From assembly GCA_002722055.1 (NCBI GenBank), contig PBKD01000007.1:1-64000 (forward strand): a stretch of 64,000 nucleotides of DNA, read 5' to 3'. The notes beneath the pieces were generated by a model that was not told where the DNA came from, searched no databases, and worked only from the letters and a program-made list of their open reading frames with translations. How positions within the stretch are numbered: position 1 is the first letter of the stretch; every line of letters starts with the position of its first letter. The position numbers were made by a program, and so were the translations under genes. This document shows positions 1 to 64,000 of the stretch, piece after piece. The stretch is from Rhodospirillaceae bacterium (GTDB lineage Bacteria; Pseudomonadota; Alphaproteobacteria; SHVP01).

Positions 1-90
1 CCTAAGCGTAAGGCTGCAAAGAAAAAAGCACCTAAGCGTAAGGCTGCAAAGAAAAAAGCACCTAAGCGTAAGGCTGCAAAGAAAAAAGCA
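1..90 (+). repeat. Three perfect 30-bp tandem coding repeats
   Basis: Positions 1-30, 31-60 and 61-90 are identical base for base. A fourth, diverged unit occupies 91-120. The unit is a multiple of three, so copy-number change keeps the reading frame of the basic tail. Identity at silent positions indicates recent expansion or homogenisation. More copies may lie upstream of the window. Confidence 0.95.
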
Positions 91-138
91 GCAAAGCGCA
101 AGGCCCCAAAAAGAAAGGCTGCAAAAAAGCGAAGGTAG
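1..138 (+). CDS. Histone H1-like Lys/Arg-rich protein, C-terminal end (5' truncated by window edge)
   Basis: Frame 1 is open from the first base to a TAG at 136-138. It encodes 45 residues made almost only of Lys, Arg, Ala and Pro. Three identical decapeptides (PKRKAAKKKA) are followed by two degenerate copies ending in KKRR. Such tails are typical of bacterial histone H1-like or AlgP-like nucleoid proteins that bind DNA or RNA through charge. The N-terminal part lies outside the window, so a globular domain cannot be excluded. A basic C-terminal extension of another protein, such as a ribosomal protein or translation factor, is the main alternative. A strong terminator hairpin lies about 100 bp downstream. 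Confidence 0.7.
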   Translation, partial: PKRKAAKKKAPKRKAAKKKAPKRKAAKKKAAKRKAPKRKAAKKRR

Positions 139-240
139 CTGAAGGCCGAAGTAATCAAAGCTTATTCCCCCTTTCTACTTACGTAGTTTATGACAGATTT
201 GGTCAAGGCAGGGAAAATGATTACTAATATTTATATATTA

Positions 241-270
241 GGGCGACCTTAGTGTCGCCCTTCTTATTTT
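241..270 (+). terminator. Rho-independent terminator
   Basis: A perfect 7-bp GC-rich stem (GGGCGAC at 241-247, GTCGCCC at 254-260) with a 6-base loop is followed by the T-rich stretch TTCTTATTTT. It lies downstream of the + strand basic-protein gene. It may also serve the convergent - strand transporter ending at 269, although the T tract on that strand is weaker. It is the only strong hairpin terminator I could find in the window. Confidence 0.85.
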
Positions 271-715
271 AGTTTGAGCTTTTTCTTACTAGATAGAAAC
301 CGAAAACTAAAAAAAATATTCCTAATATTTTGCTTATATCTATCGATCTAGTTTGTAAACCTAAAATACCAAAGTGGTCTATGAACAATGACGCAATAAG
401 TTGACCTAAGAATAATGCTGCAAATAATGTTGAAACACCTAAGATTGGGGCTGAGGTTAGACTTACGTAAACTACAAATGCTCCAATTAATCCTCCACTA
501 ATTAGTATCCACCAATTTGTATTTATAGATAAACCTACTTGTTGTCTTGTAATTATAATTATAACCAATAGAGAAGAAAAAGAAATGAAAGTGGATGTGA
601 GGGCTGCTAAAAATGGATTTCCATAATTTTTTGCTAATATAGAATTTATTGCTGCTTGAAAAGGGATTAGGGCACCCCCTAATACTGCAAGTATGAGGAA
701 TATTGATGATTTCAT
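269..715 (-). CDS. DMT-superfamily inner-membrane protein, YdcZ/DUF606 family
   Basis: The 148-residue protein is almost entirely hydrophobic, with four to five predicted membrane spans. The N-terminal stretch AVLGGALIPFQAAINS and the central AALFLGQLIASLFID match the DUF606/YdcZ half-size drug/metabolite transporter family (families and topology recognised by eye). These proteins often act as dimers or two-gene pairs; no partner gene is present here. Transport substrate is unknown. The ATG is preceded by AGGAG at seven-base spacing, which supports the start. The gene is divergent from the Rieske oxygenase genes across a 195-bp AT-rich gap in which no convincing promoter could be fixed. Confidence 0.75.
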   Translation of the reverse strand: MKSSIFLILAVLGGALIPFQAAINSILAKNYGNPFLAALTSTFISFSSLLVIIIITRQQVGLSINTNWWILISGGLIGAFVVYVSLTSAPILGVSTLFAALFLGQLIASLFIDHFGILGLQTRSIDISKILGIFFLVFGFYLVRKSSN

Positions 716-910
716 TTTTCTCTCCTGATATACACTTGTCCTTTACAATTTTATATTATTACAAAAAATTTTTAAATTTAAATGTATTATAAACTACTGT
801 TTTAAAATAATTTTATATTTTATCTAATCTTCAATAGTAAAGATGATCTTGTTCAGATATTATATTTATTTTTGTAAATAGTTACAAAAAATTAATGTTT
901 TAGGTTTTAA

Positions 911-2092
911 ATGAATTACGAAAACACTATTGCATCCAAAAGAAAGTCATCTCTTCCTGACACTCATTTTGTAAATGGAAGTGTTTATACTAATAAAGCT
1001 ATCTTTCAAAAGGAGAAGGAAAAAATTTTTTTTCATACTTGGCATTTTATATGTCATGAAAGCGAAGTTTTAAGGAAATATGATTTTAGGACTATATCAT
1101 TTTTAGGACAGCCACTAATTATTATTAGAGGTGGTGACAATAAAATTAGAAGTTTTTTAAATGTTTGTTCTCATAGAGGAGCAAAGATAATCCACGCACC
1201 TAGTGGAAACTCAAAAAAATTAACATGTTTTTACCATCTTTGGTCATATAATGATAGGGGTGATTGCATTAGCATACCCAGAGAGAATGGTTACGATAAT
1301 TCAAATTTAAAAAAAAATTTATGTGGATTAACTGAGTTAAAAACAGATGTTTTTATGGGTATGGTTTTTATCAGTTTTAATGAAAAAATAATGCCTTTAA
1401 ACGATTTTATAGGAGACTCGCTTTCTTCTTTTAAAAATACTTTATGTTCAGGAAAATTAGAAGTTTTTCATTATAGTAAATCAACCATAAAATCAAATTG
1501 GAAAGCATGGCAAGAGACTAATTTAGATCTCTATCATGAGTGGATGCATGTTTTATTAAGGAGAACCCAAATTAATGCAGGCAGTATGAAGGATCGTAAA
1601 GTTCAAATAATGCCAAATGGCCATGCAGTAGTGGGTGGTTTGAAAGCAAAGTATGGATCTTATAAAGGTATAAATGACAGAAAGACAACTAAAGCTTTGC
1701 CAGGGCTATCATCTGAGGATTTCTTTTTTGTTGATTTGTTTCCTAATTTTGCAATTTTAGCAAGAGGTACTGCTATTAGAATTGATGTTGTAACCCCAAT
1801 TGATGAAAATACTTCTCTTGTCGAATGGCGAGGTTTAGGCATTAAGGATGAAGATCCTAAAGATAGACGTTTGAGGTGGAAACATCATAACCAATATTGG
1901 GGGCCATTTGGTCGAAATGTTCCAGAGGATGCATTCGCAGCAGAGGCCTGTGGTGAGGGTTTTATCAATTCAGCATCTAGATACCAAATAATTGCAAGGG
2001 AAGAGAATGGAACCGGTCAAGATGACGGTATGTTAAGAGCTTGGTATAAAGAATGGTCAAAATTAACTAATGTAAATATAAATAAACCATGA
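911..2092 (+). CDS. Rieske aromatic ring-hydroxylating oxygenase, large (alpha) subunit
   Basis: This is the 393-residue catalytic subunit of a Rieske non-haem iron oxygenase. The Rieske 2Fe-2S site is C86-x-H88 (CSHRG) with C106-x2-H109 (CFYH). The mononuclear iron region is ETNLDLYHEWMH at 202-213, giving D206, H209 and H213. The His pair is spaced x3, whereas the textbook pattern is x4. The length fits an alpha subunit. The overall look recalls the three-component anthranilate dioxygenase type, but this is recognition rather than a search. The beta subunit follows 37 bp downstream. No ferredoxin or reductase is encoded nearby, so electrons must come from a partner outside the window. The substrate is unknown and is probably an aromatic acid. 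Confidence 0.85.
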   Translation: MNYENTIASKRKSSLPDTHFVNGSVYTNKAIFQKEKEKIFFHTWHFICHESEVLRKYDFRTISFLGQPLIIIRGGDNKIRSFLNVCSHRGAKIIHAPSGNSKKLTCFYHLWSYNDRGDCISIPRENGYDNSNLKKNLCGLTELKTDVFMGMVFISFNEKIMPLNDFIGDSLSSFKNTLCSGKLEVFHYSKSTIKSNWKAWQETNLDLYHEWMHVLLRRTQINAGSMKDRKVQIMPNGHAVVGGLKAKYGSYKGINDRKTTKALPGLSSEDFFFVDLFPNFAILARGTAIRIDVVTPIDENTSLVEWRGLGIKDEDPKDRRLRWKHHNQYWGPFGRNVPEDAFAAEACGEGFINSASRYQIIAREENGTGQDDGMLRAWYKEWSKLTNVNINKP

Positions 2093-2129
2093 GGTAAAAC
2101 TTTTTGAGTTTTAAATAGATATTATCTAA

Positions 2130-2582
2130 ATGTTGGAATATGAAGAAATTGTGAATTTTATTCAAAAAAGTTGTTGGATGCTTGATGAAGAGGATTTTGA
2201 TGGCTTTCTAAGTTTATGTAGTAAAGACTTTCAATATAAAATCACAGCATTCAGTCCAGAGTTAAATAAAGAAATGATTTGGATGGATGAAGATTATGAA
2301 GGTCTAAAAAACTTATTAGGAATGGTCCCAGAACATTTGACAAGATTGGGAAAATTCACACGGCACGTTACTATTGGCCAAACTTTAAGAGGAAATGAAG
2401 AGATTATTATTAAAAGTTCATTCATAGCCGTTCATACAGATTTGAATGGAAAGTCTAATATTTTTGGAGTGGGAAGATATAATGACAAGATAATATCGAG
2501 AGATAAAGGTGTTTTTTTGTTATCAAGGGAAGCTCATTTAGAAACAAGAGATTTAGGAATTGGCTCCCATGTTCCCATTTAA
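2130..2582 (+). CDS. Ring-hydroxylating oxygenase, small (beta) subunit
   Basis: The 150-residue protein has the SnoaL/NTF2-like cone fold expected of Rieske oxygenase beta subunits. Visible traits are an N-terminal helix pair with the acidic run MLDEEDFDGFL and a C-terminal beta-sheet ending REAHLETRDL, typical of the family. It is structural in most alpha3-beta3 oxygenases. It lies directly behind the alpha subunit on the same strand, which strengthens both calls. The ATG has no clear Shine-Dalgarno sequence, so translation may depend on the upstream gene. The following 107 bp to the transporter genes hold no recognisable site. Confidence 0.8.
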   Translation: MLEYEEIVNFIQKSCWMLDEEDFDGFLSLCSKDFQYKITAFSPELNKEMIWMDEDYEGLKNLLGMVPEHLTRLGKFTRHVTIGQTLRGNEEIIIKSSFIAVHTDLNGKSNIFGVGRYNDKIISRDKGVFLLSREAHLETRDLGIGSHVPI

Positions 2583-2691
2583 GCTACAACATATTGTTAT
2601 AATCTGCATAAATTAGTGAAAAATTAATTTATTTTTAAAGAAATGCTTTAATTTTTTTCAAGTTCTGTTTAAATGTGCGGACAGCATAGGT

Positions 2692-2697
2692 GGGAGG
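2692..2697 (+). promoter_or_regulatory. Ribosome binding site deciding the permease start
   Basis: GGGAGG lies four to five bases before ATG 2702. An in-frame GTG at 2690 would place this site inside the coding sequence, so ATG 2702 is preferred. Confidence 0.6.
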
Positions 2698-2701
2698 GAT
2701 C

Positions 2702-3748
2702 ATGGTAAGAAGGTTTATAATTAAGCGACTTTTAATAGCGCTACTTCAATTGATAGGTATAAGTATAGTTGTTTTCTTCATGATACGTCTTTTACCTGCT
2801 GATCCAGTTGCTAGGCTGGTAGGTTTTAATGCAAGTGAAGAAGCTGTTCAACAGGCTACAGAAAGTTTGGGCCTTCATTATTCAAGTGGTCAACAATTAT
2901 TAAATTACGTGGGAGTGTTCTCAGTAACTGGAGAGCCAGGTATTATAAATGGTTATCTAGGAAAATCTTGGGTTACAAGTGAACCAATACTACATGAGGT
3001 AACCAGGTTTCTTCCAATAACATTGGAAATGATAACATATGCACTAATACTTGCATTTATAATTGCTCTGCCTTTGGGTATGAGTAGTGCAACAAGACCT
3101 GGAGGTGCTGCGGATAAGTTTACATTCGTTTGGGGTCTGTTCGCCGGATCACAGCCAGAGTTTTGGTGGGGTATATTATTTGTTTTCATTTTTTTCTTTG
3201 CACTGCAACAAGCTGGTCTTCCGCATGCGCCGGCTCCACTTGGTAGAATCGATCCATTATTAGATGTGCCAAACTCAATAACTGGATTTATCCTTATTGA
3301 TTCCTTGTTAAGAGGCAGACTAGATATTTTCATCAATGCTGCCCATCATCTGATGTTACCAGTCTTGACATTAGTTTTTGTAGTATCGGGCCCTATTGTG
3401 AAGATGATAAGGCAAAATATGATTAGAGTTATAAGGTCGGATTATATACTTTATGCAAGGAGTGCTGGTTTACCTCCAAGAAAAATTGCTTTGTATGCTT
3501 TAAGAGCAGCAATGGCGCCAGCTATGACATTAACAGCTATTATTTATGGATTTTTGTTAGGTGGAGCAGTTCCAGTAGAACTAATATATTCTATAGGAGG
3601 TATTGGTGAGTATTCAATAAGATCAATCATTAGTTTTGATTACCCTGCAATTCAGGGAACAGTTTTAGTAATAGCTATGGTTTCATTAATTATTTATTTA
3701 GCCCTTGATATTGTGCATGCAATGCTTGATCCAAGAATAACTTTTTAA
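2702..3748 (+). CDS. Oligopeptide/dipeptide-type ABC transporter permease (DppB-like)
   Basis: This 348-residue inner-membrane permease has the standard DppB/OppB layout: an N-terminal span (LLIALLQLIGISIVVFFMIR), a periplasmic loop with FNASEEA, and five further spans. The EAA-type cytoplasmic loop is YILYARSAGLPPRKIALYAL, where the ATPase docks. These systems import peptides, opines, nickel complexes or short oligosaccharides, and sequence alone does not tell which. The start was moved from GTG 2690 to ATG 2702 because of a well-placed GGGAGG. It heads a permease-permease-ATPase operon. The usual periplasmic binding protein gene is absent on both sides. Confidence 0.88.
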   Translation: MVRRFIIKRLLIALLQLIGISIVVFFMIRLLPADPVARLVGFNASEEAVQQATESLGLHYSSGQQLLNYVGVFSVTGEPGIINGYLGKSWVTSEPILHEVTRFLPITLEMITYALILAFIIALPLGMSSATRPGGAADKFTFVWGLFAGSQPEFWWGILFVFIFFFALQQAGLPHAPAPLGRIDPLLDVPNSITGFILIDSLLRGRLDIFINAAHHLMLPVLTLVFVVSGPIVKMIRQNMIRVIRSDYILYARSAGLPPRKIALYALRAAMAPAMTLTAIIYGFLLGGAVPVELIYSIGGIGEYSIRSIISFDYPAIQGTVLVIAMVSLIIYLALDIVHAMLDPRITF

Positions 3749-3765
3749 ACTTTCGGCTGGTTGAC

Positions 3766-4701
3766 ATGGAAAAATTAGACTCAAAACAAAATACTAGCTC
3801 GTCAGATTACGTTCCGGTTCCTAAAAGAAGACAGATTCGTCTCTGGAAAAAATTCAAAGAGGAAAAGCTTTTTGCTTTTGGATGTGTCATCTTATTTCTT
3901 TCTTTATTTTTAGCTGTATTTGGTCCATGGATTTCTCCATATGATCCGAACGCGGCAACTGGAAATGTTTCTGTAGCACCCCCACCATTATGGGATTGGC
4001 CTGCTCTTTTCTTTCAAACCGTTTTTCAAGGTGCTGACCCCCCTCATTGGTTTGGAACTGATAATTCTGGTTTAGATGTTTTCTCTAGAACCATATCCGC
4101 TCCTAGAACCGATATGGTTATAGCATTACTTTCGGCATTAGCTTCAATGGTTTTAGGAACAGTGCTTGGTCTTATAGCAGGTTTTTATAAAAACTTTGCT
4201 ACTGAACTGCTTATGAGGATCTCTGATCTTTTACAAGCATTTCCAGTTTTTATAACTGCAATGATACTTGTCGCTCTTTCAGGAAGAAATGAATTTAATA
4301 TTATTTTGGCTTTATGTTTAGTCTATACGCCTATTTTTATACGACTTACAAGAGCAGAGGTTTTAGGGCAAATTTCTAGAGGTTATGTAGAGGCGGCAAG
4401 AGCTGTTGGAAACCCTCAATGGAAAGTAGCATTTAAACATGTTTTGCCAAATTCAATAGTTCCATCACTTATCCAACTTTCTACAACAGTTGGTTTTGCT
4501 GTTCTTTTGACGTCGGGTTTAAGTTTTGTAGGTGCTGGTGTTCGCCCTCCAACACCAGAATGGGGTCTCATGATTTCTCTTGGTGCGCCTCAGATAATTT
4601 TGGGTGAGTGGTGGCAGTCTATTTTCCCTGGAATTGCTATCTCATTGACGATATTTGGTTATGCTGCAGTAGGGCATGGGCTAGAAGAGGATTATCGATA
4701 G
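3766..4701 (+). CDS. Oligopeptide/dipeptide-type ABC transporter permease (DppC-like)
   Basis: The 311-residue second permease partners the gene 17 bp upstream. It carries a cytoplasmic N-terminus, a first span near residues 35-55 and the family-typical WISPYDPN. A periplasmic segment with HWFGTDNSGLDVFSR is the classic DppC/OppC signature. The EAA loop is YVEAARAVGNPQWKVAFKHV. Four more spans follow, ending GYAAVGHGLEEDYR. It should form a heterodimeric channel with the DppB-like subunit in the inner membrane. The Shine-Dalgarno signal is weak, consistent with coupling to the upstream gene. Confidence 0.88.
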   Translation: MEKLDSKQNTSSSDYVPVPKRRQIRLWKKFKEEKLFAFGCVILFLSLFLAVFGPWISPYDPNAATGNVSVAPPPLWDWPALFFQTVFQGADPPHWFGTDNSGLDVFSRTISAPRTDMVIALLSALASMVLGTVLGLIAGFYKNFATELLMRISDLLQAFPVFITAMILVALSGRNEFNIILALCLVYTPIFIRLTRAEVLGQISRGYVEAARAVGNPQWKVAFKHVLPNSIVPSLIQLSTTVGFAVLLTSGLSFVGAGVRPPTPEWGLMISLGAPQIILGEWWQSIFPGIAISLTIFGYAAVGHGLEEDYR

Positions 4702-4708
4702 AGGTAAA

Positions 4709-6556
4709 GTGCAAATGGTAGATAATATAAATAACAAACAAGACCTAGAATCGCCAATTATTGAAGCAGAAGATGTAACTGTTAGGTTTCCTCTTATTGA
4801 TACACCAGATGTATATGCAGTAAAAAATTTTAATATTTCAGTTAAACCAGGTGAGTTTGTTGGTTTGATGGGTGAGCCAGGTTGCGGAAAATCTACCGCG
4901 GCTATGTCATTATTAGGCTTGGTTAGGCCTCCTGGAATTTTTGAATCAGGATCAGTTAAGTATATGGGTAAAGACTTGCTTCAAATGGAAGATGAAGAAG
5001 TTAGAAGTATAAGAGGCAAAGATATCGGAATGATAACTCAAAACCCCCGATACTCTCTTCACCCAATGCTCAGAGTGGGAGATCAAATTTCTAACGTTTT
5101 TAGGGCTCATAATAAGGTTAGCTCGAAAGAAGCTTGGTCTCACGCAGTTGATATGTTGAAATTAGTTGGGATAAATGATCCTGAAAGGAGAGTAAAAGCA
5201 TATGCTCATGAGTTGTCTTCAGGAATGGCTCAAAGAGTTCTAATTGCGATGGCGCTTTCCTCTTCACCAAAACTATTACTAGCAGATGAACCAACTTCAG
5301 GTCTAGATGTTACAATTCAAGCTCAATTTTTAGATCAGATGTGGGATGCATGTCGCCAGACTAAATCAGCAGTTTTATTAGTAACACAAGACCTAGGTAT
5401 AGTTGCAAATTATTGTGATAGAGTATTGATCATGTATGAAGGTCAGATAGTTGAAGATTCAGATGTGTTTACATTTTTTAAATCACCAAAACACGACTAC
5501 AGTAAAAGAATTCTACAGCTGCAGAGAGAGGCTCAGGAAGCAGGTGATGCAGTAGCAACTAATATTGATCAAAAATCTGATCCACTAATGAAGGTAAATT
5601 CATTAATTAAAGAATTCCCTATTAGGGGTTCTAAATCACGAGTTCACGCAGTTGATAATGCAACTTTTGAATTGAGATCAGGAGAGTGTCTAGGTCTGGT
5701 GGGTGAGTCTGGTTCGGGTAAGACCACAATTGGCAGGTGTGTTTTAAGGCTAGAGCAGCCTACATCAGGAGAAATAATTTTTAGAGACGAAAGATTAGAT
5801 ACTCTCTCTATCAAAGATTTTCAAGAAAAGAGATCTAATCTTCAAATAGTTTTCCAAGACCCTTTAGATTCTCTGAACCCACGTTGGACAGTTGAACAAG
5901 TACTTAAAGAACCACTTGATTTACACACCAAGATGACAGAGCAAGAAAAAATGTCTCGAATTTCTGAATTACTTAATTTAGTTGGTCTAGAGGCTTCAAT
6001 GAGACAGGCTTTGCCAAGAGAAATGAGTGCTGGTAGGCAGCAGAGAACATCAATAGCTAGAGCAATAGCTTCAAATCCTGATTTTATTGTTTTGGATGAA
6101 CCTACCTCAGCTTTAACCCCAGAAACTACGGCAGAAATAATTAGATTATTAATGGATTTATCAACTAGTCTTGGTATTTCCTATTTATTTATTTCTCATG
6201 ACTTAACCACTATTAAATATATATGTCACAGAGTGGTGGTGCTTTATCTGGGTCAAATAGTTGAAGTTGGCACGAAGGAGCAGGTCTTCAATGATCCAAA
6301 ACACCCATATTCAAGAGCTCTTCTAGCTGCACATTTATTTCCAGATACTTCTGATAGAAGAGTTGATCGAGATGTAAGAGAGTCATTAGAGGGTGAGATC
6401 CCAAGTCCTGTAACAGAAAATTTACCAAAAGGTTGTTATCTTTATGGCAGATGTTCTCATCAACTAGATCAGTGTAGGGATATGAAACAAAAGTTAACTA
6501 AAATGGAAGATGGCAGGTTTGTTGGTTGTTGGAGAGTTTCAGAGGGGGCTTTATAA
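4709..6556 (+). CDS. Fused DppD-DppF ATPase of the oligopeptide-type ABC importer
   Basis: About 615 residues carry two nucleotide-binding domains in one chain. Domain 1 has Walker A GEPGCGKST (55-63), signature LSSGM (about 169-173) and Walker B LLLADEP. Its switch-loop His is Gln (TQDLG, near 227). Domain 2 has Walker A GESGSGKTT (332-340), signature MSAGR (about 439-443), Walker B IVLDEP and an intact His (SHDL). The C-terminal oligo_HPY-type region has four Cys (about 577, 583, 590, 608), as in DppD-type subunits that bind an Fe-S cluster. Both signatures depart from LSGGQ/LSGGM, so the two ATP sites may not be equivalent. The GTG at 4709 and ATG 4715 are both possible starts behind GAGG. 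Confidence 0.88.
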   Translation: MQMVDNINNKQDLESPIIEAEDVTVRFPLIDTPDVYAVKNFNISVKPGEFVGLMGEPGCGKSTAAMSLLGLVRPPGIFESGSVKYMGKDLLQMEDEEVRSIRGKDIGMITQNPRYSLHPMLRVGDQISNVFRAHNKVSSKEAWSHAVDMLKLVGINDPERRVKAYAHELSSGMAQRVLIAMALSSSPKLLLADEPTSGLDVTIQAQFLDQMWDACRQTKSAVLLVTQDLGIVANYCDRVLIMYEGQIVEDSDVFTFFKSPKHDYSKRILQLQREAQEAGDAVATNIDQKSDPLMKVNSLIKEFPIRGSKSRVHAVDNATFELRSGECLGLVGESGSGKTTIGRCVLRLEQPTSGEIIFRDERLDTLSIKDFQEKRSNLQIVFQDPLDSLNPRWTVEQVLKEPLDLHTKMTEQEKMSRISELLNLVGLEASMRQALPREMSAGRQQRTSIARAIASNPDFIVLDEPTSALTPETTAEIIRLLMDLSTSLGISYLFISHDLTTIKYICHRVVVLYLGQIVEVGTKEQVFNDPKHPYSRALLAAHLFPDTSDRRVDRDVRESLEGEIPSPVTENLPKGCYLYGRCSHQLDQCRDMKQKLTKMEDGRFVGCWRVSEGAL

Positions 6557-6583
6557 TTAAGAGGCAATTTTTTTGTATTTTAT

Positions 6584-8155
6584 ATGTATGATTTTATAAT
6601 TGTTGGTGCAGGATCAGCTGGCGCTGTTATTGCTAATAGACTTTCAGAAAACCCGTCTAATAGAGTTTTGCTATTAGAAGCCGGAAGTAAAGATCTAAAC
6701 CCTATGATACACCTTCCTATTATGTGTGGTGCATTGTTTCCTCTAAATATTAACAATTGGTATTTCCATAGCGAACCTGACCCTAATCTTGAAAATAGAA
6801 AAATATTTATCCCTAGGGGTAAGACTTTAGGAGGGTCGTCCTCAATTAATGGAATGGTATACATACGTGGTCATAAAAGAGATTACGATATATGGAGACA
6901 GTTAGGCTGCACTGGCTGGTCATATGATGACGTATTGCCATATTTCAAAAAGCTTGAGAATCATATTGAACGTGATGATAGGTTTCATGGGAAAAGTGGG
7001 CCCTTAAAAGTAACTCGATCTCATACTAAAAACGAATTATTTGATGCCTTTTTAAAAGCTGGAAATTCAGCTGGTTACCCTTTAACCGATGATTTTAATG
7101 GATCACAACAAGAGGGATTTGGAAGATATGATTTCTCTATTTTCAATGGTAGGCGGCAAAGTACAGCTGTAGCATACCTAAACCCAATTAAGAAAAGAAA
7201 TAATCTCGAGATCATAACAAATGCTCATGTAAAAAGAATAGTTTTTAAAGGTAATAAAGCTTGCGGTATTGAGTACGAAAGAGTAGGCGAGTCAATTATT
7301 GCTAACGCTAATAGAGAAATAATTATTTCTGCTGGAGCAATAAATTCTCCTGTAATACTGCAGCATTCCGGGATAGGAGATAGTTCTCACTTAAGAAATT
7401 TAGGTATTGATATAATTCAGAATTTGCCAGGGGTTGGTCAAAATTTACAAGATCATGTTGCAGTATATGTTCAGCATTTATGTAAAAAACCTATAACAAT
7501 TAGAAGTATGTTTAAGCCTCATGTTGCTCCATTTGCATTACTTAGAGCTATTTTATTTAAATCAGGACCTGCAGCAGCTTTTCCCCTTGAGGGTGGAGCA
7601 TTTGTTAAAACAAATAAAGATTTAGAGATGCCTGATATACAATTTCATTTTCTTCCTGGCCTAGGGCCTAATATGGGCGGTATGAGCAAGCACGGTTTTT
7701 TTTCAAATATATGTTGTTTAAGGCCTGATTCTAGAGGTTCTGTAAAAATTTCAACTTCTAATGCTAAAGTTACGCCATCAATCTTTACAAATTTTCTCTC
7801 AGAGGAGACAGACATAAATTGCATCAGATCAGGTGTTAAAATATTAAGAAATATATTTTCCCAACCAGCATTCGATGACTTAAGAGGAGAAGAACAAACA
7901 CCTGGTCCAGATATTAGGTCAGACGATGAATTAAATAAATGGATAAAAGAAACGGCAGAAACTATCTATCATCCTGTTGGAACATGTAAAATGGGGTTGG
8001 ATGATCGTTCTGTAGTAAGTCCTGAATTAAAAGTCCTAGGCACTGAAAACTTGAGAGTAGCTGATGCTTCAATTATGCCAACGCTTGTTGGGGGGAATAC
8101 AAATGCTCCGTCAATCATGATTGGTGAAAAGGTATCTGACCTAATTTTAAATTAA
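6584..8155 (+). CDS. GMC-family FAD-dependent oxidoreductase (choline dehydrogenase-like)
   Basis: The 523-residue flavoprotein opens with the FAD-binding GAGSAG (8-13). It has the first GMC signature around 79-97 (RGKTLGGSSSINGM) and a second FAD-contact region GAINSPVILQHSGIGD. Near the C-terminus are the catalytic pair His in YHPVGTCKMG (about 463) and Asn in GGNTNAPS (about 507). Family members oxidise alcohols such as choline, alkanols or sugars to aldehydes. The actual alcohol is unknown. The gene follows the ABC operon by 27 bp and precedes a RedY/EthD-like protein and an SDR, so it probably acts in the same catabolic route. No clear ribosome binding site is seen. Confidence 0.88.
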   Translation: MYDFIIVGAGSAGAVIANRLSENPSNRVLLLEAGSKDLNPMIHLPIMCGALFPLNINNWYFHSEPDPNLENRKIFIPRGKTLGGSSSINGMVYIRGHKRDYDIWRQLGCTGWSYDDVLPYFKKLENHIERDDRFHGKSGPLKVTRSHTKNELFDAFLKAGNSAGYPLTDDFNGSQQEGFGRYDFSIFNGRRQSTAVAYLNPIKKRNNLEIITNAHVKRIVFKGNKACGIEYERVGESIIANANREIIISAGAINSPVILQHSGIGDSSHLRNLGIDIIQNLPGVGQNLQDHVAVYVQHLCKKPITIRSMFKPHVAPFALLRAILFKSGPAAAFPLEGGAFVKTNKDLEMPDIQFHFLPGLGPNMGGMSKHGFFSNICCLRPDSRGSVKISTSNAKVTPSIFTNFLSEETDINCIRSGVKILRNIFSQPAFDDLRGEEQTPGPDIRSDDELNKWIKETAETIYHPVGTCKMGLDDRSVVSPELKVLGTENLRVADASIMPTLVGGNTNAPSIMIGEKVSDLILN

Positions 8156-8172
8156 TCTTTTATGGAGAAAAA

Positions 8173-8496
8173 ATGAAAGAAAGAACTTTGATTGTTTTGT
8201 TTAATCTTAAAGACGGAGTTAGTGAGAGAGATTATGAAAAGTGGGCGAAGGAAGTTGATATTCCTATAGCAGGATCACTTAAATCAGTAAGAGATTTTAA
8301 ATTATATAGAACCGAGGGTATATTTGGATCTGATGCGTTGCCTCCATATAAGTATATAGAAGTTCTTGATATAAGTGATTTTGACTCTTTGCCAAGCGAT
8401 ATAGCCTCAGAACCAAAAATGAATGATGTAGCAAATAAATTTCAATCCTTTGCAGACTCACCCATTTTTTTAGTTACTGAGAAGTTTGCTGGGTAA
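8173..8496 (+). CDS. Small RedY/EthD-like dimeric alpha-beta barrel protein
   Basis: The 107-residue protein has a beta-alpha-beta pattern: strand RTLIVLFNLK, helix ERDYEKWAKEVD, strand FKLYRT, strand KYIEVLDI, a helix, and strand PIFLVTE. This is the ferredoxin-like half barrel that dimerises in EthD, RedY/HapK and related proteins. These serve as small cyclases, lyases, mono-oxygenase-like enzymes or accessory proteins in pathways for aromatic or polyketide compounds. No catalytic residues can be assigned. GGAG sits eight bases before the ATG. It lies between the GMC oxidoreductase and the SDR with very short gaps, so it is probably cotranscribed. Function is unknown. Confidence 0.6.
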   Translation: MKERTLIVLFNLKDGVSERDYEKWAKEVDIPIAGSLKSVRDFKLYRTEGIFGSDALPPYKYIEVLDISDFDSLPSDIASEPKMNDVANKFQSFADSPIFLVTEKFAG

Positions 8497-8520
8497 ACCT
8501 ATAACAATTAGGAGAAATTC

Positions 8521-9354
8521 ATGGGTTCTTTAGAGGGTAAGGTGGCATTAATAACAGGTGCTGGGCGTCATAAAGGCCTAGGTCAAGCAATGGCTAGGGC
8601 AATTGCAAAAGAAGGAGGTTCAGTTGTTTTGTCAGATATAGGATCAGAACAAGGTTCAAAATTTACAAAAGAGCATATTGGTCTTAATTCCGAGATGGAA
8701 GACATAATTGAGGATATTTTGAAAAGTGGGGGGGATGCAGCCGGTGTTGCTTGTAATGTATTAAATGAGGATGAGGTAAAAAATGCTATTGAATTTAGTG
8801 TTAAGAAATTTGGTAAATTAGACATAATGATTAATAATGCTGGTATTGGTTACCTAATGGAAAAAATTGATAAACTTAGTCAAAGTGATTGGGATACGGT
8901 TTTAAATGTTAATCTTAGAGGAGCCTTTTTTGGAATAAAACATGCCGCTATACAAATGACCTCGCAAGGACATGGTGGAGCTATTATAAATATAGCATCA
9001 CAGGCAGCAAAAAGAGGTTTTCCTGGAGCTGCGGCATATGTTTCTTCAAAGCATGCTTTGGTTGGCCTTACTAGAACTGCTGCATTAGAATTTGCAAGTG
9101 AAAACATTCGAGTAAATTCAATATGCCCAAATCATATAACAACAGGCCTTGGTGATTGGCAAAATAAACATTTTAGTGCAACAAGAGGATATACGGAGCA
9201 GGATTATTTAAAGGCAATGAAAGAGAGAATACCCCTAGGCAGAGTTGGAAAAACTGATGATATAGCAAATATGTGTGTGTTTTTATGTTCAAATAGATCT
9301 TCTTATATTACTGGCCAGAACTTAGATGTTTCTGGGGGTGAGGAGATGCATTAG
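8521..9354 (+). CDS. Short-chain dehydrogenase/reductase (SDR), classical type
   Basis: The 277-residue NAD(P)-dependent oxidoreductase has the Rossmann motif TGAGRHKGLG (12-21), D39 in the cofactor-selecting SDI segment (suggesting NAD), NNAG (105-108), catalytic Ser160 in IAS, and Tyr173-x3-Lys177 in YVSSK. The C-terminus ends SSYITGQNLDVSGGEE, as in FabG-like family members. There is a 20-residue insertion after beta-2 relative to the shortest FabG proteins. It sits in the catabolic block after a GMC oxidoreductase and could carry out the next alcohol or ketone oxidation. GGAG precedes the ATG at six bases. The substrate is not inferable. Confidence 0.9.
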   Translation: MGSLEGKVALITGAGRHKGLGQAMARAIAKEGGSVVLSDIGSEQGSKFTKEHIGLNSEMEDIIEDILKSGGDAAGVACNVLNEDEVKNAIEFSVKKFGKLDIMINNAGIGYLMEKIDKLSQSDWDTVLNVNLRGAFFGIKHAAIQMTSQGHGGAIINIASQAAKRGFPGAAAYVSSKHALVGLTRTAALEFASENIRVNSICPNHITTGLGDWQNKHFSATRGYTEQDYLKAMKERIPLGRVGKTDDIANMCVFLCSNRSSYITGQNLDVSGGEEMH

Positions 9355-9394
9355 ATAATGTTGCACATATATGAAAAAAATTTAAGGAGAAAGA

Positions 9395-10252
9395 ATGAAC
9401 AATACTGCGAAGATTGAATGGCCTAATAAAGCTAAGGTAGGGGTGTCGATTGTTGTTAATGTTGAGGAAGGGTCAGAGATGTCAGTCAGGGAGCCTAATG
9501 ATAAGGGCATGGAGCCAGTTGATGAATTAGGGGTATTTGTAAAGAAACCAATCAGAAATTACTCAAATGAGTCTAACTATGAATATGGAATAAAGGCCGG
9601 ATTTCCTAGAATAGCATATTTACTTGATAAATACGATATTAGATGTACATGGACTACATGCGCTCTTTCTCTTGAGAGAGCTCCTCACATAGCTAAATAT
9701 ATACATGAGAGAAAACATGAAGCATGTTCTCATGGTTACAGATGGGTCCATCAGTTTAGGTTTAATGAGGATGAAGAAAGAGAATTTATTAAGAATGCAA
9801 CTGAATCTATCAAAAAAACAACTGGAACAAGACCTTTTGGGTGGTTATCAAGGTATCTACTTACTGAAAACACAAGAAAGCTTTTGATTGAGGAGGGGTA
9901 TAAATATCATATGGATGATTATTCTGATGATATACCTTTTTGGAGTAATGATAAAAAGATAGTTATATTGCCTTATGCAATAGATACAAATGATATGAAG
10001 TTTTGGACAGATCCTGCTCTTACTCCAGATCAATGGTTGAAGTATGCTAAGGATACATTTGACTGTTTATATTCTGAGGGTTCTCGAGGTATTCAAAAAT
10101 ATATGTCTCTTGGTTTACACCTAAGAATAATAGGAAGGCCAGGCAGAATAGGAGCTTTTGAGGATTTTTTAAAGTATATAAGAGCAAAAAAAGATGTTTG
10201 GATTGGAACTAGGTATGAAATTGCCAAGCTATTTGCTGAGCAAAATTCATAA
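9395..10252 (+). CDS. Polysaccharide deacetylase-family hydrolase, PuuE/cyclic-imidase-like
   Basis: The 285-residue protein has the NodB-type barrel. The first metal-site segment reads VNVEEGSE (22-29), with E24-E25 where classical deacetylases have Asp-Asp. H113 in SHGYRW and the GRPGR segment near the C-terminus are typical of the PuuE branch. That branch includes metal-independent allantoinase and cyclic imidases, which open N-containing rings rather than deacetylating glycans. The assignment to that branch is by motif only. It is preceded by AAGGAG at six-base spacing and followed 9 bp later by a GAF-domain gene. It may hydrolyse a cyclic amide in the pathway encoded here. Confidence 0.75.
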   Translation: MNNTAKIEWPNKAKVGVSIVVNVEEGSEMSVREPNDKGMEPVDELGVFVKKPIRNYSNESNYEYGIKAGFPRIAYLLDKYDIRCTWTTCALSLERAPHIAKYIHERKHEACSHGYRWVHQFRFNEDEEREFIKNATESIKKTTGTRPFGWLSRYLLTENTRKLLIEEGYKYHMDDYSDDIPFWSNDKKIVILPYAIDTNDMKFWTDPALTPDQWLKYAKDTFDCLYSEGSRGIQKYMSLGLHLRIIGRPGRIGAFEDFLKYIRAKKDVWIGTRYEIAKLFAEQNS

Positions 10253-10261
10253 TAAATCAAG

Positions 10262-10840
10262 ATGGTTGAGTACAGTAAATATAATATTGATAGATCTTAT
10301 GACTTTTGGAATATACTTCTTCAAAAATGTCTTGACGAAGATAGTGTCGAATCTGCATTAAGTGTTGTTACTAAAGCTATAATAGAGATTCTTGGAGATA
10401 AATCTGCTCATTTAAAGCCTGGTGGTTTAAGAGATGGTGAGACACAATATTCGGTCTCTGCTGCCGTGATGATATCTAAGGAAAAGAAACTTAATATATT
10501 TTTTGCTCAACAAAATTTTCCAGACCATCAATATAGGCTTAAAATCCCTTTAGACCATGGTCATCCGGGAATTGTAGTAAAAAATGAGCAACCCCTCCTT
10601 CTTTCAAATACAGACGAACACCAAGATTTTAAACAAATTTTAGACACATCTAGAATGGGATCATCTATTTATTATCCATTTTTTTGGAAAGGGCAAATGC
10701 TAGGGCAGTTAATTTGTGGATCTCAAGCTAGAAATACATATAGAAATTTAGACCTTGAGTTAATCAAGCCATTCGCTAAGATTGCTTCTTTATTATGGGT
10801 TTCTCATAATGGTTCGGATACTTTAACTATTGAAAAATAA
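10262..10840 (+). CDS. GAF-domain protein, function unknown
   Basis: The 192-residue soluble protein looks like a single GAF fold across about residues 25-185. Core pieces are SAAVMISKEKKLNIFFAQ, the loop HGHPGIVVKNEQPLLLSN and the strand SSIYYPFFWKGQMLGQLICG. No output domain (histidine kinase, GGDEF or helix-turn-helix) is attached. It might sense a small molecule, or be a stand-alone accessory protein of the pathway. It lies 9 bp behind the PuuE-like hydrolase and 27 bp before the MaoC gene, so it is embedded in the operon. No strong ribosome binding site is seen before the ATG. Confidence 0.65.
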   Translation: MVEYSKYNIDRSYDFWNILLQKCLDEDSVESALSVVTKAIIEILGDKSAHLKPGGLRDGETQYSVSAAVMISKEKKLNIFFAQQNFPDHQYRLKIPLDHGHPGIVVKNEQPLLLSNTDEHQDFKQILDTSRMGSSIYYPFFWKGQMLGQLICGSQARNTYRNLDLELIKPFAKIASLLWVSHNGSDTLTIEK

Positions 10841-10867
10841 AATTATAGGTTTATTTAGGGTGATATC

Positions 10868-11389
10868 ATGGTTGTAATAGCAAAAGAAATTGATAAACAA
10901 AGATATAGAGAATCCCAAGGTCGGTATTATGAAGAGTTTAATATAGGTGATATATATGAGCATAGACCGGGAAGGACCATAACTGAAACTGATAACACGT
11001 GGTTCACCTTACTAACAATGAATCAACATCCAATGCATTTTGATAAAGAATTTGCTGAAGCTAGTGAATTTGGCAAAGTTCTTGTTTGTAGCCCTTTAAC
11101 CCTTGGTATCCTTGTGGGTATGAGCGTCCAAGATACAAGTGGTAAGGCCATTGCAAATCTGGGTTGGAGTGAAATTTCTATCCCTTCCCCACTTTTTGTA
11201 GGTGATACTTTATACGCAGAATCTGAGGTTTTAGGCAAAAGAGAGTCAAAATCTAGAGAAGGCCAGGGTATTGTTACTATAAAAACAATAGGAAAAAACC
11301 AGAAAGATACAACCATTATGAGTTTTGAGAGAAAAATGCTTATTCCAAAAAAGGGATATGCAGTTTACGACAAGGTAAAAAATTACTAG
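10868..11389 (+). CDS. MaoC-family (R)-specific enoyl-CoA hydratase
   Basis: The 173-residue hot-dog fold protein has the family start YYEEFNIGDIYEHRPGRT and the hydratase-2 active-site region TLLTMNQHPMHFD (about 46-58). A second region LFVGDTLYAESEVL is typical of MaoC dehydratases. Such proteins hydrate branched or substituted enoyl-CoAs, for example itaconyl-CoA or mesaconyl-CoA. It is followed 30 bp later by an acyl-CoA dehydrogenase and then by CoA-transferases, a grouping also known from itaconate and C5-dicarboxylate routes. The ATG has a GGGTG just upstream. Family is secure; the substrate is inference. Confidence 0.85.
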   Translation: MVVIAKEIDKQRYRESQGRYYEEFNIGDIYEHRPGRTITETDNTWFTLLTMNQHPMHFDKEFAEASEFGKVLVCSPLTLGILVGMSVQDTSGKAIANLGWSEISIPSPLFVGDTLYAESEVLGKRESKSREGQGIVTIKTIGKNQKDTTIMSFERKMLIPKKGYAVYDKVKNY

Positions 11390-11419
11390 AATAAAATAAA
11401 TTATAGGAGAAATTTAATA

Positions 11420-12598
11420 ATGAGTGTTGCAGAACAAATTAATTATGAAGGCTTAACAAAAGATGAAGAAGTCCAGATTTTTGAGGCAATTGATAAATGG
11501 CTTGAAAGAGATGTCCGTCCAATTGTTAAAAAATATGATCATGCCGATAAATATCCCCATGAAATAGTGGAACAGATGAAGGAGTTGGGATTATTTGGGG
11601 CTATTATTGATCAGAAGTATGGTGGACTTGGCATGTCTGCTGCAACATATGCTAAAGTTGTAATGAGAATTAGCGAAGTTTGGATGGCAATTACCGGAAT
11701 TTTTAATTCCCATCTGATTATGGCCACTCTTGTTCAAAGATTTGGAACTGAAGAACAAAAACAATATTTTCTGCCCCGTTTTGCCTCAGGAGAATTACGT
11801 GGCGGATTAGGATTAACAGAGCCTAATGCTGGAACTGATTTACAAAGTATAAGAACAAAAGCAATAAAAAATGGTGATCATTATATAATTAATGGAAGCA
11901 AAACTTGGATTAGTAATGGTATACAAGGTACTTGCTTTGCTCTTTTAACAAAAACTAATCCAGATATTTCTCCAGCTCATAAGGGTATGTCTTTTTTCAT
12001 AGTAGAGAAGGCCGAAGGTTTTACAGTATCAAAGAAAATGGAAAAACTTGGTTATAAAAGTATTGATTCAGCAGAATTAGTATTTGAGAATTTTAAGGTT
12101 CCAGCAAAAAATCTTGTATGTGGAGAAGAAGGACAAGGATTTTACCAGGCTGCAGGTGGCCTTGAGATTGGACGAATTAATGTTGCTGCTAGGGGTGTGG
12201 CTATAGCGTCCGCTGCTCTTAAAGATTCTGTAAGATATTCACAAGAGCGCCAAACATTTGGCAAACCAATTTATAAGCACCAAGCAATTCAGCTTAAGTT
12301 AGGTGATATGGCCACTAAAGTAGAAGCTGCACGTTTATTAGTTATGCAAGCTGCTGAGGCTTACGACCGTGAGGAGCGTTGTGATATGGAAGCAGGTATG
12401 GCAAAGTATTTTGCTTCAGAGATAGCCGTAGAATGTGCTTTAGAGGCTATGAGAATTCATGGCGGTTATGGCTATTCAAAAGAATTTGATATAGAAAGAT
12501 ACTTTAGAGATGCTCCACTAATGTGTATTGGAGAAGGCACAAATGAAATACAAAGGATGATCATTGCTAAGCAATTAATTGCTAGGAATCCAATCTAA
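11420..12598 (+). CDS. Acyl-CoA dehydrogenase (FAD)
   Basis: The 392-residue protein has the full acyl-CoA dehydrogenase layout: an N-terminal helical domain, a middle beta-domain with LTEPNAGTD (substrate/FAD contact) and WISNG, and a C-terminal helical domain. In the last domain, RQTFGKPIYKHQAIQ and MRIHGGYGYSKEFDIERYFRD are classic. The GEGTNEIQR motif gives the presumptive catalytic base Glu near 372. Electrons would pass to ETF. Which acyl-CoA is oxidised is unknown; the neighbouring MaoC and CoA-transferase genes suggest a short-chain or branched dicarboxyl-type substrate. An AGGAG lies 12 bases before the ATG. A 101-bp AT-rich gap with no confident promoter separates it from the next gene. 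Confidence 0.92.
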   Translation: MSVAEQINYEGLTKDEEVQIFEAIDKWLERDVRPIVKKYDHADKYPHEIVEQMKELGLFGAIIDQKYGGLGMSAATYAKVVMRISEVWMAITGIFNSHLIMATLVQRFGTEEQKQYFLPRFASGELRGGLGLTEPNAGTDLQSIRTKAIKNGDHYIINGSKTWISNGIQGTCFALLTKTNPDISPAHKGMSFFIVEKAEGFTVSKKMEKLGYKSIDSAELVFENFKVPAKNLVCGEEGQGFYQAAGGLEIGRINVAARGVAIASAALKDSVRYSQERQTFGKPIYKHQAIQLKLGDMATKVEAARLLVMQAAEAYDREERCDMEAGMAKYFASEIAVECALEAMRIHGGYGYSKEFDIERYFRDAPLMCIGEGTNEIQRMIIAKQLIARNPI

Positions 12599-12699
12599 AA
12601 TTTTTTTAATCTATAATGAATTAATTTAACTATTATTTTTGGGAAATTTTTATAATCTTTGTCTAGTAAGATTAGCATTTTAATTTATAGGGGTTTCTT

Positions 12700-13890
12700 A
12701 TGAGTCTTCCATTAGAAGGTGTGCGTATATTAGCAGTAGAACATTATGGCGCTGGACCATTCGGTTCCATGCATCTTGCTGATTTAGGTGCAGATGTAAT
12801 TAAAATCGAAAACAAAGCTGTAGGAGGTGATAGTGCTCGTCATGTTGCCCCGTATTTATTAGGAGATAATGATAGTCAATTTTTTCAATCAATGAATAGA
12901 AATAAAAGGAGTATGGCATTAGACTTAAAATCCTCCGAGGGTAGAAAAATTTTTGAAAAACTTGTAGCTACTGCAGACGGAGTTACAAGTAATCTTAGAG
13001 GTGACCAACCTGAAAAATTAAAATTAACATATAAAGACCTCTCACAATTTAATAAGAAAATAGTTTGTGCTCATATTTCAGCCTACGGTAGATCTGGACC
13101 CAGGGTAAACTGGCCAGGTTATGATTACCTCATGCAAGGAGAGACTGGTTTTATGTATTTAACAGGAGAACCAGATGGCCCTCCATCTAGGATGGGTCTT
13201 TCTATTGTAGACTGGACAACTGGTCTTACTAATATGCTTGGCCTTGTCTCATCTATTTTAAGTGCAAAAGGAACTGGAATAGGAAGAGATATTGATGTTA
13301 GCCTTTTTGATACAGCATTATTTCAAACATCTTATACCTCTATATGGTACCTTAATGAATCACATAAAACCGAGAGAACACCAAGATCTGCTCATCCAGT
13401 TTTAGTCCCTTCGCAGTTATTCAAGGCAAAAGATGGATGGCTATATGTAATGGCAATGACTGAAAAATTCTGGAAGATTATTATTGATGAAACAGAGAGT
13501 CAAAAAATTTCAGAAGACCCTAGATTTACGGATTTTAAGTCTAGGCTTGAAAACCGTGATGAATTAACTGAGGTTTTAGATAGAGTATTTATAAAAAAGA
13601 CTGTATCAGACTGGATGGAAATTTTTGCTGGGAAGATACCTATTGGACCCGTGTATGATTTGGATCAAGCTTTAGATAATCCTTTTGTAAAGGAAAGAGG
13701 AATGATTCAAAGTTTTTCACATCCTGATAAGGAAAAACTTAGGACTTTGTCAAATCCAATTTTGGTTAATGGGGAGAGGTTACCTGTTCAACGTGCCCCT
13801 AAATTAGGTGAGAACAGCGATGAAATTCTTGAAGACCTGGGTTATTCAACACAAGAAATAGAATTAATGAAAAAAAATAAAATTATTTAG
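12700..13890 (+). CDS. Family III CoA-transferase (CaiB/BaiF), copy 1
   Basis: The 396-residue protein has the interlocked CaiB fold signatures: an N-terminal VRILAVEHYGAGPFGSMHLADLGADVIKIE and NRNKRSMALDLKS. The expected catalytic Asp is D171 in SIVDWTTG, in register with Asp169 of formyl-CoA transferase. These enzymes move CoA between carboxylic acids without forming free thioester hydrolysis products. The partner acids cannot be inferred. A second, only distantly similar member begins 17 bp downstream, so the two may act on different acids or form a heteromeric pair. AGGGG lies seven bases before the ATG. Confidence 0.9.
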   Translation: MSLPLEGVRILAVEHYGAGPFGSMHLADLGADVIKIENKAVGGDSARHVAPYLLGDNDSQFFQSMNRNKRSMALDLKSSEGRKIFEKLVATADGVTSNLRGDQPEKLKLTYKDLSQFNKKIVCAHISAYGRSGPRVNWPGYDYLMQGETGFMYLTGEPDGPPSRMGLSIVDWTTGLTNMLGLVSSILSAKGTGIGRDIDVSLFDTALFQTSYTSIWYLNESHKTERTPRSAHPVLVPSQLFKAKDGWLYVMAMTEKFWKIIIDETESQKISEDPRFTDFKSRLENRDELTEVLDRVFIKKTVSDWMEIFAGKIPIGPVYDLDQALDNPFVKERGMIQSFSHPDKEKLRTLSNPILVNGERLPVQRAPKLGENSDEILEDLGYSTQEIELMKKNKII

Positions 13891-13906
13891 ATTTTGGGAG
13901 GGTGTT

Positions 13907-15082
13907 ATGAAGTTAGAAGGTCTCAAAGTAATCGATTTATCCTTATTTTTGCCTGGACCGGCTGTTACTCTAATGATGGCAGATCATGGCGCAGAGGTAA
14001 TAAAAATTGAAAATCCCAATATTCCCGAACCCACACGTTCATCTCAATTTTTTCCATGGGTCCAAGGAGAATCAACCGTAGTTTTTAGGACTACTCAAAG
14101 AGGAAAGAAAAGCCTTACATTAAATTTAAAAGAAGAAGAAGGAAAAAAAATTTTATATAAACTTGTTGAAGAGGCAGATGTATTCGTGGAGTCTTTTAGG
14201 CCTGGAGTAATGTCAAGGCTTGGAATCGATTATGATACTTTATCAAAAATAAATAAAAAACTTGTTTATTGTTCGATGTCTGCTTTCGGACAAGATGGGC
14301 CATGGAGAGATAAACCAGCCCATGATACTGCAGCTGTTGCAGCAGCTGGTATACTTAGTCTAACTAAGTCTCCAGAAGAAAATGGCAGCCCAGCTATTAT
14401 CGGTGTTGCTATTTCAGATATGCTCTCATCACACTTGGCGTTTGGAGGAATCATGATGGCTCTTTATAGAGCTAAAACCTCTGGAGTGGGTGACTATGTT
14501 GATATAAGTATGTTTGAAAGTGTTTTGAATGCTTCTCCAAATATTGTAGGCCCAGTGTTTGGAGGAAATGCAGTTCCAAAAAGATTAAGTGAAAGAACTC
14601 ATGGTGGCAATGCAATGCTTAATATATACAAAGTTAAAGGAGATAATTTTATTGCCCTTGGTGGAGGAGAGCATAAATTTGTAAAAGAGCTTTTTGAAGG
14701 GTTAGGTCGTCCTGAGTTTATTGATGCTGTAACTGGTCCAGCAGGTGAAGGTCATTGGCCTGCAATCAAGTTTTTGAGAGATGAGTTTCTAAAGAAAGAT
14801 AAACTAGGTTGGGAAAAATGGTTTAATGGAAAAGATATTTGTTGGATGCATGTTTGTGATTTAAAAGAGGCTTGGGACTCTCCTCAGGTATGGGAGCGTC
14901 AAATGAGAGTTAAAGATCCTGATGGTAATGACCATATTGGTATTCCTATAAAGTTTATGAATGAGCCTGGTAGAATAAACTTTGCATTACCTAAACACGG
15001 TGAACATTCGAAAGAAATTTTAAAATCTTTAAAATATCAAGAGAATGATATAGAAGATCTAAAGTCAAAAGGTGTAATCTGA
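13907..15082 (+). CDS. Family III CoA-transferase (CaiB/BaiF), copy 2
   Basis: The 391-residue paralogue has the N-terminal VIDLSLFLPGPAVTLMMADHGAEVIKIE, the QRGKKSLTLNLK segment and D171 in AISDMLSS at the catalytic position. The remainder includes HGGNAML and the C-terminal GEHSKEILKSL. It differs widely from copy 1, so this is not a recent duplication. GGGAGG lies seven to eight bases before the ATG. Its stop codon (15080-15082) directly abuts the stop of the convergent 4-hydroxybutyrate-type CoA-transferase gene, leaving no room for a terminator. Substrates are unknown. Confidence 0.9.
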   Translation: MKLEGLKVIDLSLFLPGPAVTLMMADHGAEVIKIENPNIPEPTRSSQFFPWVQGESTVVFRTTQRGKKSLTLNLKEEEGKKILYKLVEEADVFVESFRPGVMSRLGIDYDTLSKINKKLVYCSMSAFGQDGPWRDKPAHDTAAVAAAGILSLTKSPEENGSPAIIGVAISDMLSSHLAFGGIMMALYRAKTSGVGDYVDISMFESVLNASPNIVGPVFGGNAVPKRLSERTHGGNAMLNIYKVKGDNFIALGGGEHKFVKELFEGLGRPEFIDAVTGPAGEGHWPAIKFLRDEFLKKDKLGWEKWFNGKDICWMHVCDLKEAWDSPQVWERQMRVKDPDGNDHIGIPIKFMNEPGRINFALPKHGEHSKEILKSLKYQENDIEDLKSKGVI

Positions 15083-16348
15083 TTAAATTCCTGGAATTTT
15101 TTTTCTACATTCCTCTAATTGATCAATGAATTGAGGTGCAGCTGCTTTATATATCAATTCGTTAGTTCTTTCTGTAGTAGATTTGTTTCTTAGGTCTGCT
15201 ATCCCATTTTCAGTAATAACAAAATCAATATCTGCCCTTGGTACAGTTGAGATTGTATTTGGAAGAAAATCACATACTATCCTTGATCTTTTTCCATCAG
15301 AGGTTGTTGATACAAGGGCGATGATTGCTTTACCATTTTTAGACCGTCTACCTCCTCTCAGAAAATCAACTAGTCCTCCTCCACCTGAAACTTGAGTGCC
15401 ATTAATCATTTCTGCATTTGCTTGCCCAAGAAGGTCAACCTCTATTGCAGAATTAATAGCTATCAAATTATCAATTTTTTCAAGAACATTTATATTATGT
15501 GTGAAAGTTACAGGCTTAAAATATATATCTGGGCAATCAGCTACAAAGTCATATAGTTTTCTTGTTCCAACGGCTACTCCAGTAGTAATTGGCTGATGAG
15601 TTTCAGATAACTTACTTATTGCTCCAGAATTATATAAATCAATGATTGGATCACAAATCATACCACCATGGATAGACAAATTTTTTCTTGTTTTAAGTGG
15701 CTCAAGAACAGTAGATTGAATCTTACCAATTCCAATTTCAACTGTATCTCCATCATTTATCAAAGAAGCTACATTCTGGCCAAGTTTAACTAAAGGATCA
15801 TTTGCAATTCCAATATCATACTCAAGGACGTTGAAATCTTTCTCAAAAAAATAATCCAGGTCACTGAATTTAATTAATGGAGAATTTGGTGGAGATGGCA
15901 TGTTCGGATTTATATGGGCAATAATTTTTTTTGATTTATCAAAAACAGAAGGAGGGAAATCAGCGGCAATGCCAAAACTACATAACCCTTCTGAGTTAGG
16001 TGGGCTAAGGTGAAGAAATGTTAAATCATAATCAAAAGTCCTAAGATATGATGTTACATCTGAATAATGTAATGGAATATATGATGTCCTTCCGCTAAGA
16101 AAAGTTTTTTTTAATGCAGGCGTTACGAAAAATGTGGTTGCTTTAGCTGTTTCATTCAAGTCAGCATAATCGAGATTATTAACACCTGGAATCCACACTC
16201 CGATTAGATGAACATTATCTAGGCATTCTGGATTTTGCTTCATCACTTCTGCTACAAGTAAAGATTCACCCCCACAGTTAGGCATGTAAATTTTCATATT
16301 CTTTGAAATCATGTTAGGAATATCATTAGGGTTAATTTCTTTTGGCAT
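15083..16348 (-). CDS. Acetyl-CoA hydrolase/4-hydroxybutyrate-type CoA-transferase
   Basis: The 421-residue family I CoA-transferase has the presumed catalytic Glu303 in INSAIEVDLLGQ. It also has the glycine-rich VSGGGGLVDFLRGGR and the C-terminal ITENGIADLRNKSTTER, all typical of the Cat1/Cat2/AbfT group. Members transfer CoA from acetyl-CoA or succinyl-CoA to 4-hydroxybutyrate, itaconate or similar acids. Itaconate CoA-transferase of Pseudomonas and Yersinia belongs here too, as far as I recall. It is the only - strand gene inside an otherwise + strand stretch and is divergent from the MmgE/PrpD pair across 78 bp. A GGTTA precedes the ATG. Confidence 0.88.
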   Translation of the reverse strand: MPKEINPNDIPNMISKNMKIYMPNCGGESLLVAEVMKQNPECLDNVHLIGVWIPGVNNLDYADLNETAKATTFFVTPALKKTFLSGRTSYIPLHYSDVTSYLRTFDYDLTFLHLSPPNSEGLCSFGIAADFPPSVFDKSKKIIAHINPNMPSPPNSPLIKFSDLDYFFEKDFNVLEYDIGIANDPLVKLGQNVASLINDGDTVEIGIGKIQSTVLEPLKTRKNLSIHGGMICDPIIDLYNSGAISKLSETHQPITTGVAVGTRKLYDFVADCPDIYFKPVTFTHNINVLEKIDNLIAINSAIEVDLLGQANAEMINGTQVSGGGGLVDFLRGGRRSKNGKAIIALVSTTSDGKRSRIVCDFLPNTISTVPRADIDFVITENGIADLRNKSTTERTNELIYKAAAPQFIDQLEECRKKIPGI

Positions 16349-16426
16349 TTTTTAACCTTTTTTGTGTTAATTATTTCTTCGTATGATAGCATTAATTTCT
16401 TTAAGATCGATTGAATAAATATATTA

Positions 16427-17770
16427 ATGGAAAAAAAATCTTTAACAGCAAATTTGGTTGAGGGATTAAACAAAGAAATAACCTCTCAAGATAGATATAG
16501 AGCATCGCTTCATTTCTTAGATTGGATAGGTTGTGCTTTTATAGGATCTGTTTCAGGTACAGGGAAAGTATTTTATGATTTCTCAATAAGTTCTATGAAA
16601 GGTAACGCAGCTATATTAAATGGAGAATTGTGCCCTCCTGAAGTAGCATCATTTGTAAATGGATCCCTTGGTAATATATTTGAAATGGATGATATACATA
16701 GGACATCTATACTTCACCCTGGGCCTGTAATTATCCCTGCAGCTCTTGCCGCAGCTCAAGAGTATTCATCAAATAGTGAAACTTTTCTAAATTCTATTAT
16801 ATGTGGATATGAGGCAATGATCCGACTAGGTGAATCTATTGGTAAGGAACATTATAAATTTTTTCATAACACAGCAACCTGTGGATCTTTTGGTTCCGGT
16901 ATTGCTGTAGGTAAGGTGTTAAACCTTAATGATGAACAGTTAATTAATGTTTTAGGTAATTGTGGAAGTGTTATTGGTGGCTTGTGGCAAATGAGGAATG
17001 AAGACGTAATGACCAAACAATTTCATAATGCTAATGCAGCAAGAACTGGTTTTACTACAGCAATTTTAGCAAAAAATGGGCTTACAGGCCCAAAGTTTAT
17101 TCTCGAGGGCCCCCAAGGCGTGTATGCAGCTATAGGAAAGGATGGCGACCCACAAAAAATTATATCAGATAACTATCCAAATTGGAAAATCTTTGACACA
17201 AGTTTTAAACCTTGGGCTGCATGTAGACACGCCCATCCGGTTATAGACGCAACATTAAACCTTAAAAAAAAGATTAGTCCAGCTGATATTAATAATGTTA
17301 AAATTAAAACGTACAAAGATGCAATTAAATTTTGTGATAGAGTTTCTCCTAAAAATGTTATTGATGCAAAATTTAGTCTGCAACATGTTTTTGCTACTAC
17401 ATTAATTGATGGACCTCCAAGTATATCTTCATTTGATGAGAAAAACTATAAAAGAGGTGATATTGACTCATTAAGAAAAAAAATAAATTTAGTGGTTAGT
17501 CAAAAAATTGAAGAATCTTACCCTGAACACTATGGAGCAGAGCTAGAAATTGATCTTTATAGTGGCGATAAACTCAAGGTGTTTCAAAAAGATGCTCTTG
17601 GTGATCCAGGTAATCCAATTACTGAGAGAGATGTTATAAAAAAATTTATTACTCTGATGAATGCTGCAAATATCAAGTCTTTAAGAATTGATGATATTAT
17701 AAACTGTGTTTTAGGTTTATCTAATGGTGGTGAATTAGGAAAACTAGAAAGGTTGCTGGTACAAAAATGA
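16427..17770 (+). CDS. MmgE/PrpD-family protein, copy 1
   Basis: The 447-residue protein matches the MmgE/PrpD family: an all-helical N-terminal domain with HFLDWIGCAFIGS, the substrate-pocket stretch EMDDIHRTSILHPGPVIIPAAL, and CGYEAMIRLG. A C-terminal alpha/beta domain has FKPWAACRHAHPVIDA. Family members include 2-methylcitrate dehydratase, cis-aconitate decarboxylase (which makes itaconate) and iminodisuccinate epimerase. The exact reaction cannot be assigned. Its TGA overlaps the ATG of a second family member by four bases (ATGA), pointing to coupled translation and perhaps a heteromeric enzyme. No Shine-Dalgarno sequence is visible before its ATG. Confidence 0.88.
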   Translation: MEKKSLTANLVEGLNKEITSQDRYRASLHFLDWIGCAFIGSVSGTGKVFYDFSISSMKGNAAILNGELCPPEVASFVNGSLGNIFEMDDIHRTSILHPGPVIIPAALAAAQEYSSNSETFLNSIICGYEAMIRLGESIGKEHYKFFHNTATCGSFGSGIAVGKVLNLNDEQLINVLGNCGSVIGGLWQMRNEDVMTKQFHNANAARTGFTTAILAKNGLTGPKFILEGPQGVYAAIGKDGDPQKIISDNYPNWKIFDTSFKPWAACRHAHPVIDATLNLKKKISPADINNVKIKTYKDAIKFCDRVSPKNVIDAKFSLQHVFATTLIDGPPSISSFDEKNYKRGDIDSLRKKINLVVSQKIEESYPEHYGAELEIDLYSGDKLKVFQKDALGDPGNPITERDVIKKFITLMNAANIKSLRIDDIINCVLGLSNGGELGKLERLLVQK

Positions 17771-19149
17771 ATACGCAAATAAATTTAGATGATAATAATC
17801 CTGTATATGTCTTAGCCAAATTTATATCAGAAACTAAATATGAGGACATACCTCTTGAAGCAATTAAAGCCTCAAAAACTTTTATACTTGATACAATTGG
17901 TGTAGGTATCGCAGGTTCAAATGGCCCTTGGGTAGAAAACCTTATTAAGATAGTTCAAGGATGGGGTGCAGGAGATGATGCGAGAGTTCTTGTGCATGGG
18001 ACAAAGTTACCAAAAGCCTCTGCTGCTATAGTTAATGCATATCAAATACATTGTTTAGAATATGACTGTGTTAATGAAGATGCTGTACTTCATCCAATGG
18101 CAACAATCATGGGTGCTATTCTGTCAGAGATTGATAGTGGAAAAGTCTATTCAGGAAAGGATTTAATTACTGCTGTAGCTGTTGGAGTTGATTCATCAAG
18201 TGTATTGGGGCTTTCTTCTAGATCTCCAATGCGTTTTTTTAGACCATCTACTGCTGGAGCATTTGGAGCTACTGCTGCTATTGCTAAATTAAGAGGGTTT
18301 AACTTAGATGAAATAACTAATGCATTTGGTGCTACTTATGGCCAAATTTCAGGAACACTCCAGCCACATTTAGAGGGATCTCCTGTCTTAGGTATGCAGA
18401 TTGGATTTTGCGCAAGAGCCGCAATTTCAGCATGCGATCTTGCTAAAGAGGGGTTGAATGGCCCTAAGGATGTTTTTTCTGGAAAATATGGATATTTATC
18501 ATTATTTGAAGGTGAATATGATTATATAAACCCTTTTAATAATTTGGGATCTGTATGGCAGGTTTCTAGATTGTCTCATAAGCCCTTTCCCTCAGGAAGG
18601 TTAACACATGGTATGGTAGATGGTGTTCAGCGACTTATGAAAAATCATAAACTAGATCCAGATATTATAGATAGTATTAGATGTATAGTTCCACCTTTAG
18701 CACATAGGCTGACAGGTAGACCTGATATGGAAAACCCTGAGCCTAATTATGCTAAATTATGCATTCCTTTTGTGACGGCAACAGCTATTATTGCTGGAAC
18801 AGTAGATGTTAGTCACTTTGAGAGTCAATGGCTCTTGAAAGATGAAGTTCATAAGTTAGCTCAAAGAATTCAATCTATTGAAAGTGATGAAAAAAATCCA
18901 AATGTAATGTCTCCTCAATTTTTAGAGATTTATCTTAAAAATAAAGAGGTTTTAAAAGTTACTATACCCTCAATCTATGGTCACCCAGATAATCCACTAA
19001 GCGATGCCGAGAATAAAAATAAATTTTTAAATGCTTGGAAATCTGCTGCAAAGACACTTGACCCATCAAAAGCTAAGAAGGTAATATCACTCATAGAAAA
19101 CCTGGAGTCTATAGATGATATTTCAGGTCTAATTGATCTGACATTATAA
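17767..19149 (+). CDS. MmgE/PrpD-family protein, copy 2
   Basis: The 460-residue paralogue is translationally coupled to copy 1 through an ATGA overlap. Family marks are FILDTIGVGIAGS near the N-terminus, HCLEYDCVNEDAVLHPMATIM (pocket region), FRPSTAGAFGATAAIAKLRG, and a C-terminal GHPDNPLSDAENKNKF. The two copies differ strongly across their length, so the duplication is old or they were recruited separately. The pocket residues DCVNEDAVLHP differ from MDDIHRTSILHP of copy 1, hinting at distinct substrates or a split role in one complex. The specific reaction is unknown. Confidence 0.88.
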   Translation: MNTQINLDDNNPVYVLAKFISETKYEDIPLEAIKASKTFILDTIGVGIAGSNGPWVENLIKIVQGWGAGDDARVLVHGTKLPKASAAIVNAYQIHCLEYDCVNEDAVLHPMATIMGAILSEIDSGKVYSGKDLITAVAVGVDSSSVLGLSSRSPMRFFRPSTAGAFGATAAIAKLRGFNLDEITNAFGATYGQISGTLQPHLEGSPVLGMQIGFCARAAISACDLAKEGLNGPKDVFSGKYGYLSLFEGEYDYINPFNNLGSVWQVSRLSHKPFPSGRLTHGMVDGVQRLMKNHKLDPDIIDSIRCIVPPLAHRLTGRPDMENPEPNYAKLCIPFVTATAIIAGTVDVSHFESQWLLKDEVHKLAQRIQSIESDEKNPNVMSPQFLEIYLKNKEVLKVTIPSIYGHPDNPLSDAENKNKFLNAWKSAAKTLDPSKAKKVISLIENLESIDDISGLIDLTL

Positions 19150-19157
19150 AAAATTAA

Positions 19158-20555
19158 ATGAAAAATCCTACTTATTTTAAGCAGCTAAATTACGAAAAAA
19201 TGATTACTGATTATCCAATAGGTGATAATTACGAAAATTTTTTATTATCAACCAGTGCTGATGAAATTAGAAATATTCAAGAGAAAAGGTTTCTTAAGTT
19301 AATAGAAAGAGGTTGGGAAATTCCATTCTATCAAAGATTATGGAAAAAATCTGGTTTGGAGAAAGGAGATATTAGATCAATTGATGACTCTATAAAGATT
19401 CCTAGTTATTCAAAAACTGATTTAATGAAGTCTATAGAAGATCACCCTCCGTTTGGTGATTTTCATGGTATGCATTCCTATTCTAAATTAGAACGTCCTC
19501 CCGTGGTTTTTCATACAACCTCAGGAACTACTGGAACTCCGCAGAATTTATTTTTTGGCCCTTTATCTCGTGAATTACAGAATGTAATGCTCGCTCGTGC
19601 TTATCATATTCAGGGTATTGGACCTGACGATATAGTTCACTCTGTTTATGGGCATGGAATGATAAATGGAGGTCATTACGTAAGAGAGACTTTTATTCAC
19701 TATAGCCCAGCACTTTTCTTGTCAGCTGGTACAGGTAATGAAACACGGTCAGTACAACAGGTGCACAATATGGCAAGGTTTGGAGTAACTGTAATAGTTG
19801 GTTTTGCAGACTACATTGTTAAGTTAGCTCAGGTTGCTAGAGAAGAAGGTTTAGAACCTGGAAAGGATATTCCAGTCAGAATGATTATTGGGCACATGGG
19901 CAGGGAAAACCGTGATTCAATATCAGAACTCTGGGGGGGAGCAGAAATTTACGATCTATATGGTGTTGGCGATACAGGAATTGTAGCTTTTGAAGGCAAG
20001 GATCGGCAGGGTATGTACGTACATGAGGATGCTTATTTTCTTGAGTTAGTTAATTCAGAAACAAATAAAACTGTTGAAGATGGAAAGGAGGGAAATATGG
20101 TGATAACAGTTCTATTTAAGGATGATATATATCCTGTTATTAGATTCGATACTAATGATGTTACTTCGTTTGAAACAGCAAGATCTGAGTTAGGTTATAA
20201 TGTAAAAAGAATAACTGGCTTTTTGGGCAGAAGCGATAATATGGTCAAATTAAGGGGTATTAATTTATATCCAATTGCAATAGGAGCTATTGCTAATGAA
20301 CATTATGCTGCAACTGGGGAATATATATGTAAAGCCTATAGAGATTCAGATGGAAGAGATGAGATGGTGATTTTAATAGAAGTTAATTGTGGTGACTCAG
20401 AGAGAATGAAAGTAAAAAATGAAATTAGCTCACTATTGAAAAGCAAACTTGGGATATCTTTAGGTGTTGAATTAGTCGACAAAGGATCTACTGCTCATCT
20501 CACGCAAGTAGATACAAGGCAAAAAGCAATAAGGCTAATTGATGAAAGATTTTAA
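19158..20555 (+). CDS. PaaK-like aryl/acyl-CoA ligase (AMP-binding superfamily)
   Basis: The 465-residue adenylate-forming enzyme resembles phenylacetate-CoA ligase. The ATP-binding P-loop is HTTSGTTGTPQ (119-129). YDLYGVGDTG (about 255-264) corresponds to the YGxTE-type motif, with Asp in place of Glu. RFDTNDVTSFE and GRSDNMVKLRG lead into the mobile C-terminal domain. It would activate a carboxylic acid to its CoA thioester with ATP hydrolysed to AMP. An aryl acid is likely for this family but unproven. It starts 8 bp behind the MmgE/PrpD pair and is followed 13 bp later by an amidase, which could supply the acid. Confidence 0.82.
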   Translation: MKNPTYFKQLNYEKMITDYPIGDNYENFLLSTSADEIRNIQEKRFLKLIERGWEIPFYQRLWKKSGLEKGDIRSIDDSIKIPSYSKTDLMKSIEDHPPFGDFHGMHSYSKLERPPVVFHTTSGTTGTPQNLFFGPLSRELQNVMLARAYHIQGIGPDDIVHSVYGHGMINGGHYVRETFIHYSPALFLSAGTGNETRSVQQVHNMARFGVTVIVGFADYIVKLAQVAREEGLEPGKDIPVRMIIGHMGRENRDSISELWGGAEIYDLYGVGDTGIVAFEGKDRQGMYVHEDAYFLELVNSETNKTVEDGKEGNMVITVLFKDDIYPVIRFDTNDVTSFETARSELGYNVKRITGFLGRSDNMVKLRGINLYPIAIGAIANEHYAATGEYICKAYRDSDGRDEMVILIEVNCGDSERMKVKNEISSLLKSKLGISLGVELVDKGSTAHLTQVDTRQKAIRLIDERF

Positions 20556-20568
20556 ATAGGTTGTTTCA

Positions 20569-21948
20569 TTGCAGAAAGTAAATATTTTAGATCATTTTTT
20601 ATTTGAATGGGTCGAACTCCTAAATAGTGGTAAAGTTACCTCTCTTCAATTAGTTGAGGCTTGTTTAGGTAGAATCCAAAAGCATGATAATAAGATAAAG
20701 TCATTTACAAAAGTTTTTAATGATGATGCTCTTAACAATTCAATTCTATCAGATGAAAGAAGAAAAAAAGGTAAGCCCCTTAGCATTATTGATGGGATTC
20801 CTTTTGCTTCAAAAGAAAATATTGAGGTTAAAAATAAAGTTGCAGCGGCTGGAATGTTATCTCGAAAAGATACAATTTCTAGTATTAATTCAAAAGTAAT
20901 TGATTTATTAAATGAAGCTGGTGCAATTAACTTAGGGCATCTTAATATGCATGAAGCCGCACTTGGATCAACTAATGATAATCCATTGCATGGAAAAACC
21001 TTCAACCCTCATAAAGAAGGTTTCACACCAGGTGGATCTTCAGGTGGATCTGCTGCAGCAGTTGCTTGTGGCTTTAGTTTATTTTCACTTGGAACTGATA
21101 CTCTTGGTTCAATAAGAATACCTGCTGCTTATTGTGGTGTTTCAGGTATCAAGCCATCAAAAGGACTGGTCTCTCTTAATGGTATTGTTCCTTTATCTTC
21201 AAGTTTTGATACCCTTGGACCCCTAGCAAGAAACGTTAAAGATTTGTCATTAGTTTTAGATTTATTAATACGATTTGATCCAGATTGTTCTGAGTCTGTA
21301 AATCTTGATATCAAGAGAGACTATGTATTTTCAAAAAAGGAATTTGTGATTGGTTATTTTGAGGATTTAAGCATATTAAATATAGAAACTGAAATAATTG
21401 AAAAATATAATATGTGTATTAAGCTCTTTCACGATTTAGGTTTTTATACTAGATCTTTTTCATCTAATAATATTGATTTTGCAAAGGCAAGAAGAAGTGG
21501 TTTTAATATAATTGAATCTGAAGCATATCATGAACATCAGTTAGATCTTGAAATTAATCCTGAACTTTTATCAAAGAGTTTAAAAAAGTTTCTTGAGTAC
21601 GGTAAGAATCTATCCGCTACTAAATTAACTCAATCGAAAAGTTACATAAATGAGATAAAGGTTAAGTTTAATCATTTTTTCGATAAATGCGATGTCATTT
21701 TATTGCCTACAACTCCTCAAAAACCTTTTGTATTTGGTCAAAGGGATGATACACAAGCTGACCTAACCTGCATTTCAAATTTGATTGAGTCACCTTCAGT
21801 ATCAGTACCTGTGGGTTATTCAAAAGATAGACTTCCAATAGGAATGCAATTTATAGGAAGAAAATATGAAGATTTCAAAATATTAAAAATATCAGAGGAA
21901 TTAGAAAGAAATTTAAATCAAAATATGAAAATAAGAAATTTTTTGTAA
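20569..21948 (+). CDS. Amidase-signature hydrolase
   Basis: The 459-residue amidase has the Ser-Ser-Lys triad: K82 in FASKENIE, the cis-Ser within GGSSGGS (155-161) and the nucleophile S181 in GTDTLGSIR. The usual GTDTGGS has Leu in place of Gly, which lies next to the nucleophile and may shape the pocket. It hydrolyses a C-N bond of an amide; relatives include GatA, mandelamide hydrolase and allophanate hydrolase. Stand-alone placement without gatB or gatC argues against GatA. The likely start is TTG 20569 with AGG eight bases upstream; no ATG lies near the domain start. It ends one base short of the convergent crotonase gene. Confidence 0.87.
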   Translation: MQKVNILDHFLFEWVELLNSGKVTSLQLVEACLGRIQKHDNKIKSFTKVFNDDALNNSILSDERRKKGKPLSIIDGIPFASKENIEVKNKVAAAGMLSRKDTISSINSKVIDLLNEAGAINLGHLNMHEAALGSTNDNPLHGKTFNPHKEGFTPGGSSGGSAAAVACGFSLFSLGTDTLGSIRIPAAYCGVSGIKPSKGLVSLNGIVPLSSSFDTLGPLARNVKDLSLVLDLLIRFDPDCSESVNLDIKRDYVFSKKEFVIGYFEDLSILNIETEIIEKYNMCIKLFHDLGFYTRSFSSNNIDFAKARRSGFNIIESEAYHEHQLDLEINPELLSKSLKKFLEYGKNLSATKLTQSKSYINEIKVKFNHFFDKCDVILLPTTPQKPFVFGQRDDTQADLTCISNLIESPSVSVPVGYSKDRLPIGMQFIGRKYEDFKILKISEELERNLNQNMKIRNFL

Positions 21949-21949
21949 T

Positions 21950-22729
21950 TTAATTAAAACTTGGTTTTCTTTTTTCTAAAAAAGCTCTTGTTCCTTCTGT
22001 ATAATCATCCCCCTCAAAAGCAGCATTAAATAAATCTATAGTTGTTTTATTATCTTCGCTTTGTCCATTTAAAATCATTTGTATAATTTTTTTTGAGGAT
22101 TTAATTGTGTAACTAGATTTTTTTGATATAATGTTGCAATATTCAATTGTTTTAATTTTAAGTTCTTTTGTCTCGAAAACTTTATCAAGAAGTTTTGTGT
22201 TTAGTCCCTCCTCGTAATTTACAAATCTTGCGGAATATAACATATCTTTAGCCATACTAGGTCCGACTTTTTCTATTAATAATTTAGTGCCATGTAAGCT
22301 ATATACTAAGCCAAGATTTGCAGGGGGTATTGAAAATTTTGCATTTTTGTCTCCAAATCTTAGATCGCAAGCTAATGCTAGGCCACAACCTCCTCCTACA
22401 CATGCCCCATGAATCATTGCTATTGAAGGTTTTGGGAAATCCGTCAGAATTTTTTCAGCTTCTAGTATTATTTGATTGTATTCAATAGAAGTATCCTTTT
22501 CTGCATGAATCTTTTGAAATTCACTAATATCTGCTCCTGCTGCAAATACTTTTTCACCTGCTCCTCTTAGAACAACCACTTTAATATCACTATCATCTTG
22601 TGCAGTTTTTAATAGCTGAGGCAGTAATTCCCACATAGATTTTGAAATAGCATTCCTTTTATTAGGTTGATTCAAAATAATCCAACCAATATTTCCATCT
22701 TTTTCAAGGAAAATTGAGTTTTCATCCAT
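21950..22729 (-). CDS. Enoyl-CoA hydratase/isomerase-family (crotonase) protein lacking the usual Glu pair
   Basis: The 259-residue crotonase-fold protein has the oxyanion-hole segments AAGADISEF and HGACVGGGCGLALACDLRF. Hydratases carry two catalytic Glu, one in a PExxLGL-type segment and one about 20 residues later. Here the first segment reads IPPANLGLVYSLHG, with neither Glu evident. The protein may be an isomerase, decarboxylase, thioesterase or a hydratase using other residues. It faces the amidase and would serve CoA-ester chemistry in the block. An AT-rich gap with no confident promoter lies between it and the HD gene. Confidence 0.85.
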   Translation of the reverse strand: MDENSIFLEKDGNIGWIILNQPNKRNAISKSMWELLPQLLKTAQDDSDIKVVVLRGAGEKVFAAGADISEFQKIHAEKDTSIEYNQIILEAEKILTDFPKPSIAMIHGACVGGGCGLALACDLRFGDKNAKFSIPPANLGLVYSLHGTKLLIEKVGPSMAKDMLYSARFVNYEEGLNTKLLDKVFETKELKIKTIEYCNIISKKSSYTIKSSKKIIQMILNGQSEDNKTTIDLFNAAFEGDDYTEGTRAFLEKRKPSFN

Positions 22730-22891
22730 ACTAAATTACCTCTATAAAATTAATTAATTAATTTATTTATATTATATATAAATTTATTATAATTGATTTA
22801 TTAATATAAGATAGTATTGCAGGAATATTTTTTATTACATACAGTATCTTAATTCTTGTTGTTTAGAATTTCATGGAGAGAATTAAAAATT

Positions 22892-23470
22892 ATGAGCATT
22901 AATAAAGAAGTTGAATTTACAAGACTAGATAAAGCAAAAAAATCTGATTTTGATATTCTTTACCCCTATCTAGTAGAACAGCATGAAGATCTCCCTAAAA
23001 GGGTAATTGCTTTTTTATCTAATTTAAAGGGTCCTAAATTAGGCTTGAAAGTAGATAGATTGGAGCACTCCCTTCAAACAGCAACAAGAGCATATAATGA
23101 TAATGCAAGTGATGAAGAGATTGTATGTGCTTTACTTCATGATATTGGTGACAGTCTTGCGCCCGACAATCACGGCGCATTTGCAGCTGAAATATTAAAA
23201 CCATTTGTAAATGAAGCAAATTATAATATTGTTAAATTTCATCCAGAGTTCCAGGGTTATTTCTTTTTCGATAAAATTGGAGCAGATCCTAATGTTAGAG
23301 ATAGACATAAAGGTAATGAATGGTTTGATGCTGCGCATAATTTCTGCGAATATTGGGATATGCCTGCTTTTGACCCAAATTTTAAATCAAAGTCTTTAGA
23401 GTTCTTTTCTCCAGTAGTTAAAGAAGTTTTTTCAAAAAAACCTACTCATAATGGCCTTGATATTATCTAA
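22892..23470 (+). CDS. HD-domain protein, possible diiron oxygenase (PhnZ/MIOX-like)
   Basis: The 192-residue HD-fold protein has H59 (LEHSLQ), the H83-D84 pair (LLHDIGD), H94 (PDNHG), H117 (FHPEF) and Asp near 156-161 (WDMPAFD). This ligand count fits dinuclear HD proteins. The segment FQGYFFFDKIG and a WD-x4-FD tail recall the PhnZ-like and myo-inositol oxygenase-like group of mixed-valent diiron oxygenases rather than nucleotide phosphohydrolases. That is inference from motifs. ATG 22892 is preferred over an upstream TTG at 22856 because GGAGAG lies between them, 11 bases before the ATG. The gene closes the catabolic region. Confidence 0.7.
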   Translation: MSINKEVEFTRLDKAKKSDFDILYPYLVEQHEDLPKRVIAFLSNLKGPKLGLKVDRLEHSLQTATRAYNDNASDEEIVCALLHDIGDSLAPDNHGAFAAEILKPFVNEANYNIVKFHPEFQGYFFFDKIGADPNVRDRHKGNEWFDAAHNFCEYWDMPAFDPNFKSKSLEFFSPVVKEVFSKKPTHNGLDII

Positions 23471-23542
23471 TTAATTAGCTATTAAAAAATAGTTCTTATT
23501 TTCTTGATGAACTAAATTTATATATCATCTAATTGAGTTTAT

Positions 23543-24505
23543 ATGCAAATTTTTCGAGATTTTTCTTTGTTACCTCAAAACCTAAAGGGTTCAATTTATG
23601 CTATCGGAAATTTTGATGGGCTTCATCTTGGTCATAGATCTGTAATTGAGAAAGCAAGAAAAATCTCTATAGATAATAATGTATCATTAGGAGTATTAAC
23701 TTTTGATCCACATCCAAGAGAATATTTTAGGTCTGATGACCCCTCATTTAGATTGACCCCAAGGAAAATAAAATTATCGATATTAGAAAAGTGGAATGTA
23801 GATTTTGTAATGAATATTCCATTTGATAAAAAACTATCAGAAACTGAAGCTTCTTATTTTATTAGTAAATACCTGCTGAAGCAACTTTCAATTGGAGGTG
23901 TGGTCGTTGGCCATGATTTTGCGTTTGGTAAAAACCGAAAAGGTGATATTAGCATGCTAAAGCATGCGAGTAAGGAAAATAATTTTGAGTTATTTGTTGT
24001 TAAACCTCAGCTTTCTAAATCAGGTAGCTTATACTCTTCAAGATCTATTAGAGAGTTAATTCAAAGTGGAAGGCCCGAAGAAGCTGCAAAATTTTTGGGT
24101 AGGTGGTGGTCAATTAAAGGTGATGTCATTAAAGGTGATCAAAGAGGTAGAGTATTAGGTTACCCAACAGCAAATATAAAGTTAGGGGAATATATTCAGC
24201 CTTCTCTGGGTATATATGCGGTTTGGGTGAATATTAACGGTCTAGATTCTTGGTATAAGGGTGCTGCTAGTTTGGGCGTAAGGCCAACTTTTGATGGGGT
24301 GGGTGTGCTTTTAGAGGTATATTTATTAGATTTTAATGGTGATCTGTATGGGAAAGAACTAGAAGTTGCATTTGTGAAGTACTTAAGACCAGAGGAGAAA
24401 TTCTTAGATATAGAAAGCTTAAAAAAACAGATGGCTATTGACTGCAAAAAAAGTAACGAACTTCTGAGCAAAATAGATTTTTCTATGGAGTATTTTGACA
24501 AATAA
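23543..24505 (+). CDS. ribF: Bifunctional riboflavin kinase/FAD synthetase
   Basis: The 320-residue protein has the N-terminal FAD synthetase domain with the nucleotidyl-transfer motif GNFDGLHLGHRSV (about 23-35), GHDFAFGKNRKGD and SSRSIRELI. The C-terminal riboflavin kinase domain has GYPTANIK and GVRPTFDG. It converts riboflavin to FMN and then to FAD in the cytoplasm. This would supply the acyl-CoA dehydrogenases and the GMC oxidoreductase nearby. Length is normal. It precedes ileS and lspA, a widespread ribF-ileS-lspA order. No clear ribosome binding site is seen. Confidence 0.95.
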   Translation: MQIFRDFSLLPQNLKGSIYAIGNFDGLHLGHRSVIEKARKISIDNNVSLGVLTFDPHPREYFRSDDPSFRLTPRKIKLSILEKWNVDFVMNIPFDKKLSETEASYFISKYLLKQLSIGGVVVGHDFAFGKNRKGDISMLKHASKENNFELFVVKPQLSKSGSLYSSRSIRELIQSGRPEEAAKFLGRWWSIKGDVIKGDQRGRVLGYPTANIKLGEYIQPSLGIYAVWVNINGLDSWYKGAASLGVRPTFDGVGVLLEVYLLDFNGDLYGKELEVAFVKYLRPEEKFLDIESLKKQMAIDCKKSNELLSKIDFSMEYFDK

Positions 24506-24561
24506 TGATTATCTTACATATTACCAATTTCTAAATTTGAATTATATTAAAATAAATAATT

Positions 24562-27375
24562 ATGGACAAAGATTATAAATCAACAATTCTATTGCCTAAG
24601 ACAAATTTCTCAATGAGGGCTGGTCTTCCTAATTACGAACCAAAAGTTCTTGAGTGGTGGGATCAGCAAAATTTATATGAAAAAATTAGGCTAAAATCTA
24701 AAAAAAGAGAAAAGTTTATACTTCATGATGGGCCTCCCTATGCTAATGGGAACATTCATATTGGGACTGCTTTGAACAAAATACTAAAAGATATAGTTAG
24801 TCGTTCTCAGCAAATGATGGGGAAAAATTCACATTATGTTCCTGGTTGGGATTGTCATGGTCTTCCAATAGAGTGGCAAGTTGAGCAGCAATATAGAAAA
24901 TCAGGTAAAGATAAAGATGCGACTCCTATTAATGATTTTAGAAAAGAGTGTAGAGATTTTGCCGAAAGGTGGATCTCTATTCAAAAAACTGAATTTCAGC
25001 GTTTAGGAGTTACTGGTGACTGGGAGAATAGATATGTTACTATGGACAATTCTTCAGAGGCAAAGATTGCAGGTGAAATATTTAAATTTCTTATGAATGG
25101 AGGTCTTTATAGAGGATCCAAGCCTGTTATGTGGTCGGTTGTTGAAAAAACTGCCTTAGCTGAAGCTGAGGTAGAATATCATGAACAGAAAACAGAGACC
25201 TTAATTGCTAGATTTCCTGTTTTAAAAGCCTCTAAAAAATTTGACGACATCAGCATCTTAATTTGGACAACAACGCCTTGGACTCTCCCTGGAAATAGAG
25301 CTATAGCATTTAATGAAAAGATTGAATACTCTATCGTTAAAGTTGATAAAAAAGAAGATGATAGTAGAGCAATTATTGGCGAAAAAGTAATTATTGCTTC
25401 TGATTCATTTGAAAGACTTAAAGAAGAAGCTAAGGTGATCGATTTAAGTATTATTGATAGATTTATGGGCGAAGAGTTAAGACATGTAATATGCTCTCAT
25501 CCGTTAAAAGACAAAGGTTATGATCATCAGGTCCCTCTCTTGCCTGCTGAATTTGTAAATACTGAACAGGGAACTGGCTTTGTTCATATTGCGCCACAAC
25601 ACGGTTCAGATGACTATGATCTTGGCCAAAAATATGAAATTGAATCTTTCCCAATTCTAGATTATGACAGTAGATATTTAGACTCTGTTCCTATTTTTTC
25701 TGGGGAGTGTGTATTAAAGCCAAATGGAAAACCAGGAAATGCGAATCAATTAGTTATAAAGCATATAGAAGAGGAAGGTGGTCTTTTTTCCTCATCAAAG
25801 TATGTTCATTCTTACCCTCATTCTTGGCGATCAAAGGCACCAGTTATATTTCTTAGTACCCCGCAATGGTTTATTTCAATGAATAAGAATGATCTTAGAA
25901 AGAAAGCATTAGATGCCATAGATAATGTTGAGTGGTTTCCCTCTCAAGGAAGAAGTAGGATTTATTCTATGATTGAAAATAGACCCGAATGGGTGATTTC
26001 AAGGCAAAGAGCCTGGGGAGTTCCTATCCCGATTTTTGTTAATCGCAAAACAGGAGAACTACTAAAGGATGAATCGGTTAATGAAAAGATAATAAAAGCA
26101 TTTGAAAAAGAAGGGTCAGACTCATGGTTTTCTGATCAAGGTGGTGAGAGGTTTCTTGGTAAAAATTATAATAAATCAGATTGGGAAAAGGTAATTGATA
26201 TTGTTGATGTATGGTTTGAATCTGGAAGTTCCCATTCTTTTGTTCTTGAGGGCAATGAAGAGTTGAAATGGCCTGCATCATTATATTTGGAAGGAACAGA
26301 TCAGCACAGAGGTTGGTTTCATTCTTCCCTTTTAGAGTCTTGTGGCACCAGAGGTTCAGCACCCTTCGAATCTGTTCTTACACATGGTTTTGTAATGGAT
26401 GGAAATGGGAGAAAGATGTCCAAATCCTTAGGTAATGTTATAAGTCCTCAAAAAGTTATAGACAGATACGGTGCTGATATTCTCAGATTATGGGTTGTAG
26501 GTTCAGATTATACTGATGATGTAAGAATTAGTGATGATATTTTAAAAGGGGAGATAGATACTTACAGGAAGATAAGAAATACTCTAAGGTTTTTGTTAGG
26601 AAACCTTCATGGTTATACTGAGAGTGAGTATATTTATTACTCTGATTTGCCAAGTCTTGAAAAATGGGTACTCAATAAATTATATAAAATAGATCTAACA
26701 GTGAGAGAATCATATGGAAAGTATGATTTCCACAATGTATACAAACAAATAAGAAACTTTTGTATTAATGATCTTTCAGCTTTCTACTTTGATGTCAGAA
26801 AGGATATTTTATACTGTGACTCTGTTGAATCAAAGAGGAGGCGGTCCACGAGATCAACTTTAAATCATATTTTTAAGTTTATAAGTGTTTGGCTAGCTCC
26901 AATATTATGTTTTACAATGGAAGAAGTTTGGCAAAGTAGGTATGGAGAAAAGGCAAGTAGTATTCACTTAGAAGATTTCCCAGATATTGATAAAGAATGG
27001 GGTGGATATGAAGAAATTTTCAGGTGGGAAGTAATTAAAGATGTAAGGAAAGTTGTTACTGGTGCTATTGAAGTAGAGAGAAAAGCCAAAAAGATAGGTT
27101 CAAGTCTCGAAGTCTCACCAATAGTATACCTCAATAAAGAGAAATATTTAGCATGCGAAGGTATGGATATGCACGATATTTGTATAACATCTAGCATTAC
27201 ATTGACTCAAGATTCAGCTCCTAATGACTCATTTCACCTAGATGAAGTTAATGGTGTTAATGTTGAAATTAAGTTGTCTGAAGGTAATAAATGTGAGAGG
27301 TGCTGGAAAATACTTAAAGATGTATCGGAGTCAGAATCTATATGCTCAAGGTGTATTGAGGTTGTTAGTAAGTAA
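24562..27375 (+). CDS. ileS: Isoleucyl-tRNA synthetase
   Basis: The 937-residue class I synthetase has the HIGH-type motif in PPYANGNIHIGTALNK (about 57-72, reading HIGT) and the KMSKS loop in GRKMSKSLGN. An editing domain with WTTTPWTLPGNRAI sits between them. The C-terminal zinc-binding CERCWK and CSRC pairs mark the bacterial IleS type. Length is normal and complete. It lies between ribF and lspA. It charges tRNA-Ile. No tRNA or T-box signal was seen upstream in the 56-bp gap, and none is expected in a proteobacterium. Confidence 0.97.
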   Translation: MDKDYKSTILLPKTNFSMRAGLPNYEPKVLEWWDQQNLYEKIRLKSKKREKFILHDGPPYANGNIHIGTALNKILKDIVSRSQQMMGKNSHYVPGWDCHGLPIEWQVEQQYRKSGKDKDATPINDFRKECRDFAERWISIQKTEFQRLGVTGDWENRYVTMDNSSEAKIAGEIFKFLMNGGLYRGSKPVMWSVVEKTALAEAEVEYHEQKTETLIARFPVLKASKKFDDISILIWTTTPWTLPGNRAIAFNEKIEYSIVKVDKKEDDSRAIIGEKVIIASDSFERLKEEAKVIDLSIIDRFMGEELRHVICSHPLKDKGYDHQVPLLPAEFVNTEQGTGFVHIAPQHGSDDYDLGQKYEIESFPILDYDSRYLDSVPIFSGECVLKPNGKPGNANQLVIKHIEEEGGLFSSSKYVHSYPHSWRSKAPVIFLSTPQWFISMNKNDLRKKALDAIDNVEWFPSQGRSRIYSMIENRPEWVISRQRAWGVPIPIFVNRKTGELLKDESVNEKIIKAFEKEGSDSWFSDQGGERFLGKNYNKSDWEKVIDIVDVWFESGSSHSFVLEGNEELKWPASLYLEGTDQHRGWFHSSLLESCGTRGSAPFESVLTHGFVMDGNGRKMSKSLGNVISPQKVIDRYGADILRLWVVGSDYTDDVRISDDILKGEIDTYRKIRNTLRFLLGNLHGYTESEYIYYSDLPSLEKWVLNKLYKIDLTVRESYGKYDFHNVYKQIRNFCINDLSAFYFDVRKDILYCDSVESKRRRSTRSTLNHIFKFISVWLAPILCFTMEEVWQSRYGEKASSIHLEDFPDIDKEWGGYEEIFRWEVIKDVRKVVTGAIEVERKAKKIGSSLEVSPIVYLNKEKYLACEGMDMHDICITSSITLTQDSAPNDSFHLDEVNGVNVEIKLSEGNKCERCWKILKDVSESESICSRCIEVVSK

Positions 27376-27385
27376 GGCTATTGGA

Positions 27386-27859
27386 ATGACCAGAATAGGC
27401 TTAATTATTGCCTTTCTTATTATTATATTAGATCAAATTACTAAATACTTCGTTATGGACTATCTTCTTGGTGGTTTTGTTACAATAACAAGTTTTTTTA
27501 ATTTGGTTCATGTTTTTAATACCGGGATTAGTTTTAGTTTATTAAGTAATAACACTTCTTGGGCTCCTTTAGTTTTTTCTTTAGTTGGGTCATTAATTGT
27601 ACTATTATTAATATTCTGGCTTTATAAGTCTGAAAATAGGACTCATGCTACAGGTTTAGGTTTGATTATCGGGGGTGCTTTAGGAAATATTATTGATAGA
27701 CTTGTGCATGGTGCGGTCTTTGATTTTCTTGATTTTCATTTATATGATTATCATTTTCCTGCATTCAATGTAGCTGACATGTCTATATCCGTAGGAGTTT
27801 TTATTGTTATAGTTGACAGTATTTTTATTCAAGGAAGCAAAAAAAAGGATGCTATTTAA
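27386..27859 (+). CDS. lspA: Lipoprotein signal peptidase (signal peptidase II)
   Basis: The 157-residue inner-membrane aspartyl protease has four spans. The catalytic motifs are GNIIDRL and FNVADM, each providing one Asp, and DQITKYF is present near the N-terminus. A longer reading frame extends back into the ileS 3' end in another frame, but the family start and position fit ATG 27386, 10 bp behind ileS. It cleaves the signal peptide of diacylglyceryl-modified prolipoproteins. The next gene encodes a lipoprotein that would be its client, and overlaps its 3' end by 11 bp. Confidence 0.93.
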   Translation: MTRIGLIIAFLIIILDQITKYFVMDYLLGGFVTITSFFNLVHVFNTGISFSLLSNNTSWAPLVFSLVGSLIVLLLIFWLYKSENRTHATGLGLIIGGALGNIIDRLVHGAVFDFLDFHLYDYHFPAFNVADMSISVGVFIVIVDSIFIQGSKKKDAI

Positions 27860-28427
27860 TATAATAAAATATTTTTATAAGGGGCTTGTAATTAAATTTT
27901 ATTCTAATTTTTTCAAAATTATCTTAATTATATTTTTCTTAAGCGCATGTTCAAATACAGATAATTTGATAAAGCTATCAGAGATCCCACCAGATGAATT
28001 CTCAGTTCTCAGGAAAGATCCATTGGAGATTCCTCCAAATTTTAATTTAAGACCTCCTGGAAAATCGAAAAAAACAAATTCACTAGATCCTTCTGAAAAA
28101 GCAAAAGATTTATTGTCCGACTTGATTAGTAAAAAAGAGAGAATCAATTCTTATGAAAATTTAACAAAAGGCGATACTATTCTATTAAAAAACACCGGTT
28201 TTTCAGAGCGAAATTATAGTATTAGAGAAATTTTGAATACTGAAAACGCTCTAGCCCTGCAAAACAAGGGACGAGTTGAATTATTGATTGAAAAATTAGT
28301 AGGTGATAGTAGTAATGAAAATATTTTAGATCCAGAAAAAGAATTGAGAAGAAGTCAGGAGAAAATTGCTACTGGTGAAAACTTTATTAAGTCTCAAAAA
28401 CCAGTAATTATAAGAAGGCTAAAGTGA
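27849..28427 (+). CDS. DUF3035 (BamF-like) outer-membrane lipoprotein
   Basis: The 192-residue protein from ATG 27849 has a hydrophobic leader (IILIIFFLSAC) ending in a lipobox with Cys34. The mature part carries the proline-rich DUF3035 start, PLEIPPNFNLRPPG. In Caulobacter, proteins of this family were found with the outer-membrane beta-barrel assembly machinery and called BamF. Placement directly behind lspA is the usual alphaproteobacterial location. In related genomes M16 peptidase genes often follow, but here pgi is next. The start overlaps lspA. An in-frame GTG further upstream is less likely because it would give a very long n-region. Confidence 0.75.
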   Translation: MLFNIIKYFYKGLVIKFYSNFFKIILIIFFLSACSNTDNLIKLSEIPPDEFSVLRKDPLEIPPNFNLRPPGKSKKTNSLDPSEKAKDLLSDLISKKERINSYENLTKGDTILLKNTGFSERNYSIREILNTENALALQNKGRVELLIEKLVGDSSNENILDPEKELRRSQEKIATGENFIKSQKPVIIRRLK

Positions 28428-28490
28428 TAAGTATGTGACTAAATTTAATAATACGTTGTTTATTCAAATAGTAATGAATTGTAATTAATT

Positions 28491-29720
28491 ATGATAAAAA
28501 ATATTGAATTATTTAATACTCCTGATACAAAATTATTTAATAATGAAATAAATAGAGCAAATAAATTTTGTGAAGAAATTTCTATTGAAAAGTATAACAG
28601 TAAATATAAATGTTTATCATCAGACTTTTATGATAGAAAATATGATGAAATTAAAAAAATATTAGAAGAATGGGCAAATAGTTTTGAGACAGTAGTCATA
28701 ATTGCTACAGGAGGTTCAAATTTAGGTTCCAAATCAATTATATCATCAAAATTTAAAACAAAAAATAATATAAAATTTTTTTACCTTGATAACTTAAATT
28801 CCGATATTATTTCTTATCATATTAGTAATTTAGATTTAGAAAAATGTGGCTTTTTGATTATTTCAAAATCAGGAAATACAATTGAAGTAGTCAGTCAGTC
28901 TTTGATTTTTATTAAATTGTTTGAGAATAAACTAGGTAAAAAAAAATTAAGTTCACATTTTTTGTCCCTAACTACGAATACTAATAATATTATTTCAACA
29001 ATTTCTAGAGAGAAGAATATTAGAGTTATAGAGCTCGATAATGATATATCTGGGAGATTTTCAGTATTATCTCTTGTTGGGTGGATCCCAGCAGTTATAG
29101 CTGGGATAGACTTTGGAGAAATAGTTCGCGGTTCTAATAATATTATGAGCACACTTAACAAAAATGACTCTCAGCAAATTATTGGTGCAGCATTGATGTC
29201 AACTTTGTCCCAAAGTCAGATTCATGTTAATGTTTTATCAACTTATGAGCCGCGATTACTTACATTTTGTAATTGGCATAAACAACTATTTTCAGAGAGT
29301 CTTGGAAAGAATAATATTGGGATGGTAACGCAATGTTCTCTAATGCCTTTAGATCAACATAGCCAACTTCAAGCCTGGATTGATGGTCCTAAAGATAAAA
29401 TTATAAATATTTTAATAAATGAAAATAATGGAAGTAATATCGATTTAGATTGCTCTGGTATTGAGGTAGCTAAATTTCTTGATAAAAAAACAATAAGTGA
29501 TGTTATAAATGCATTTATTCAAACTACAACTCAATCGTTGCTTGAGTCGGGAAGGCCATTCAGGATTATATCTATAGATAATTTTGATGAATATACTCTT
29601 GGCGAGTTATTTGCTTTTTCCATGTTGGAAACAATTTTGACGTCTAATTTACTAGGGTTAAATCCTTTTAATCAGCCTGCGATTGAGAAAGCTAAAAAAC
29701 TTACAAAAAATTATTTATAG
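28491..29720 (+). CDS. pgi: Glucose-6-phosphate isomerase, short divergent form
   Basis: The 409-residue protein has SIS-type phosphosugar segments: IATGGSNLGSK, ISKSGNTIEVV, and the first PGI signature region SGRFSVLSLVGW. QHSQLQAWIDGP and the second signature NPFNQPAIEKAK lie near the C-terminus. It is shorter than most bacterial Pgi (about 450-550 residues), and the first signature has Ser where Gly or Pro is usual, so it is divergent but appears intact. It interconverts glucose-6-phosphate and fructose-6-phosphate. It sits between the BamF-like gene and mutL, with 14 bp before the mutL start. No Shine-Dalgarno sequence is evident before its ATG. Confidence 0.87.
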   Translation: MIKNIELFNTPDTKLFNNEINRANKFCEEISIEKYNSKYKCLSSDFYDRKYDEIKKILEEWANSFETVVIIATGGSNLGSKSIISSKFKTKNNIKFFYLDNLNSDIISYHISNLDLEKCGFLIISKSGNTIEVVSQSLIFIKLFENKLGKKKLSSHFLSLTTNTNNIISTISREKNIRVIELDNDISGRFSVLSLVGWIPAVIAGIDFGEIVRGSNNIMSTLNKNDSQQIIGAALMSTLSQSQIHVNVLSTYEPRLLTFCNWHKQLFSESLGKNNIGMVTQCSLMPLDQHSQLQAWIDGPKDKIINILINENNGSNIDLDCSGIEVAKFLDKKTISDVINAFIQTTTQSLLESGRPFRIISIDNFDEYTLGELFAFSMLETILTSNLLGLNPFNQPAIEKAKKLTKNYL

Positions 29721-29734
29721 GTAAAGGCTTTAGA

Positions 29735-31528
29735 TTGAAAAAAGAAATAATTAAATTATCAGAAAATGTAATTAATCAAATCGCTGCAGGTGAAGTGATT
29801 GAGCGACCCTCAAGCGTTATGAAGGAGCTCATCGAAAACTCTGTGGATGCAAGATCTTCAGATATAAAGGTATATATTACTGGATCAGGTAGAGATAGTA
29901 TTAAGGTTATAGATGATGGTATCGGAATTAATGAAAAAGAATTAGTTTTGGCACTTGAAAGGCATGCTACATCTAAATTAGATTCTAGCGATTTAGCTAA
30001 AATTAATTTTCTTGGTTTTAGAGGAGAGGCTCTTCCTTCAATAGCATCTATAAGTGATTTTTTAATAGGATCTATCAAAAAAGGTAATCAAAGTGGTTGG
30101 GAATTAAGATCTTTTTTTGGCAAACTAGGAAGTGTGAGACCGTCTCGATTGAGACAGGGAACATCAATAGAAGTAAATGATTTATTTAAACAAACCCCTG
30201 CAAGATTAAAATTTTTAAAAACTGATAGAACAGAGACAGGAATAATGATAGATACTTTTAAAAAACAGTCTATTGTAAATTCAAATATCACATTTCAGCT
30301 TTTTATTGATGGAGTAGAGCACTTAAACTTTCTTTCTCATTCTACTAACTCAATTGAAAAAAGAATTTGTGATGTTATAGGAAGTGATTTTTATGATAAT
30401 TCAATTGCAATAGAATCCTCTAGGGAAGGAGCTTCTATCCGGGGTCTTATTAGCATACCTACTTATAGCAAAGGTTCTGCTAGATCTCAATATATATACG
30501 TTAATGGTAGATCTGTGTCAGATAGATTAATCACTGGAGCTATAAGAGGAGCTTATAGTGATTATCTCCCTCGAAATAGGTTTCCAATTTTAAGTATATT
30601 TATTGATGTAGATCCAGAAAGATTGGATGTTAATGTTCACCCAAATAAAGCTGAGGTAAGGTTTGAAGACGAACAAAATATTAGATCGTTGATAGTTGGA
30701 AGTATAAAAAAAGCTTTAGTTAATTCAGGATTGAAAACATCTAATCTAAATTCTCATAGAATAATTAAAGCAATCAAAAATAATTTTCAAACAAATCCAA
30801 ATATTGATAAATTTTATAGTGGACAATTCATAGACAAAAATAATGATATATTTTCTTCTAAACAGTCAAAATTTAATGAAGTAGATATTTTTAATAAAGA
30901 ATTTTTACCATCAGGTAAGAATCATGACTTAGTCCAGGTTGATAAAGATTACCCTCTTGGTTCAGCTGTAGCTCAGATACATAAAAATTATATAGTTTCC
31001 CAAACTTTAGATGGTATCATACTTGTAGATCAGCATGCTGCACATGAGAGGATAGTTTATGAAGAGCTTAAAAGTGCAATATTTGGTAAACCTCTAAAAA
31101 GCCAAGTAGTATTAATGCCGGAAATTGTGGAGCTTGATGAACTTTCGATAGGTGTTCTTTCAGAACATACTGAAGAATTTAAAAAATTAGGATTACTTTT
31201 TGATATAAATGATAGTAATTCAATTGTTGTGAGTGGTACCCCTGATCTTTTAGGTGAAGTTAATATTTCAAAATTGTTAAAAGACTTATCTGAAAATCTT
31301 ATGAATGAAAATATTTCGAAATCTCTAAAAGGTTTATTAGATGAGGTTTGCAGTTCTATGGCCTGTCATGGAAGTGTGAGATCTGGAAGGGTATTGAATA
31401 TAAAAGAAATGAATGCTCTGCTTCGAAAAATGGAAGCTACACCGAATTCTGGTCAGTGTAATCATGGAAGGCCAACTTATGTAAAGCTTGAATTAAGTGA
31501 TATAGAAAGTATTTTTGGGAGAAGGTAA
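29735..31528 (+). CDS. mutL: DNA mismatch repair protein MutL (nicking type)
   Basis: The 597-residue protein has the GHKL ATPase motifs NQIAAGEVIERP, ELIENSVDA and GFRGEALPSIAS. The C-terminal domain holds the endonuclease motif DQHAAHERIVYE (DQHA-x2-E-x4-E), ACHGSVR and CNHGRPT. It therefore belongs to the MutL class that itself nicks DNA in bacteria lacking MutH. The start is TTG 29735, with AAGG seven bases upstream inside GGTAAAGG; no ATG lies before the conserved N-terminus. The 3' end faces rsmD with two bases between the stop codons. Confidence 0.95.
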   Translation: MKKEIIKLSENVINQIAAGEVIERPSSVMKELIENSVDARSSDIKVYITGSGRDSIKVIDDGIGINEKELVLALERHATSKLDSSDLAKINFLGFRGEALPSIASISDFLIGSIKKGNQSGWELRSFFGKLGSVRPSRLRQGTSIEVNDLFKQTPARLKFLKTDRTETGIMIDTFKKQSIVNSNITFQLFIDGVEHLNFLSHSTNSIEKRICDVIGSDFYDNSIAIESSREGASIRGLISIPTYSKGSARSQYIYVNGRSVSDRLITGAIRGAYSDYLPRNRFPILSIFIDVDPERLDVNVHPNKAEVRFEDEQNIRSLIVGSIKKALVNSGLKTSNLNSHRIIKAIKNNFQTNPNIDKFYSGQFIDKNNDIFSSKQSKFNEVDIFNKEFLPSGKNHDLVQVDKDYPLGSAVAQIHKNYIVSQTLDGIILVDQHAAHERIVYEELKSAIFGKPLKSQVVLMPEIVELDELSIGVLSEHTEEFKKLGLLFDINDSNSIVVSGTPDLLGEVNISKLLKDLSENLMNENISKSLKGLLDEVCSSMACHGSVRSGRVLNIKEMNALLRKMEATPNSGQCNHGRPTYVKLELSDIESIFGRR

Positions 31529-31530
31529 TT

Positions 31531-32097
31531 TTATATTTTTTTTATTGTAGTTACTTTTGTGGTCCCATAATTTCTCGAATCAGTGCAAATATATGATTTC
31601 GGTATTATTAAATTTTCTTTTACACTAGTTTCAATAAAGATAGTTGTTTCTTTATTGACCCAACCTTTTTTATCAAAAGCAATAATTGTAGGTATAGATA
31701 TTTCAGTATCATAAGGTGGGTCAAGGTAAATTATGTCACTCACTTCTTTCGCTTTTGGTGGTGACAAAGCGTTTAAAGAAAAAAGATTAATTCTATTTTC
31801 AAGTTTCAAATTTGAGGCATTTTTATGGATTGAATTAATTAAAATTTCATTGTTTTCAAAAAAATTTACAATCTTAAAATTTCTAGATAAAGCTTCAAAT
31901 CCAATAATTCCAGAACCTGAAAAAATATCTGTAAAATTTGTGTTATTTCCTGAGAGTGTATTATTTAAAAGATGATTATTAATTATTCTGTTAAATATTG
32001 ATTGGCGAACTTTAGAAGATGTTGGTCTTACTAAAGTACTTTTTTTGTGAACTATCTTTTTTCCTTTTAAGTCGCCACCAGTTATCCTTAATTGCAT
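31531..32097 (-). CDS. rsmD: 16S rRNA (guanine-966-N2)-methyltransferase RsmD
   Basis: The 188-residue SAM-dependent methyltransferase starts with MQLRITGGDLKGKKI, the family-typical opening. It has VRPTSSKVRQSIFN, the SAM-binding DIFSGSGIIGFEALSR and the catalytic DPPY in IIYLDPPYDTE. It modifies G966 of 16S rRNA in the assembled 30S subunit. It lies 11 bp downstream of the pseudouridine synthase gene on the same strand, forming an rRNA/RNA-modification pair. This neighbourhood (mutL, rsmD, rluB) is common in alphaproteobacteria. Confidence 0.93.
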   Translation of the reverse strand: MQLRITGGDLKGKKIVHKKSTLVRPTSSKVRQSIFNRIINNHLLNNTLSGNNTNFTDIFSGSGIIGFEALSRNFKIVNFFENNEILINSIHKNASNLKLENRINLFSLNALSPPKAKEVSDIIYLDPPYDTEISIPTIIAFDKKGWVNKETTIFIETSVKENLIIPKSYICTDSRNYGTTKVTTIKKI

Positions 32098-32108
32098 TTT
32101 TTTAACCG

Positions 32109-32840
32109 TTATAATAGTTTAGAAAAGTCAGAATATTTTATTTCCCTTAAATCTTTTTCTTTCATAGATCCCAGCTTAAATGGACCAAACTCGATTCTAA
32201 TTAGTCTAGTTACTTCCCAGCCAAAGAATTTAATAATATTACGAATCTCTCTATTTTTCCCCTCTTTTAATGACATATGTATCCAAGCATTAGAACTATT
32301 TTGTCTTTCAAAAACAACATTGATTGGTTTATATTTAATTTTATTTATTATTATCCCATTGGCAAGTTGTTCCAGCTTTTTCTTTTCAATTTTTCCATAC
32401 ACTCTAACTCTGTATTTTCTTATAAAACCAGAAGAAGGCATTTCAAGTTTACGAGCTAACTCTCCATCATTCGTTAAGAGTATCAGGCCTTCAGTGTTAT
32501 AATCTAATCTTCCAATTGAAATAACTCGTGGGATTTTTTTTGGCAAAAAATCAAAAATTAAATTTCTTCCTTTTGAGTCATAGTTTGAGGTTAATGAAGC
32601 CTTTGGTTTGTGAAATTTCCATAGTCTCGTTTGTTCTTTTTTTGGTATTTCTTTGCCATCAAAGAAAATTTTAGTTTTTTCATCGACTCTGATTGTAGGA
32701 TCTAATAAAACCTTGTCATTAATATTTACTCTGCCTTCTATGATCCATTTTTCTATTTGCCTTCTTGAACCAATACCAACTCTTGAAAGTTTCTTAGTTA
32801 TTTTTTCATTTTTTTTTATTACTTTATTTTTTTGATGCAT
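32109..32840 (-). CDS. rluB: RluB/RsuA-family 23S rRNA pseudouridine synthase
   Basis: The protein has an N-terminal S4 RNA-binding domain (KKLSRVGIGSRRQIEKWI) and the RsuA/RluB catalytic motif GRLDYNTEGLILLTNDG with the nucleophilic Asp. A conserved KEGKNREIRNIIKFFGWEV follows. The RluB/RluF branch is inferred from length (243 residues) and position next to rsmD, so the exact uridine is not certain. ATG 32840 is preferred over TTG 32843. Its first codons overlap the 3' end of the upstream amidotransferase gene by 17 bp, implying coupled translation. Confidence 0.87.
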   Translation of the reverse strand: MHQKNKVIKKNEKITKKLSRVGIGSRRQIEKWIIEGRVNINDKVLLDPTIRVDEKTKIFFDGKEIPKKEQTRLWKFHKPKASLTSNYDSKGRNLIFDFLPKKIPRVISIGRLDYNTEGLILLTNDGELARKLEMPSSGFIRKYRVRVYGKIEKKKLEQLANGIIINKIKYKPINVVFERQNSSNAWIHMSLKEGKNREIRNIIKFFGWEVTRLIRIEFGPFKLGSMKEKDLREIKYSDFSKLL

Positions 32841-33540
32841 CAACTAAAGCCATAAAAATTCTTATATCGGATTCATCAATTAAATACTCAGGATGCCATT
32901 GAACTCCAAGACAAAATTTATATGCGCTACATTCAATCCCTTCATAAATTCCATCTGGGGCAAATGCATTTATTTTAATTCCTTTAGGTTCATCTTTGAC
33001 TGATTGGTGGTGAGCACTATTTACATTTAGTTTATCTTTTTTAACTATATCATAAAGTAAAGTTTCTTTTTTTACATTCACCTGATGACCTGGTTCATTC
33101 CTAGGGTTTGGTTGTTCATGATTAATATCAGATTCAACCTCATCTGGAATATGTTGTATTAATTTACCACCAAGTATCACGTGTAATAATTGTTGTCCTC
33201 CGCAAATGCCGAGTAAAGGCTTGTCTTGATTTAATATTTCTTTAGTAAGACTAATTTCAAAATCTGTTCTTTCAGGTTTAGTTTTTACATAAGAACTATT
33301 AGTTGCTTCACCGAAGTGTGACGGATCAATATCAAAGTTTCCCCCAGAAATAATGAGTGCATCAATTTTTTTTGAATATTCCTGAGCTAAATTTTTTGTA
33401 TAAGGTAATATAAACGGAAGTCCGCCAGCAGATTCAACCACTGAACAATAATTTTTTCTTAAAATTATACTTCTAGTATAATCAGGATTTATTGGGTCTT
33501 GGTCATAGTCTGCGGTAATTCCTATAATCGGTTTTTTCAT
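32824..33540 (-). CDS. Class I glutamine amidotransferase-like hydrolase (PuuD/peptidase C26 type)
   Basis: From ATG 33540 the protein has 238 residues, beginning MKKPIIGITADYDQ as in PuuD-type gamma-glutamyl hydrolases. The nucleophile elbow is LLGICGGQQLLH (Cys113), and the His-Glu pair lies in GVQWHPEYL. SAHHQSVK is also typical of the family. It would hydrolyse gamma-glutamyl amide bonds, for example gamma-glutamyl-GABA, or another gamma-glutamyl compound. An in-frame ATG at 33555 would add five residues. Its link to the downstream rRNA pseudouridine synthase gene is physical only. Confidence 0.82.
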   Translation of the reverse strand: MKKPIIGITADYDQDPINPDYTRSIILRKNYCSVVESAGGLPFILPYTKNLAQEYSKKIDALIISGGNFDIDPSHFGEATNSSYVKTKPERTDFEISLTKEILNQDKPLLGICGGQQLLHVILGGKLIQHIPDEVESDINHEQPNPRNEPGHQVNVKKETLLYDIVKKDKLNVNSAHHQSVKDEPKGIKINAFAPDGIYEGIECSAYKFCLGVQWHPEYLIDESDIRIFMALVDASKK

Positions 33541-33608
33541 ATTATTTCTTACCATAATTAAGTATTATAAATAGCTTGACCATTTAATGTATATTATAGC
33601 ATTCTTAA

Positions 33609-34061
33609 ATGATGTTCAATTCACCTTTTAAAAACAGATATATGGACTTAGCTCTTCATAAAGCAAGAGAGGCATATGAAAAAGGTGAGGTTCCTGTTGG
33701 TGCAGTTATAGTAAATAATGATGGTGAAATAATAGAATCTGCAGCTAATGCAACTATTTCAAATCATGATCCAACTGCACACGCTGAAATTATAGTAATA
33801 AGAAAAGCATTAAAGAAACTTAAAGTTAATAGGCTAGATTTTTGTGACTTATATGTAACATTGCAGCCTTGCCCTATGTGTTCCCATGCAATAGGTTTAG
33901 TTAGGATAAGAAGGCTTTATTTTGGTGCGTATGAAAAAAGTTATGATTTAAATGATTGTAGTTTTTATAAAAAAAATTTTTATGAGCCCGAAATAATCTC
34001 TGGTATAAATGAAGAGAATTGTTCTAAATTACTAAAAGATTTTTTTCGTGAACTAAGGTAG
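33609..34061 (+). CDS. tadA: tRNA-specific adenosine deaminase TadA
   Basis: The 150-residue zinc deaminase has the H58-A-E60 motif (TAHAEIIVIRKA) and PCPMC with Cys88 and Cys91. The N-terminus MDLALHKAREAYEKGEVPVGAV is diagnostic of TadA. It converts the wobble adenosine of tRNA-Arg(ACG) to inosine and is essential in most bacteria. It is divergent from the amidotransferase gene and followed 41 bp later by an acyl-CoA dehydrogenase gene. Length is normal. Confidence 0.93.
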   Translation: MMFNSPFKNRYMDLALHKAREAYEKGEVPVGAVIVNNDGEIIESAANATISNHDPTAHAEIIVIRKALKKLKVNRLDFCDLYVTLQPCPMCSHAIGLVRIRRLYFGAYEKSYDLNDCSFYKKNFYEPEIISGINEENCSKLLKDFFRELR

Positions 34062-34102
34062 TTTTTTGAGTTTTGATTTTAATTTAATTTAAGAGAGATA
34101 CT

Positions 34103-35305
34103 ATGGATTTTAATTATTCAAATCGTGTGACTGAATTACTAAATAAATTAAATATCTTCATGGTAAAATATATTTACCCTGCTGAAAAGGTTTTTAAACA
34201 AGAACTTAAAGAAAATAGATCCAAAGTTCCTCAGGTTATTGAAGATTTAAAACTAAAAGCCAAGGAGGAAAATTTATGGAACTTGTTTCTACCTGATGAA
34301 AAACTAGGTTCTGGACTTAGCAATATAGAGTATGCAACATTATGTGAGGTTATGGGTAGATCATTAATTGCTCCAGAAATATTTAATTGTAATGCACCTG
34401 ATACTGGTAATATGGAATTATTGTTAAATTATGCAAGTGAAGAGCAAAAAAATGAATGGTTGTACAAGCTTTTAGACGGTAAAATCAGGTCTGCATTTTG
34501 TATGACTGAGCCTGCAGTAGCTTCATCTGACGCTACAAATATTACAACAAGTATTACTTCTGATGGTGACCATTATATTATTAATGGTTCAAAGTGGTGG
34601 ACTACAAATGCAGCACATCCAAACTGTGAATTACTAATAGTTATGGGAAAAACTAACCCAAATGCTCCAAAATATAACCAGCAATCACAAATCTTAGTCC
34701 CAATGAAAACAAAAGGAGTTAAAGTAATCAGAAGATTAACTCTTTATGGTTATGATGAGTCGCCTCATGGTCATTGTGAACTATCTTTTAATGATGTAAG
34801 GGTTCCTAAAGGAAACTTAATTCTTGGAGAGGGTAAAGGTTTTGAAATTGCTCAAGGTAGATTAGGTCCTGGCAGAATTCATCATTGTATGCGCTTAATA
34901 GGTGCAGCAGAAAGAGCTCTTGAGGCAATGTGTATTAGATCTAACAATAGAGTTGCTTTCGGAAAAAAACTTTCAGAACAGGGGTCTATTAGAGAGCAAA
35001 TTGCTCAAAGTAGGATAGATATAGAACAGGCCAGATTATTAGTTTTAAAAACAGCATGGTCGATAGATAAATTTGGGGCAAAAAAATCAAGAGATCAAAT
35101 TGCAATGATAAAAGTATCTGTTCCTAAAATGGCTTGCAATGTAATTGATAGGTCTATTCAAGCGCATGGTGCGGCAGGCTTTACAGATGATTTTTTCCTT
35201 GCTGCTTCTTGGGCTAATTCTAGGGGTTTAAGAATGGCAGATGGCCCTGATGCTGTTCATTCTGAGACAATAGCAAAATTAGAGTTAAAAAAGTTTGAAA
35301 ATTAA
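34103..35305 (+). CDS. Acyl-CoA dehydrogenase, ACAD10/ACAD11-like
   Basis: The 400-residue dehydrogenase has [15 protein letters not shown] in the substrate/FAD loop and WWTTNAAHP, typical of the ACAD10/11-type clade rather than the classical short-chain group. [22 protein letters not shown] and [33 protein letters not shown] complete the family picture. In this clade the C-terminal motif is ADGPDAVH in place of GTNEI. It lies tail-to-tail with an APH-type kinase gene 12 bp away. The same two domains are fused in vertebrate ACAD10/11, so joint action on 4-hydroxyacyl-CoAs is plausible. Confidence 0.9.
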
Positions 35306-35316
35306 TTTTAGAAAAA

Positions 35317-36354
35317 TTACAAACTAAAGGATGACTCAACCTGTTCCCAAGCTGAATTTGCAATAGGCTCTACCAAACTTGCCATCTTAATAGCCTCTGG
35401 TGAAGAAGCTGTGCCGTCACGTGCTCTTCCAGCAATTCCTTGAAGGATAGCTGAAAGTCTAAACATGTTATATATAATATAGAAGTTCCAAAATGGTATG
35501 GAATTTAAATTCATAAATTCTAAATATTTTTTATAATAATCATTCTCTATAGGTATGCCTAATTTATCTAAATCAGTTTCTTTTAAGCCTCTAAATTGAT
35601 TTTTTGTTAAGCGCCAAATCATTGCGTGGTATGCAAAATCTGCAAATGGGTTGCCTAGAGTTGATATTTCCCAGTCAATAACTCCCAAAACTTCAGGTTT
35701 ATTTGGGTGAAATATAAGGTTATCTATTCTATAATCCCCATGAACTAGTGTTGTTTTTTCATCTTTAGGTGTATTTTTCGTGACCCAGTCTATAAGCCTT
35801 TCCATAGAGTCAATTTTTTTTGTTTCACTTTTCCTATACTGAGTTGTCCAACGCTTTACTTGTCTTTCAACGTAAGAACCTTCTTTTCCAAAACTATCTA
35901 GACCTAATTTTTTATAATCTAATAAATGTAGATCAGCCAAAATTTTAACCATAGAATTATAAATTGCTTTTCTTTCTTCTATATTTAATTCAGGTAATGT
36001 AGGGTCATAGAATACTCTTCCTTCTAAAAATTCCATGATATAAAAAGGTGAACCCCATATGCTTTTATCTTCACATAAAACATAAACTTTAGGCACAGGT
36101 ATACCAGTCCCTAATAAAGCTTTTAAAATAATAAACTCTCTTTCAATAGCATGTGCAGATGGAAGTAATTTACCAAGTGGTTTGGCCCTTAATATATATT
36201 TCTTATGTAGGGTTTCAATCATGTATGTTGGGTTAGATTGCCCCCCCTGGATGGGAATTATTTTAAAAGGGCCTTCAAAATTTGCCATATTACTGTTTAG
36301 CCATTTTTTAATCAAAGGCCTTTTCTCTGTTATATCAACTTTATTTTTATTCAT
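35317..36354 (-). CDS. APH-family phosphotransferase (ACAD11 N-domain/LvaA-like)
   Basis: The 345-residue kinase-fold protein has a nucleotide-loop region GGQSNPTYMIET, the catalytic LVHGDYRIDNLIF and the metal-binding GVIDWEISTLGNPFADFAY. It belongs to the phosphotransferase group that includes the kinase half of ACAD10/11 and LvaA of the Pseudomonas levulinate pathway, which phosphorylates 4-hydroxyacyl-CoA. An antibiotic-modifying role is unlikely given the neighbouring acyl-CoA dehydrogenase. The two genes are convergent and so not in one operon. A small LvaB-like partner was not found. Confidence 0.82.
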   Translation of the reverse strand: MNKNKVDITEKRPLIKKWLNSNMANFEGPFKIIPIQGGQSNPTYMIETLHKKYILRAKPLGKLLPSAHAIEREFIILKALLGTGIPVPKVYVLCEDKSIWGSPFYIMEFLEGRVFYDPTLPELNIEERKAIYNSMVKILADLHLLDYKKLGLDSFGKEGSYVERQVKRWTTQYRKSETKKIDSMERLIDWVTKNTPKDEKTTLVHGDYRIDNLIFHPNKPEVLGVIDWEISTLGNPFADFAYHAMIWRLTKNQFRGLKETDLDKLGIPIENDYYKKYLEFMNLNSIPFWNFYIIYNMFRLSAILQGIAGRARDGTASSPEAIKMASLVEPIANSAWEQVESSFSL

Positions 36355-36373
36355 ATGAAAATTAATTTAATGA

Positions 36374-37627
36374 TTAATTTGTGCCAATGTCTTCTCTATA
36401 AAAGCCTTCAGGCCAATTTATTTTTTTAATTGATTCATAAGATTTTTCACGAGCTATTTCTAATTTTGAAGCTATTGACGTTATTCCTAAAACTCTTCCA
36501 CCAGCTGATTTTATTTGGTTGTTTTCCAATTTAGTGCCCGAATGAAAAATAATTGAGTCTTTAGAGTATATGTTTTTTAAACCATTTATAGTTGTATTTA
36601 ATGGATATTTATCAGGATAACCTTTGGTTGCCATTATTACAATTAAACATGAAAGATCTAACCAATCAATTTGTTTTTTTTCTAGTTTGCCATCGCTAAC
36701 AGCAAGCATTATAGAAACAATGTCAGATTTTAGTCTTGGGAGCATGACTTGACACTCTGGATCTCCAAATCTAACATTATATTCAATTAATTTTGGGAAG
36801 TTATCTTTTATCATTAAACCCGCATACAAAATTCCTTTATAAATTATTCCTTCTTCTTTTAAAGCATTAAAAGTGGGGTTGATGATTAGTTCCATAATTT
36901 TTTCTTCAAGATTTTTATCAATATTTCTTGCTGGGGATAGCGCTCCCATGCCTCCAGTATTTGGGCCTTCATTATTGTCATAGGCTCTTTTATAATCTTG
37001 TGCAGTTGTAAAGGGGATAATTATATTTCCATCTGAAATTGCAAAAAAACTTGCTTCAATACCTTCTAAATATTCTTCTATAACAATTGTATTACCAGAC
37101 TTGCCAAATTTACCATTAAAAATTTCATCTACAGCTATTAAAGCTTCATTAATTGATTTAGCTATAATCACACCTTTACCTGAAGCAAGACCGTCTGCTT
37201 TAATTACAATTGGAAATTTTTGATTCTTAAGATACTTCTCAGCATCAGATTTTATAGAAAAAGTTTCATATTTTGCAGTAGGAATATTATATTTATGACA
37301 AAGGTTTTTGGTAAAACTTTTTGAGCTTTCTAATATTGATGCAGATTTATTTGGGCCAAATACCCTGATTTTTTCTCTTAATAAGTCATCAGCTAACCCG
37401 CTAGCTAAATATACTTCTGGCCCTATTACAACAAGATCTATAGAAAGTTTTTTGCATATTTTAATAATTGATTCATTGGTATTATTTTCTTCTGTTAAGC
37501 AAATTGCTATTTCATTAATTCCTGCATTTCCGGGTATGCAGTAAAGTTTTTTTAACAATGGAGATTTTTTTATTAACCAACATATACTATGCTCTCTTCC
37601 TCCTGATCCTACTACCAAAATATTCAT
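36374..37627 (-). CDS. purD: Phosphoribosylamine-glycine ligase
   Basis: The 417-residue ATP-grasp enzyme has the N-terminal MNILVVGSGGREHSICW, KADGLASGKGV in the ATP-binding domain, the purD hallmark RAYDNNEGPNTGGMGALSP, and NVRFGDPECQVMLPRL with metal ligands. It performs the second step of de novo purine synthesis. Length is normal. It is divergent from xseA across about 68 bp and lies 19 bp downstream of the APH-type kinase start on the same strand. The purD-xseA neighbourhood is common in alphaproteobacteria. Confidence 0.95.
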   Translation of the reverse strand: MNILVVGSGGREHSICWLIKKSPLLKKLYCIPGNAGINEIAICLTEENNTNESIIKICKKLSIDLVVIGPEVYLASGLADDLLREKIRVFGPNKSASILESSKSFTKNLCHKYNIPTAKYETFSIKSDAEKYLKNQKFPIVIKADGLASGKGVIIAKSINEALIAVDEIFNGKFGKSGNTIVIEEYLEGIEASFFAISDGNIIIPFTTAQDYKRAYDNNEGPNTGGMGALSPARNIDKNLEEKIMELIINPTFNALKEEGIIYKGILYAGLMIKDNFPKLIEYNVRFGDPECQVMLPRLKSDIVSIMLAVSDGKLEKKQIDWLDLSCLIVIMATKGYPDKYPLNTTINGLKNIYSKDSIIFHSGTKLENNQIKSAGGRVLGITSIASKLEIAREKSYESIKKINWPEGFYREDIGTN

Positions 37628-37695
37628 TTTTTTTCCTAAAAATATTTTTTTATACTATAATAAATAATATATTAAATCCTTCAAGATAAATAGAT

Positions 37696-39147
37696 ATGAC
37701 TACAAATATTCCTGAATATACTGTTACTGAGCTCTCTAATGCTCTAAAAAATGTTGTAGAGACCTCATTTGATAAAATAATTGTTAAAGGTGAAGTTAGT
37801 AGGGTTTTTATTGCTCAATCTGGTCATGCTTATATTACAATTAAAGACGAATTTTCGGTTTTAGAGACAATATGTTTTAAGAATGTATTTGAAAAAATTA
37901 AAATAACTCCTGAACAGGGCCTAGAGGTTCAGTGTAAGGGGAGAATGTCAACTTTCTCAAAAAAATCGTCATACCAATTAATAATAACAGATATTCATCC
38001 AGCAGGGCTAGGTGCGCTTATGGCAATGTTGGAGGCTAGAAAACAAAAGCTTTTGAAATCCGGGTATTTTGATAAGAAAAGAAAAAAGCAAATTCCTTTT
38101 CTGCCAGAAGTTGTTGGCGTTGTAACCTCTCTCAAAGGAGCAGTCATTAGAGATATCCTTCATAGATTTAAGGATAGATTCCCAAGAAAGGTTCTTATAT
38201 GGCCAACATTGGTTCAAGGAGAAGATGCTTCATTAGAAATAATAAATGCAATAAAGGGTTTTAATAAAATTTCAGGATTAGAGGGGATAGATAAACCTGA
38301 TGTAATTATTGTTGCTAGAGGAGGAGGGAGTATCGAAGATCTTTGGTGTTTTAATGATGAAGAGTTAATAATAACTGTTTCTAATAGTAATATACCAATA
38401 ATTTCAGCTATTGGTCATGAAACTGATACAACTCTAATAGATTTAGCTTCAGATTACAGAGCTCCTACACCAACTGCTGCTGCTGAAATTGCTGTTCCTG
38501 TAAGGTTAGAATTAATTGATAAAGTTAGCTCATTTTCTTCACGACTTGTCTCTAGTTTGACAAGGATATTAAGGGAGTCGAATAAAGAATTAAATTCCGT
38601 AAAAAGAGGGTTAAAAAGCCCAGAAAAAAGTATGGATGATTTGATTCAAAGAATAGATTTTGCTTCATCGAGATTGAAGATAGTTATGAAACAGAAAATT
38701 GGTAGCTACGAAGATAATGTGTTATCATATAAAATCGACAATAGGGACATTTTACTAAATTTATCATATAAATTTAAAGCTTTATACTTTGCAGATAAAA
38801 ATTTTGTTCAATCATTAAATTCAAAAATAAGTATTTTAGAAAAAAATACAAATATAATATTCTCAAGATTAAATAAGCAACTATTGTTGTCCAAATTAAG
38901 TTATTATCTTGAGAAATTTACCTACTCTATAAAAATTTTAGAGACTTTATCCTATAAAAATATTTTAAATAGAGGTTTTGTGCTAATAAAGTCTATAAAA
39001 GATAAAAAACCAATTAAGTCAGCTAGAAGTGCTGTAAAGGAAGAAGTGATAGAACTTGAATTTTATGATGGAAGTATTGATGCAAAAGTATTAAATGATT
39101 TAAAAAAAAAATCAAGAAAAGAAACATACAAAACTAACCTCCAATGA
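37696..39147 (+). CDS. xseA: Exodeoxyribonuclease VII large subunit
   Basis: The 483-residue protein has the N-terminal OB-fold (residues about 1-100, EYTVTELSNALKNVVE) and the catalytic domain with GVVTSLKGAVIRDILHRF, DVIIVARGGGSIEDLW and AIGHETDTTLIDLASDYRAPTPTAAAE. A long coiled-coil region follows from about residue 270. It degrades single-stranded DNA together with the small subunit XseB, which is not in this window. It begins the xseA-DUF2093-M23 run. Length is in the usual range. Confidence 0.95.
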   Translation: MTTNIPEYTVTELSNALKNVVETSFDKIIVKGEVSRVFIAQSGHAYITIKDEFSVLETICFKNVFEKIKITPEQGLEVQCKGRMSTFSKKSSYQLIITDIHPAGLGALMAMLEARKQKLLKSGYFDKKRKKQIPFLPEVVGVVTSLKGAVIRDILHRFKDRFPRKVLIWPTLVQGEDASLEIINAIKGFNKISGLEGIDKPDVIIVARGGGSIEDLWCFNDEELIITVSNSNIPIISAIGHETDTTLIDLASDYRAPTPTAAAEIAVPVRLELIDKVSSFSSRLVSSLTRILRESNKELNSVKRGLKSPEKSMDDLIQRIDFASSRLKIVMKQKIGSYEDNVLSYKIDNRDILLNLSYKFKALYFADKNFVQSLNSKISILEKNTNIIFSRLNKQLLLSKLSYYLEKFTYSIKILETLSYKNILNRGFVLIKSIKDKKPIKSARSAVKEEVIELEFYDGSIDAKVLNDLKKKSRKETYKTNLQ

Positions 39148-39174
39148 GAAGACTATTCAGGAAAAGTTATTTTA

Positions 39175-39375
39175 ATGGTTGACCTAAGCAATCAAGATGA
39201 GGCTAAACTTATTTTTTATTCTGGAAGGTTTGATATTATAATTCCTGGTTTATATGTAAAGTGCGCAGTTACAAGAAAAAAAATATTAATTGAAAATTTA
39301 AGATATTGGGACCCAGATCTTCAGGAGGCCTATTTTTCAGCAGAAATATGTTTTGGAAGATATGCCAAAAAGTGA
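39175..39375 (+). CDS. DUF2093 family protein
   Basis: The 66-residue protein matches DUF2093, a small alphaproteobacterial family often found beside xseA or lpxK. Visible marks are the central PGLYVKCAVTRKKI with Cys30 and ENLRYWDPDLQEAYFSAE. No function is known for the family. Here xseA lies 27 bp upstream and the M23 peptidase start overlaps its last 14 bp, so the three are probably one transcription unit. The single Cys and charged surface give no clue to a reaction. Confidence 0.82.
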   Translation: MVDLSNQDEAKLIFYSGRFDIIIPGLYVKCAVTRKKILIENLRYWDPDLQEAYFSAEICFGRYAKK

Positions 39376-40195
39376 TTTATATATGTACAGATATTTTATT
39401 ATTTTTTTTGTTTTTCAGCTGATTAATTTTCATGTTTATTCTCAGGAGTTAAATTATTTTGGAGATCTAACTCAAGGAGGTCTCATAAGAGGAAAAGTTG
39501 GAGAAGGCACAAAGATATTTTTAGATGAAAAACCTATTAAAGTTTCTAGGGATGGTCTATTTATCTTTGGTTTTGGAAGAAATCACAGCAAAGAGTCTAT
39601 TTTAAAAATAATATATAAAGATGGTGTAATTGAAGAAAAAGTACTTAATATTAAAAAAAGAGAATGGGAAACTCAAAAGATAAATAATTTGCCATCAAAA
39701 ATGGTCACACCTAGTAAAGAATCATTAGAAATAATAAGAAATAATAACATTGCAATTTCATTAGCAAGAAATATAGATACTAACGAAATTTGGTTTATGG
39801 ATAATTTTATCTGGCCAGTTAAAGGAACAATTACAGGAACATATGGTACAAAAAGAATTCTTAATGGACAAACTAAACAGCCTCATTATGGTATTGATAT
39901 AGCTGCTCCTCGTGGGACTAAAATACTAGCCCCAGCTAGGGGAAGAGTAAGTTTGTCAGACACAAATCATTATTATACAGGTGGGACTATAATACTTGAT
40001 CATGGTCATGGTCTCTCAACAGCATACCTTCATCTGAATAAACTGAATGTTTTAGTAGGTGATGAAGTTCAAAAAGGTGAGGTAATTGGCTATGTTGGAT
40101 CAACAGGTAGATCAACAGGTGCTCATTTAGATTGGAGAGTGAATTGGTTTAAGGTGAGAATCGACCCTCAATTAATTGTTAACGAGAAGATGTAA
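39362..40195 (+). CDS. M23-family (LytM-type) metallopeptidase, exported
   Basis: From ATG 39362 the protein has 277 residues with an N-terminal signal-type hydrophobic stretch (YFIIFFVFQLINF) ending at VYSQ. The C-terminal LytM domain has zinc/active-site motifs HYGIDIAAPRG (H-x3-D), AYLHLN (HLH-type) and GAHLDWR (HxD). The N-terminal half is an unassigned beta-rich domain. It should act on peptidoglycan cross-links in the periplasm, or activate an amidase if catalytically reduced; the visible ligands suggest an active enzyme. TTG 39353 and ATG 39383 are alternative starts. It overlaps DUF2093. Confidence 0.85.
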   Translation: MPKSDLYMYRYFIIFFVFQLINFHVYSQELNYFGDLTQGGLIRGKVGEGTKIFLDEKPIKVSRDGLFIFGFGRNHSKESILKIIYKDGVIEEKVLNIKKREWETQKINNLPSKMVTPSKESLEIIRNNNIAISLARNIDTNEIWFMDNFIWPVKGTITGTYGTKRILNGQTKQPHYGIDIAAPRGTKILAPARGRVSLSDTNHYYTGGTIILDHGHGLSTAYLHLNKLNVLVGDEVQKGEVIGYVGSTGRSTGAHLDWRVNWFKVRIDPQLIVNEKM

Positions 40196-40198
40196 AAC

Positions 40199-41047
40199 CT
40201 AATTCCATCTTTTATGCATCCATAGCCATTGAGAAGGGTTTCTCTGTATTGATATTTCAAGAAATGAATTAATTTTACCCAAAATACTTATTGTATCATC
40301 TTCATCAAAGTTTACGTCTAATTTTTTATGTATTTTAATGTGAAAATTGGTCCTTGATTTTCTCTCAATTGTTACTGGAATCAAACCAAGTTTATATTTA
40401 AGAGATAGCTTGGCGATTGCGGATGGAGTCATTGCTTCCCTTCCAAAAAATTGAATAGGGAGGCCATCATTCTGTTTTTGATCAACTAGCATTCCAAGAT
40501 TAGTTCCTTTTTTAATAAAATTAATTAATTCTTTTGCTCCTTGGGGACCCTTACGCACTTGATTTAATGAAATTGCTCGTCTATATCCTCTCAAAATATT
40601 ATCAACAAGAGGATTATTTGGTGCTCGATAAACAAGAGCTAAATCAGATAAACTTGCTATAACGGTCGCCATCACTTCCCAATTAGCAAAATGACCAGAA
40701 AAAATGATGGAACTGCTGTTATCTATTTTATTTAAGTTTTCTTTTCCTTCAATAGTGATTCGGCTATTTTCGTCTCTAAAAATATGCAGAAATGGATATT
40801 CAGCAAATGTTCTACCAAAATTTTCCCACATTTTTATTATATTTTGATTAATTTCATTTTTATTTTGATCAGGAAATGCTCTAGAAAAATTGATGATGGC
40901 CGTCTTATTTGATTTTAGTCTAGGGCCAATAATTTTCCCTAAAATACCTCCAATTTCCGAGGCAACATCAATCGAAAAAAATTTTAATCCTCCAAAAAAT
41001 AATTTAAGGCAAAAAAATTCTAATCTATATTTTATATGTCTAATCAC
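40199..41047 (-). CDS. LpxL/HtrB-family lipid A acyltransferase
   Basis: The 282-residue membrane-associated acyltransferase has the H-x4-D/E catalytic motif as H119-x4-E124 in SGHFANWEVM. MLVDQKQNDGLPIQFFGREAMTP is the family-typical acceptor-loop region. It would add a secondary acyl chain to lipid A at the inner face of the cytoplasmic membrane. The start is a GTG overlapping the lpxK stop by four bases (GTGA). Its 3' end is three bases from the M23 peptidase stop on the other strand. Which acyl chain or acceptor it uses is not inferable. Confidence 0.85.
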   Translation of the reverse strand: MIRHIKYRLEFFCLKLFFGGLKFFSIDVASEIGGILGKIIGPRLKSNKTAIINFSRAFPDQNKNEINQNIIKMWENFGRTFAEYPFLHIFRDENSRITIEGKENLNKIDNSSSIIFSGHFANWEVMATVIASLSDLALVYRAPNNPLVDNILRGYRRAISLNQVRKGPQGAKELINFIKKGTNLGMLVDQKQNDGLPIQFFGREAMTPSAIAKLSLKYKLGLIPVTIERKSRTNFHIKIHKKLDVNFDEDDTISILGKINSFLEISIQRNPSQWLWMHKRWN

Positions 41048-42021
41048 TTTTTTATCTCTAGTATATTGCTTAAATTTTCCTGAAGTTTAGTAATGTCATG
41101 GAATTTAATTCTACAATCCAAATAATTTATCATTAATTTCGCATTCTCTGGAAGTCTGACCCAATCTTTTTTTGTTGTTAAAACTTCAGATTTTTCGATA
41201 TTTGCATCTTCAATTATTTTCATAACTTCATCTTCTGAATATTGATGATGATCGGGATAAGATTTAGAGAATTTTAATTTTATACCTGATTTTTTTAATG
41301 AAGAAAAAAACTTTTCTGGTCTTCCAATTCCACAAAATCCTGAAAAATTTTTATTTAAATCTAAATCCTCTAAAATCGTTTCTATATCTGATTCTAAAAC
41401 AGGACATTTAAAAATTGATAAATCCAATTTGACATTTTTTTCTGGATCATTAACCAATATAATAAAATCAATTTTTCTAGATGATTGTTTAGGTGTTTCT
41501 CTTAAGGGTCCAGCAGGTATTAATTTGTTGTTCCCAAATCCAAAGCCTCCATCAATTACTAAGATAGATAAATCTTTATAGAGAGAGTCATTTTGTAATC
41601 CATCATCCATTAATATAAGATCTGCGTTATTTTCTTCTGCTAACAAAGCGCCATTAACTTTATTTCTGCTTACCCATGTTGGCGCTATTTCAGATAGAAG
41701 AATTGGCTCGTCACCAACATCGTGAGGTGAATGTTGCTTAGAGACAAGCACAGGTCCTCTAAGTCTTCCTTTATAACCTCTAGTTATAAAGTGTGGGTTA
41801 AGTCCTTTAGAAATAAGAAATTTTGCTAATGAAATTGCTACAGGTGTTTTACCCGCCCCGCCGATAGTAAGGTTGCCTACACAAATTACAGGTATATTAA
41901 CTTTTCTTTTTTTAAAAAAATAACCTCTGCAAATAAATAATAAAAAATAAATATAAGACAGAGGAGTGAAGATCCTTGATAAAAAATTTGTTTTAGCCCA
42001 AAATTTTGGTTTGTTTAGCAT
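41044..42021 (-). CDS. lpxK: Tetraacyldisaccharide 4'-kinase
   Basis: The 325-residue kinase has an N-terminal membrane anchor (residues about 20-33) and the P-loop VGNLTIGGAGKTP (48-60). The LpxK marks FITRGYKGR, DVGDEPILLSE, LMDDGLQN and PAGPLRE are all present. It phosphorylates the 4' position of lipid A disaccharide at the inner membrane. The upstream gene is the DUF374 acyltransferase, only three bases away. In many relatives waaA (Kdo transferase) lies between these two, but there is no room for it here. Confidence 0.94.
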   Translation of the reverse strand: MLNKPKFWAKTNFLSRIFTPLSYIYFLLFICRGYFFKKRKVNIPVICVGNLTIGGAGKTPVAISLAKFLISKGLNPHFITRGYKGRLRGPVLVSKQHSPHDVGDEPILLSEIAPTWVSRNKVNGALLAEENNADLILMDDGLQNDSLYKDLSILVIDGGFGFGNNKLIPAGPLRETPKQSSRKIDFIILVNDPEKNVKLDLSIFKCPVLESDIETILEDLDLNKNFSGFCGIGRPEKFFSSLKKSGIKLKFSKSYPDHHQYSEDEVMKIIEDANIEKSEVLTTKKDWVRLPENAKLMINYLDCRIKFHDITKLQENLSNILEIKK

Positions 42022-42024
42022 ATT

Positions 42025-42741
42025 CTATTCATTTAAATTTATTTTTGAGTAATTTCTACATTTTTTATCGGCAAGCATAGATATTTTGTTTAATTCTGCT
42101 TCAATAAGCTGTCTGGTGTTTTCTATATCATTTTCTGAAGATGATTTAGGTGCTGAGATTTCTTCTCCCCAGATAAAAACACCTTTACAGAAAGGAAGAG
42201 GTATTATGAATTTATCCCATGTATTTAAAATCTTTGATTTATTTGAGCTATAAACTAATGGAATAACTGGTACATTTGCTAACCTTGAGACATGAGCTAT
42301 CCCAACGCTAGCTTTCATTCTAGGTCCATGAGGTCCATCAGGCGAAATTCCTACCCATTCTCCATTTTTAAGGAATTTCACCATTTTTCTAATAGCTTCA
42401 ACACCTTTTTTTTTAGTAGAACCTCTTACTGATCGTAAACCAAAATATTTTACTGTCTTAGATATTAGCTCCCCATCGTTATGTCTAGAAATTAATAGAT
42501 GTAGAATTTTATTCTTTTCCCATACAAGTGGGAGCATTAGGAGCCGTCCATGCCAAAATGCAATTATAAATGGTTTTCTATTAGATATATAATTTGAAGG
42601 TTTATCAAAACCGATAAATTCCCAGCTACTTGAGTGATATACGAACCTAATATAACCAGCTGCTAAGAAACACAAAAATTCTCTAGAAAATCTTAATGTT
42701 AAAATTTTTTTTATATAGGATTTAATCATTTGACTTACCAT
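42025..42741 (-). CDS. DUF374 lysophospholipid acyltransferase-like protein
   Basis: The 238-residue protein matches DUF374, a PlsC-like group common in alphaproteobacterial lipid A clusters. The presumed acyltransferase motif is IIAFWHGRLLML, followed by SRHNDGELISKTVKYFGLRSVRGS and the acceptor segment GISPDGPHGPR. A hydrophobic N-terminal helix (EFLCFLAAGYIRF) anchors it. The exact acceptor is unknown. ATG 42741 overlaps the msbA-like stop by 20 bp; ATG 42729 is an alternative. Position between msbA and lpxK supports a role in envelope lipid assembly. Confidence 0.82.
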   Translation of the reverse strand: MVSQMIKSYIKKILTLRFSREFLCFLAAGYIRFVYHSSSWEFIGFDKPSNYISNRKPFIIAFWHGRLLMLPLVWEKNKILHLLISRHNDGELISKTVKYFGLRSVRGSTKKKGVEAIRKMVKFLKNGEWVGISPDGPHGPRMKASVGIAHVSRLANVPVIPLVYSSNKSKILNTWDKFIIPLPFCKGVFIWGEEISAPKSSSENDIENTRQLIEAELNKISMLADKKCRNYSKINLNE

Positions 42742-44491
42742 TATATTTTTGGTTTTCGCTATAAAGTTTTGAATACAATCCCCCTTTATTTACTAATTCT
42801 AGATGTTTGCCGGTTTCAATAATTTTGCCATCATGAATTGTTATAATCTCATCAGCATCAACTATAGTAGATAATCTATGAGCAACTATAATTGTTGTTT
42901 TACCAACAATTAGTTTATCTAATGCTAATTGAATTTTATTTTCAGACTCTGTGTCTAGAGAAGATGTTGCTTCATCTAAAAGTATAATAGGTGCATTTTT
43001 TAAAAAAGCCCTAGCAATTGCTATTCTTTGTTTTTGTCCTCCTGATAGTTTTGTTCCTGACTCACCAACAATTGTATTAAATTTTTCTGGTAGTTTATTA
43101 ATAAAATCTTTACAGTAAGCCTTTTCTGCAGCATCAAACACCTCTTCTTTGCATGCATCAGTTTTTCCATAGAGAATATTATCAAAAATAGACATATTAA
43201 ATAAATTTGCATTTTGAGACACAAAGGAAATATTTTTTCTAAGTGAACTTAGTCTTACTTGTTTAATATCCTGACCATCAATAAAAATTCCTCCATTTAT
43301 TGGTTCAATAAATCTTGGTATTAAATTTAATATTGTTGATTTACCCGCACCAGATTTTCCTACTATAGCTATTTTCTTACCCAATTTAGCTTCAAAATTT
43401 ATATCTTTAATTGTTTCTAATTTTTGATAAGAGAATGAGACGTTTTGAAAAGAAATATCTCCTTTTGAAACTATAAGTTCAGAAGCATTCTCCTGGTCCA
43501 CAATATTATTTTTTAGATCTAAAATACTAAAAATTCTATTTGCAGCTGCAAGTCCCTCTTGTAAAGAAGTATTTAAGTTAGCTATGGATCTTAATGGTTG
43601 ATAGGATAATCCTAGGGCCGTTATAAAAGTTACAAATTCACCAGCGCTTAATCTATTAGATGTTTCCTCAAAGCCAGCAGCATAAAGAATAACTAATGCC
43701 GTAAATACACCCGCGAGAATTTCAATTAATGGAGTTGCTATTGCTCTAGTTTTTATTACCTTAAAAATTGCTTTAAGTCTTAATTCATTGGACGCTTTAA
43801 CTTTATTAACCTCTAATTCTTCATTTGTGTATGATTTTATTTGTACTAAGTTCATAAATGCTTCATTGAGTAATGCACTGAAGTCGCTTGTTTTTTCTTG
43901 ATTTAATATGGAGGCCTTTCTCATTCTTTTTCCGATCTTTCTTACTGGGAAAAAACTTAATGGGAATCCAATTGTAGCAATTAATGCTAATTGCCAGTCT
44001 GTTATAAAAAGTAAAACAATCAAAAAAATTAAAGTAAGTGAATCTTTTGAAATACCAGTTAGAGACTTTGTAAGTGCTTCTCTCAATAAATTAGCATCAT
44101 TCAAGAATTTTGAAATCAAAGCACCTGTTGCATTTTTTTCAAAAAAGTTCAAGTCAGAATTAACAAGTTTATAAAATAAATTATTTTGAATTTCTGCAAT
44201 AACTCTTTGGCCAAAAATACCCAGAATGAAAGATTGTATATAGGTAGCTGATGCTTTTACTATTGCAATAATTAAAAAAATTAATGGTATTAAAATAATA
44301 CTTACAGAATCTCTCTTAACAAGAACTTGGTCAATTAAAGGTTCCATTACTCGAGCATAAGCAGCTGTTGTTAAAGCAATTATAATCATAGAGAAGATAG
44401 CGATTATAAGTTTCCACTTATGCTCTAATATATATCCATCAAATAATCTTCTTATTAGGTGCCAGCTTGATATTTTATTATTACTATCCAA
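42722..44491 (-). CDS. msbA: MsbA-like lipid A-type ABC exporter (fused membrane and ATPase domains)
   Basis: The 589-residue half-transporter has six membrane spans in residues about 20-300 and a C-terminal ATPase with Walker A GKSGAGKST, signature LSGGQKQR, Walker B ILLDEATS and switch His in VAHRLSTI. It would act as a homodimer flipping lipid A-core or phospholipid across the inner membrane. MsbA rather than a drug exporter is inferred from its operon with DUF374, lpxK and an lpxL-like gene. The start appears to be TTG 44491 with GGA eight bases upstream. It is divergent from the molybdopterin oxidoreductase gene across about 140 bp of AT-rich sequence with no confident promoter. Confidence 0.85.
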   Translation of the reverse strand: MDSNNKISSWHLIRRLFDGYILEHKWKLIIAIFSMIIIALTTAAYARVMEPLIDQVLVKRDSVSIILIPLIFLIIAIVKASATYIQSFILGIFGQRVIAEIQNNLFYKLVNSDLNFFEKNATGALISKFLNDANLLREALTKSLTGISKDSLTLIFLIVLLFITDWQLALIATIGFPLSFFPVRKIGKRMRKASILNQEKTSDFSALLNEAFMNLVQIKSYTNEELEVNKVKASNELRLKAIFKVIKTRAIATPLIEILAGVFTALVILYAAGFEETSNRLSAGEFVTFITALGLSYQPLRSIANLNTSLQEGLAAANRIFSILDLKNNIVDQENASELIVSKGDISFQNVSFSYQKLETIKDINFEAKLGKKIAIVGKSGAGKSTILNLIPRFIEPINGGIFIDGQDIKQVRLSSLRKNISFVSQNANLFNMSIFDNILYGKTDACKEEVFDAAEKAYCKDFINKLPEKFNTIVGESGTKLSGGQKQRIAIARAFLKNAPIILLDEATSSLDTESENKIQLALDKLIVGKTTIIVAHRLSTIVDADEIITIHDGKIIETGKHLELVNKGGLYSKLYSENQKYNGKSND

Positions 44492-44620
44492 AATTTTTAT
44501 CCAGTTATCTAATATTAAACTCTATATTAGCTTAAAAATAAACTCTTAATATTTTTAAAACTTACCACAATTATTGCAATATAATCTTAAATAGTAATAC
44601 AATATATTAACTAGATATCT

Positions 44621-44624
44621 GGAG
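44621..44624 (+). promoter_or_regulatory. Ribosome binding site for an apparent ATT start
   Basis: GGAG is followed by seven bases and then ATT 44632. No ATG, GTG or TTG lies between the in-frame stop TAA (44608-44610) and the cluster-binding cysteines. The spacing favours ATT as the initiator. Confidence 0.5.
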
Positions 44625-44631
44625 AAATAAT

Positions 44632-46686
44632 ATTCTTAAAGAAAAGCTATTTTCTACTTGTCCTCATGACTGTCCAAGTCAATGTGCTGTCGAGGTAGAA
44701 AGAATTAATAATCAACTCATTGGTAGGGTTAGTGGATCTAAAGTTCAAAAATACACTCAAGGTGTGATTTGTGCCAAAGTTGCCAGATATTCTGAAAGAG
44801 TACATCATGAAGAGAGACTAAAAACTCCTCTAATTCAGATGGGTGAGAAAGGTGATGATAATTTTGTTCCTATTTCATGGGAAAATGCTCTAGGAGAAAT
44901 TGCCGAGAGGTTCATAAAGGATGCATCATCATATGGCGCAGAGTCAGTCTGGCCGTATTATTACGGTGGAACTATGGGATACTTTCAAAGAGATGGGATC
45001 AATAGATTACGTCATATAATGAAGTATTCAGGAATGGATAAAACAATTTGTGCGTCAATTGTTCAGTCTGGTTGGACAGCTGGTGTTGGGGCTTCCATTG
45101 GCACTTCTCCATATGAAATGTCAGAGTCAGATCTAATCATTTTATGGGGTACAAATGCTGTTTCTACCCAAGTAAATGTCATGCATCACATTTCAAAAGC
45201 TCGAAAAAAAAGAGGAGCAAGATTAATTGTTATTGATCCCTATGAAAATCAAAGTGCAATTGTTGCAGATCAATATCTGTGTATTAATCCAGGCACTGAT
45301 GGTGCCTTAGCACTTACAATTATGAATGTACTATTGAGGGAAAATAAAATAGATAGGAATTTTTTACTCGAATTTACAGATTATAATGATGAAGTAGAAA
45401 AAATAATTTCTCAAAAGAACTTAACGTGGGGTGAGCAAATTACAGGTATTCCAGCTAGAGAAATTGAAAAACTTGCTATAGAGTATGCAGAAACTGAAAG
45501 AGCCTTTATAAGGCTTGGGTATGGTTTTTCAAGGCATAGGAATGGAGCGGCAGCAGTTCATAGTGTTTCTTGTCTTCCTTCAATCACTGGTAAGTGGCTT
45601 AAAAATGGGGGAGGAGCGCTTTTAAGTAATTATGATATATATCATCTAGATAGAACTTTAATTGAGGGTTTAAAAGAGCGTGATAAAAAAATTAGAAATC
45701 TAGATATGTCTCAAATTGGAAGAATTCTAAATAATTTTAATTTGGAATTAAAAAATGGTCCCCCGGTCAAATCGATGTTAATTCAAAATACGAACCCAAT
45801 GGTTGTGGCGCCTGAACATAATTTAGTCAGGTCGGGTTTTTCAAGAAAAGACTTATTTGTGTGTGTTCATGATCAGTTTTTAACTGAGACTGCAAAATTA
45901 GCCAATATTGTTTTACCTGCAACAACATTTTTTGAGCATGATGACTTTTATGTAGGTGGAGGACATTCATATCTTCAATTTGGACCCAAAATAATTGAGC
46001 CCATTGCAGAGTCAAAGAGCAATCATGAAGTAATATGTGAGCTTGGAAATTTATTATCACCTGGTCACCCAGGTTTTCAAATGTCACTTGAAAAATTAAT
46101 TGAAGAAACTCTATTAATATCTGGTTATCCAACCTTAAGTGAATTTAAAAAATTAAAATGGGTAAATTGTCAGCCGCAGAAGAAGATTTCTAATTTTGAT
46201 TCTGGTTTTTTTACCAAGGATAAGAAGTTTCATTTTCAACCTAACTGGAGAGATATTGGTCCGACTGGTAATTTAATGAACAACTACCCTGATCACCTAG
46301 ATATTATTGATAGAATTACTAAAGATTTTCCATTCAAATTAGTTACAGCTCCTGCTAGAAGTTTTTTAAATTCAACATTTACAGAAATAAAATCTTCAAG
46401 AAATAGAGAAGAAAAGCCTCGAGTATTAATCCACCCTCTAGCTGCTAAAAGATATAATATCATAGATGGTCAAATCATTAAAATTGGAAATAAAAGAGGA
46501 GAAGTTGTCATCCACTCTAAATTTTTTGATGGACTTAAAGAAAATGTTTTAGTAGTGGAGAGTTTATGGCCCAATGAATATTTCATAAGTGGCAAGGGAA
46601 TTAATGTATTAACAAGTGCAGATCCGGTTCCTCCAAATGGAGGAGCAGCTTTTCATGATACATCTGTTTGGATAAAACCTATTTAA
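44632..46686 (+). CDS. Molybdopterin oxidoreductase (DMSO reductase superfamily), probable ATT start
   Basis: The frame extended upstream gives 684 residues. The N-terminal 4Fe-4S motif C10-x3-C14-x3-C18-x28-C47 (CPHDCPSQC then GVICAK) is lost if translation begins at GTG 44764. Further marks are ISWENALGEI, LIILWGTNAVSTQVN, LIVIDPYENQSAIVAD, NPGTDGALAL and a C-terminal molydop-binding domain (LIHPLAAKRYNI). It would transfer oxygen or hydride at a bis-MGD molybdenum centre. The substrate is unknown, and no Fe-S or membrane-anchor subunit is adjacent. No twin-arginine signal is visible, so it is likely cytoplasmic. It splits the lipid A block from the cysQ/pmbA genes and overlaps the convergent cysQ-like gene by eight bases. 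Confidence 0.85.
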   Translation: MLKEKLFSTCPHDCPSQCAVEVERINNQLIGRVSGSKVQKYTQGVICAKVARYSERVHHEERLKTPLIQMGEKGDDNFVPISWENALGEIAERFIKDASSYGAESVWPYYYGGTMGYFQRDGINRLRHIMKYSGMDKTICASIVQSGWTAGVGASIGTSPYEMSESDLIILWGTNAVSTQVNVMHHISKARKKRGARLIVIDPYENQSAIVADQYLCINPGTDGALALTIMNVLLRENKIDRNFLLEFTDYNDEVEKIISQKNLTWGEQITGIPAREIEKLAIEYAETERAFIRLGYGFSRHRNGAAAVHSVSCLPSITGKWLKNGGGALLSNYDIYHLDRTLIEGLKERDKKIRNLDMSQIGRILNNFNLELKNGPPVKSMLIQNTNPMVVAPEHNLVRSGFSRKDLFVCVHDQFLTETAKLANIVLPATTFFEHDDFYVGGGHSYLQFGPKIIEPIAESKSNHEVICELGNLLSPGHPGFQMSLEKLIEETLLISGYPTLSEFKKLKWVNCQPQKKISNFDSGFFTKDKKFHFQPNWRDIGPTGNLMNNYPDHLDIIDRITKDFPFKLVTAPARSFLNSTFTEIKSSRNREEKPRVLIHPLAAKRYNIIDGQIIKIGNKRGEVVIHSKFFDGLKENVLVVESLWPNEYFISGKGINVLTSADPVPPNGGAAFHDTSVWIKPI

Positions 46687-47455
46687 TTAAATCTATAATT
46701 TTTCTATGAATTACTGAATTTGCGACTATTAAATTAGGGTGCAATATATTTTTTTTATTATATTGAATTCCTTCTCCATTTTTCATAGTCACTTTACCGC
46801 CAGCTTCTTCAACAATTAAATTTCCAGCAGCTATGTCCCAGTCTGATTTATTTGAAAGAGTAATTGTTCCATCATACTCACCTTTAGCTACAAGAGCCAT
46901 CCTGTATGCGATTGAACCAATAAATGAGAATTTTGCATGACTAAAGATATTTTTTTTGTTTGATAGAAATTTTTTCCCTCCTAAAAAATTGCCCCGACTT
47001 AGGGAAGTATTATTCGAAACCTGAATTTTCTTCCCATTCAGATAGGATCCATTCCCAATTTCTGCCTCAAAAAGTTCTTCAGTAATTGGGTTATAAACTA
47101 ATCCTAATATTGGTTTAGAATCATGAACTAGGGCGATAGATATAGTAAACTCAGGTTTTTTCTCTATAAAAGCTTTTGTTCCATCAATTGGATCTATAGT
47201 CCAGACATAATTTTTATTTAATCTTTGTGAATCATCTTCTGATTCTTCTGATAGCCATCCATATGAAATTCTATTATTTCTAAGGCTTAGAGCAAGGCTA
47301 TCATTCACTGCGTAATCAACTTCGGTAACAGGGTTGTTTGGACTTTTATCCCACTGTTTAATTTCTTTTGAGAAATATTTCTTTGCAATTTTTCCTGCTT
47401 CCAAAATCGCTTCTCGTGCTAAGTTTTTATCGTCCTTAATGTTAAATATAACCAA
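46679..47455 (-). CDS. Inositol monophosphatase-family phosphatase (CysQ/HisN/SuhB-like)
   Basis: The 258-residue lithium-sensitive-type phosphatase has metal-binding motifs WLSEESEDD, WTIDPIDGTKAFI (DPIDGT) and SDWDIAAGNLIVEEAGG. Members act on inositol phosphates, histidinol phosphate or 3'-phosphoadenosine 5'-phosphate. Location beside pmbA in alphaproteobacteria favours the CysQ-like (PAP phosphatase) type, but this is inference. The start is TTG 47455, one base after the pmbA stop, with GGAA upstream inside pmbA; no in-frame ATG lies near the N-terminus. Its 3' end overlaps the molybdopterin oxidoreductase gene. Confidence 0.85.
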   Translation of the reverse strand: MVIFNIKDDKNLAREAILEAGKIAKKYFSKEIKQWDKSPNNPVTEVDYAVNDSLALSLRNNRISYGWLSEESEDDSQRLNKNYVWTIDPIDGTKAFIEKKPEFTISIALVHDSKPILGLVYNPITEELFEAEIGNGSYLNGKKIQVSNNTSLSRGNFLGGKKFLSNKKNIFSHAKFSFIGSIAYRMALVAKGEYDGTITLSNKSDWDIAAGNLIVEEAGGKVTMKNGEGIQYNKKNILHPNLIVANSVIHRKIIDLIK

Positions 47456-47456
47456 T

Positions 47457-48812
47457 TTAATTTCCAGCTACTGTCATTTGTTTAATTAATACTGAAGGTG
47501 AATTCGTTCTGTTTTTAAATTTTAGATCATTTGCTGGAATTAAATTAGCAAAAATAGAGTTTAGGTTTCCAGCTATAGTTATTTCGCTTATAGGGTAAGT
47601 AATTTTTCCATTTTCAATCAAAAAACCAGCCGCACCTCTACTATAGTCACCAGTAACACCGTTAACACCCATTCCAATTAATTCGGTTATATATATTCCT
47701 TTATTTAAGCTGCCTAACATATCATCAAGGGAACTATCGCCTGGTTCAAGGTATAAGTTTGTTGAACTAGGAAAAGGAATGCTAGAAGTGCCTCTTGACG
47801 CATGACCCGTCGTAGAAAGGCCTAATTGTCGTGAGGAAGATAGATCTAATATCCAATTTTTTAATACCCCATCAGATACAATTTCTAATTTCTTTGTTTC
47901 GGATGCTTCTCCATCAAATGGCTTAGATCCTAAACCGTCGATAATATGGGGATCATCTATAATGTTAATTTTATTATTAAATATTTGTTTGTCCATTTTC
48001 TCATGAAGGAAGCTAGTTTTTTTTGCTATTGATTGACCATTAATTGCACTAGATAGGTGTCCAAGCAAACTAGAGGCCACCCTCCAATCAAAAATAACTG
48101 GTAACTCGCTTGAATCAATCTTTACTGGATTTAGTCTTTTGACAGCTCTTTCTCCAGCACTATTTCCTATTAATTTTGGATTTTCTAATCCAGACTTGTG
48201 TCTTGATACTGAATAATCATAGTCTCGTTCCATCTCAGAACCATCTCCAGCGATCACAGCTGCAGATATAGAAAATGTAGAACCAGAATATGATTCAAAA
48301 AACCCATTAGTATTTGCTAGAGCAACAGTTGATTTACTCCAGGAAGACTCAGCTCCCTCTGAATTTGTAACCCCTTTAACAGAAAGAGCAGCATCTTCTG
48401 CAATACTAATATTTTCATACAAGTCCTCTATTGATGGTTCAAGTTTATCAAGTAAATTAAGCTTAGGAAATGATTTAGTTTTAATATTTTTTTCACTTAT
48501 TCCTGCGTATGGGTCGTCAGGAGCTACTTTAGCCATTTCTATTGCTCTTTCTATAAGTTCATTTATGTCATAGTCTGAGTTATTAGTTGAGGATACAATA
48601 GATTGTTTTTTTCCAATGAAAACTCTTAGCCCATAACCGTTGGATTCTGACCTTTCTAAATCCTCCCTTTTGCCAAGCCTTTGTGATACTGATATAGATT
48701 CACTGGTTATACTTATAGCATCAGCGGAATCTGCACCTGCTGTTCGTGCTTTATCTATTAATTTTGTAAGTATATTTTCTGATTTATTTTTTTCACTTAT
48801 ATTTTTTTGCAT
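47457..48812 (-). CDS. pmbA: TldD/PmbA-family protein, PmbA (TldE) type
   Basis: The 451-residue protein lacks the HExxxH zinc motif of TldD, as expected for the PmbA/TldE subunit. Family marks are the N-terminal ADSADAISITSESISVSQRLGKREDLERSE, GYGLRVFIGKKQS, and the C-terminal GVNGVTGDYSRGAAGFLIENG. With TldD it forms a heterodimeric protease that processes microcin B17 and CcdA in E. coli and more generally trims unstructured peptides. The tldD gene lies 5.4 kb away on the same strand. It is followed one base later by the CysQ-like gene. Confidence 0.92.
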   Translation of the reverse strand: MQKNISEKNKSENILTKLIDKARTAGADSADAISITSESISVSQRLGKREDLERSESNGYGLRVFIGKKQSIVSSTNNSDYDINELIERAIEMAKVAPDDPYAGISEKNIKTKSFPKLNLLDKLEPSIEDLYENISIAEDAALSVKGVTNSEGAESSWSKSTVALANTNGFFESYSGSTFSISAAVIAGDGSEMERDYDYSVSRHKSGLENPKLIGNSAGERAVKRLNPVKIDSSELPVIFDWRVASSLLGHLSSAINGQSIAKKTSFLHEKMDKQIFNNKINIIDDPHIIDGLGSKPFDGEASETKKLEIVSDGVLKNWILDLSSSRQLGLSTTGHASRGTSSIPFPSSTNLYLEPGDSSLDDMLGSLNKGIYITELIGMGVNGVTGDYSRGAAGFLIENGKITYPISEITIAGNLNSIFANLIPANDLKFKNRTNSPSVLIKQMTVAGN

Positions 48813-48847
48813 TTTTTTCCTAAAAATATTTATAATGTTATATTAAT

Positions 48848-50347
48848 TTACTTCCATATTGATTTACCTTTTCCAGGTAGTCCAAGTATATCCCATTTTG
48901 TATCTATCAATTCAATTATATTCTTATCCATTTTGATTTTTGATCCCCATTCCCTTTTAGTTTCTGGGGGTATTTTATTTGTTGCGTCTAAACCTATTTT
49001 TGAGCCTAAACCATCCTCTGTTGAGGCAAAGTCAAGATAGTCAATTGGAGTATTTTCTAAAATTGTAACATCTCTAGAGGGGTCCATACGAGTAGATATT
49101 GCCCAAACTACATCTTTCCATTTTCGTGTATTTATATCTTGGTCAACAATTATAATCCACTTAGTGTACATAAATTGTTTCAAGTAAGACCAAATACCCA
49201 ACATAATTCTTTTTGCTTGACCAGGGTAAGTTTTATTGATTGAAACAACTGCAATTCTATAGCTACACGCCTCAGGAGGTAACCAGAAGTCAATTATTTC
49301 CGGAAATTGTTGTTGAATTAGAGGAATAAACACCTCATTAAGTGCTTCACCTAATATAGAGGGTTCATCTGGTGGCCTGCCAGTAAAAGTTGATAGATAA
49401 ATAGGCTTTTGTTTCATTGTAATTGTATTTACTTTGAATACAGGAAATTTTTCAACGCTATTATAATAACCTGTATGATCTCCATATGGTCCTTCATCTG
49501 CCAAATGATTTGGAAGTATATGACCTTCTAAAACTATTTCAGAGTTTGCTGGAACAAATAAGGGTATATTTTTAGCCTTAACTAACTCGAGCTTTTTATT
49601 TCTTAGAAAACCTGCAAACTGGTACTCACTAAGACTCTCAGGTGTTGGGGTAACAGCAGCAATCAATGTTGCTGGATCTGTGCCTATTGAAACTGCAATT
49701 GGCATAGGCTTGTTTGGATTTTGTTTTGTCCAATTTAGAAAGTCTTGTGCGCCTCCTCTATGTTTTAACCAGCGCATAATTACTGTATTTTTATTCAATA
49801 ATTGCATTCGATATATCCCTAGATTATATTTTTCATTTGCATCTTTTGTAATAACCAAAGGCCAAGTAAATAAAGGGGCAGGTTCATTAGGCCAGCAAGT
49901 TTGAATAGGTAATTTGGTCAGATCTACATCTTCACCTTCAAAAACTAATTGCTGACACCTAGCATTTTTGACTTTTGAAGGCTTCATATTTAAAACTGTT
50001 TTCAATAAAGGTATCATGTTTATAGTTTCTTTCCATCCTTCAGGAGGGGCGGGTTGTCTCAAAAATGCCAGAGTTTTTCCAAGCTCATTTAGCTCATCAG
50101 GTTTTTTATTTATTCCCATTGCTACTCTTTGAACAGTTCCAAATAGGTTTACTAACACAGGAATATCAATCTGTTTACCAAATGAATTTATTGGTTTTTC
50201 AAATAAAACAGCCGGTCCTTTTTCAGATAAAAGGCGCGTATGGATTTCAGTCATTTCAAGAACTGTAGAAACAGGTTTTTTTACACGAATTAATTCTCCC
50301 TTATTTTCTAAATATTTGATAAAGTCCTCTAGATCTGAAAAAGCCAT
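48848..50347 (-). CDS. UbiD-family prenylated-FMN decarboxylase
   Basis: The 499-residue protein has the UbiD marks [44 protein letters not shown] and [15 protein letters not shown] metal/prFMN-binding Glu-Arg region and the C-terminal oligomerisation helices fit the full-length family. In ubiquinone synthesis UbiD removes the carboxyl from 3-polyprenyl-4-hydroxybenzoate. The ubiA gene about 0.8 kb away on the same strand supports that role, though UbiD relatives with other aromatic substrates are common. The prFMN synthase UbiX is not seen in the window. Confidence 0.85.
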
Positions 50348-50422
50348 ATATTTTAATTCCTTTTATTTAGATGTATGTTTATATAGTTACTTATTTAATC
50401 TTAACTTCTAAGAAAGAATAAA

Positions 50423-51151
50423 ATGAATAAAAAAAGCAACTCAGAAGTTCTAGAAAGAGCTAAAAATTACCCATATAAAAGGCCAAAAGGCTCTTTTTTG
50501 CTTGAAAATGATAGAATAGTTGAACTCAAAGGCAGAGTTCTTGATGGAGATCTAAAAAAATTCATACCGGTACTAGCATATGGTTCGAATGCTTCACCAG
50601 AACAAATCAGAAGAAAGTTAAGCCCTATTAAAGAGCCAATAGCTGTTTTATCTGCTACTATAAAAAATTTAGATGTAATATTTTCAGGCCAGTTTTCCCG
50701 ATATGGTTGTGTGCCCGCTACAATAACTAATTCAGATGGCACTATGCTATATACACATGTCATACTACTTACTAAAAATCAACTTAAGATTATTCATAAA
50801 ACAGAGCTCCCTGAATATAGGTATGGTGAATTAAAGATCCCTATAATTATTGATAGGTTAGGTTTTAGAGAAAGTATTTTTGCTTATGTTTTTGATTTTG
50901 GTTTTGAAAAAGATAAAAAATTTATTGCATTTGATGAAGTTTATGCAGAAAAAAGAAATTTCTTAACATTGAAACATAGAGAATTTCTATCATTTGTATT
51001 TGAACAAATTATAAATGACCCTCTTGAGCTAGATGATCTGCTAATATCGATTGCAAATGATAGAAGAAAATTAGATGAGTATAGAAATCGTATAAAAAAA
51101 ATGTCAAAAAAAATTACTCTTAAGAGTTTTACTCAAATCTTACCTAAGTAA
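50423..51151 (+). CDS. Gamma-glutamylcyclotransferase-fold protein, function unknown
   Basis: The 242-residue protein has a VLAYGSNASPEQIRRKL segment (about residues 50-67), matching the YGSN substrate loop of the GGCT/AIG2 fold. FSRYGCVPATITNSDG is a plausible core strand-loop. A typical catalytic Glu of GGCT cannot be placed with certainty. The C-terminal third is helical and highly charged (NDRRKLDEYRNRIKKM). It sits between ubiD and the ubiA/rsmE pair, with gshA (glutathione synthesis) about 1.7 kb downstream, so a link to gamma-glutamyl metabolism is possible but unproven. Its 3' end faces ubiA with 11 bp between. Confidence 0.6.
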   Translation: MNKKSNSEVLERAKNYPYKRPKGSFLLENDRIVELKGRVLDGDLKKFIPVLAYGSNASPEQIRRKLSPIKEPIAVLSATIKNLDVIFSGQFSRYGCVPATITNSDGTMLYTHVILLTKNQLKIIHKTELPEYRYGELKIPIIIDRLGFRESIFAYVFDFGFEKDKKFIAFDEVYAEKRNFLTLKHREFLSFVFEQIINDPLELDDLLISIANDRRKLDEYRNRIKKMSKKITLKSFTQILPK

Positions 51152-51162
51152 ATATTATAAAA

Positions 51163-52095
51163 TTAGTTACCAATAAGAAAACATAAGAAAATTGCAAAAC
51201 CAAAAGTACTGTTTGATTTAAATTTTTTTAAACAGTCATTACTAAGTTTAGGTTTTAGTGTGATTATTTGCCAAGCTAGATGTGATGAGGATAGCAAAAA
51301 AATAGGCCAAAAAAACCATTTTACCCCAACAGTTATTGAACAGTAAGAAAGTAAAAGAAATGTGAATGAATAAAAAATAGAGAGAAATATTTTCAAATTT
51401 TTCTCTCCTATATATATCGCAGATGATTTAATTCCAACCAGCTTATCGTCATTTATGTCCATCAAAGCATAAATTGTGTCATATCCTAAAGTCCAAAAGA
51501 TTCCTGCTAAGTAGATAATAATACAGATATGAGAAATTTGATTATTAATCTCCACCCAAGCTAAAATTACTCCAAAATTAAAAGCTAGACCTAAAAAAAT
51601 TTGAGGCCACCATGTTATTCTTTTCATGAAAGGGTATATTGCAACAAGTAATAATGAAAATAATCCAATAAAAATAGTAAGAAAATTAAATTGAATTAAT
51701 ATTGAGAAGCCAATGAGGCTTTGAAAAACTAACCAAATTGAGGCCTTAAATATTGTTATTTCTCCAGATGGTAGAGGTCTATTGGATGTTCTTTTGACTT
51801 TTGAGTCTAATTTCATATCAATTAAATCATTAAAAGTACAACCAGCTCCTCTCATTGCTATGGAGCCAAGAAAAAAATATAAATATAAAAGAATCTCTTT
51901 AGTCTCATTTTCTAATGATAGTGAAATGCTTATGCTCCACCAAGCTGGTAACATTAAAAGCCAAATACCAATAGGTCGGTCAAATCGAGATAGTTTGATA
52001 TAAGGAATAATTCCATCAGGAAGGTAGTCAATAATTATATTAAATGAGCTATCAGCTAGTTTTTTGCTATTCAAATCTTTTTTTTTATTACTCAT
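51163..52095 (-). CDS. ubiA: 4-hydroxybenzoate polyprenyltransferase
   Basis: The 310-residue membrane prenyltransferase has about eight spans, the first Asp-rich motif NDLIDMKLDSKVKRT and the second DINDDKLVGIKS. RFDRPIGIWLLMLPAWWS at the N-terminus is diagnostic of UbiA. It attaches the polyprenyl chain to 4-hydroxybenzoate in ubiquinone synthesis. ATG 52095 (MSNKKKDL) is preferred; a longer frame would run back across the start of the divergent rsmE. Only 16 bp separate the two start codons, so promoters must lie within the neighbouring coding regions. Confidence 0.92.
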   Translation of the reverse strand: MSNKKKDLNSKKLADSSFNIIIDYLPDGIIPYIKLSRFDRPIGIWLLMLPAWWSISISLSLENETKEILLYLYFFLGSIAMRGAGCTFNDLIDMKLDSKVKRTSNRPLPSGEITIFKASIWLVFQSLIGFSILIQFNFLTIFIGLFSLLLVAIYPFMKRITWWPQIFLGLAFNFGVILAWVEINNQISHICIIIYLAGIFWTLGYDTIYALMDINDDKLVGIKSSAIYIGEKNLKIFLSIFYSFTFLLLSYCSITVGVKWFFWPIFLLSSSHLAWQIITLKPKLSNDCLKKFKSNSTFGFAIFLCFLIGN

Positions 52096-52111
52096 TGTAA
52101 TAATCTTATTT

Positions 52112-52828
52112 ATGGCTTTTTCAAAAAATATCAGACTTTTTACTGAACAGGATATTTTGCAAAATGTAAATATCAATTTAGTTGACCGAAATATAAATTA
52201 TCTAAAAAATGTGATGCGATGTAAAGACGGTGATTACATTAGATTGTTTAATGGCAGAGACGGAGAGTGGTTATGCGAGTTAATGGATATACAAAGCAGG
52301 CCTTTTGTTGTTCCTCGTAAAATTTTTTTATCTCAAAATTCTCAAAAAAAAGATAGTATTTGGGTAATATTTTCTTTAATCAAAAGCTCAAGGTCAAAAA
52401 TTTTAATCGAAAAAGCAACAGAGTTAGGTGCCTCAAAAATTATTGCTATTAAAGCTGCTAGATCAAATGTAAAATCAATTAATTTATCCAAAGCAACACT
52501 AACTTCTATTGAATCAGCAGAACAATGTGGTAGAATAACTGTACCTCAATTAAAATATTATAATTCGTTCGGTTCCCTTTTTCAAAAGTGGCCTAGTGGG
52601 AGGTCATTTATTTGGGGAGATAAAAATTCTAATTATACAGATTCCAAAATATTTATAAATATTGGTGGTTTGATAATTGGTCCTGAGGGTGGTTTTGTGG
52701 AAGAGGAGATTAAATTGTTTCAAAGTTTTTCTAAATCTCAATCATTTTCGTTAGGTGAGTTGACACTACGATCAGAAACTGCAGCTGTAGTAATGATATC
52801 AATATGGAAATTAATAAATAAATTATAA
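52112..52828 (+). CDS. rsmE: 16S rRNA (uracil-1498-N3)-methyltransferase RsmE
   Basis: The 238-residue SPOUT-class methyltransferase starts MAFSKNIRLF at ATG 52112. An N-terminal PUA-like part has HYLKNVMR-type NYLKNVMRCKDGD, and the C-terminal knot has LIGPEGGFVEEEI and LGELTLRSETAAV, the SAM-binding signature. It modifies U1498 of 16S rRNA. A longer frame starting upstream would add a hydrophobic leader unlike the family and overlap ubiA. It is followed 23 bp later by gshA, an arrangement common in alphaproteobacteria. Confidence 0.92.
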   Translation: MAFSKNIRLFTEQDILQNVNINLVDRNINYLKNVMRCKDGDYIRLFNGRDGEWLCELMDIQSRPFVVPRKIFLSQNSQKKDSIWVIFSLIKSSRSKILIEKATELGASKIIAIKAARSNVKSINLSKATLTSIESAEQCGRITVPQLKYYNSFGSLFQKWPSGRSFIWGDKNSNYTDSKIFINIGGLIIGPEGGFVEEEIKLFQSFSKSQSFSLGELTLRSETAAVVMISIWKLINKL

Positions 52829-52851
52829 TTACTCAAAATATAATATTAATT

Positions 52852-54201
52852 ATGGCTGACATACTTATAGAAGATTATTATCAATTAGCTGATTATTTCC
52901 AGGCAGGTTGTAAACCAATTTCAGAGTGGAAAGTGGGAACAGAGCATGAAAAATTTGGTTTTATAAAAGAAAGCCAAAAGCCTATAAGTTACTATGGGGA
53001 TCAGGGTATATTAAAGATTTTAAACGGACTAGTTGGTTTAGGTTGGAATCCTAAATACGAGAATAATAATATTATTGCTCTATCTCTGGGCAAACAATCA
53101 ATAACATTAGAGCCGGGGGGGCAATTAGAATTATCCGGTGCTCCCTTAGGCAGTATTCATGAAACGTGTGTAGAAGTTAACTCTCATTTGTCTCAATTAA
53201 GGTCAGTATCTGAAAAAATTGGAGTAGGTTTCATTGGTATTGGATTCCACCCTGTTCTCAAATTAGATGAAGTGCCCTTAATGCCAAAGAGTAGATATAA
53301 AATTATGAAAAATTATATGCCGAAAAAGGGCTTTCATGGATTAGATATGATGTTTAGAACTTGTACTGTTCAAACAAATTTAGATTACTCATCAGAGATT
53401 GATATGGTAAAAAAATTAAGAGTCTCATTAGCTCTACAACCGTTATCAACTGCTTTATTTGCTAATTCCCCTTTTCTAGAAGGTAGACTGTCTGGTTATA
53501 AATCTTTAAGATCCTATGTTTGGATGCATACAGATCAAGATAGGTGTGGTATGCTCCCTTTTGTTTTTGAAGAGGGAATGGGCTTTGAGTCCTATGTTAA
53601 TTATGCCCTAGATGTTCCAATGTATTTTGTAATTAGAGATGGAAATTTTATAAACGCTGAGGGTCAAACATTTCGGGATTTCATGAAGGGTTCACTTAAA
53701 TGTTTGCCAAATGAAATGCCATTAATTAGTGATTGGGAGAACCATTTAAGCACTTTATTTCCAGAGGTAAGGTTAAAAAAATTTTTAGAAATGCGTGGAG
53801 CAGATGCAGGTAATTGGTCAAGTTTGTGCGCTAATCCTGCGTTTTGGGTTGGATTGTTGTATGATGAGAATTGCCTCAACGAAGCATATGAATTGATTTC
53901 AGATTTCTCAATTAATGAAATTTTAAGTATGAGAGAGAATGTGCCTACCCATGGTTTAAAAACAAAAATAAAATCAAAACTTACAATGAATGATTTAGCT
54001 GAAAAAGTTTTGAAAATCTCAAAAAAAGGGCTGAAAAACAGAAAAATCTTTGACTCTTCAGGTAATGATGAAAGTATATTTCTCGAAGTAATTATTCAAA
54101 GACAAAAAGAATGTAATTCACCTGCTGATAAACTGATTGAATTATTTAATAGTGAATGGTCAGAGTCTATTGGAAAGATATTTGAAGAAAATATGGCTTA
54201 A
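52852..54201 (+). CDS. gshA: Glutamate-cysteine ligase, plant/alphaproteobacterial type
   Basis: The 449-residue enzyme has the N-terminal KVGTEHEKFGF with metal-binding Glu residues, SITLEPGGQLELSGAPL, and MPKSRYKIMKNYMP. It matches the class 3 (plant-type) glutamate-cysteine ligase shared by alphaproteobacteria and plants, not the E. coli type. It makes gamma-glutamylcysteine, the first step to glutathione. Cys positions resembling those that form regulatory disulfides in plants were not mapped. Its stop overlaps the convergent tldD stop by four bases. It starts 23 bp behind rsmE. Confidence 0.93.
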   Translation: MADILIEDYYQLADYFQAGCKPISEWKVGTEHEKFGFIKESQKPISYYGDQGILKILNGLVGLGWNPKYENNNIIALSLGKQSITLEPGGQLELSGAPLGSIHETCVEVNSHLSQLRSVSEKIGVGFIGIGFHPVLKLDEVPLMPKSRYKIMKNYMPKKGFHGLDMMFRTCTVQTNLDYSSEIDMVKKLRVSLALQPLSTALFANSPFLEGRLSGYKSLRSYVWMHTDQDRCGMLPFVFEEGMGFESYVNYALDVPMYFVIRDGNFINAEGQTFRDFMKGSLKCLPNEMPLISDWENHLSTLFPEVRLKKFLEMRGADAGNWSSLCANPAFWVGLLYDENCLNEAYELISDFSINEILSMRENVPTHGLKTKIKSKLTMNDLAEKVLKISKKGLKNRKIFDSSGNDESIFLEVIIQRQKECNSPADKLIELFNSEWSESIGKIFEENMA

Positions 54202-55631
54202 CTAGTATTTGTTCCGCCTACGGTTAGTCCATCAATTTTTAGAGAAGGTTGTCCTACACCGACTGGAACTCCTTGCCCATTTTTACCGCATGTTCCTACT
54301 CCCGGATCTAATTGCATATCATCGCCAATGCCTGATATTTTCGTAAGTATATCTGGACCGTTGCCAATCAATGTTGCTCCTTTAACAGGACGTTTAATCT
54401 TACCATTTTTTATCTCATAAGCTTCAGTACAAGAAAAAACAAACTTTCCTGATGTTATATCGACCTGTCCGCCTCCAAAATTTACAGCATAGAGACCATT
54501 TTTCACACTTGATAATAATTCATCTCTTTTTTGTGTTCCATTTAACATATAAGTATTTGTCATTCTTGGCATTGGGACGTGAGCATAAGATTCTCTTCTT
54601 CCGTTTCCAGTGGGATGCATACCCATGAGTCTTGCATTTAGTCTATCGTGAATATACCCAGTTAAAATTCCATCTTCAATTAATGTAGTGCACTGAGTTG
54701 GTGTTCCTTCATCATCTATTGTTAAAGAACCTCTTCTATCTTTTATTGTCCCATCATCTACGACTGTTACACCTTTAGCAGCTATTCTTTTCCCCATTAA
54801 GTCAGAAAAAGCAGATGTTTTTTTTCTATTAAAATCACCTTCGAGCCCATGACCAATAGCTTCATGCAAAAGGATTCCAGGCCAACCTGGGCCTAAAATA
54901 ACAGTCATTTCTCCTGCTGGAGCACCAATAGAGTCCATATTAACTTTTGCTTGCCGAATTGCCTCGTTCACACTTTTTTTCCATAAATCGGGTTTAATCC
55001 ATTCAGCCAGTTCAGACCTACCCCCTATTCCATATGAGCCAACCTCTTGTCTCGTCCCATCACCGACAACTATTTGAACATTAAGTCTGACTAATGGCCT
55101 TATATCATCATAAATTTCACCATCTGCTCTGAGAATTTTTATAGCTTGCCAGGAACTAGTTAAGGAAGCTGAAACTTGTTTAACTAAATTATCATTTGAC
55201 CTGGCATAAGAATTAATATCTTCAAGAACTTTAATTTTTTTACTAAATTCAATTTCATTCACAGGGTTTATATTGCTGTATAATTTTTTATTAGTTTTTT
55301 CAGGAGAAATTTCTATATTACCCGAGTGTCCAGCTTTAACATTATTAATTGTCTCAATAGCTCTTTTAATGGAGATGTCACTTATTTGAGAAGAGTGAGC
55401 GTAAGCTGTTGATTCCCCTACGACACCTCTTAGTCCAAAACCTTTTTCAATATCATAATTAGCTGATTTAATTCTATTATCGTCTAAAAGAAGGGCGTCA
55501 GATTGTTTGTATTCTAGGTACAATTCTCCATCATCTAAATGATTTAGCGCTAAATTTGTGTAATTTGTTAATTTTCCTTCATCCAAATCTGTGTTTGAAA
55601 AAAAGAGTTTTTCTGGATGATAATCGCTCAT
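54198..55631 (-). CDS. tldD: Metalloprotease TldD
   Basis: The 477-residue protein has the zinc motif HEAIGHGLEGDFN (HExxxH) and the family segments GRRESYAHVPMPRMTNTYM, GGGQVDITSGKFVFSCTEAYEI and DPGVGTCGKNGQGVPVGVGQP. It is the catalytic partner of PmbA, encoded at 47457-48812. The pair trims peptides and, in other bacteria, matures modified peptide antibiotics. It is the last - strand gene before the cox operon. In alphaproteobacteria tldD next to coxB is a common arrangement. No terminator is seen on either side. Confidence 0.94.
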   Translation of the reverse strand: MSDYHPEKLFFSNTDLDEGKLTNYTNLALNHLDDGELYLEYKQSDALLLDDNRIKSANYDIEKGFGLRGVVGESTAYAHSSQISDISIKRAIETINNVKAGHSGNIEISPEKTNKKLYSNINPVNEIEFSKKIKVLEDINSYARSNDNLVKQVSASLTSSWQAIKILRADGEIYDDIRPLVRLNVQIVVGDGTRQEVGSYGIGGRSELAEWIKPDLWKKSVNEAIRQAKVNMDSIGAPAGEMTVILGPGWPGILLHEAIGHGLEGDFNRKKTSAFSDLMGKRIAAKGVTVVDDGTIKDRRGSLTIDDEGTPTQCTTLIEDGILTGYIHDRLNARLMGMHPTGNGRRESYAHVPMPRMTNTYMLNGTQKRDELLSSVKNGLYAVNFGGGQVDITSGKFVFSCTEAYEIKNGKIKRPVKGATLIGNGPDILTKISGIGDDMQLDPGVGTCGKNGQGVPVGVGQPSLKIDGLTVGGTNTS

Positions 55632-55874
55632 TTTACACTCTAAATACCAATTATTTATGGATTTTTTATAAAATTACAAGAAGATTTATGCTAAAATAGC
55701 CTCAAAAAGTGACTAAAAAATAGAAATTATATTATATTTTTTTTTTTTGATCTAGGTGTTGAGTTATAAAAAAAATTATTTAAATCTATAGCATAAGTAT
55801 TTAATCATTTTTTTTCTTAACTAGACTGGTTTTATTGTTGTTTCTTATGTAAAAGTTATAGTTATAGATTTTAT

Positions 55875-58363
<2,489 letters not shown>

Positions 58364-58375
58364 TTTTGAGGGTTA

Positions 58376-59308
58376 ATGGTTGATTCACTTATAAGTCAGA
58401 CTCCAAAACTAAATGACCATTCTTCAGCAGTCAAATCAGAATGGTTTGATTACTTCAGGCTATTGAAGCCAAGGGTGATGTCTCTAGTGGTTTTTAGTGG
58501 GCTGATAGGCATGGCTATCGCTCCAGGAAGTATTCATTTTGTTACGGGTTTTATTGCGATAATTTCTATAGCTCTTGGTGCTGGTGCAGCTGGCGCTATA
58601 AACATGTGGTATGAATCAGACATAGATGCTCTTATGCAAAGAACTAAAAATAGGCCAATCCCCTCAGGGAGGGTTGTTAGAGAAGAAGCCCTGTCACTTG
58701 GTATTATTGTTGCTGGTGCAGCAGTAATAATAATGGGCCTTTTAGTCAATATAGTTTCTGCAATTTTACTACTCCTTACAATCGCTTTTTATGTATTCAT
58801 ATATACAATGCTTCTGAAAAGAAGAACTTCACAAAATATAGTTATCGGAGGTGCGGCTGGTTCACTACCCCCAGTTATTGGGTGGTCAGCTGTAACAGGT
58901 TCTATAGATTTCTTTCCTATATTAATATTCACAATTATATTCTTTTGGACTCCTCCTCATTTCTGGGCATTGTCATTATACAATCATTTAGATTATAAAA
59001 AAGCTGGTATTCCAATGTTGCCTGTAGTAGCAGGTTTGAGAAAAACAGTTACATATATTTTAATTTATGCATTTTTACTTTTACCAATAAGTATTATGCC
59101 ATGGTTTTTTGGATATTTAGGAACGCTTTATTTATCTACTGCTATATTGCTTGGGTTAATTTTTTTATTAAGAGCAGTTCAAGTTCTTAAAAAAATAAAC
59201 AAAGATGCAAATACGTTTGAACAGGCAGCGAAGAAACTATTCAATTACTCTATTTTTTATCTCTTTATATTGTTGTTATCTGTATATTTTGACTCAAGTT
59301 TAATTTAG
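58376..59308 (+). CDS. ctaB: Protoheme IX farnesyltransferase (haem O synthase)
   Basis: The 310-residue UbiA-superfamily prenyltransferase has about eight to nine spans. The Asp-rich motif in NMWYESDIDALMQRTKNRP and the second region YNHLDYKKAGIPMLPVV are diagnostic of CtaB/CyoE. It converts haem B to haem O, the precursor of haem A in the coxA product. Placement between coxA and ctaG is usual in alphaproteobacteria. A haem A synthase (ctaA) is not in the window. The start ATG 58376 lies 12 bp behind coxA. Confidence 0.95.
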   Translation: MVDSLISQTPKLNDHSSAVKSEWFDYFRLLKPRVMSLVVFSGLIGMAIAPGSIHFVTGFIAIISIALGAGAAGAINMWYESDIDALMQRTKNRPIPSGRVVREEALSLGIIVAGAAVIIMGLLVNIVSAILLLLTIAFYVFIYTMLLKRRTSQNIVIGGAAGSLPPVIGWSAVTGSIDFFPILIFTIIFFWTPPHFWALSLYNHLDYKKAGIPMLPVVAGLRKTVTYILIYAFLLLPISIMPWFFGYLGTLYLSTAILLGLIFLLRAVQVLKKINKDANTFEQAAKKLFNYSIFYLFILLLSVYFDSSLI

Positions 59309-59315
59309 GTTTTTT

Positions 59316-59435
59316 ATGCCACTAAGTGAAAGACATAAGAAAAATAGAAAAAAAAATGTAGTAGTTGCTTTATGTTTAATAGCTTTTGTTATTTTGATTT
59401 ATTTAGGTTCAGTAGTTAAATCTGGCGGTGGGTAG
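59316..59435 (+). CDS. Small single-span membrane protein of the cox operon (CoxF-like position)
   Basis: A 39-residue protein from ATG 59316 to TAG 59433-59435 has a basic N-terminus (SERHKKNRKKN), one hydrophobic helix (about residues 15-34) and the tail SVVKSGGG. AGG lies about six bases upstream of the ATG. In alphaproteobacterial cox operons a small CoxF-like ORF commonly lies between ctaB and ctaG, and this fits that position. Assignment rests on location, size and topology only. It probably aids oxidase assembly. The ctaG ATG begins two bases after its stop. Confidence 0.7.
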   Translation: MPLSERHKKNRKKNVVVALCLIAFVILIYLGSVVKSGGG

Positions 59436-59437
59436 TA

Positions 59438-60064
59438 ATGAGAAAAGAGAATAGAATTAGGGTAACCGCCTTATCATCCTTTCTAGTAGTTTTTATTATG
59501 ATTGGAGCAGCATATGCAGCTGTACCTTTGTATAAATTGTTTTGTCAAGTAACCGGTTTCGCTGGTACAACGCAAAAAGCTAACTCATTACCTATAGATA
59601 TCTCAGATAGGGTTATTAGGGTACAATTTGATGCTAATGTTGGCAAAGGGCTTTCATGGGATTTTTCTCCTGCTCAGCGAGAGGTTAGTATAAAGATAGG
59701 TGAAGAGGGTATAGCTTTTTATACAGCTAAAAATCTAACCAATAAACATATCAAAGGTTCAGCAGTTTTTAACGTTACTCCCCCAAAGGCAGGTTATTAC
59801 TTTAGTAAGATTGATTGTTTTTGTTTTCAAGAGCAAACATTAGCGCCTGGTGAAGAAGTTAGGATGCCTGTAACTTTTTTTATCAACCCAGAGATCATTG
59901 AAGAGCCTGATATGGATGATATAAAAATTATTACACTTTCATATACCTTCTTTGAGCAAATCGAAGATAATCAAGATTTAACAGAAGATTCTTCTGTTGA
60001 TTTATTTAATAACATGCTATTAAAATCTTACGTTTCAATGAAAAAGGAGCCTTATAATGGCTGA
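59438..60064 (+). CDS. ctaG: Cytochrome c oxidase copper chaperone CtaG/Cox11
   Basis: The 208-residue protein has one N-terminal membrane anchor (residues about 9-30, LSSFLVVFIMIGAAYAAVPLY) with the conserved CQVTGF after it (Cys36). The periplasmic beta-domain carries the copper site CFCFQEQ (C127, C129). It delivers copper to the CuB centre of coxA. The 3' end overlaps the coxC start by eight bases. The length and topology match Cox11 proteins of alphaproteobacteria and mitochondria. Confidence 0.94.
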   Translation: MRKENRIRVTALSSFLVVFIMIGAAYAAVPLYKLFCQVTGFAGTTQKANSLPIDISDRVIRVQFDANVGKGLSWDFSPAQREVSIKIGEEGIAFYTAKNLTNKHIKGSAVFNVTPPKAGYYFSKIDCFCFQEQTLAPGEEVRMPVTFFINPEIIEEPDMDDIKIITLSYTFFEQIEDNQDLTEDSSVDLFNNMLLKSYVSMKKEPYNG

Positions 60065-60869
60065 AGGCCACTCAAGAGATCATAGTTATCATTTAGTTGA
60101 CCCAAGCCCGTGGCCTATAGTTGGAGCTTTTGCTGCTTTTATACTAACTTTAGGAATGGTTTTGTGGTTCCATGATGTTACAATTTGGGTCTTCATTATC
60201 GGAGCTGTTATTACTGCATATGTTTTTCTTGTTTGGTTTAGAGATATAATTAAGGAAGGGGAACATCAAGGTTTTCATACTCCAGTTGTACAGCTTGGCC
60301 TTAGGTATGGTATGGTGCTTTTTATTGCTTCAGAAGTAATGTTTTTCGCTGCTTGGTTCTGGGCATACTATAATGCAGCCCTTTTTCCAACTGAAACTAT
60401 GGGAGGGACATGGCCGCCTGAGGGTGTATTGACTTTTAATCCATGGGACCTACCTCTGCTTAATACCTTAATTTTACTTCTTTCATCTACAACAGTTACG
60501 ATTGCACATCACGCATTAAGAAATGGTAATTATGCCGGTCTTAAAATCTGGCTTTGGGTAACGGTACTTCTGGGAATAAGTTTTACAGGTTGTCAAATTT
60601 TAGAGTATGTTGAAGCTCCATTTCCTTTTGGTCAAGGTGCGTATGGATCAACTTTTTTTATGGCTACTGGTTTCCATGGGGCACATGTTATAATTGGAAC
60701 TATATGCTTGTTAGTTTGTTTAATTAGGGCTTATGCAGGACATTTTAAACCTGATCACCATTTTGGGTTGGAGGCTGCTGCTTGGTATTGGCATTTTGTT
60801 GATGTGGTCTGGATATTCCTTTTCTGTTCAATTTACTGGTATGGTGTGGGTCCTATAGCACATCATTAA
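60057..60869 (+). CDS. coxC: Cytochrome c oxidase subunit III
   Basis: The 270-residue membrane protein has seven spans. FASEVMFFAAWFWAYY-type sequence (IASEVMFFAAWFWAYYNA) and FHGAHVIIGT with WYWHFVDVVWIFLF are diagnostic of subunit III. It stabilises subunit I and assists proton uptake in the aa3 oxidase. Its ATG (60057) lies within the last codons of ctaG, with AAGGAG eight bases upstream, so translation is coupled but also has its own ribosome binding site. A 153-bp AT-rich gap follows before the surf1 gene; relatives often have a DUF983 gene there, which is absent. Confidence 0.96.
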   Translation: MAEGHSRDHSYHLVDPSPWPIVGAFAAFILTLGMVLWFHDVTIWVFIIGAVITAYVFLVWFRDIIKEGEHQGFHTPVVQLGLRYGMVLFIASEVMFFAAWFWAYYNAALFPTETMGGTWPPEGVLTFNPWDLPLLNTLILLLSSTTVTIAHHALRNGNYAGLKIWLWVTVLLGISFTGCQILEYVEAPFPFGQGAYGSTFFMATGFHGAHVIIGTICLLVCLIRAYAGHFKPDHHFGLEAAAWYWHFVDVVWIFLFCSIYWYGVGPIAHH

Positions 60870-61022
60870 GTAATTATTGACTGAAACATTGATTTATAAA
60901 TTATGTATAATTTTATCTTAAATGAATTTTCTTCTTTTAAAAAAATAACTCAAATTTTTTTATGAGAATTTACATCATTTTGCAATATCAAATTAAAACC
61001 AATTTTTGAAATAAATATTATT

Positions 61023-61730
61023 ATGAAATACCTAACTGATTTCCGGCCAACTTTATGGTCTACAATTTTCGCATTTATTGGTCTTATTTTTTTGTTTGCT
61101 TTGGGGACTTGGCAATTAGATAGATTAGAGTGGAAGAATAATCTTATATTCGAACGCCAAAGCCATTTAAATGATGATCCCATATTATTTAACGGAGATA
61201 TTAAAGAATTAAATGATACATTTTGGAAACCTGTTGAGGTAAAAGGAGTTTACATGCATGATAAGGAGTTATATCTTGCTGCCCGTTCTATGAGAGGTAA
61301 TGTAGGTTTCCATGTTCTGACTCCTTTTCGTTTGTCTAATGGAAGAAATGTTCTTATTAACAGAGGTTGGGTGCCACGAGAAAAAAAAGATCCTATATCA
61401 AGGATAGAATCTAAGTATACAGGCTCTGTTAAGTTGATAGGAATAGTTACCCCTGGATTTAAAAAAGGCTTTTTTTCGCCAAAAAATGACTTGTCTAAAA
61501 ATGTTTGGTTATATGTTGATTATACAGAAATGAGTAGTGCAGTTGGAATGGAATTACAAAAATTTGTTATTGATGCAAAAGAGAATGGAAAGGGAGGCTT
61601 TCCTATTGGATCTCAAACTAGGATAAACATGCCCAACGATCATTTGCAGTATGCTGTCACATGGTATTTATTAGGTTTAACATTAGTATTCGTTTGGTTT
61701 TTTTGGAACAAAAATAGACTAAAGTCATAA
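61023..61730 (+). CDS. SURF1-family cytochrome oxidase assembly protein
   Basis: The 235-residue protein has two membrane helices, one near the N-terminus (about 13-30) and one near the C-terminus (about 208-228). A soluble domain between them has LGTWQLDRLEWK, VLINRGWVPREKKDP and LQYAVTWYLLG, all hallmarks of SURF1/Shy1. It assists haem a insertion into coxA. It is the last cox-linked gene. Its stop lies one base from the stop of the convergent dCTP deaminase-like gene. No Shine-Dalgarno sequence is clear before ATG 61023. Confidence 0.93.
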   Translation: MKYLTDFRPTLWSTIFAFIGLIFLFALGTWQLDRLEWKNNLIFERQSHLNDDPILFNGDIKELNDTFWKPVEVKGVYMHDKELYLAARSMRGNVGFHVLTPFRLSNGRNVLINRGWVPREKKDPISRIESKYTGSVKLIGIVTPGFKKGFFSPKNDLSKNVWLYVDYTEMSSAVGMELQKFVIDAKENGKGGFPIGSQTRINMPNDHLQYAVTWYLLGLTLVFVWFFWNKNRLKS

Positions 61731-61731
61731 G

Positions 61732-62925
61732 CTAAATACTATTCTTAAAGTGTTTTGAGAGTTTTAAATTTTGAGCTTGATAATTTGAATTAAGTTTTTC
61801 TGATCCATAACTTTTGTCAGGATTTTCGGTAAGTCTTTCATATATTATTCTACAAACTATTTGTCCATCTTCTAAAGTGAAAGGTAGCTCATAGGATCGA
61901 ACTTCTAATACAGCTTTTGATCCTTTTCCTCCAAGTGAGTGGTGGCCAAAGCCAGGATCAAAAAAGCCAGCATAATGTACTCTAAACTCTCCATGCAAAG
62001 GGTTAAATGCCGCCATTTCAGCCGCGTAATCAGGAGGGACAGTTACTGCCTCTTTAGAAACCAATATATAAAATGCATATGGGTCAAGAATTAAATTTTT
62101 ATTATTATTTACATAAATTTTTTCCCAAAAATTTTCAAGGTTGTATTCATTAACTTTATCTAGATCGATTAATGAAGTGTATTTTTTTGCTTTGTAACCT
62201 ATTATTGTATTGGTATTTTCGCCTGAAAGATCAACAGAAATTGGCACTCCATTTTTAATTCTCTTAGCAAATTCTTTGTCTGTGTATTTACTTTCAACAA
62301 GTTTTACCTTTTCATGAAGTCTCCTTGTTGCAGTATCATTAGGTCTTGGTGTGCCTCTTCTTAAACGCATCTGTAATAATTTAGTGCCTTTTGAAACAAT
62401 TACGCTAAATGTTCTAGGGCTAATTTCTGCATATAAAAAACCCTTATAACCCTCATTAATTCTATCAAACTCAACACCTTTGTCAGTAATCAATCTTGTA
62501 AAAACATCTACTCTTCCAATAGAACTCTTTGGGTTAGCAATCCCAGAAACTCTACTTGGTAGAACAACGCTTTCTTGAAGAGGCACAATATATACAGCTC
62601 CTCTTTCAAGCACATTGCCGCCCAATAAATCAATTTTGTGCATTCCTAATGTATCGATTTTTTGCATTACTGTAAAACTTTCACCTGGAAGGAAACTAGC
62701 TCTGACTCTATAAGCGTACCGGCTAAGTCGGAGGTCAATACTTGCAGGTTGAATTTGACTTTCTTCTATTTGGTCATCAAGTGAAAAAATAACTTTTTCG
62801 TTTATTAGATCTCTAAGCGTTTGAGATGGGAGAACACCAGTAGGGAATATGCCTGAATTACTTAAATCTTTATCCTCTAGGTTTTTATCTTTAAAGAGAT
62901 GATTATCTTTTGTAATTTTTTCCAT
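61732..62925 (-). CDS. dcd: Double-domain 2'-deoxycytidine 5'-triphosphate deaminase
   Basis: From ATG 62925 the protein has 397 residues, about twice the length of the common Dcd. Two dUTPase-fold halves are visible. The N-half has GVLPSQTLRDLI, QIQPASIDLRLSRYAYRV and GIANPKSSIGRVDVFTR; the C-half has AAEMAAFNPLHGEFRVHYAGFFDPGFG and EVRSYELPFTLEDGQIVC. Such tandem proteins are the alphaproteobacterial version. It makes dUTP from dCTP for thymidylate synthesis. The C-half carries the clearer DPGF-type motif; which half is active is not certain. ATG 62949 would add eight residues. Confidence 0.87.
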   Translation of the reverse strand: MEKITKDNHLFKDKNLEDKDLSNSGIFPTGVLPSQTLRDLINEKVIFSLDDQIEESQIQPASIDLRLSRYAYRVRASFLPGESFTVMQKIDTLGMHKIDLLGGNVLERGAVYIVPLQESVVLPSRVSGIANPKSSIGRVDVFTRLITDKGVEFDRINEGYKGFLYAEISPRTFSVIVSKGTKLLQMRLRRGTPRPNDTATRRLHEKVKLVESKYTDKEFAKRIKNGVPISVDLSGENTNTIIGYKAKKYTSLIDLDKVNEYNLENFWEKIYVNNNKNLILDPYAFYILVSKEAVTVPPDYAAEMAAFNPLHGEFRVHYAGFFDPGFGHHSLGGKGSKAVLEVRSYELPFTLEDGQIVCRIIYERLTENPDKSYGSEKLNSNYQAQNLKLSKHFKNSI

Positions 62926-63121
62926 ATTATATTTGAGATTCCTGTGCATAATGAGAGTAATATATCGTATAAAATAAACTAAAAAAAAATCTAATTTATA
63001 TTTAAAAATATGCCTAGAATAATAGCAAATTTTTTGATAAATGTTTACATAGATCCTTAAATAGATACATATAATTAGTTATTTATGCAATTTTAGCAGA
63101 TTTTTTTGGGGTATTTCAATA

Positions 63122-63157
63122 ATGTGTACTGTTTGTAATATTGGAGAAATTTTTTGA
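63122..63157 (+). other. Possible 11-codon leader reading frame before thrC
   Basis: ATG 63122 begins an 11-residue frame (MCTVCNIGEIF) whose TGA at 63155-63157 overlaps the TTG start of thrC by two bases. GGGG lies about ten bases upstream of the ATG. It contains one Thr and two Ile, too few for a classic attenuator leader. No terminator or antiterminator hairpin was found. It may be chance or may couple translation to thrC. Confidence 0.2.
63143..63146 (+). promoter_or_regulatory. Ribosome binding site for the thrC TTG start
   Basis: GGAG is followed by seven bases and then TTG 63154. No ATG lies at the conserved N-terminus of the protein, so this site decides the start. Confidence 0.6.
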
Positions 63158-64000
63158 AATATATAAGTACTCGGGGGCAATCTGAGCCATTAAATTTTGA
63201 ACAAGTGCTAATGAAAGGTCTAGCGGCTGATAAGGGGCTATACATGCCTGAAACTTGGCCTAGACTATCCTATGAACAAATATCAAACTTGAAGTATTTG
63301 TCTTATGATAAATTAGCTCATGAGTTAATTACTCCCTATGTTGGGGATGTGCTATCTCCTTATGAATTGGAACAAATTATATATAAGTCATATTCATCAT
63401 TTTCAAATAGCGAAATCACACCCTTAATTCAACTAACAAATAAGGAGTATCTTCTAGAGTTATTTCATGGCCCTACTTTGGCGTTTAAAGATTGTGCAAT
63501 GCAACTATTGGGGAGTTTATTTGAGTTTTTTTTAAAAAAAAGAAAAGAAAAAATTACAATAATATGTGCTACCTCAGGAGATACAGGGGCTGCAGCTGTT
63601 GAAGCAATTAAAGATAAGGCCTTTATTGATCTTGTGGTTTTGTTTCCCAAGGGCAGGATATCCGAAGTTCAACAAAGACAAATATCTACCTCTGGTTCAG
63701 AAAATATTCATTCATTAGCAATTGAAGGTAATTTTGATGATTGCCAGTTGATTGTGAAAAACTTATTAAACAATAAAGAATTCTGCAATAAATATAATTT
63801 ATCAGCTGTAAATTCAATAAACTGGGTTAGGGTAATGGCTCAAGTCATATACTATTTTTATGCTGCATTAAAACTAGGAAGCCCTGGAGAAAAAATTAAT
63901 TTCAGTGTTCCAACAGGTAATTTTGGTGATATATTCGCTGGTTTTGTTGCTTTCAAAATGGGTTTACCCATAGAAAAATTATGTATTGCGACAAACTCAA
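63154..64000 (+). CDS. thrC: Threonine synthase (3' truncated by window edge)
   Basis: The frame is open from TTG 63154 to the end of the window (282 complete codons). KYISTRGQ at the start, the PLP-lysine motif HGPTLAFKDCAMQ (Lys112), ATSGDTGAAAVEA (phosphate-binding loop), SINWVRVMAQ and FSVPTGNFGDIFAGF mark the long, proteobacterial ThrC type. It converts O-phosphohomoserine to threonine. In alphaproteobacteria thrC directly after surf1 is common; here the double-domain dcd gene on the other strand sits between them. The start has GGAG at seven-base spacing. The C-terminus lies beyond the window. Confidence 0.95.
   Translation, partial: MKYISTRGQSEPLNFEQVLMKGLAADKGLYMPETWPRLSYEQISNLKYLSYDKLAHELITPYVGDVLSPYELEQIIYKSYSSFSNSEITPLIQLTNKEYLLELFHGPTLAFKDCAMQLLGSLFEFFLKKRKEKITIICATSGDTGAAAVEAIKDKAFIDLVVLFPKGRISEVQQRQISTSGSENIHSLAIEGNFDDCQLIVKNLLNNKEFCNKYNLSAVNSINWVRVMAQVIYYFYAALKLGSPGEKINFSVPTGNFGDIFAGFVAFKMGLPIEKLCIATNS

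Follow-up and report, generated by a model that had tools for sequence, protein, structure and literature searches.

Where does translation of a molybdopterin oxidoreductase gene begin when no ATG, GTG or TTG lies ahead of the first three of its 4Fe-4S cysteines? This question is raised by a forward-strand gene at 44632-46686 of a 64,000-nucleotide stretch of DNA (the whole stretch analysed, hereafter the window), taken from a 2.16-Mb assembly of 15 contigs; the source group consists of uncultured ocean bacteria. A preliminary description had proposed that the gene starts at an ATT codon. In this study, we put the probability at about 0.85 that translation of the gene starts at AUU 44632 with a predicted low output, and that this AUU was fixed and kept in the genus.

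Start region and gene product

The frame is open from the in-frame TAA at 44608-44610 to the stop ending at 46686, and it contains no ATG, GTG or TTG until the GTG at 44764-44766, which is codon 45 counting from the ATT at 44632-44634. Seven codons (CTA GAT ATC TGG AGA AAT AAT) separate the TAA from the ATT. They include the Shine-Dalgarno (SD) sequence GGAG (44621-44624), which is four bases only in the window and stands seven bases 5' of the ATT, so that an AUH codon lies at a normal SD distance, as in AUH-start genes. The codons of the 4Fe-4S cysteines C10, C14 and C18 (44659-44685) are 5' of GTG 44764, and the fourth cysteine, C47, is just 3' of it. On recheck of the sequence, the frame, coordinates, codons, GGAG spacing, lack of a standard start before GTG 44764 and upstream position of the three cysteines all agreed with the preliminary description.

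A possible promoter, TTGCAA - 18 - TACAAT, was seen on the forward strand at 44574-44603. It is weak (9/12 matches), mostly retained in G001 and retained with changes in G002, the two other genomes of the genus; the region held 4 promoter-like sites, compared with 2.2 (sd 1.3) in shuffles. No special RNA fold was found at the start in the three genus genomes (z-scores -0.87, -0.05 and 0.17). No tRNA genes were found in the window, and the 16S rRNA gene for a check of the anti-SD was not found in the source assembly, which is given as 99% complete.

The product translated from ATT has 684 residues and belongs to the molybdopterin oxidoreductases, as all three domains exceed their Pfam cut-offs: Fe4S4 (PF04879, 24.9 bits against 22.7), molybdopterin (PF00384, 154.1 against 24) and dinucleotide-binding (PF01568, 56.5 against 26.8). 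The Fe4S4 domain requires residues 8-59. Among the best 25 NCBIfam families listed, the product reached no cut-off, and for the formate dehydrogenase alpha equivalog (TIGR01591) it scored 257.3 bits against a cut-off of 666.25. The best solved structures by sequence were formate dehydrogenases and acetylene hydratase, and the product has the Fe4S4, molybdopterin and dinucleotide-binding domains in common with the formate dehydrogenase H (FdhH)/acetylene hydratase family. A Sec or Cys at the FdhH Sec position is a ligand of the molybdenum. FdhH has selenocysteine there, whereas the product has Val, in place of the Sec or Cys ligand of formate dehydrogenase alpha, and the 22 homologues have V (10), A (8), S (3) or T (1). 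The equivalent site falls within residues 141-150 of the product. Because of these residues, the family may have no protein ligand to molybdenum, as in arsenite oxidase, which has none.

The gene is alone on its strand; a putative msbA-like gene on one side points away from it, and a putative cysQ-like gene on the other side is convergent. The orthologue in genus g4, which belongs to the same family, adjoins the msbA-like gene in two genomes (L005, L006), with ATG starts, and the cysQ-like gene is nearby in one of the two.

The start in the genus and in other genera

The genus sample consisted of three genomes, namely the window's own, G001 and G002; G001 and the record of Alphaproteobacteria bacterium MarineAlpha2_Bin1, which a passage of PMC8879329 places in GTDB order GCA-2701885, were counted once. 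The gene was present in 9 of the 10 genomes searched of the family, and the protein identity to the window product was 85% in G001 and 77% in G002. One contig of G002 (C47, L102) was 94% identical to the window's genome and carried Ns. Since other long G002 matches were 72-77% identical, G002 may be a mixed bin; its molybdoenzyme gene is on C20, a contig of the diverged kind.

The sequence shows an open frame with its cysteines and an SD, and the start site is the same in the three species. In all three genomes, the TAA is followed by TGGAG, seven bases and ATT, the frame from TAA to ATT lacks ATG, GTG and TTG, and the conserved N-terminus has none of these codons ahead of it. At SD distance, no in-frame codon other than this ATT both differs from ATG by one base and is common to the three genomes, and the argument for ATT 44632 is drawn from this comparison of sequences. 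The 24 bases 5' of the ATT, a stretch too short for a codon-based judgement, were identical at 19 positions in G001 and at 17 in G002, the TAACTA and TGGAG blocks included.

The dN/dS ratio was calculated with a Nei-Gojobori script for three pairs of genus genomes. Codons 2-44 evolve as coding sequence, with values of 0.064, 0.116 and 0.123, while the whole gene gave 0.08-0.09 (0.089, 0.082 and 0.094).

Outside the genus, 19 loci with at least 45% identity were compared. All 19 had a standard start in frame after the upstream stop and before the first cysteine codon. An ATG or GTG was clearly placed in 17 of them, and L016 and L009 offered more than one choice, so that the starts in other genera are ATG, GTG or possibly TTG. 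Because standard starts were found at 19/19 loci of other genera and ATT in 3/3 genus genomes, the alignments indicate that the start changed to AUU on the branch to the genus and was then retained. A different start conserved in close relatives had been named as evidence against the ATT. The close relatives have the same ATT at the same spacing, and the standard starts are confined to other genera.

Survey of other genes and infC

To see how unusual this start is, open reading frames (ORFs) of at least 80 codons were compared with G001 and G002. The window supplied 56 of them, and four 20-kb stretches of the same genome, one of which was picked for infC and another for a paralogue, supplied the other 68. 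In 19 of the 124 ORFs, a script flagged at least eight aligned codons that are conserved and precede the first standard start. Thirteen of these have their standard start in common with a relative, and therefore the flagged similarity is a leader or an overlap. The other six comprise the molybdoenzyme gene, infC, a small membrane ORF, a gene whose in-frame stop is missing from relatives, and two ORFs that we regard as non-genes. When starts were assigned crudely, by taking the first one in each ORF, 22 of the 56 window ORFs, including the molybdoenzyme gene, had an SD-like match of at least four bases ahead of them. A search of viral contigs gave one pattern match and none confirmed.

The small membrane ORF (L088:4958-5284, G000:C14:384958-385284, forward strand) has 109 codons and no ATG, GTG or TTG before codon 73. 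Its codon is ATT in the window's genome versus ATG in G001, and G002 has TTG two codons earlier; we regard it as a candidate for a second non-standard start. The ORF at 52028-52825 was rejected in this role, as it is rsmE with an ATG at 52112 common to relatives. L089:19591-19887 was taken as a non-gene, with a stop in G001 and nothing but a near-identical copy in G002, and so was L090:200-478, with stops in G001 and none in G002. On the reverse strand, the putative methyltransferase-like gene L089:18145-19155 (G000:C15) has an in-frame stop near its start that is absent from G001 and G002, and may be a young pseudogene or contain a base error. In the window at 61735-63078 (reverse strand), about 40 leader codons 5' of the ATG are conserved, with 30 (G001) and 25 (G002) of 43 aligned codons kept. 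The relatives have stops in this leader despite its conservation, and it is perhaps regulatory.

The infC gene was found in all nine genomes searched (L041, L042, L043, L037-L040, L044 and L045). With the start position placed by eye and main copies counted (extra copies L046 and L047 left out), the codon was ATA in eight and ATC in one (G006). A gene finder restricted to ATG, GTG and TTG would truncate IF3. The context of infC in the genus is TAA TGGAGAAAGC(G/C)T ATA, which has the TGGAG and the seven-base spacing of the molybdoenzyme gene. Because the context is the same, it suggests that in such a setting the ribosomes of the genus already begin translation at an AUH codon; it does not show that IF3 controls the molybdoenzyme gene.

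Rival readings and comparison with known systems

A sequencing or assembly error that hides a standard start at 44632 would be one alternative, and the methyltransferase-like gene shows that a stop absent from relatives does occur in this assembly. Nevertheless, the same codon is found in three genomes although 43-64% of the gene's fourfold sites differ between them, and because three species agree on ATT, we consider a base error extremely unlikely. It is also very improbable that translation starts at GTG 44764 and yields an enzyme without its first three cysteines. This GTG is the first standard start in frame and is retained in G001, but it is ATA in G002, the stretch upstream of it evolves as coding sequence, and the upstream cysteines are present in 22/22 aligned homologues. 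It is very improbable, too, that translation begins at a different near-cognate codon or enters the frame by a shift from a start farther upstream. The AAG at codon 5 is common to the three genomes, and G001 has an out-of-frame ATG in its leader; however, AAG is a very poor start codon at a distance of 19 bases from the SD, and neither the window nor G002 has the ATG seen in G001. No start in the window leader could serve: the single ATG, GTG or TTG in any frame at 44540-44634 is TTG 44574, which is closed by a TAG six codons on, and therefore a frameshift from it cannot rescue the frame.

Another possibility, which we hold to be appreciable although below even odds, is that AUU is the start but has no regulatory meaning, being a slightly harmful change that was fixed by drift and partly offset by the SD. 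The genome is AT-rich (33% G+C). In addition, of the gene's 38 internal ATT codons, 15 are likewise ATT in all three genomes, so that the conservation of the start ATT needs no special selection, and its third base alone is no proof of selection for AUU. On the other hand, ATG is one base change away, synonymous sites have changed 0.9-1.8 times within the genus, and fourfold-site identity in the gene is 57, 36 and 41% in the three pairs; as these sites have diverged, there was ample time for a single reversion to ATG. A passage of PMC5622118 also reports that reconstruction finds selection towards AUG, with ancestral AUG changing to AUU at 1/61,358 and GUG to AUU at 1/5,080 in 36 genome triplets. 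Drift explains the data nearly as well as the purposeful reading.

We believe that the conserved AUU is a real and probably expression-lowering feature. In the mechanism that we propose for translation from AUU 44632, the SD would put this codon in the ribosomal P site, and the initiator tRNA would pair with it through a mismatch, hence residue 1 would be Met. Some of these complexes would be rejected by IF3, and the protein would be produced at a fraction of the rate expected from AUG. The genus would have inherited the AUU from its ancestor, in which it became fixed, and retained it as a low output of the enzyme was tolerated or favoured. By analogy with known AUU starts, we infer this effect on expression and a link with IF3, to which the AUA start of the genus infC in the same context lends indirect support. 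As the infC of these cells has an AUA start, an abundance of IF3 may also lower translation of the molybdoenzyme, which is the least certain step. Going further, we speculated that the genus has a small set of mRNAs with AUU or AUA starts (infC, the molybdoenzyme gene and perhaps the small membrane protein gene) whose translation would be tied by IF3 to the supply of ribosomes and to growth state. We regard this as doubtful; if true, a redox enzyme would be tuned by a translation factor.

The start also matters for annotation. Gene finders that accept only ATG, GTG and TTG would remove 44 residues from the molybdoenzyme, three 4Fe-4S cysteines among them, and the enzyme would therefore be misjudged. 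Set against its neighbours, the genus shows that a standard start gave way to AUU within one family; natural cases of this kind are rare and allow one to study why such starts persist. Among the matches listed in the open-access literature, no paper described an AUU start in a molybdoenzyme.

To our knowledge, well-supported AUU starts outside infC are few. In E. coli, infC itself has an AUU start, is autoregulated and encodes IF3. The E. coli infC (AUU) and the genus infC (AUA) have an AUH start after an SD, like the molybdoenzyme gene, but their product is IF3 itself, whereas the molybdoenzyme is an enzyme without a known link to translation. According to a passage of PMC1780047, the AUU start of E. 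coli pcnB lowers expression, and an AUU start of lepA has been proposed in two species. The pcnB gene is an ordinary gene with an AUU start, as here, but it encodes a poly(A) polymerase and belongs to another bacterial class.

Reporter studies bear on the expected output. In the cited part of PMC13068326, Listeria rsbW reporters ranked ATG > ATA > ATT with ATT barely detectable, and six conserved Listeria genes, including infC (ATT) and rnhC (ATC), have fixed non-standard starts. For S. aureus, an excerpt of PMC13009471 states that reporters with AUU and AUA starts reached about 10% of the AUG level in poor medium; in rich medium, ccpN (AUA) rose to 30%, whereas cvfC1 (AUU) showed no response to the medium. 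As described there, the starts of cvfC1 and ccpN are conserved in relatives and follow an SD, like that of the molybdoenzyme gene; however, these genes have extended SDs and measured starts, whereas the molybdoenzyme gene has an SD of four to five bases and a start read from the sequence only. AUU starts are thus a kind already known from infC, pcnB, cvfC1 and ccpN, and the molybdoenzyme gene adds to this kind.
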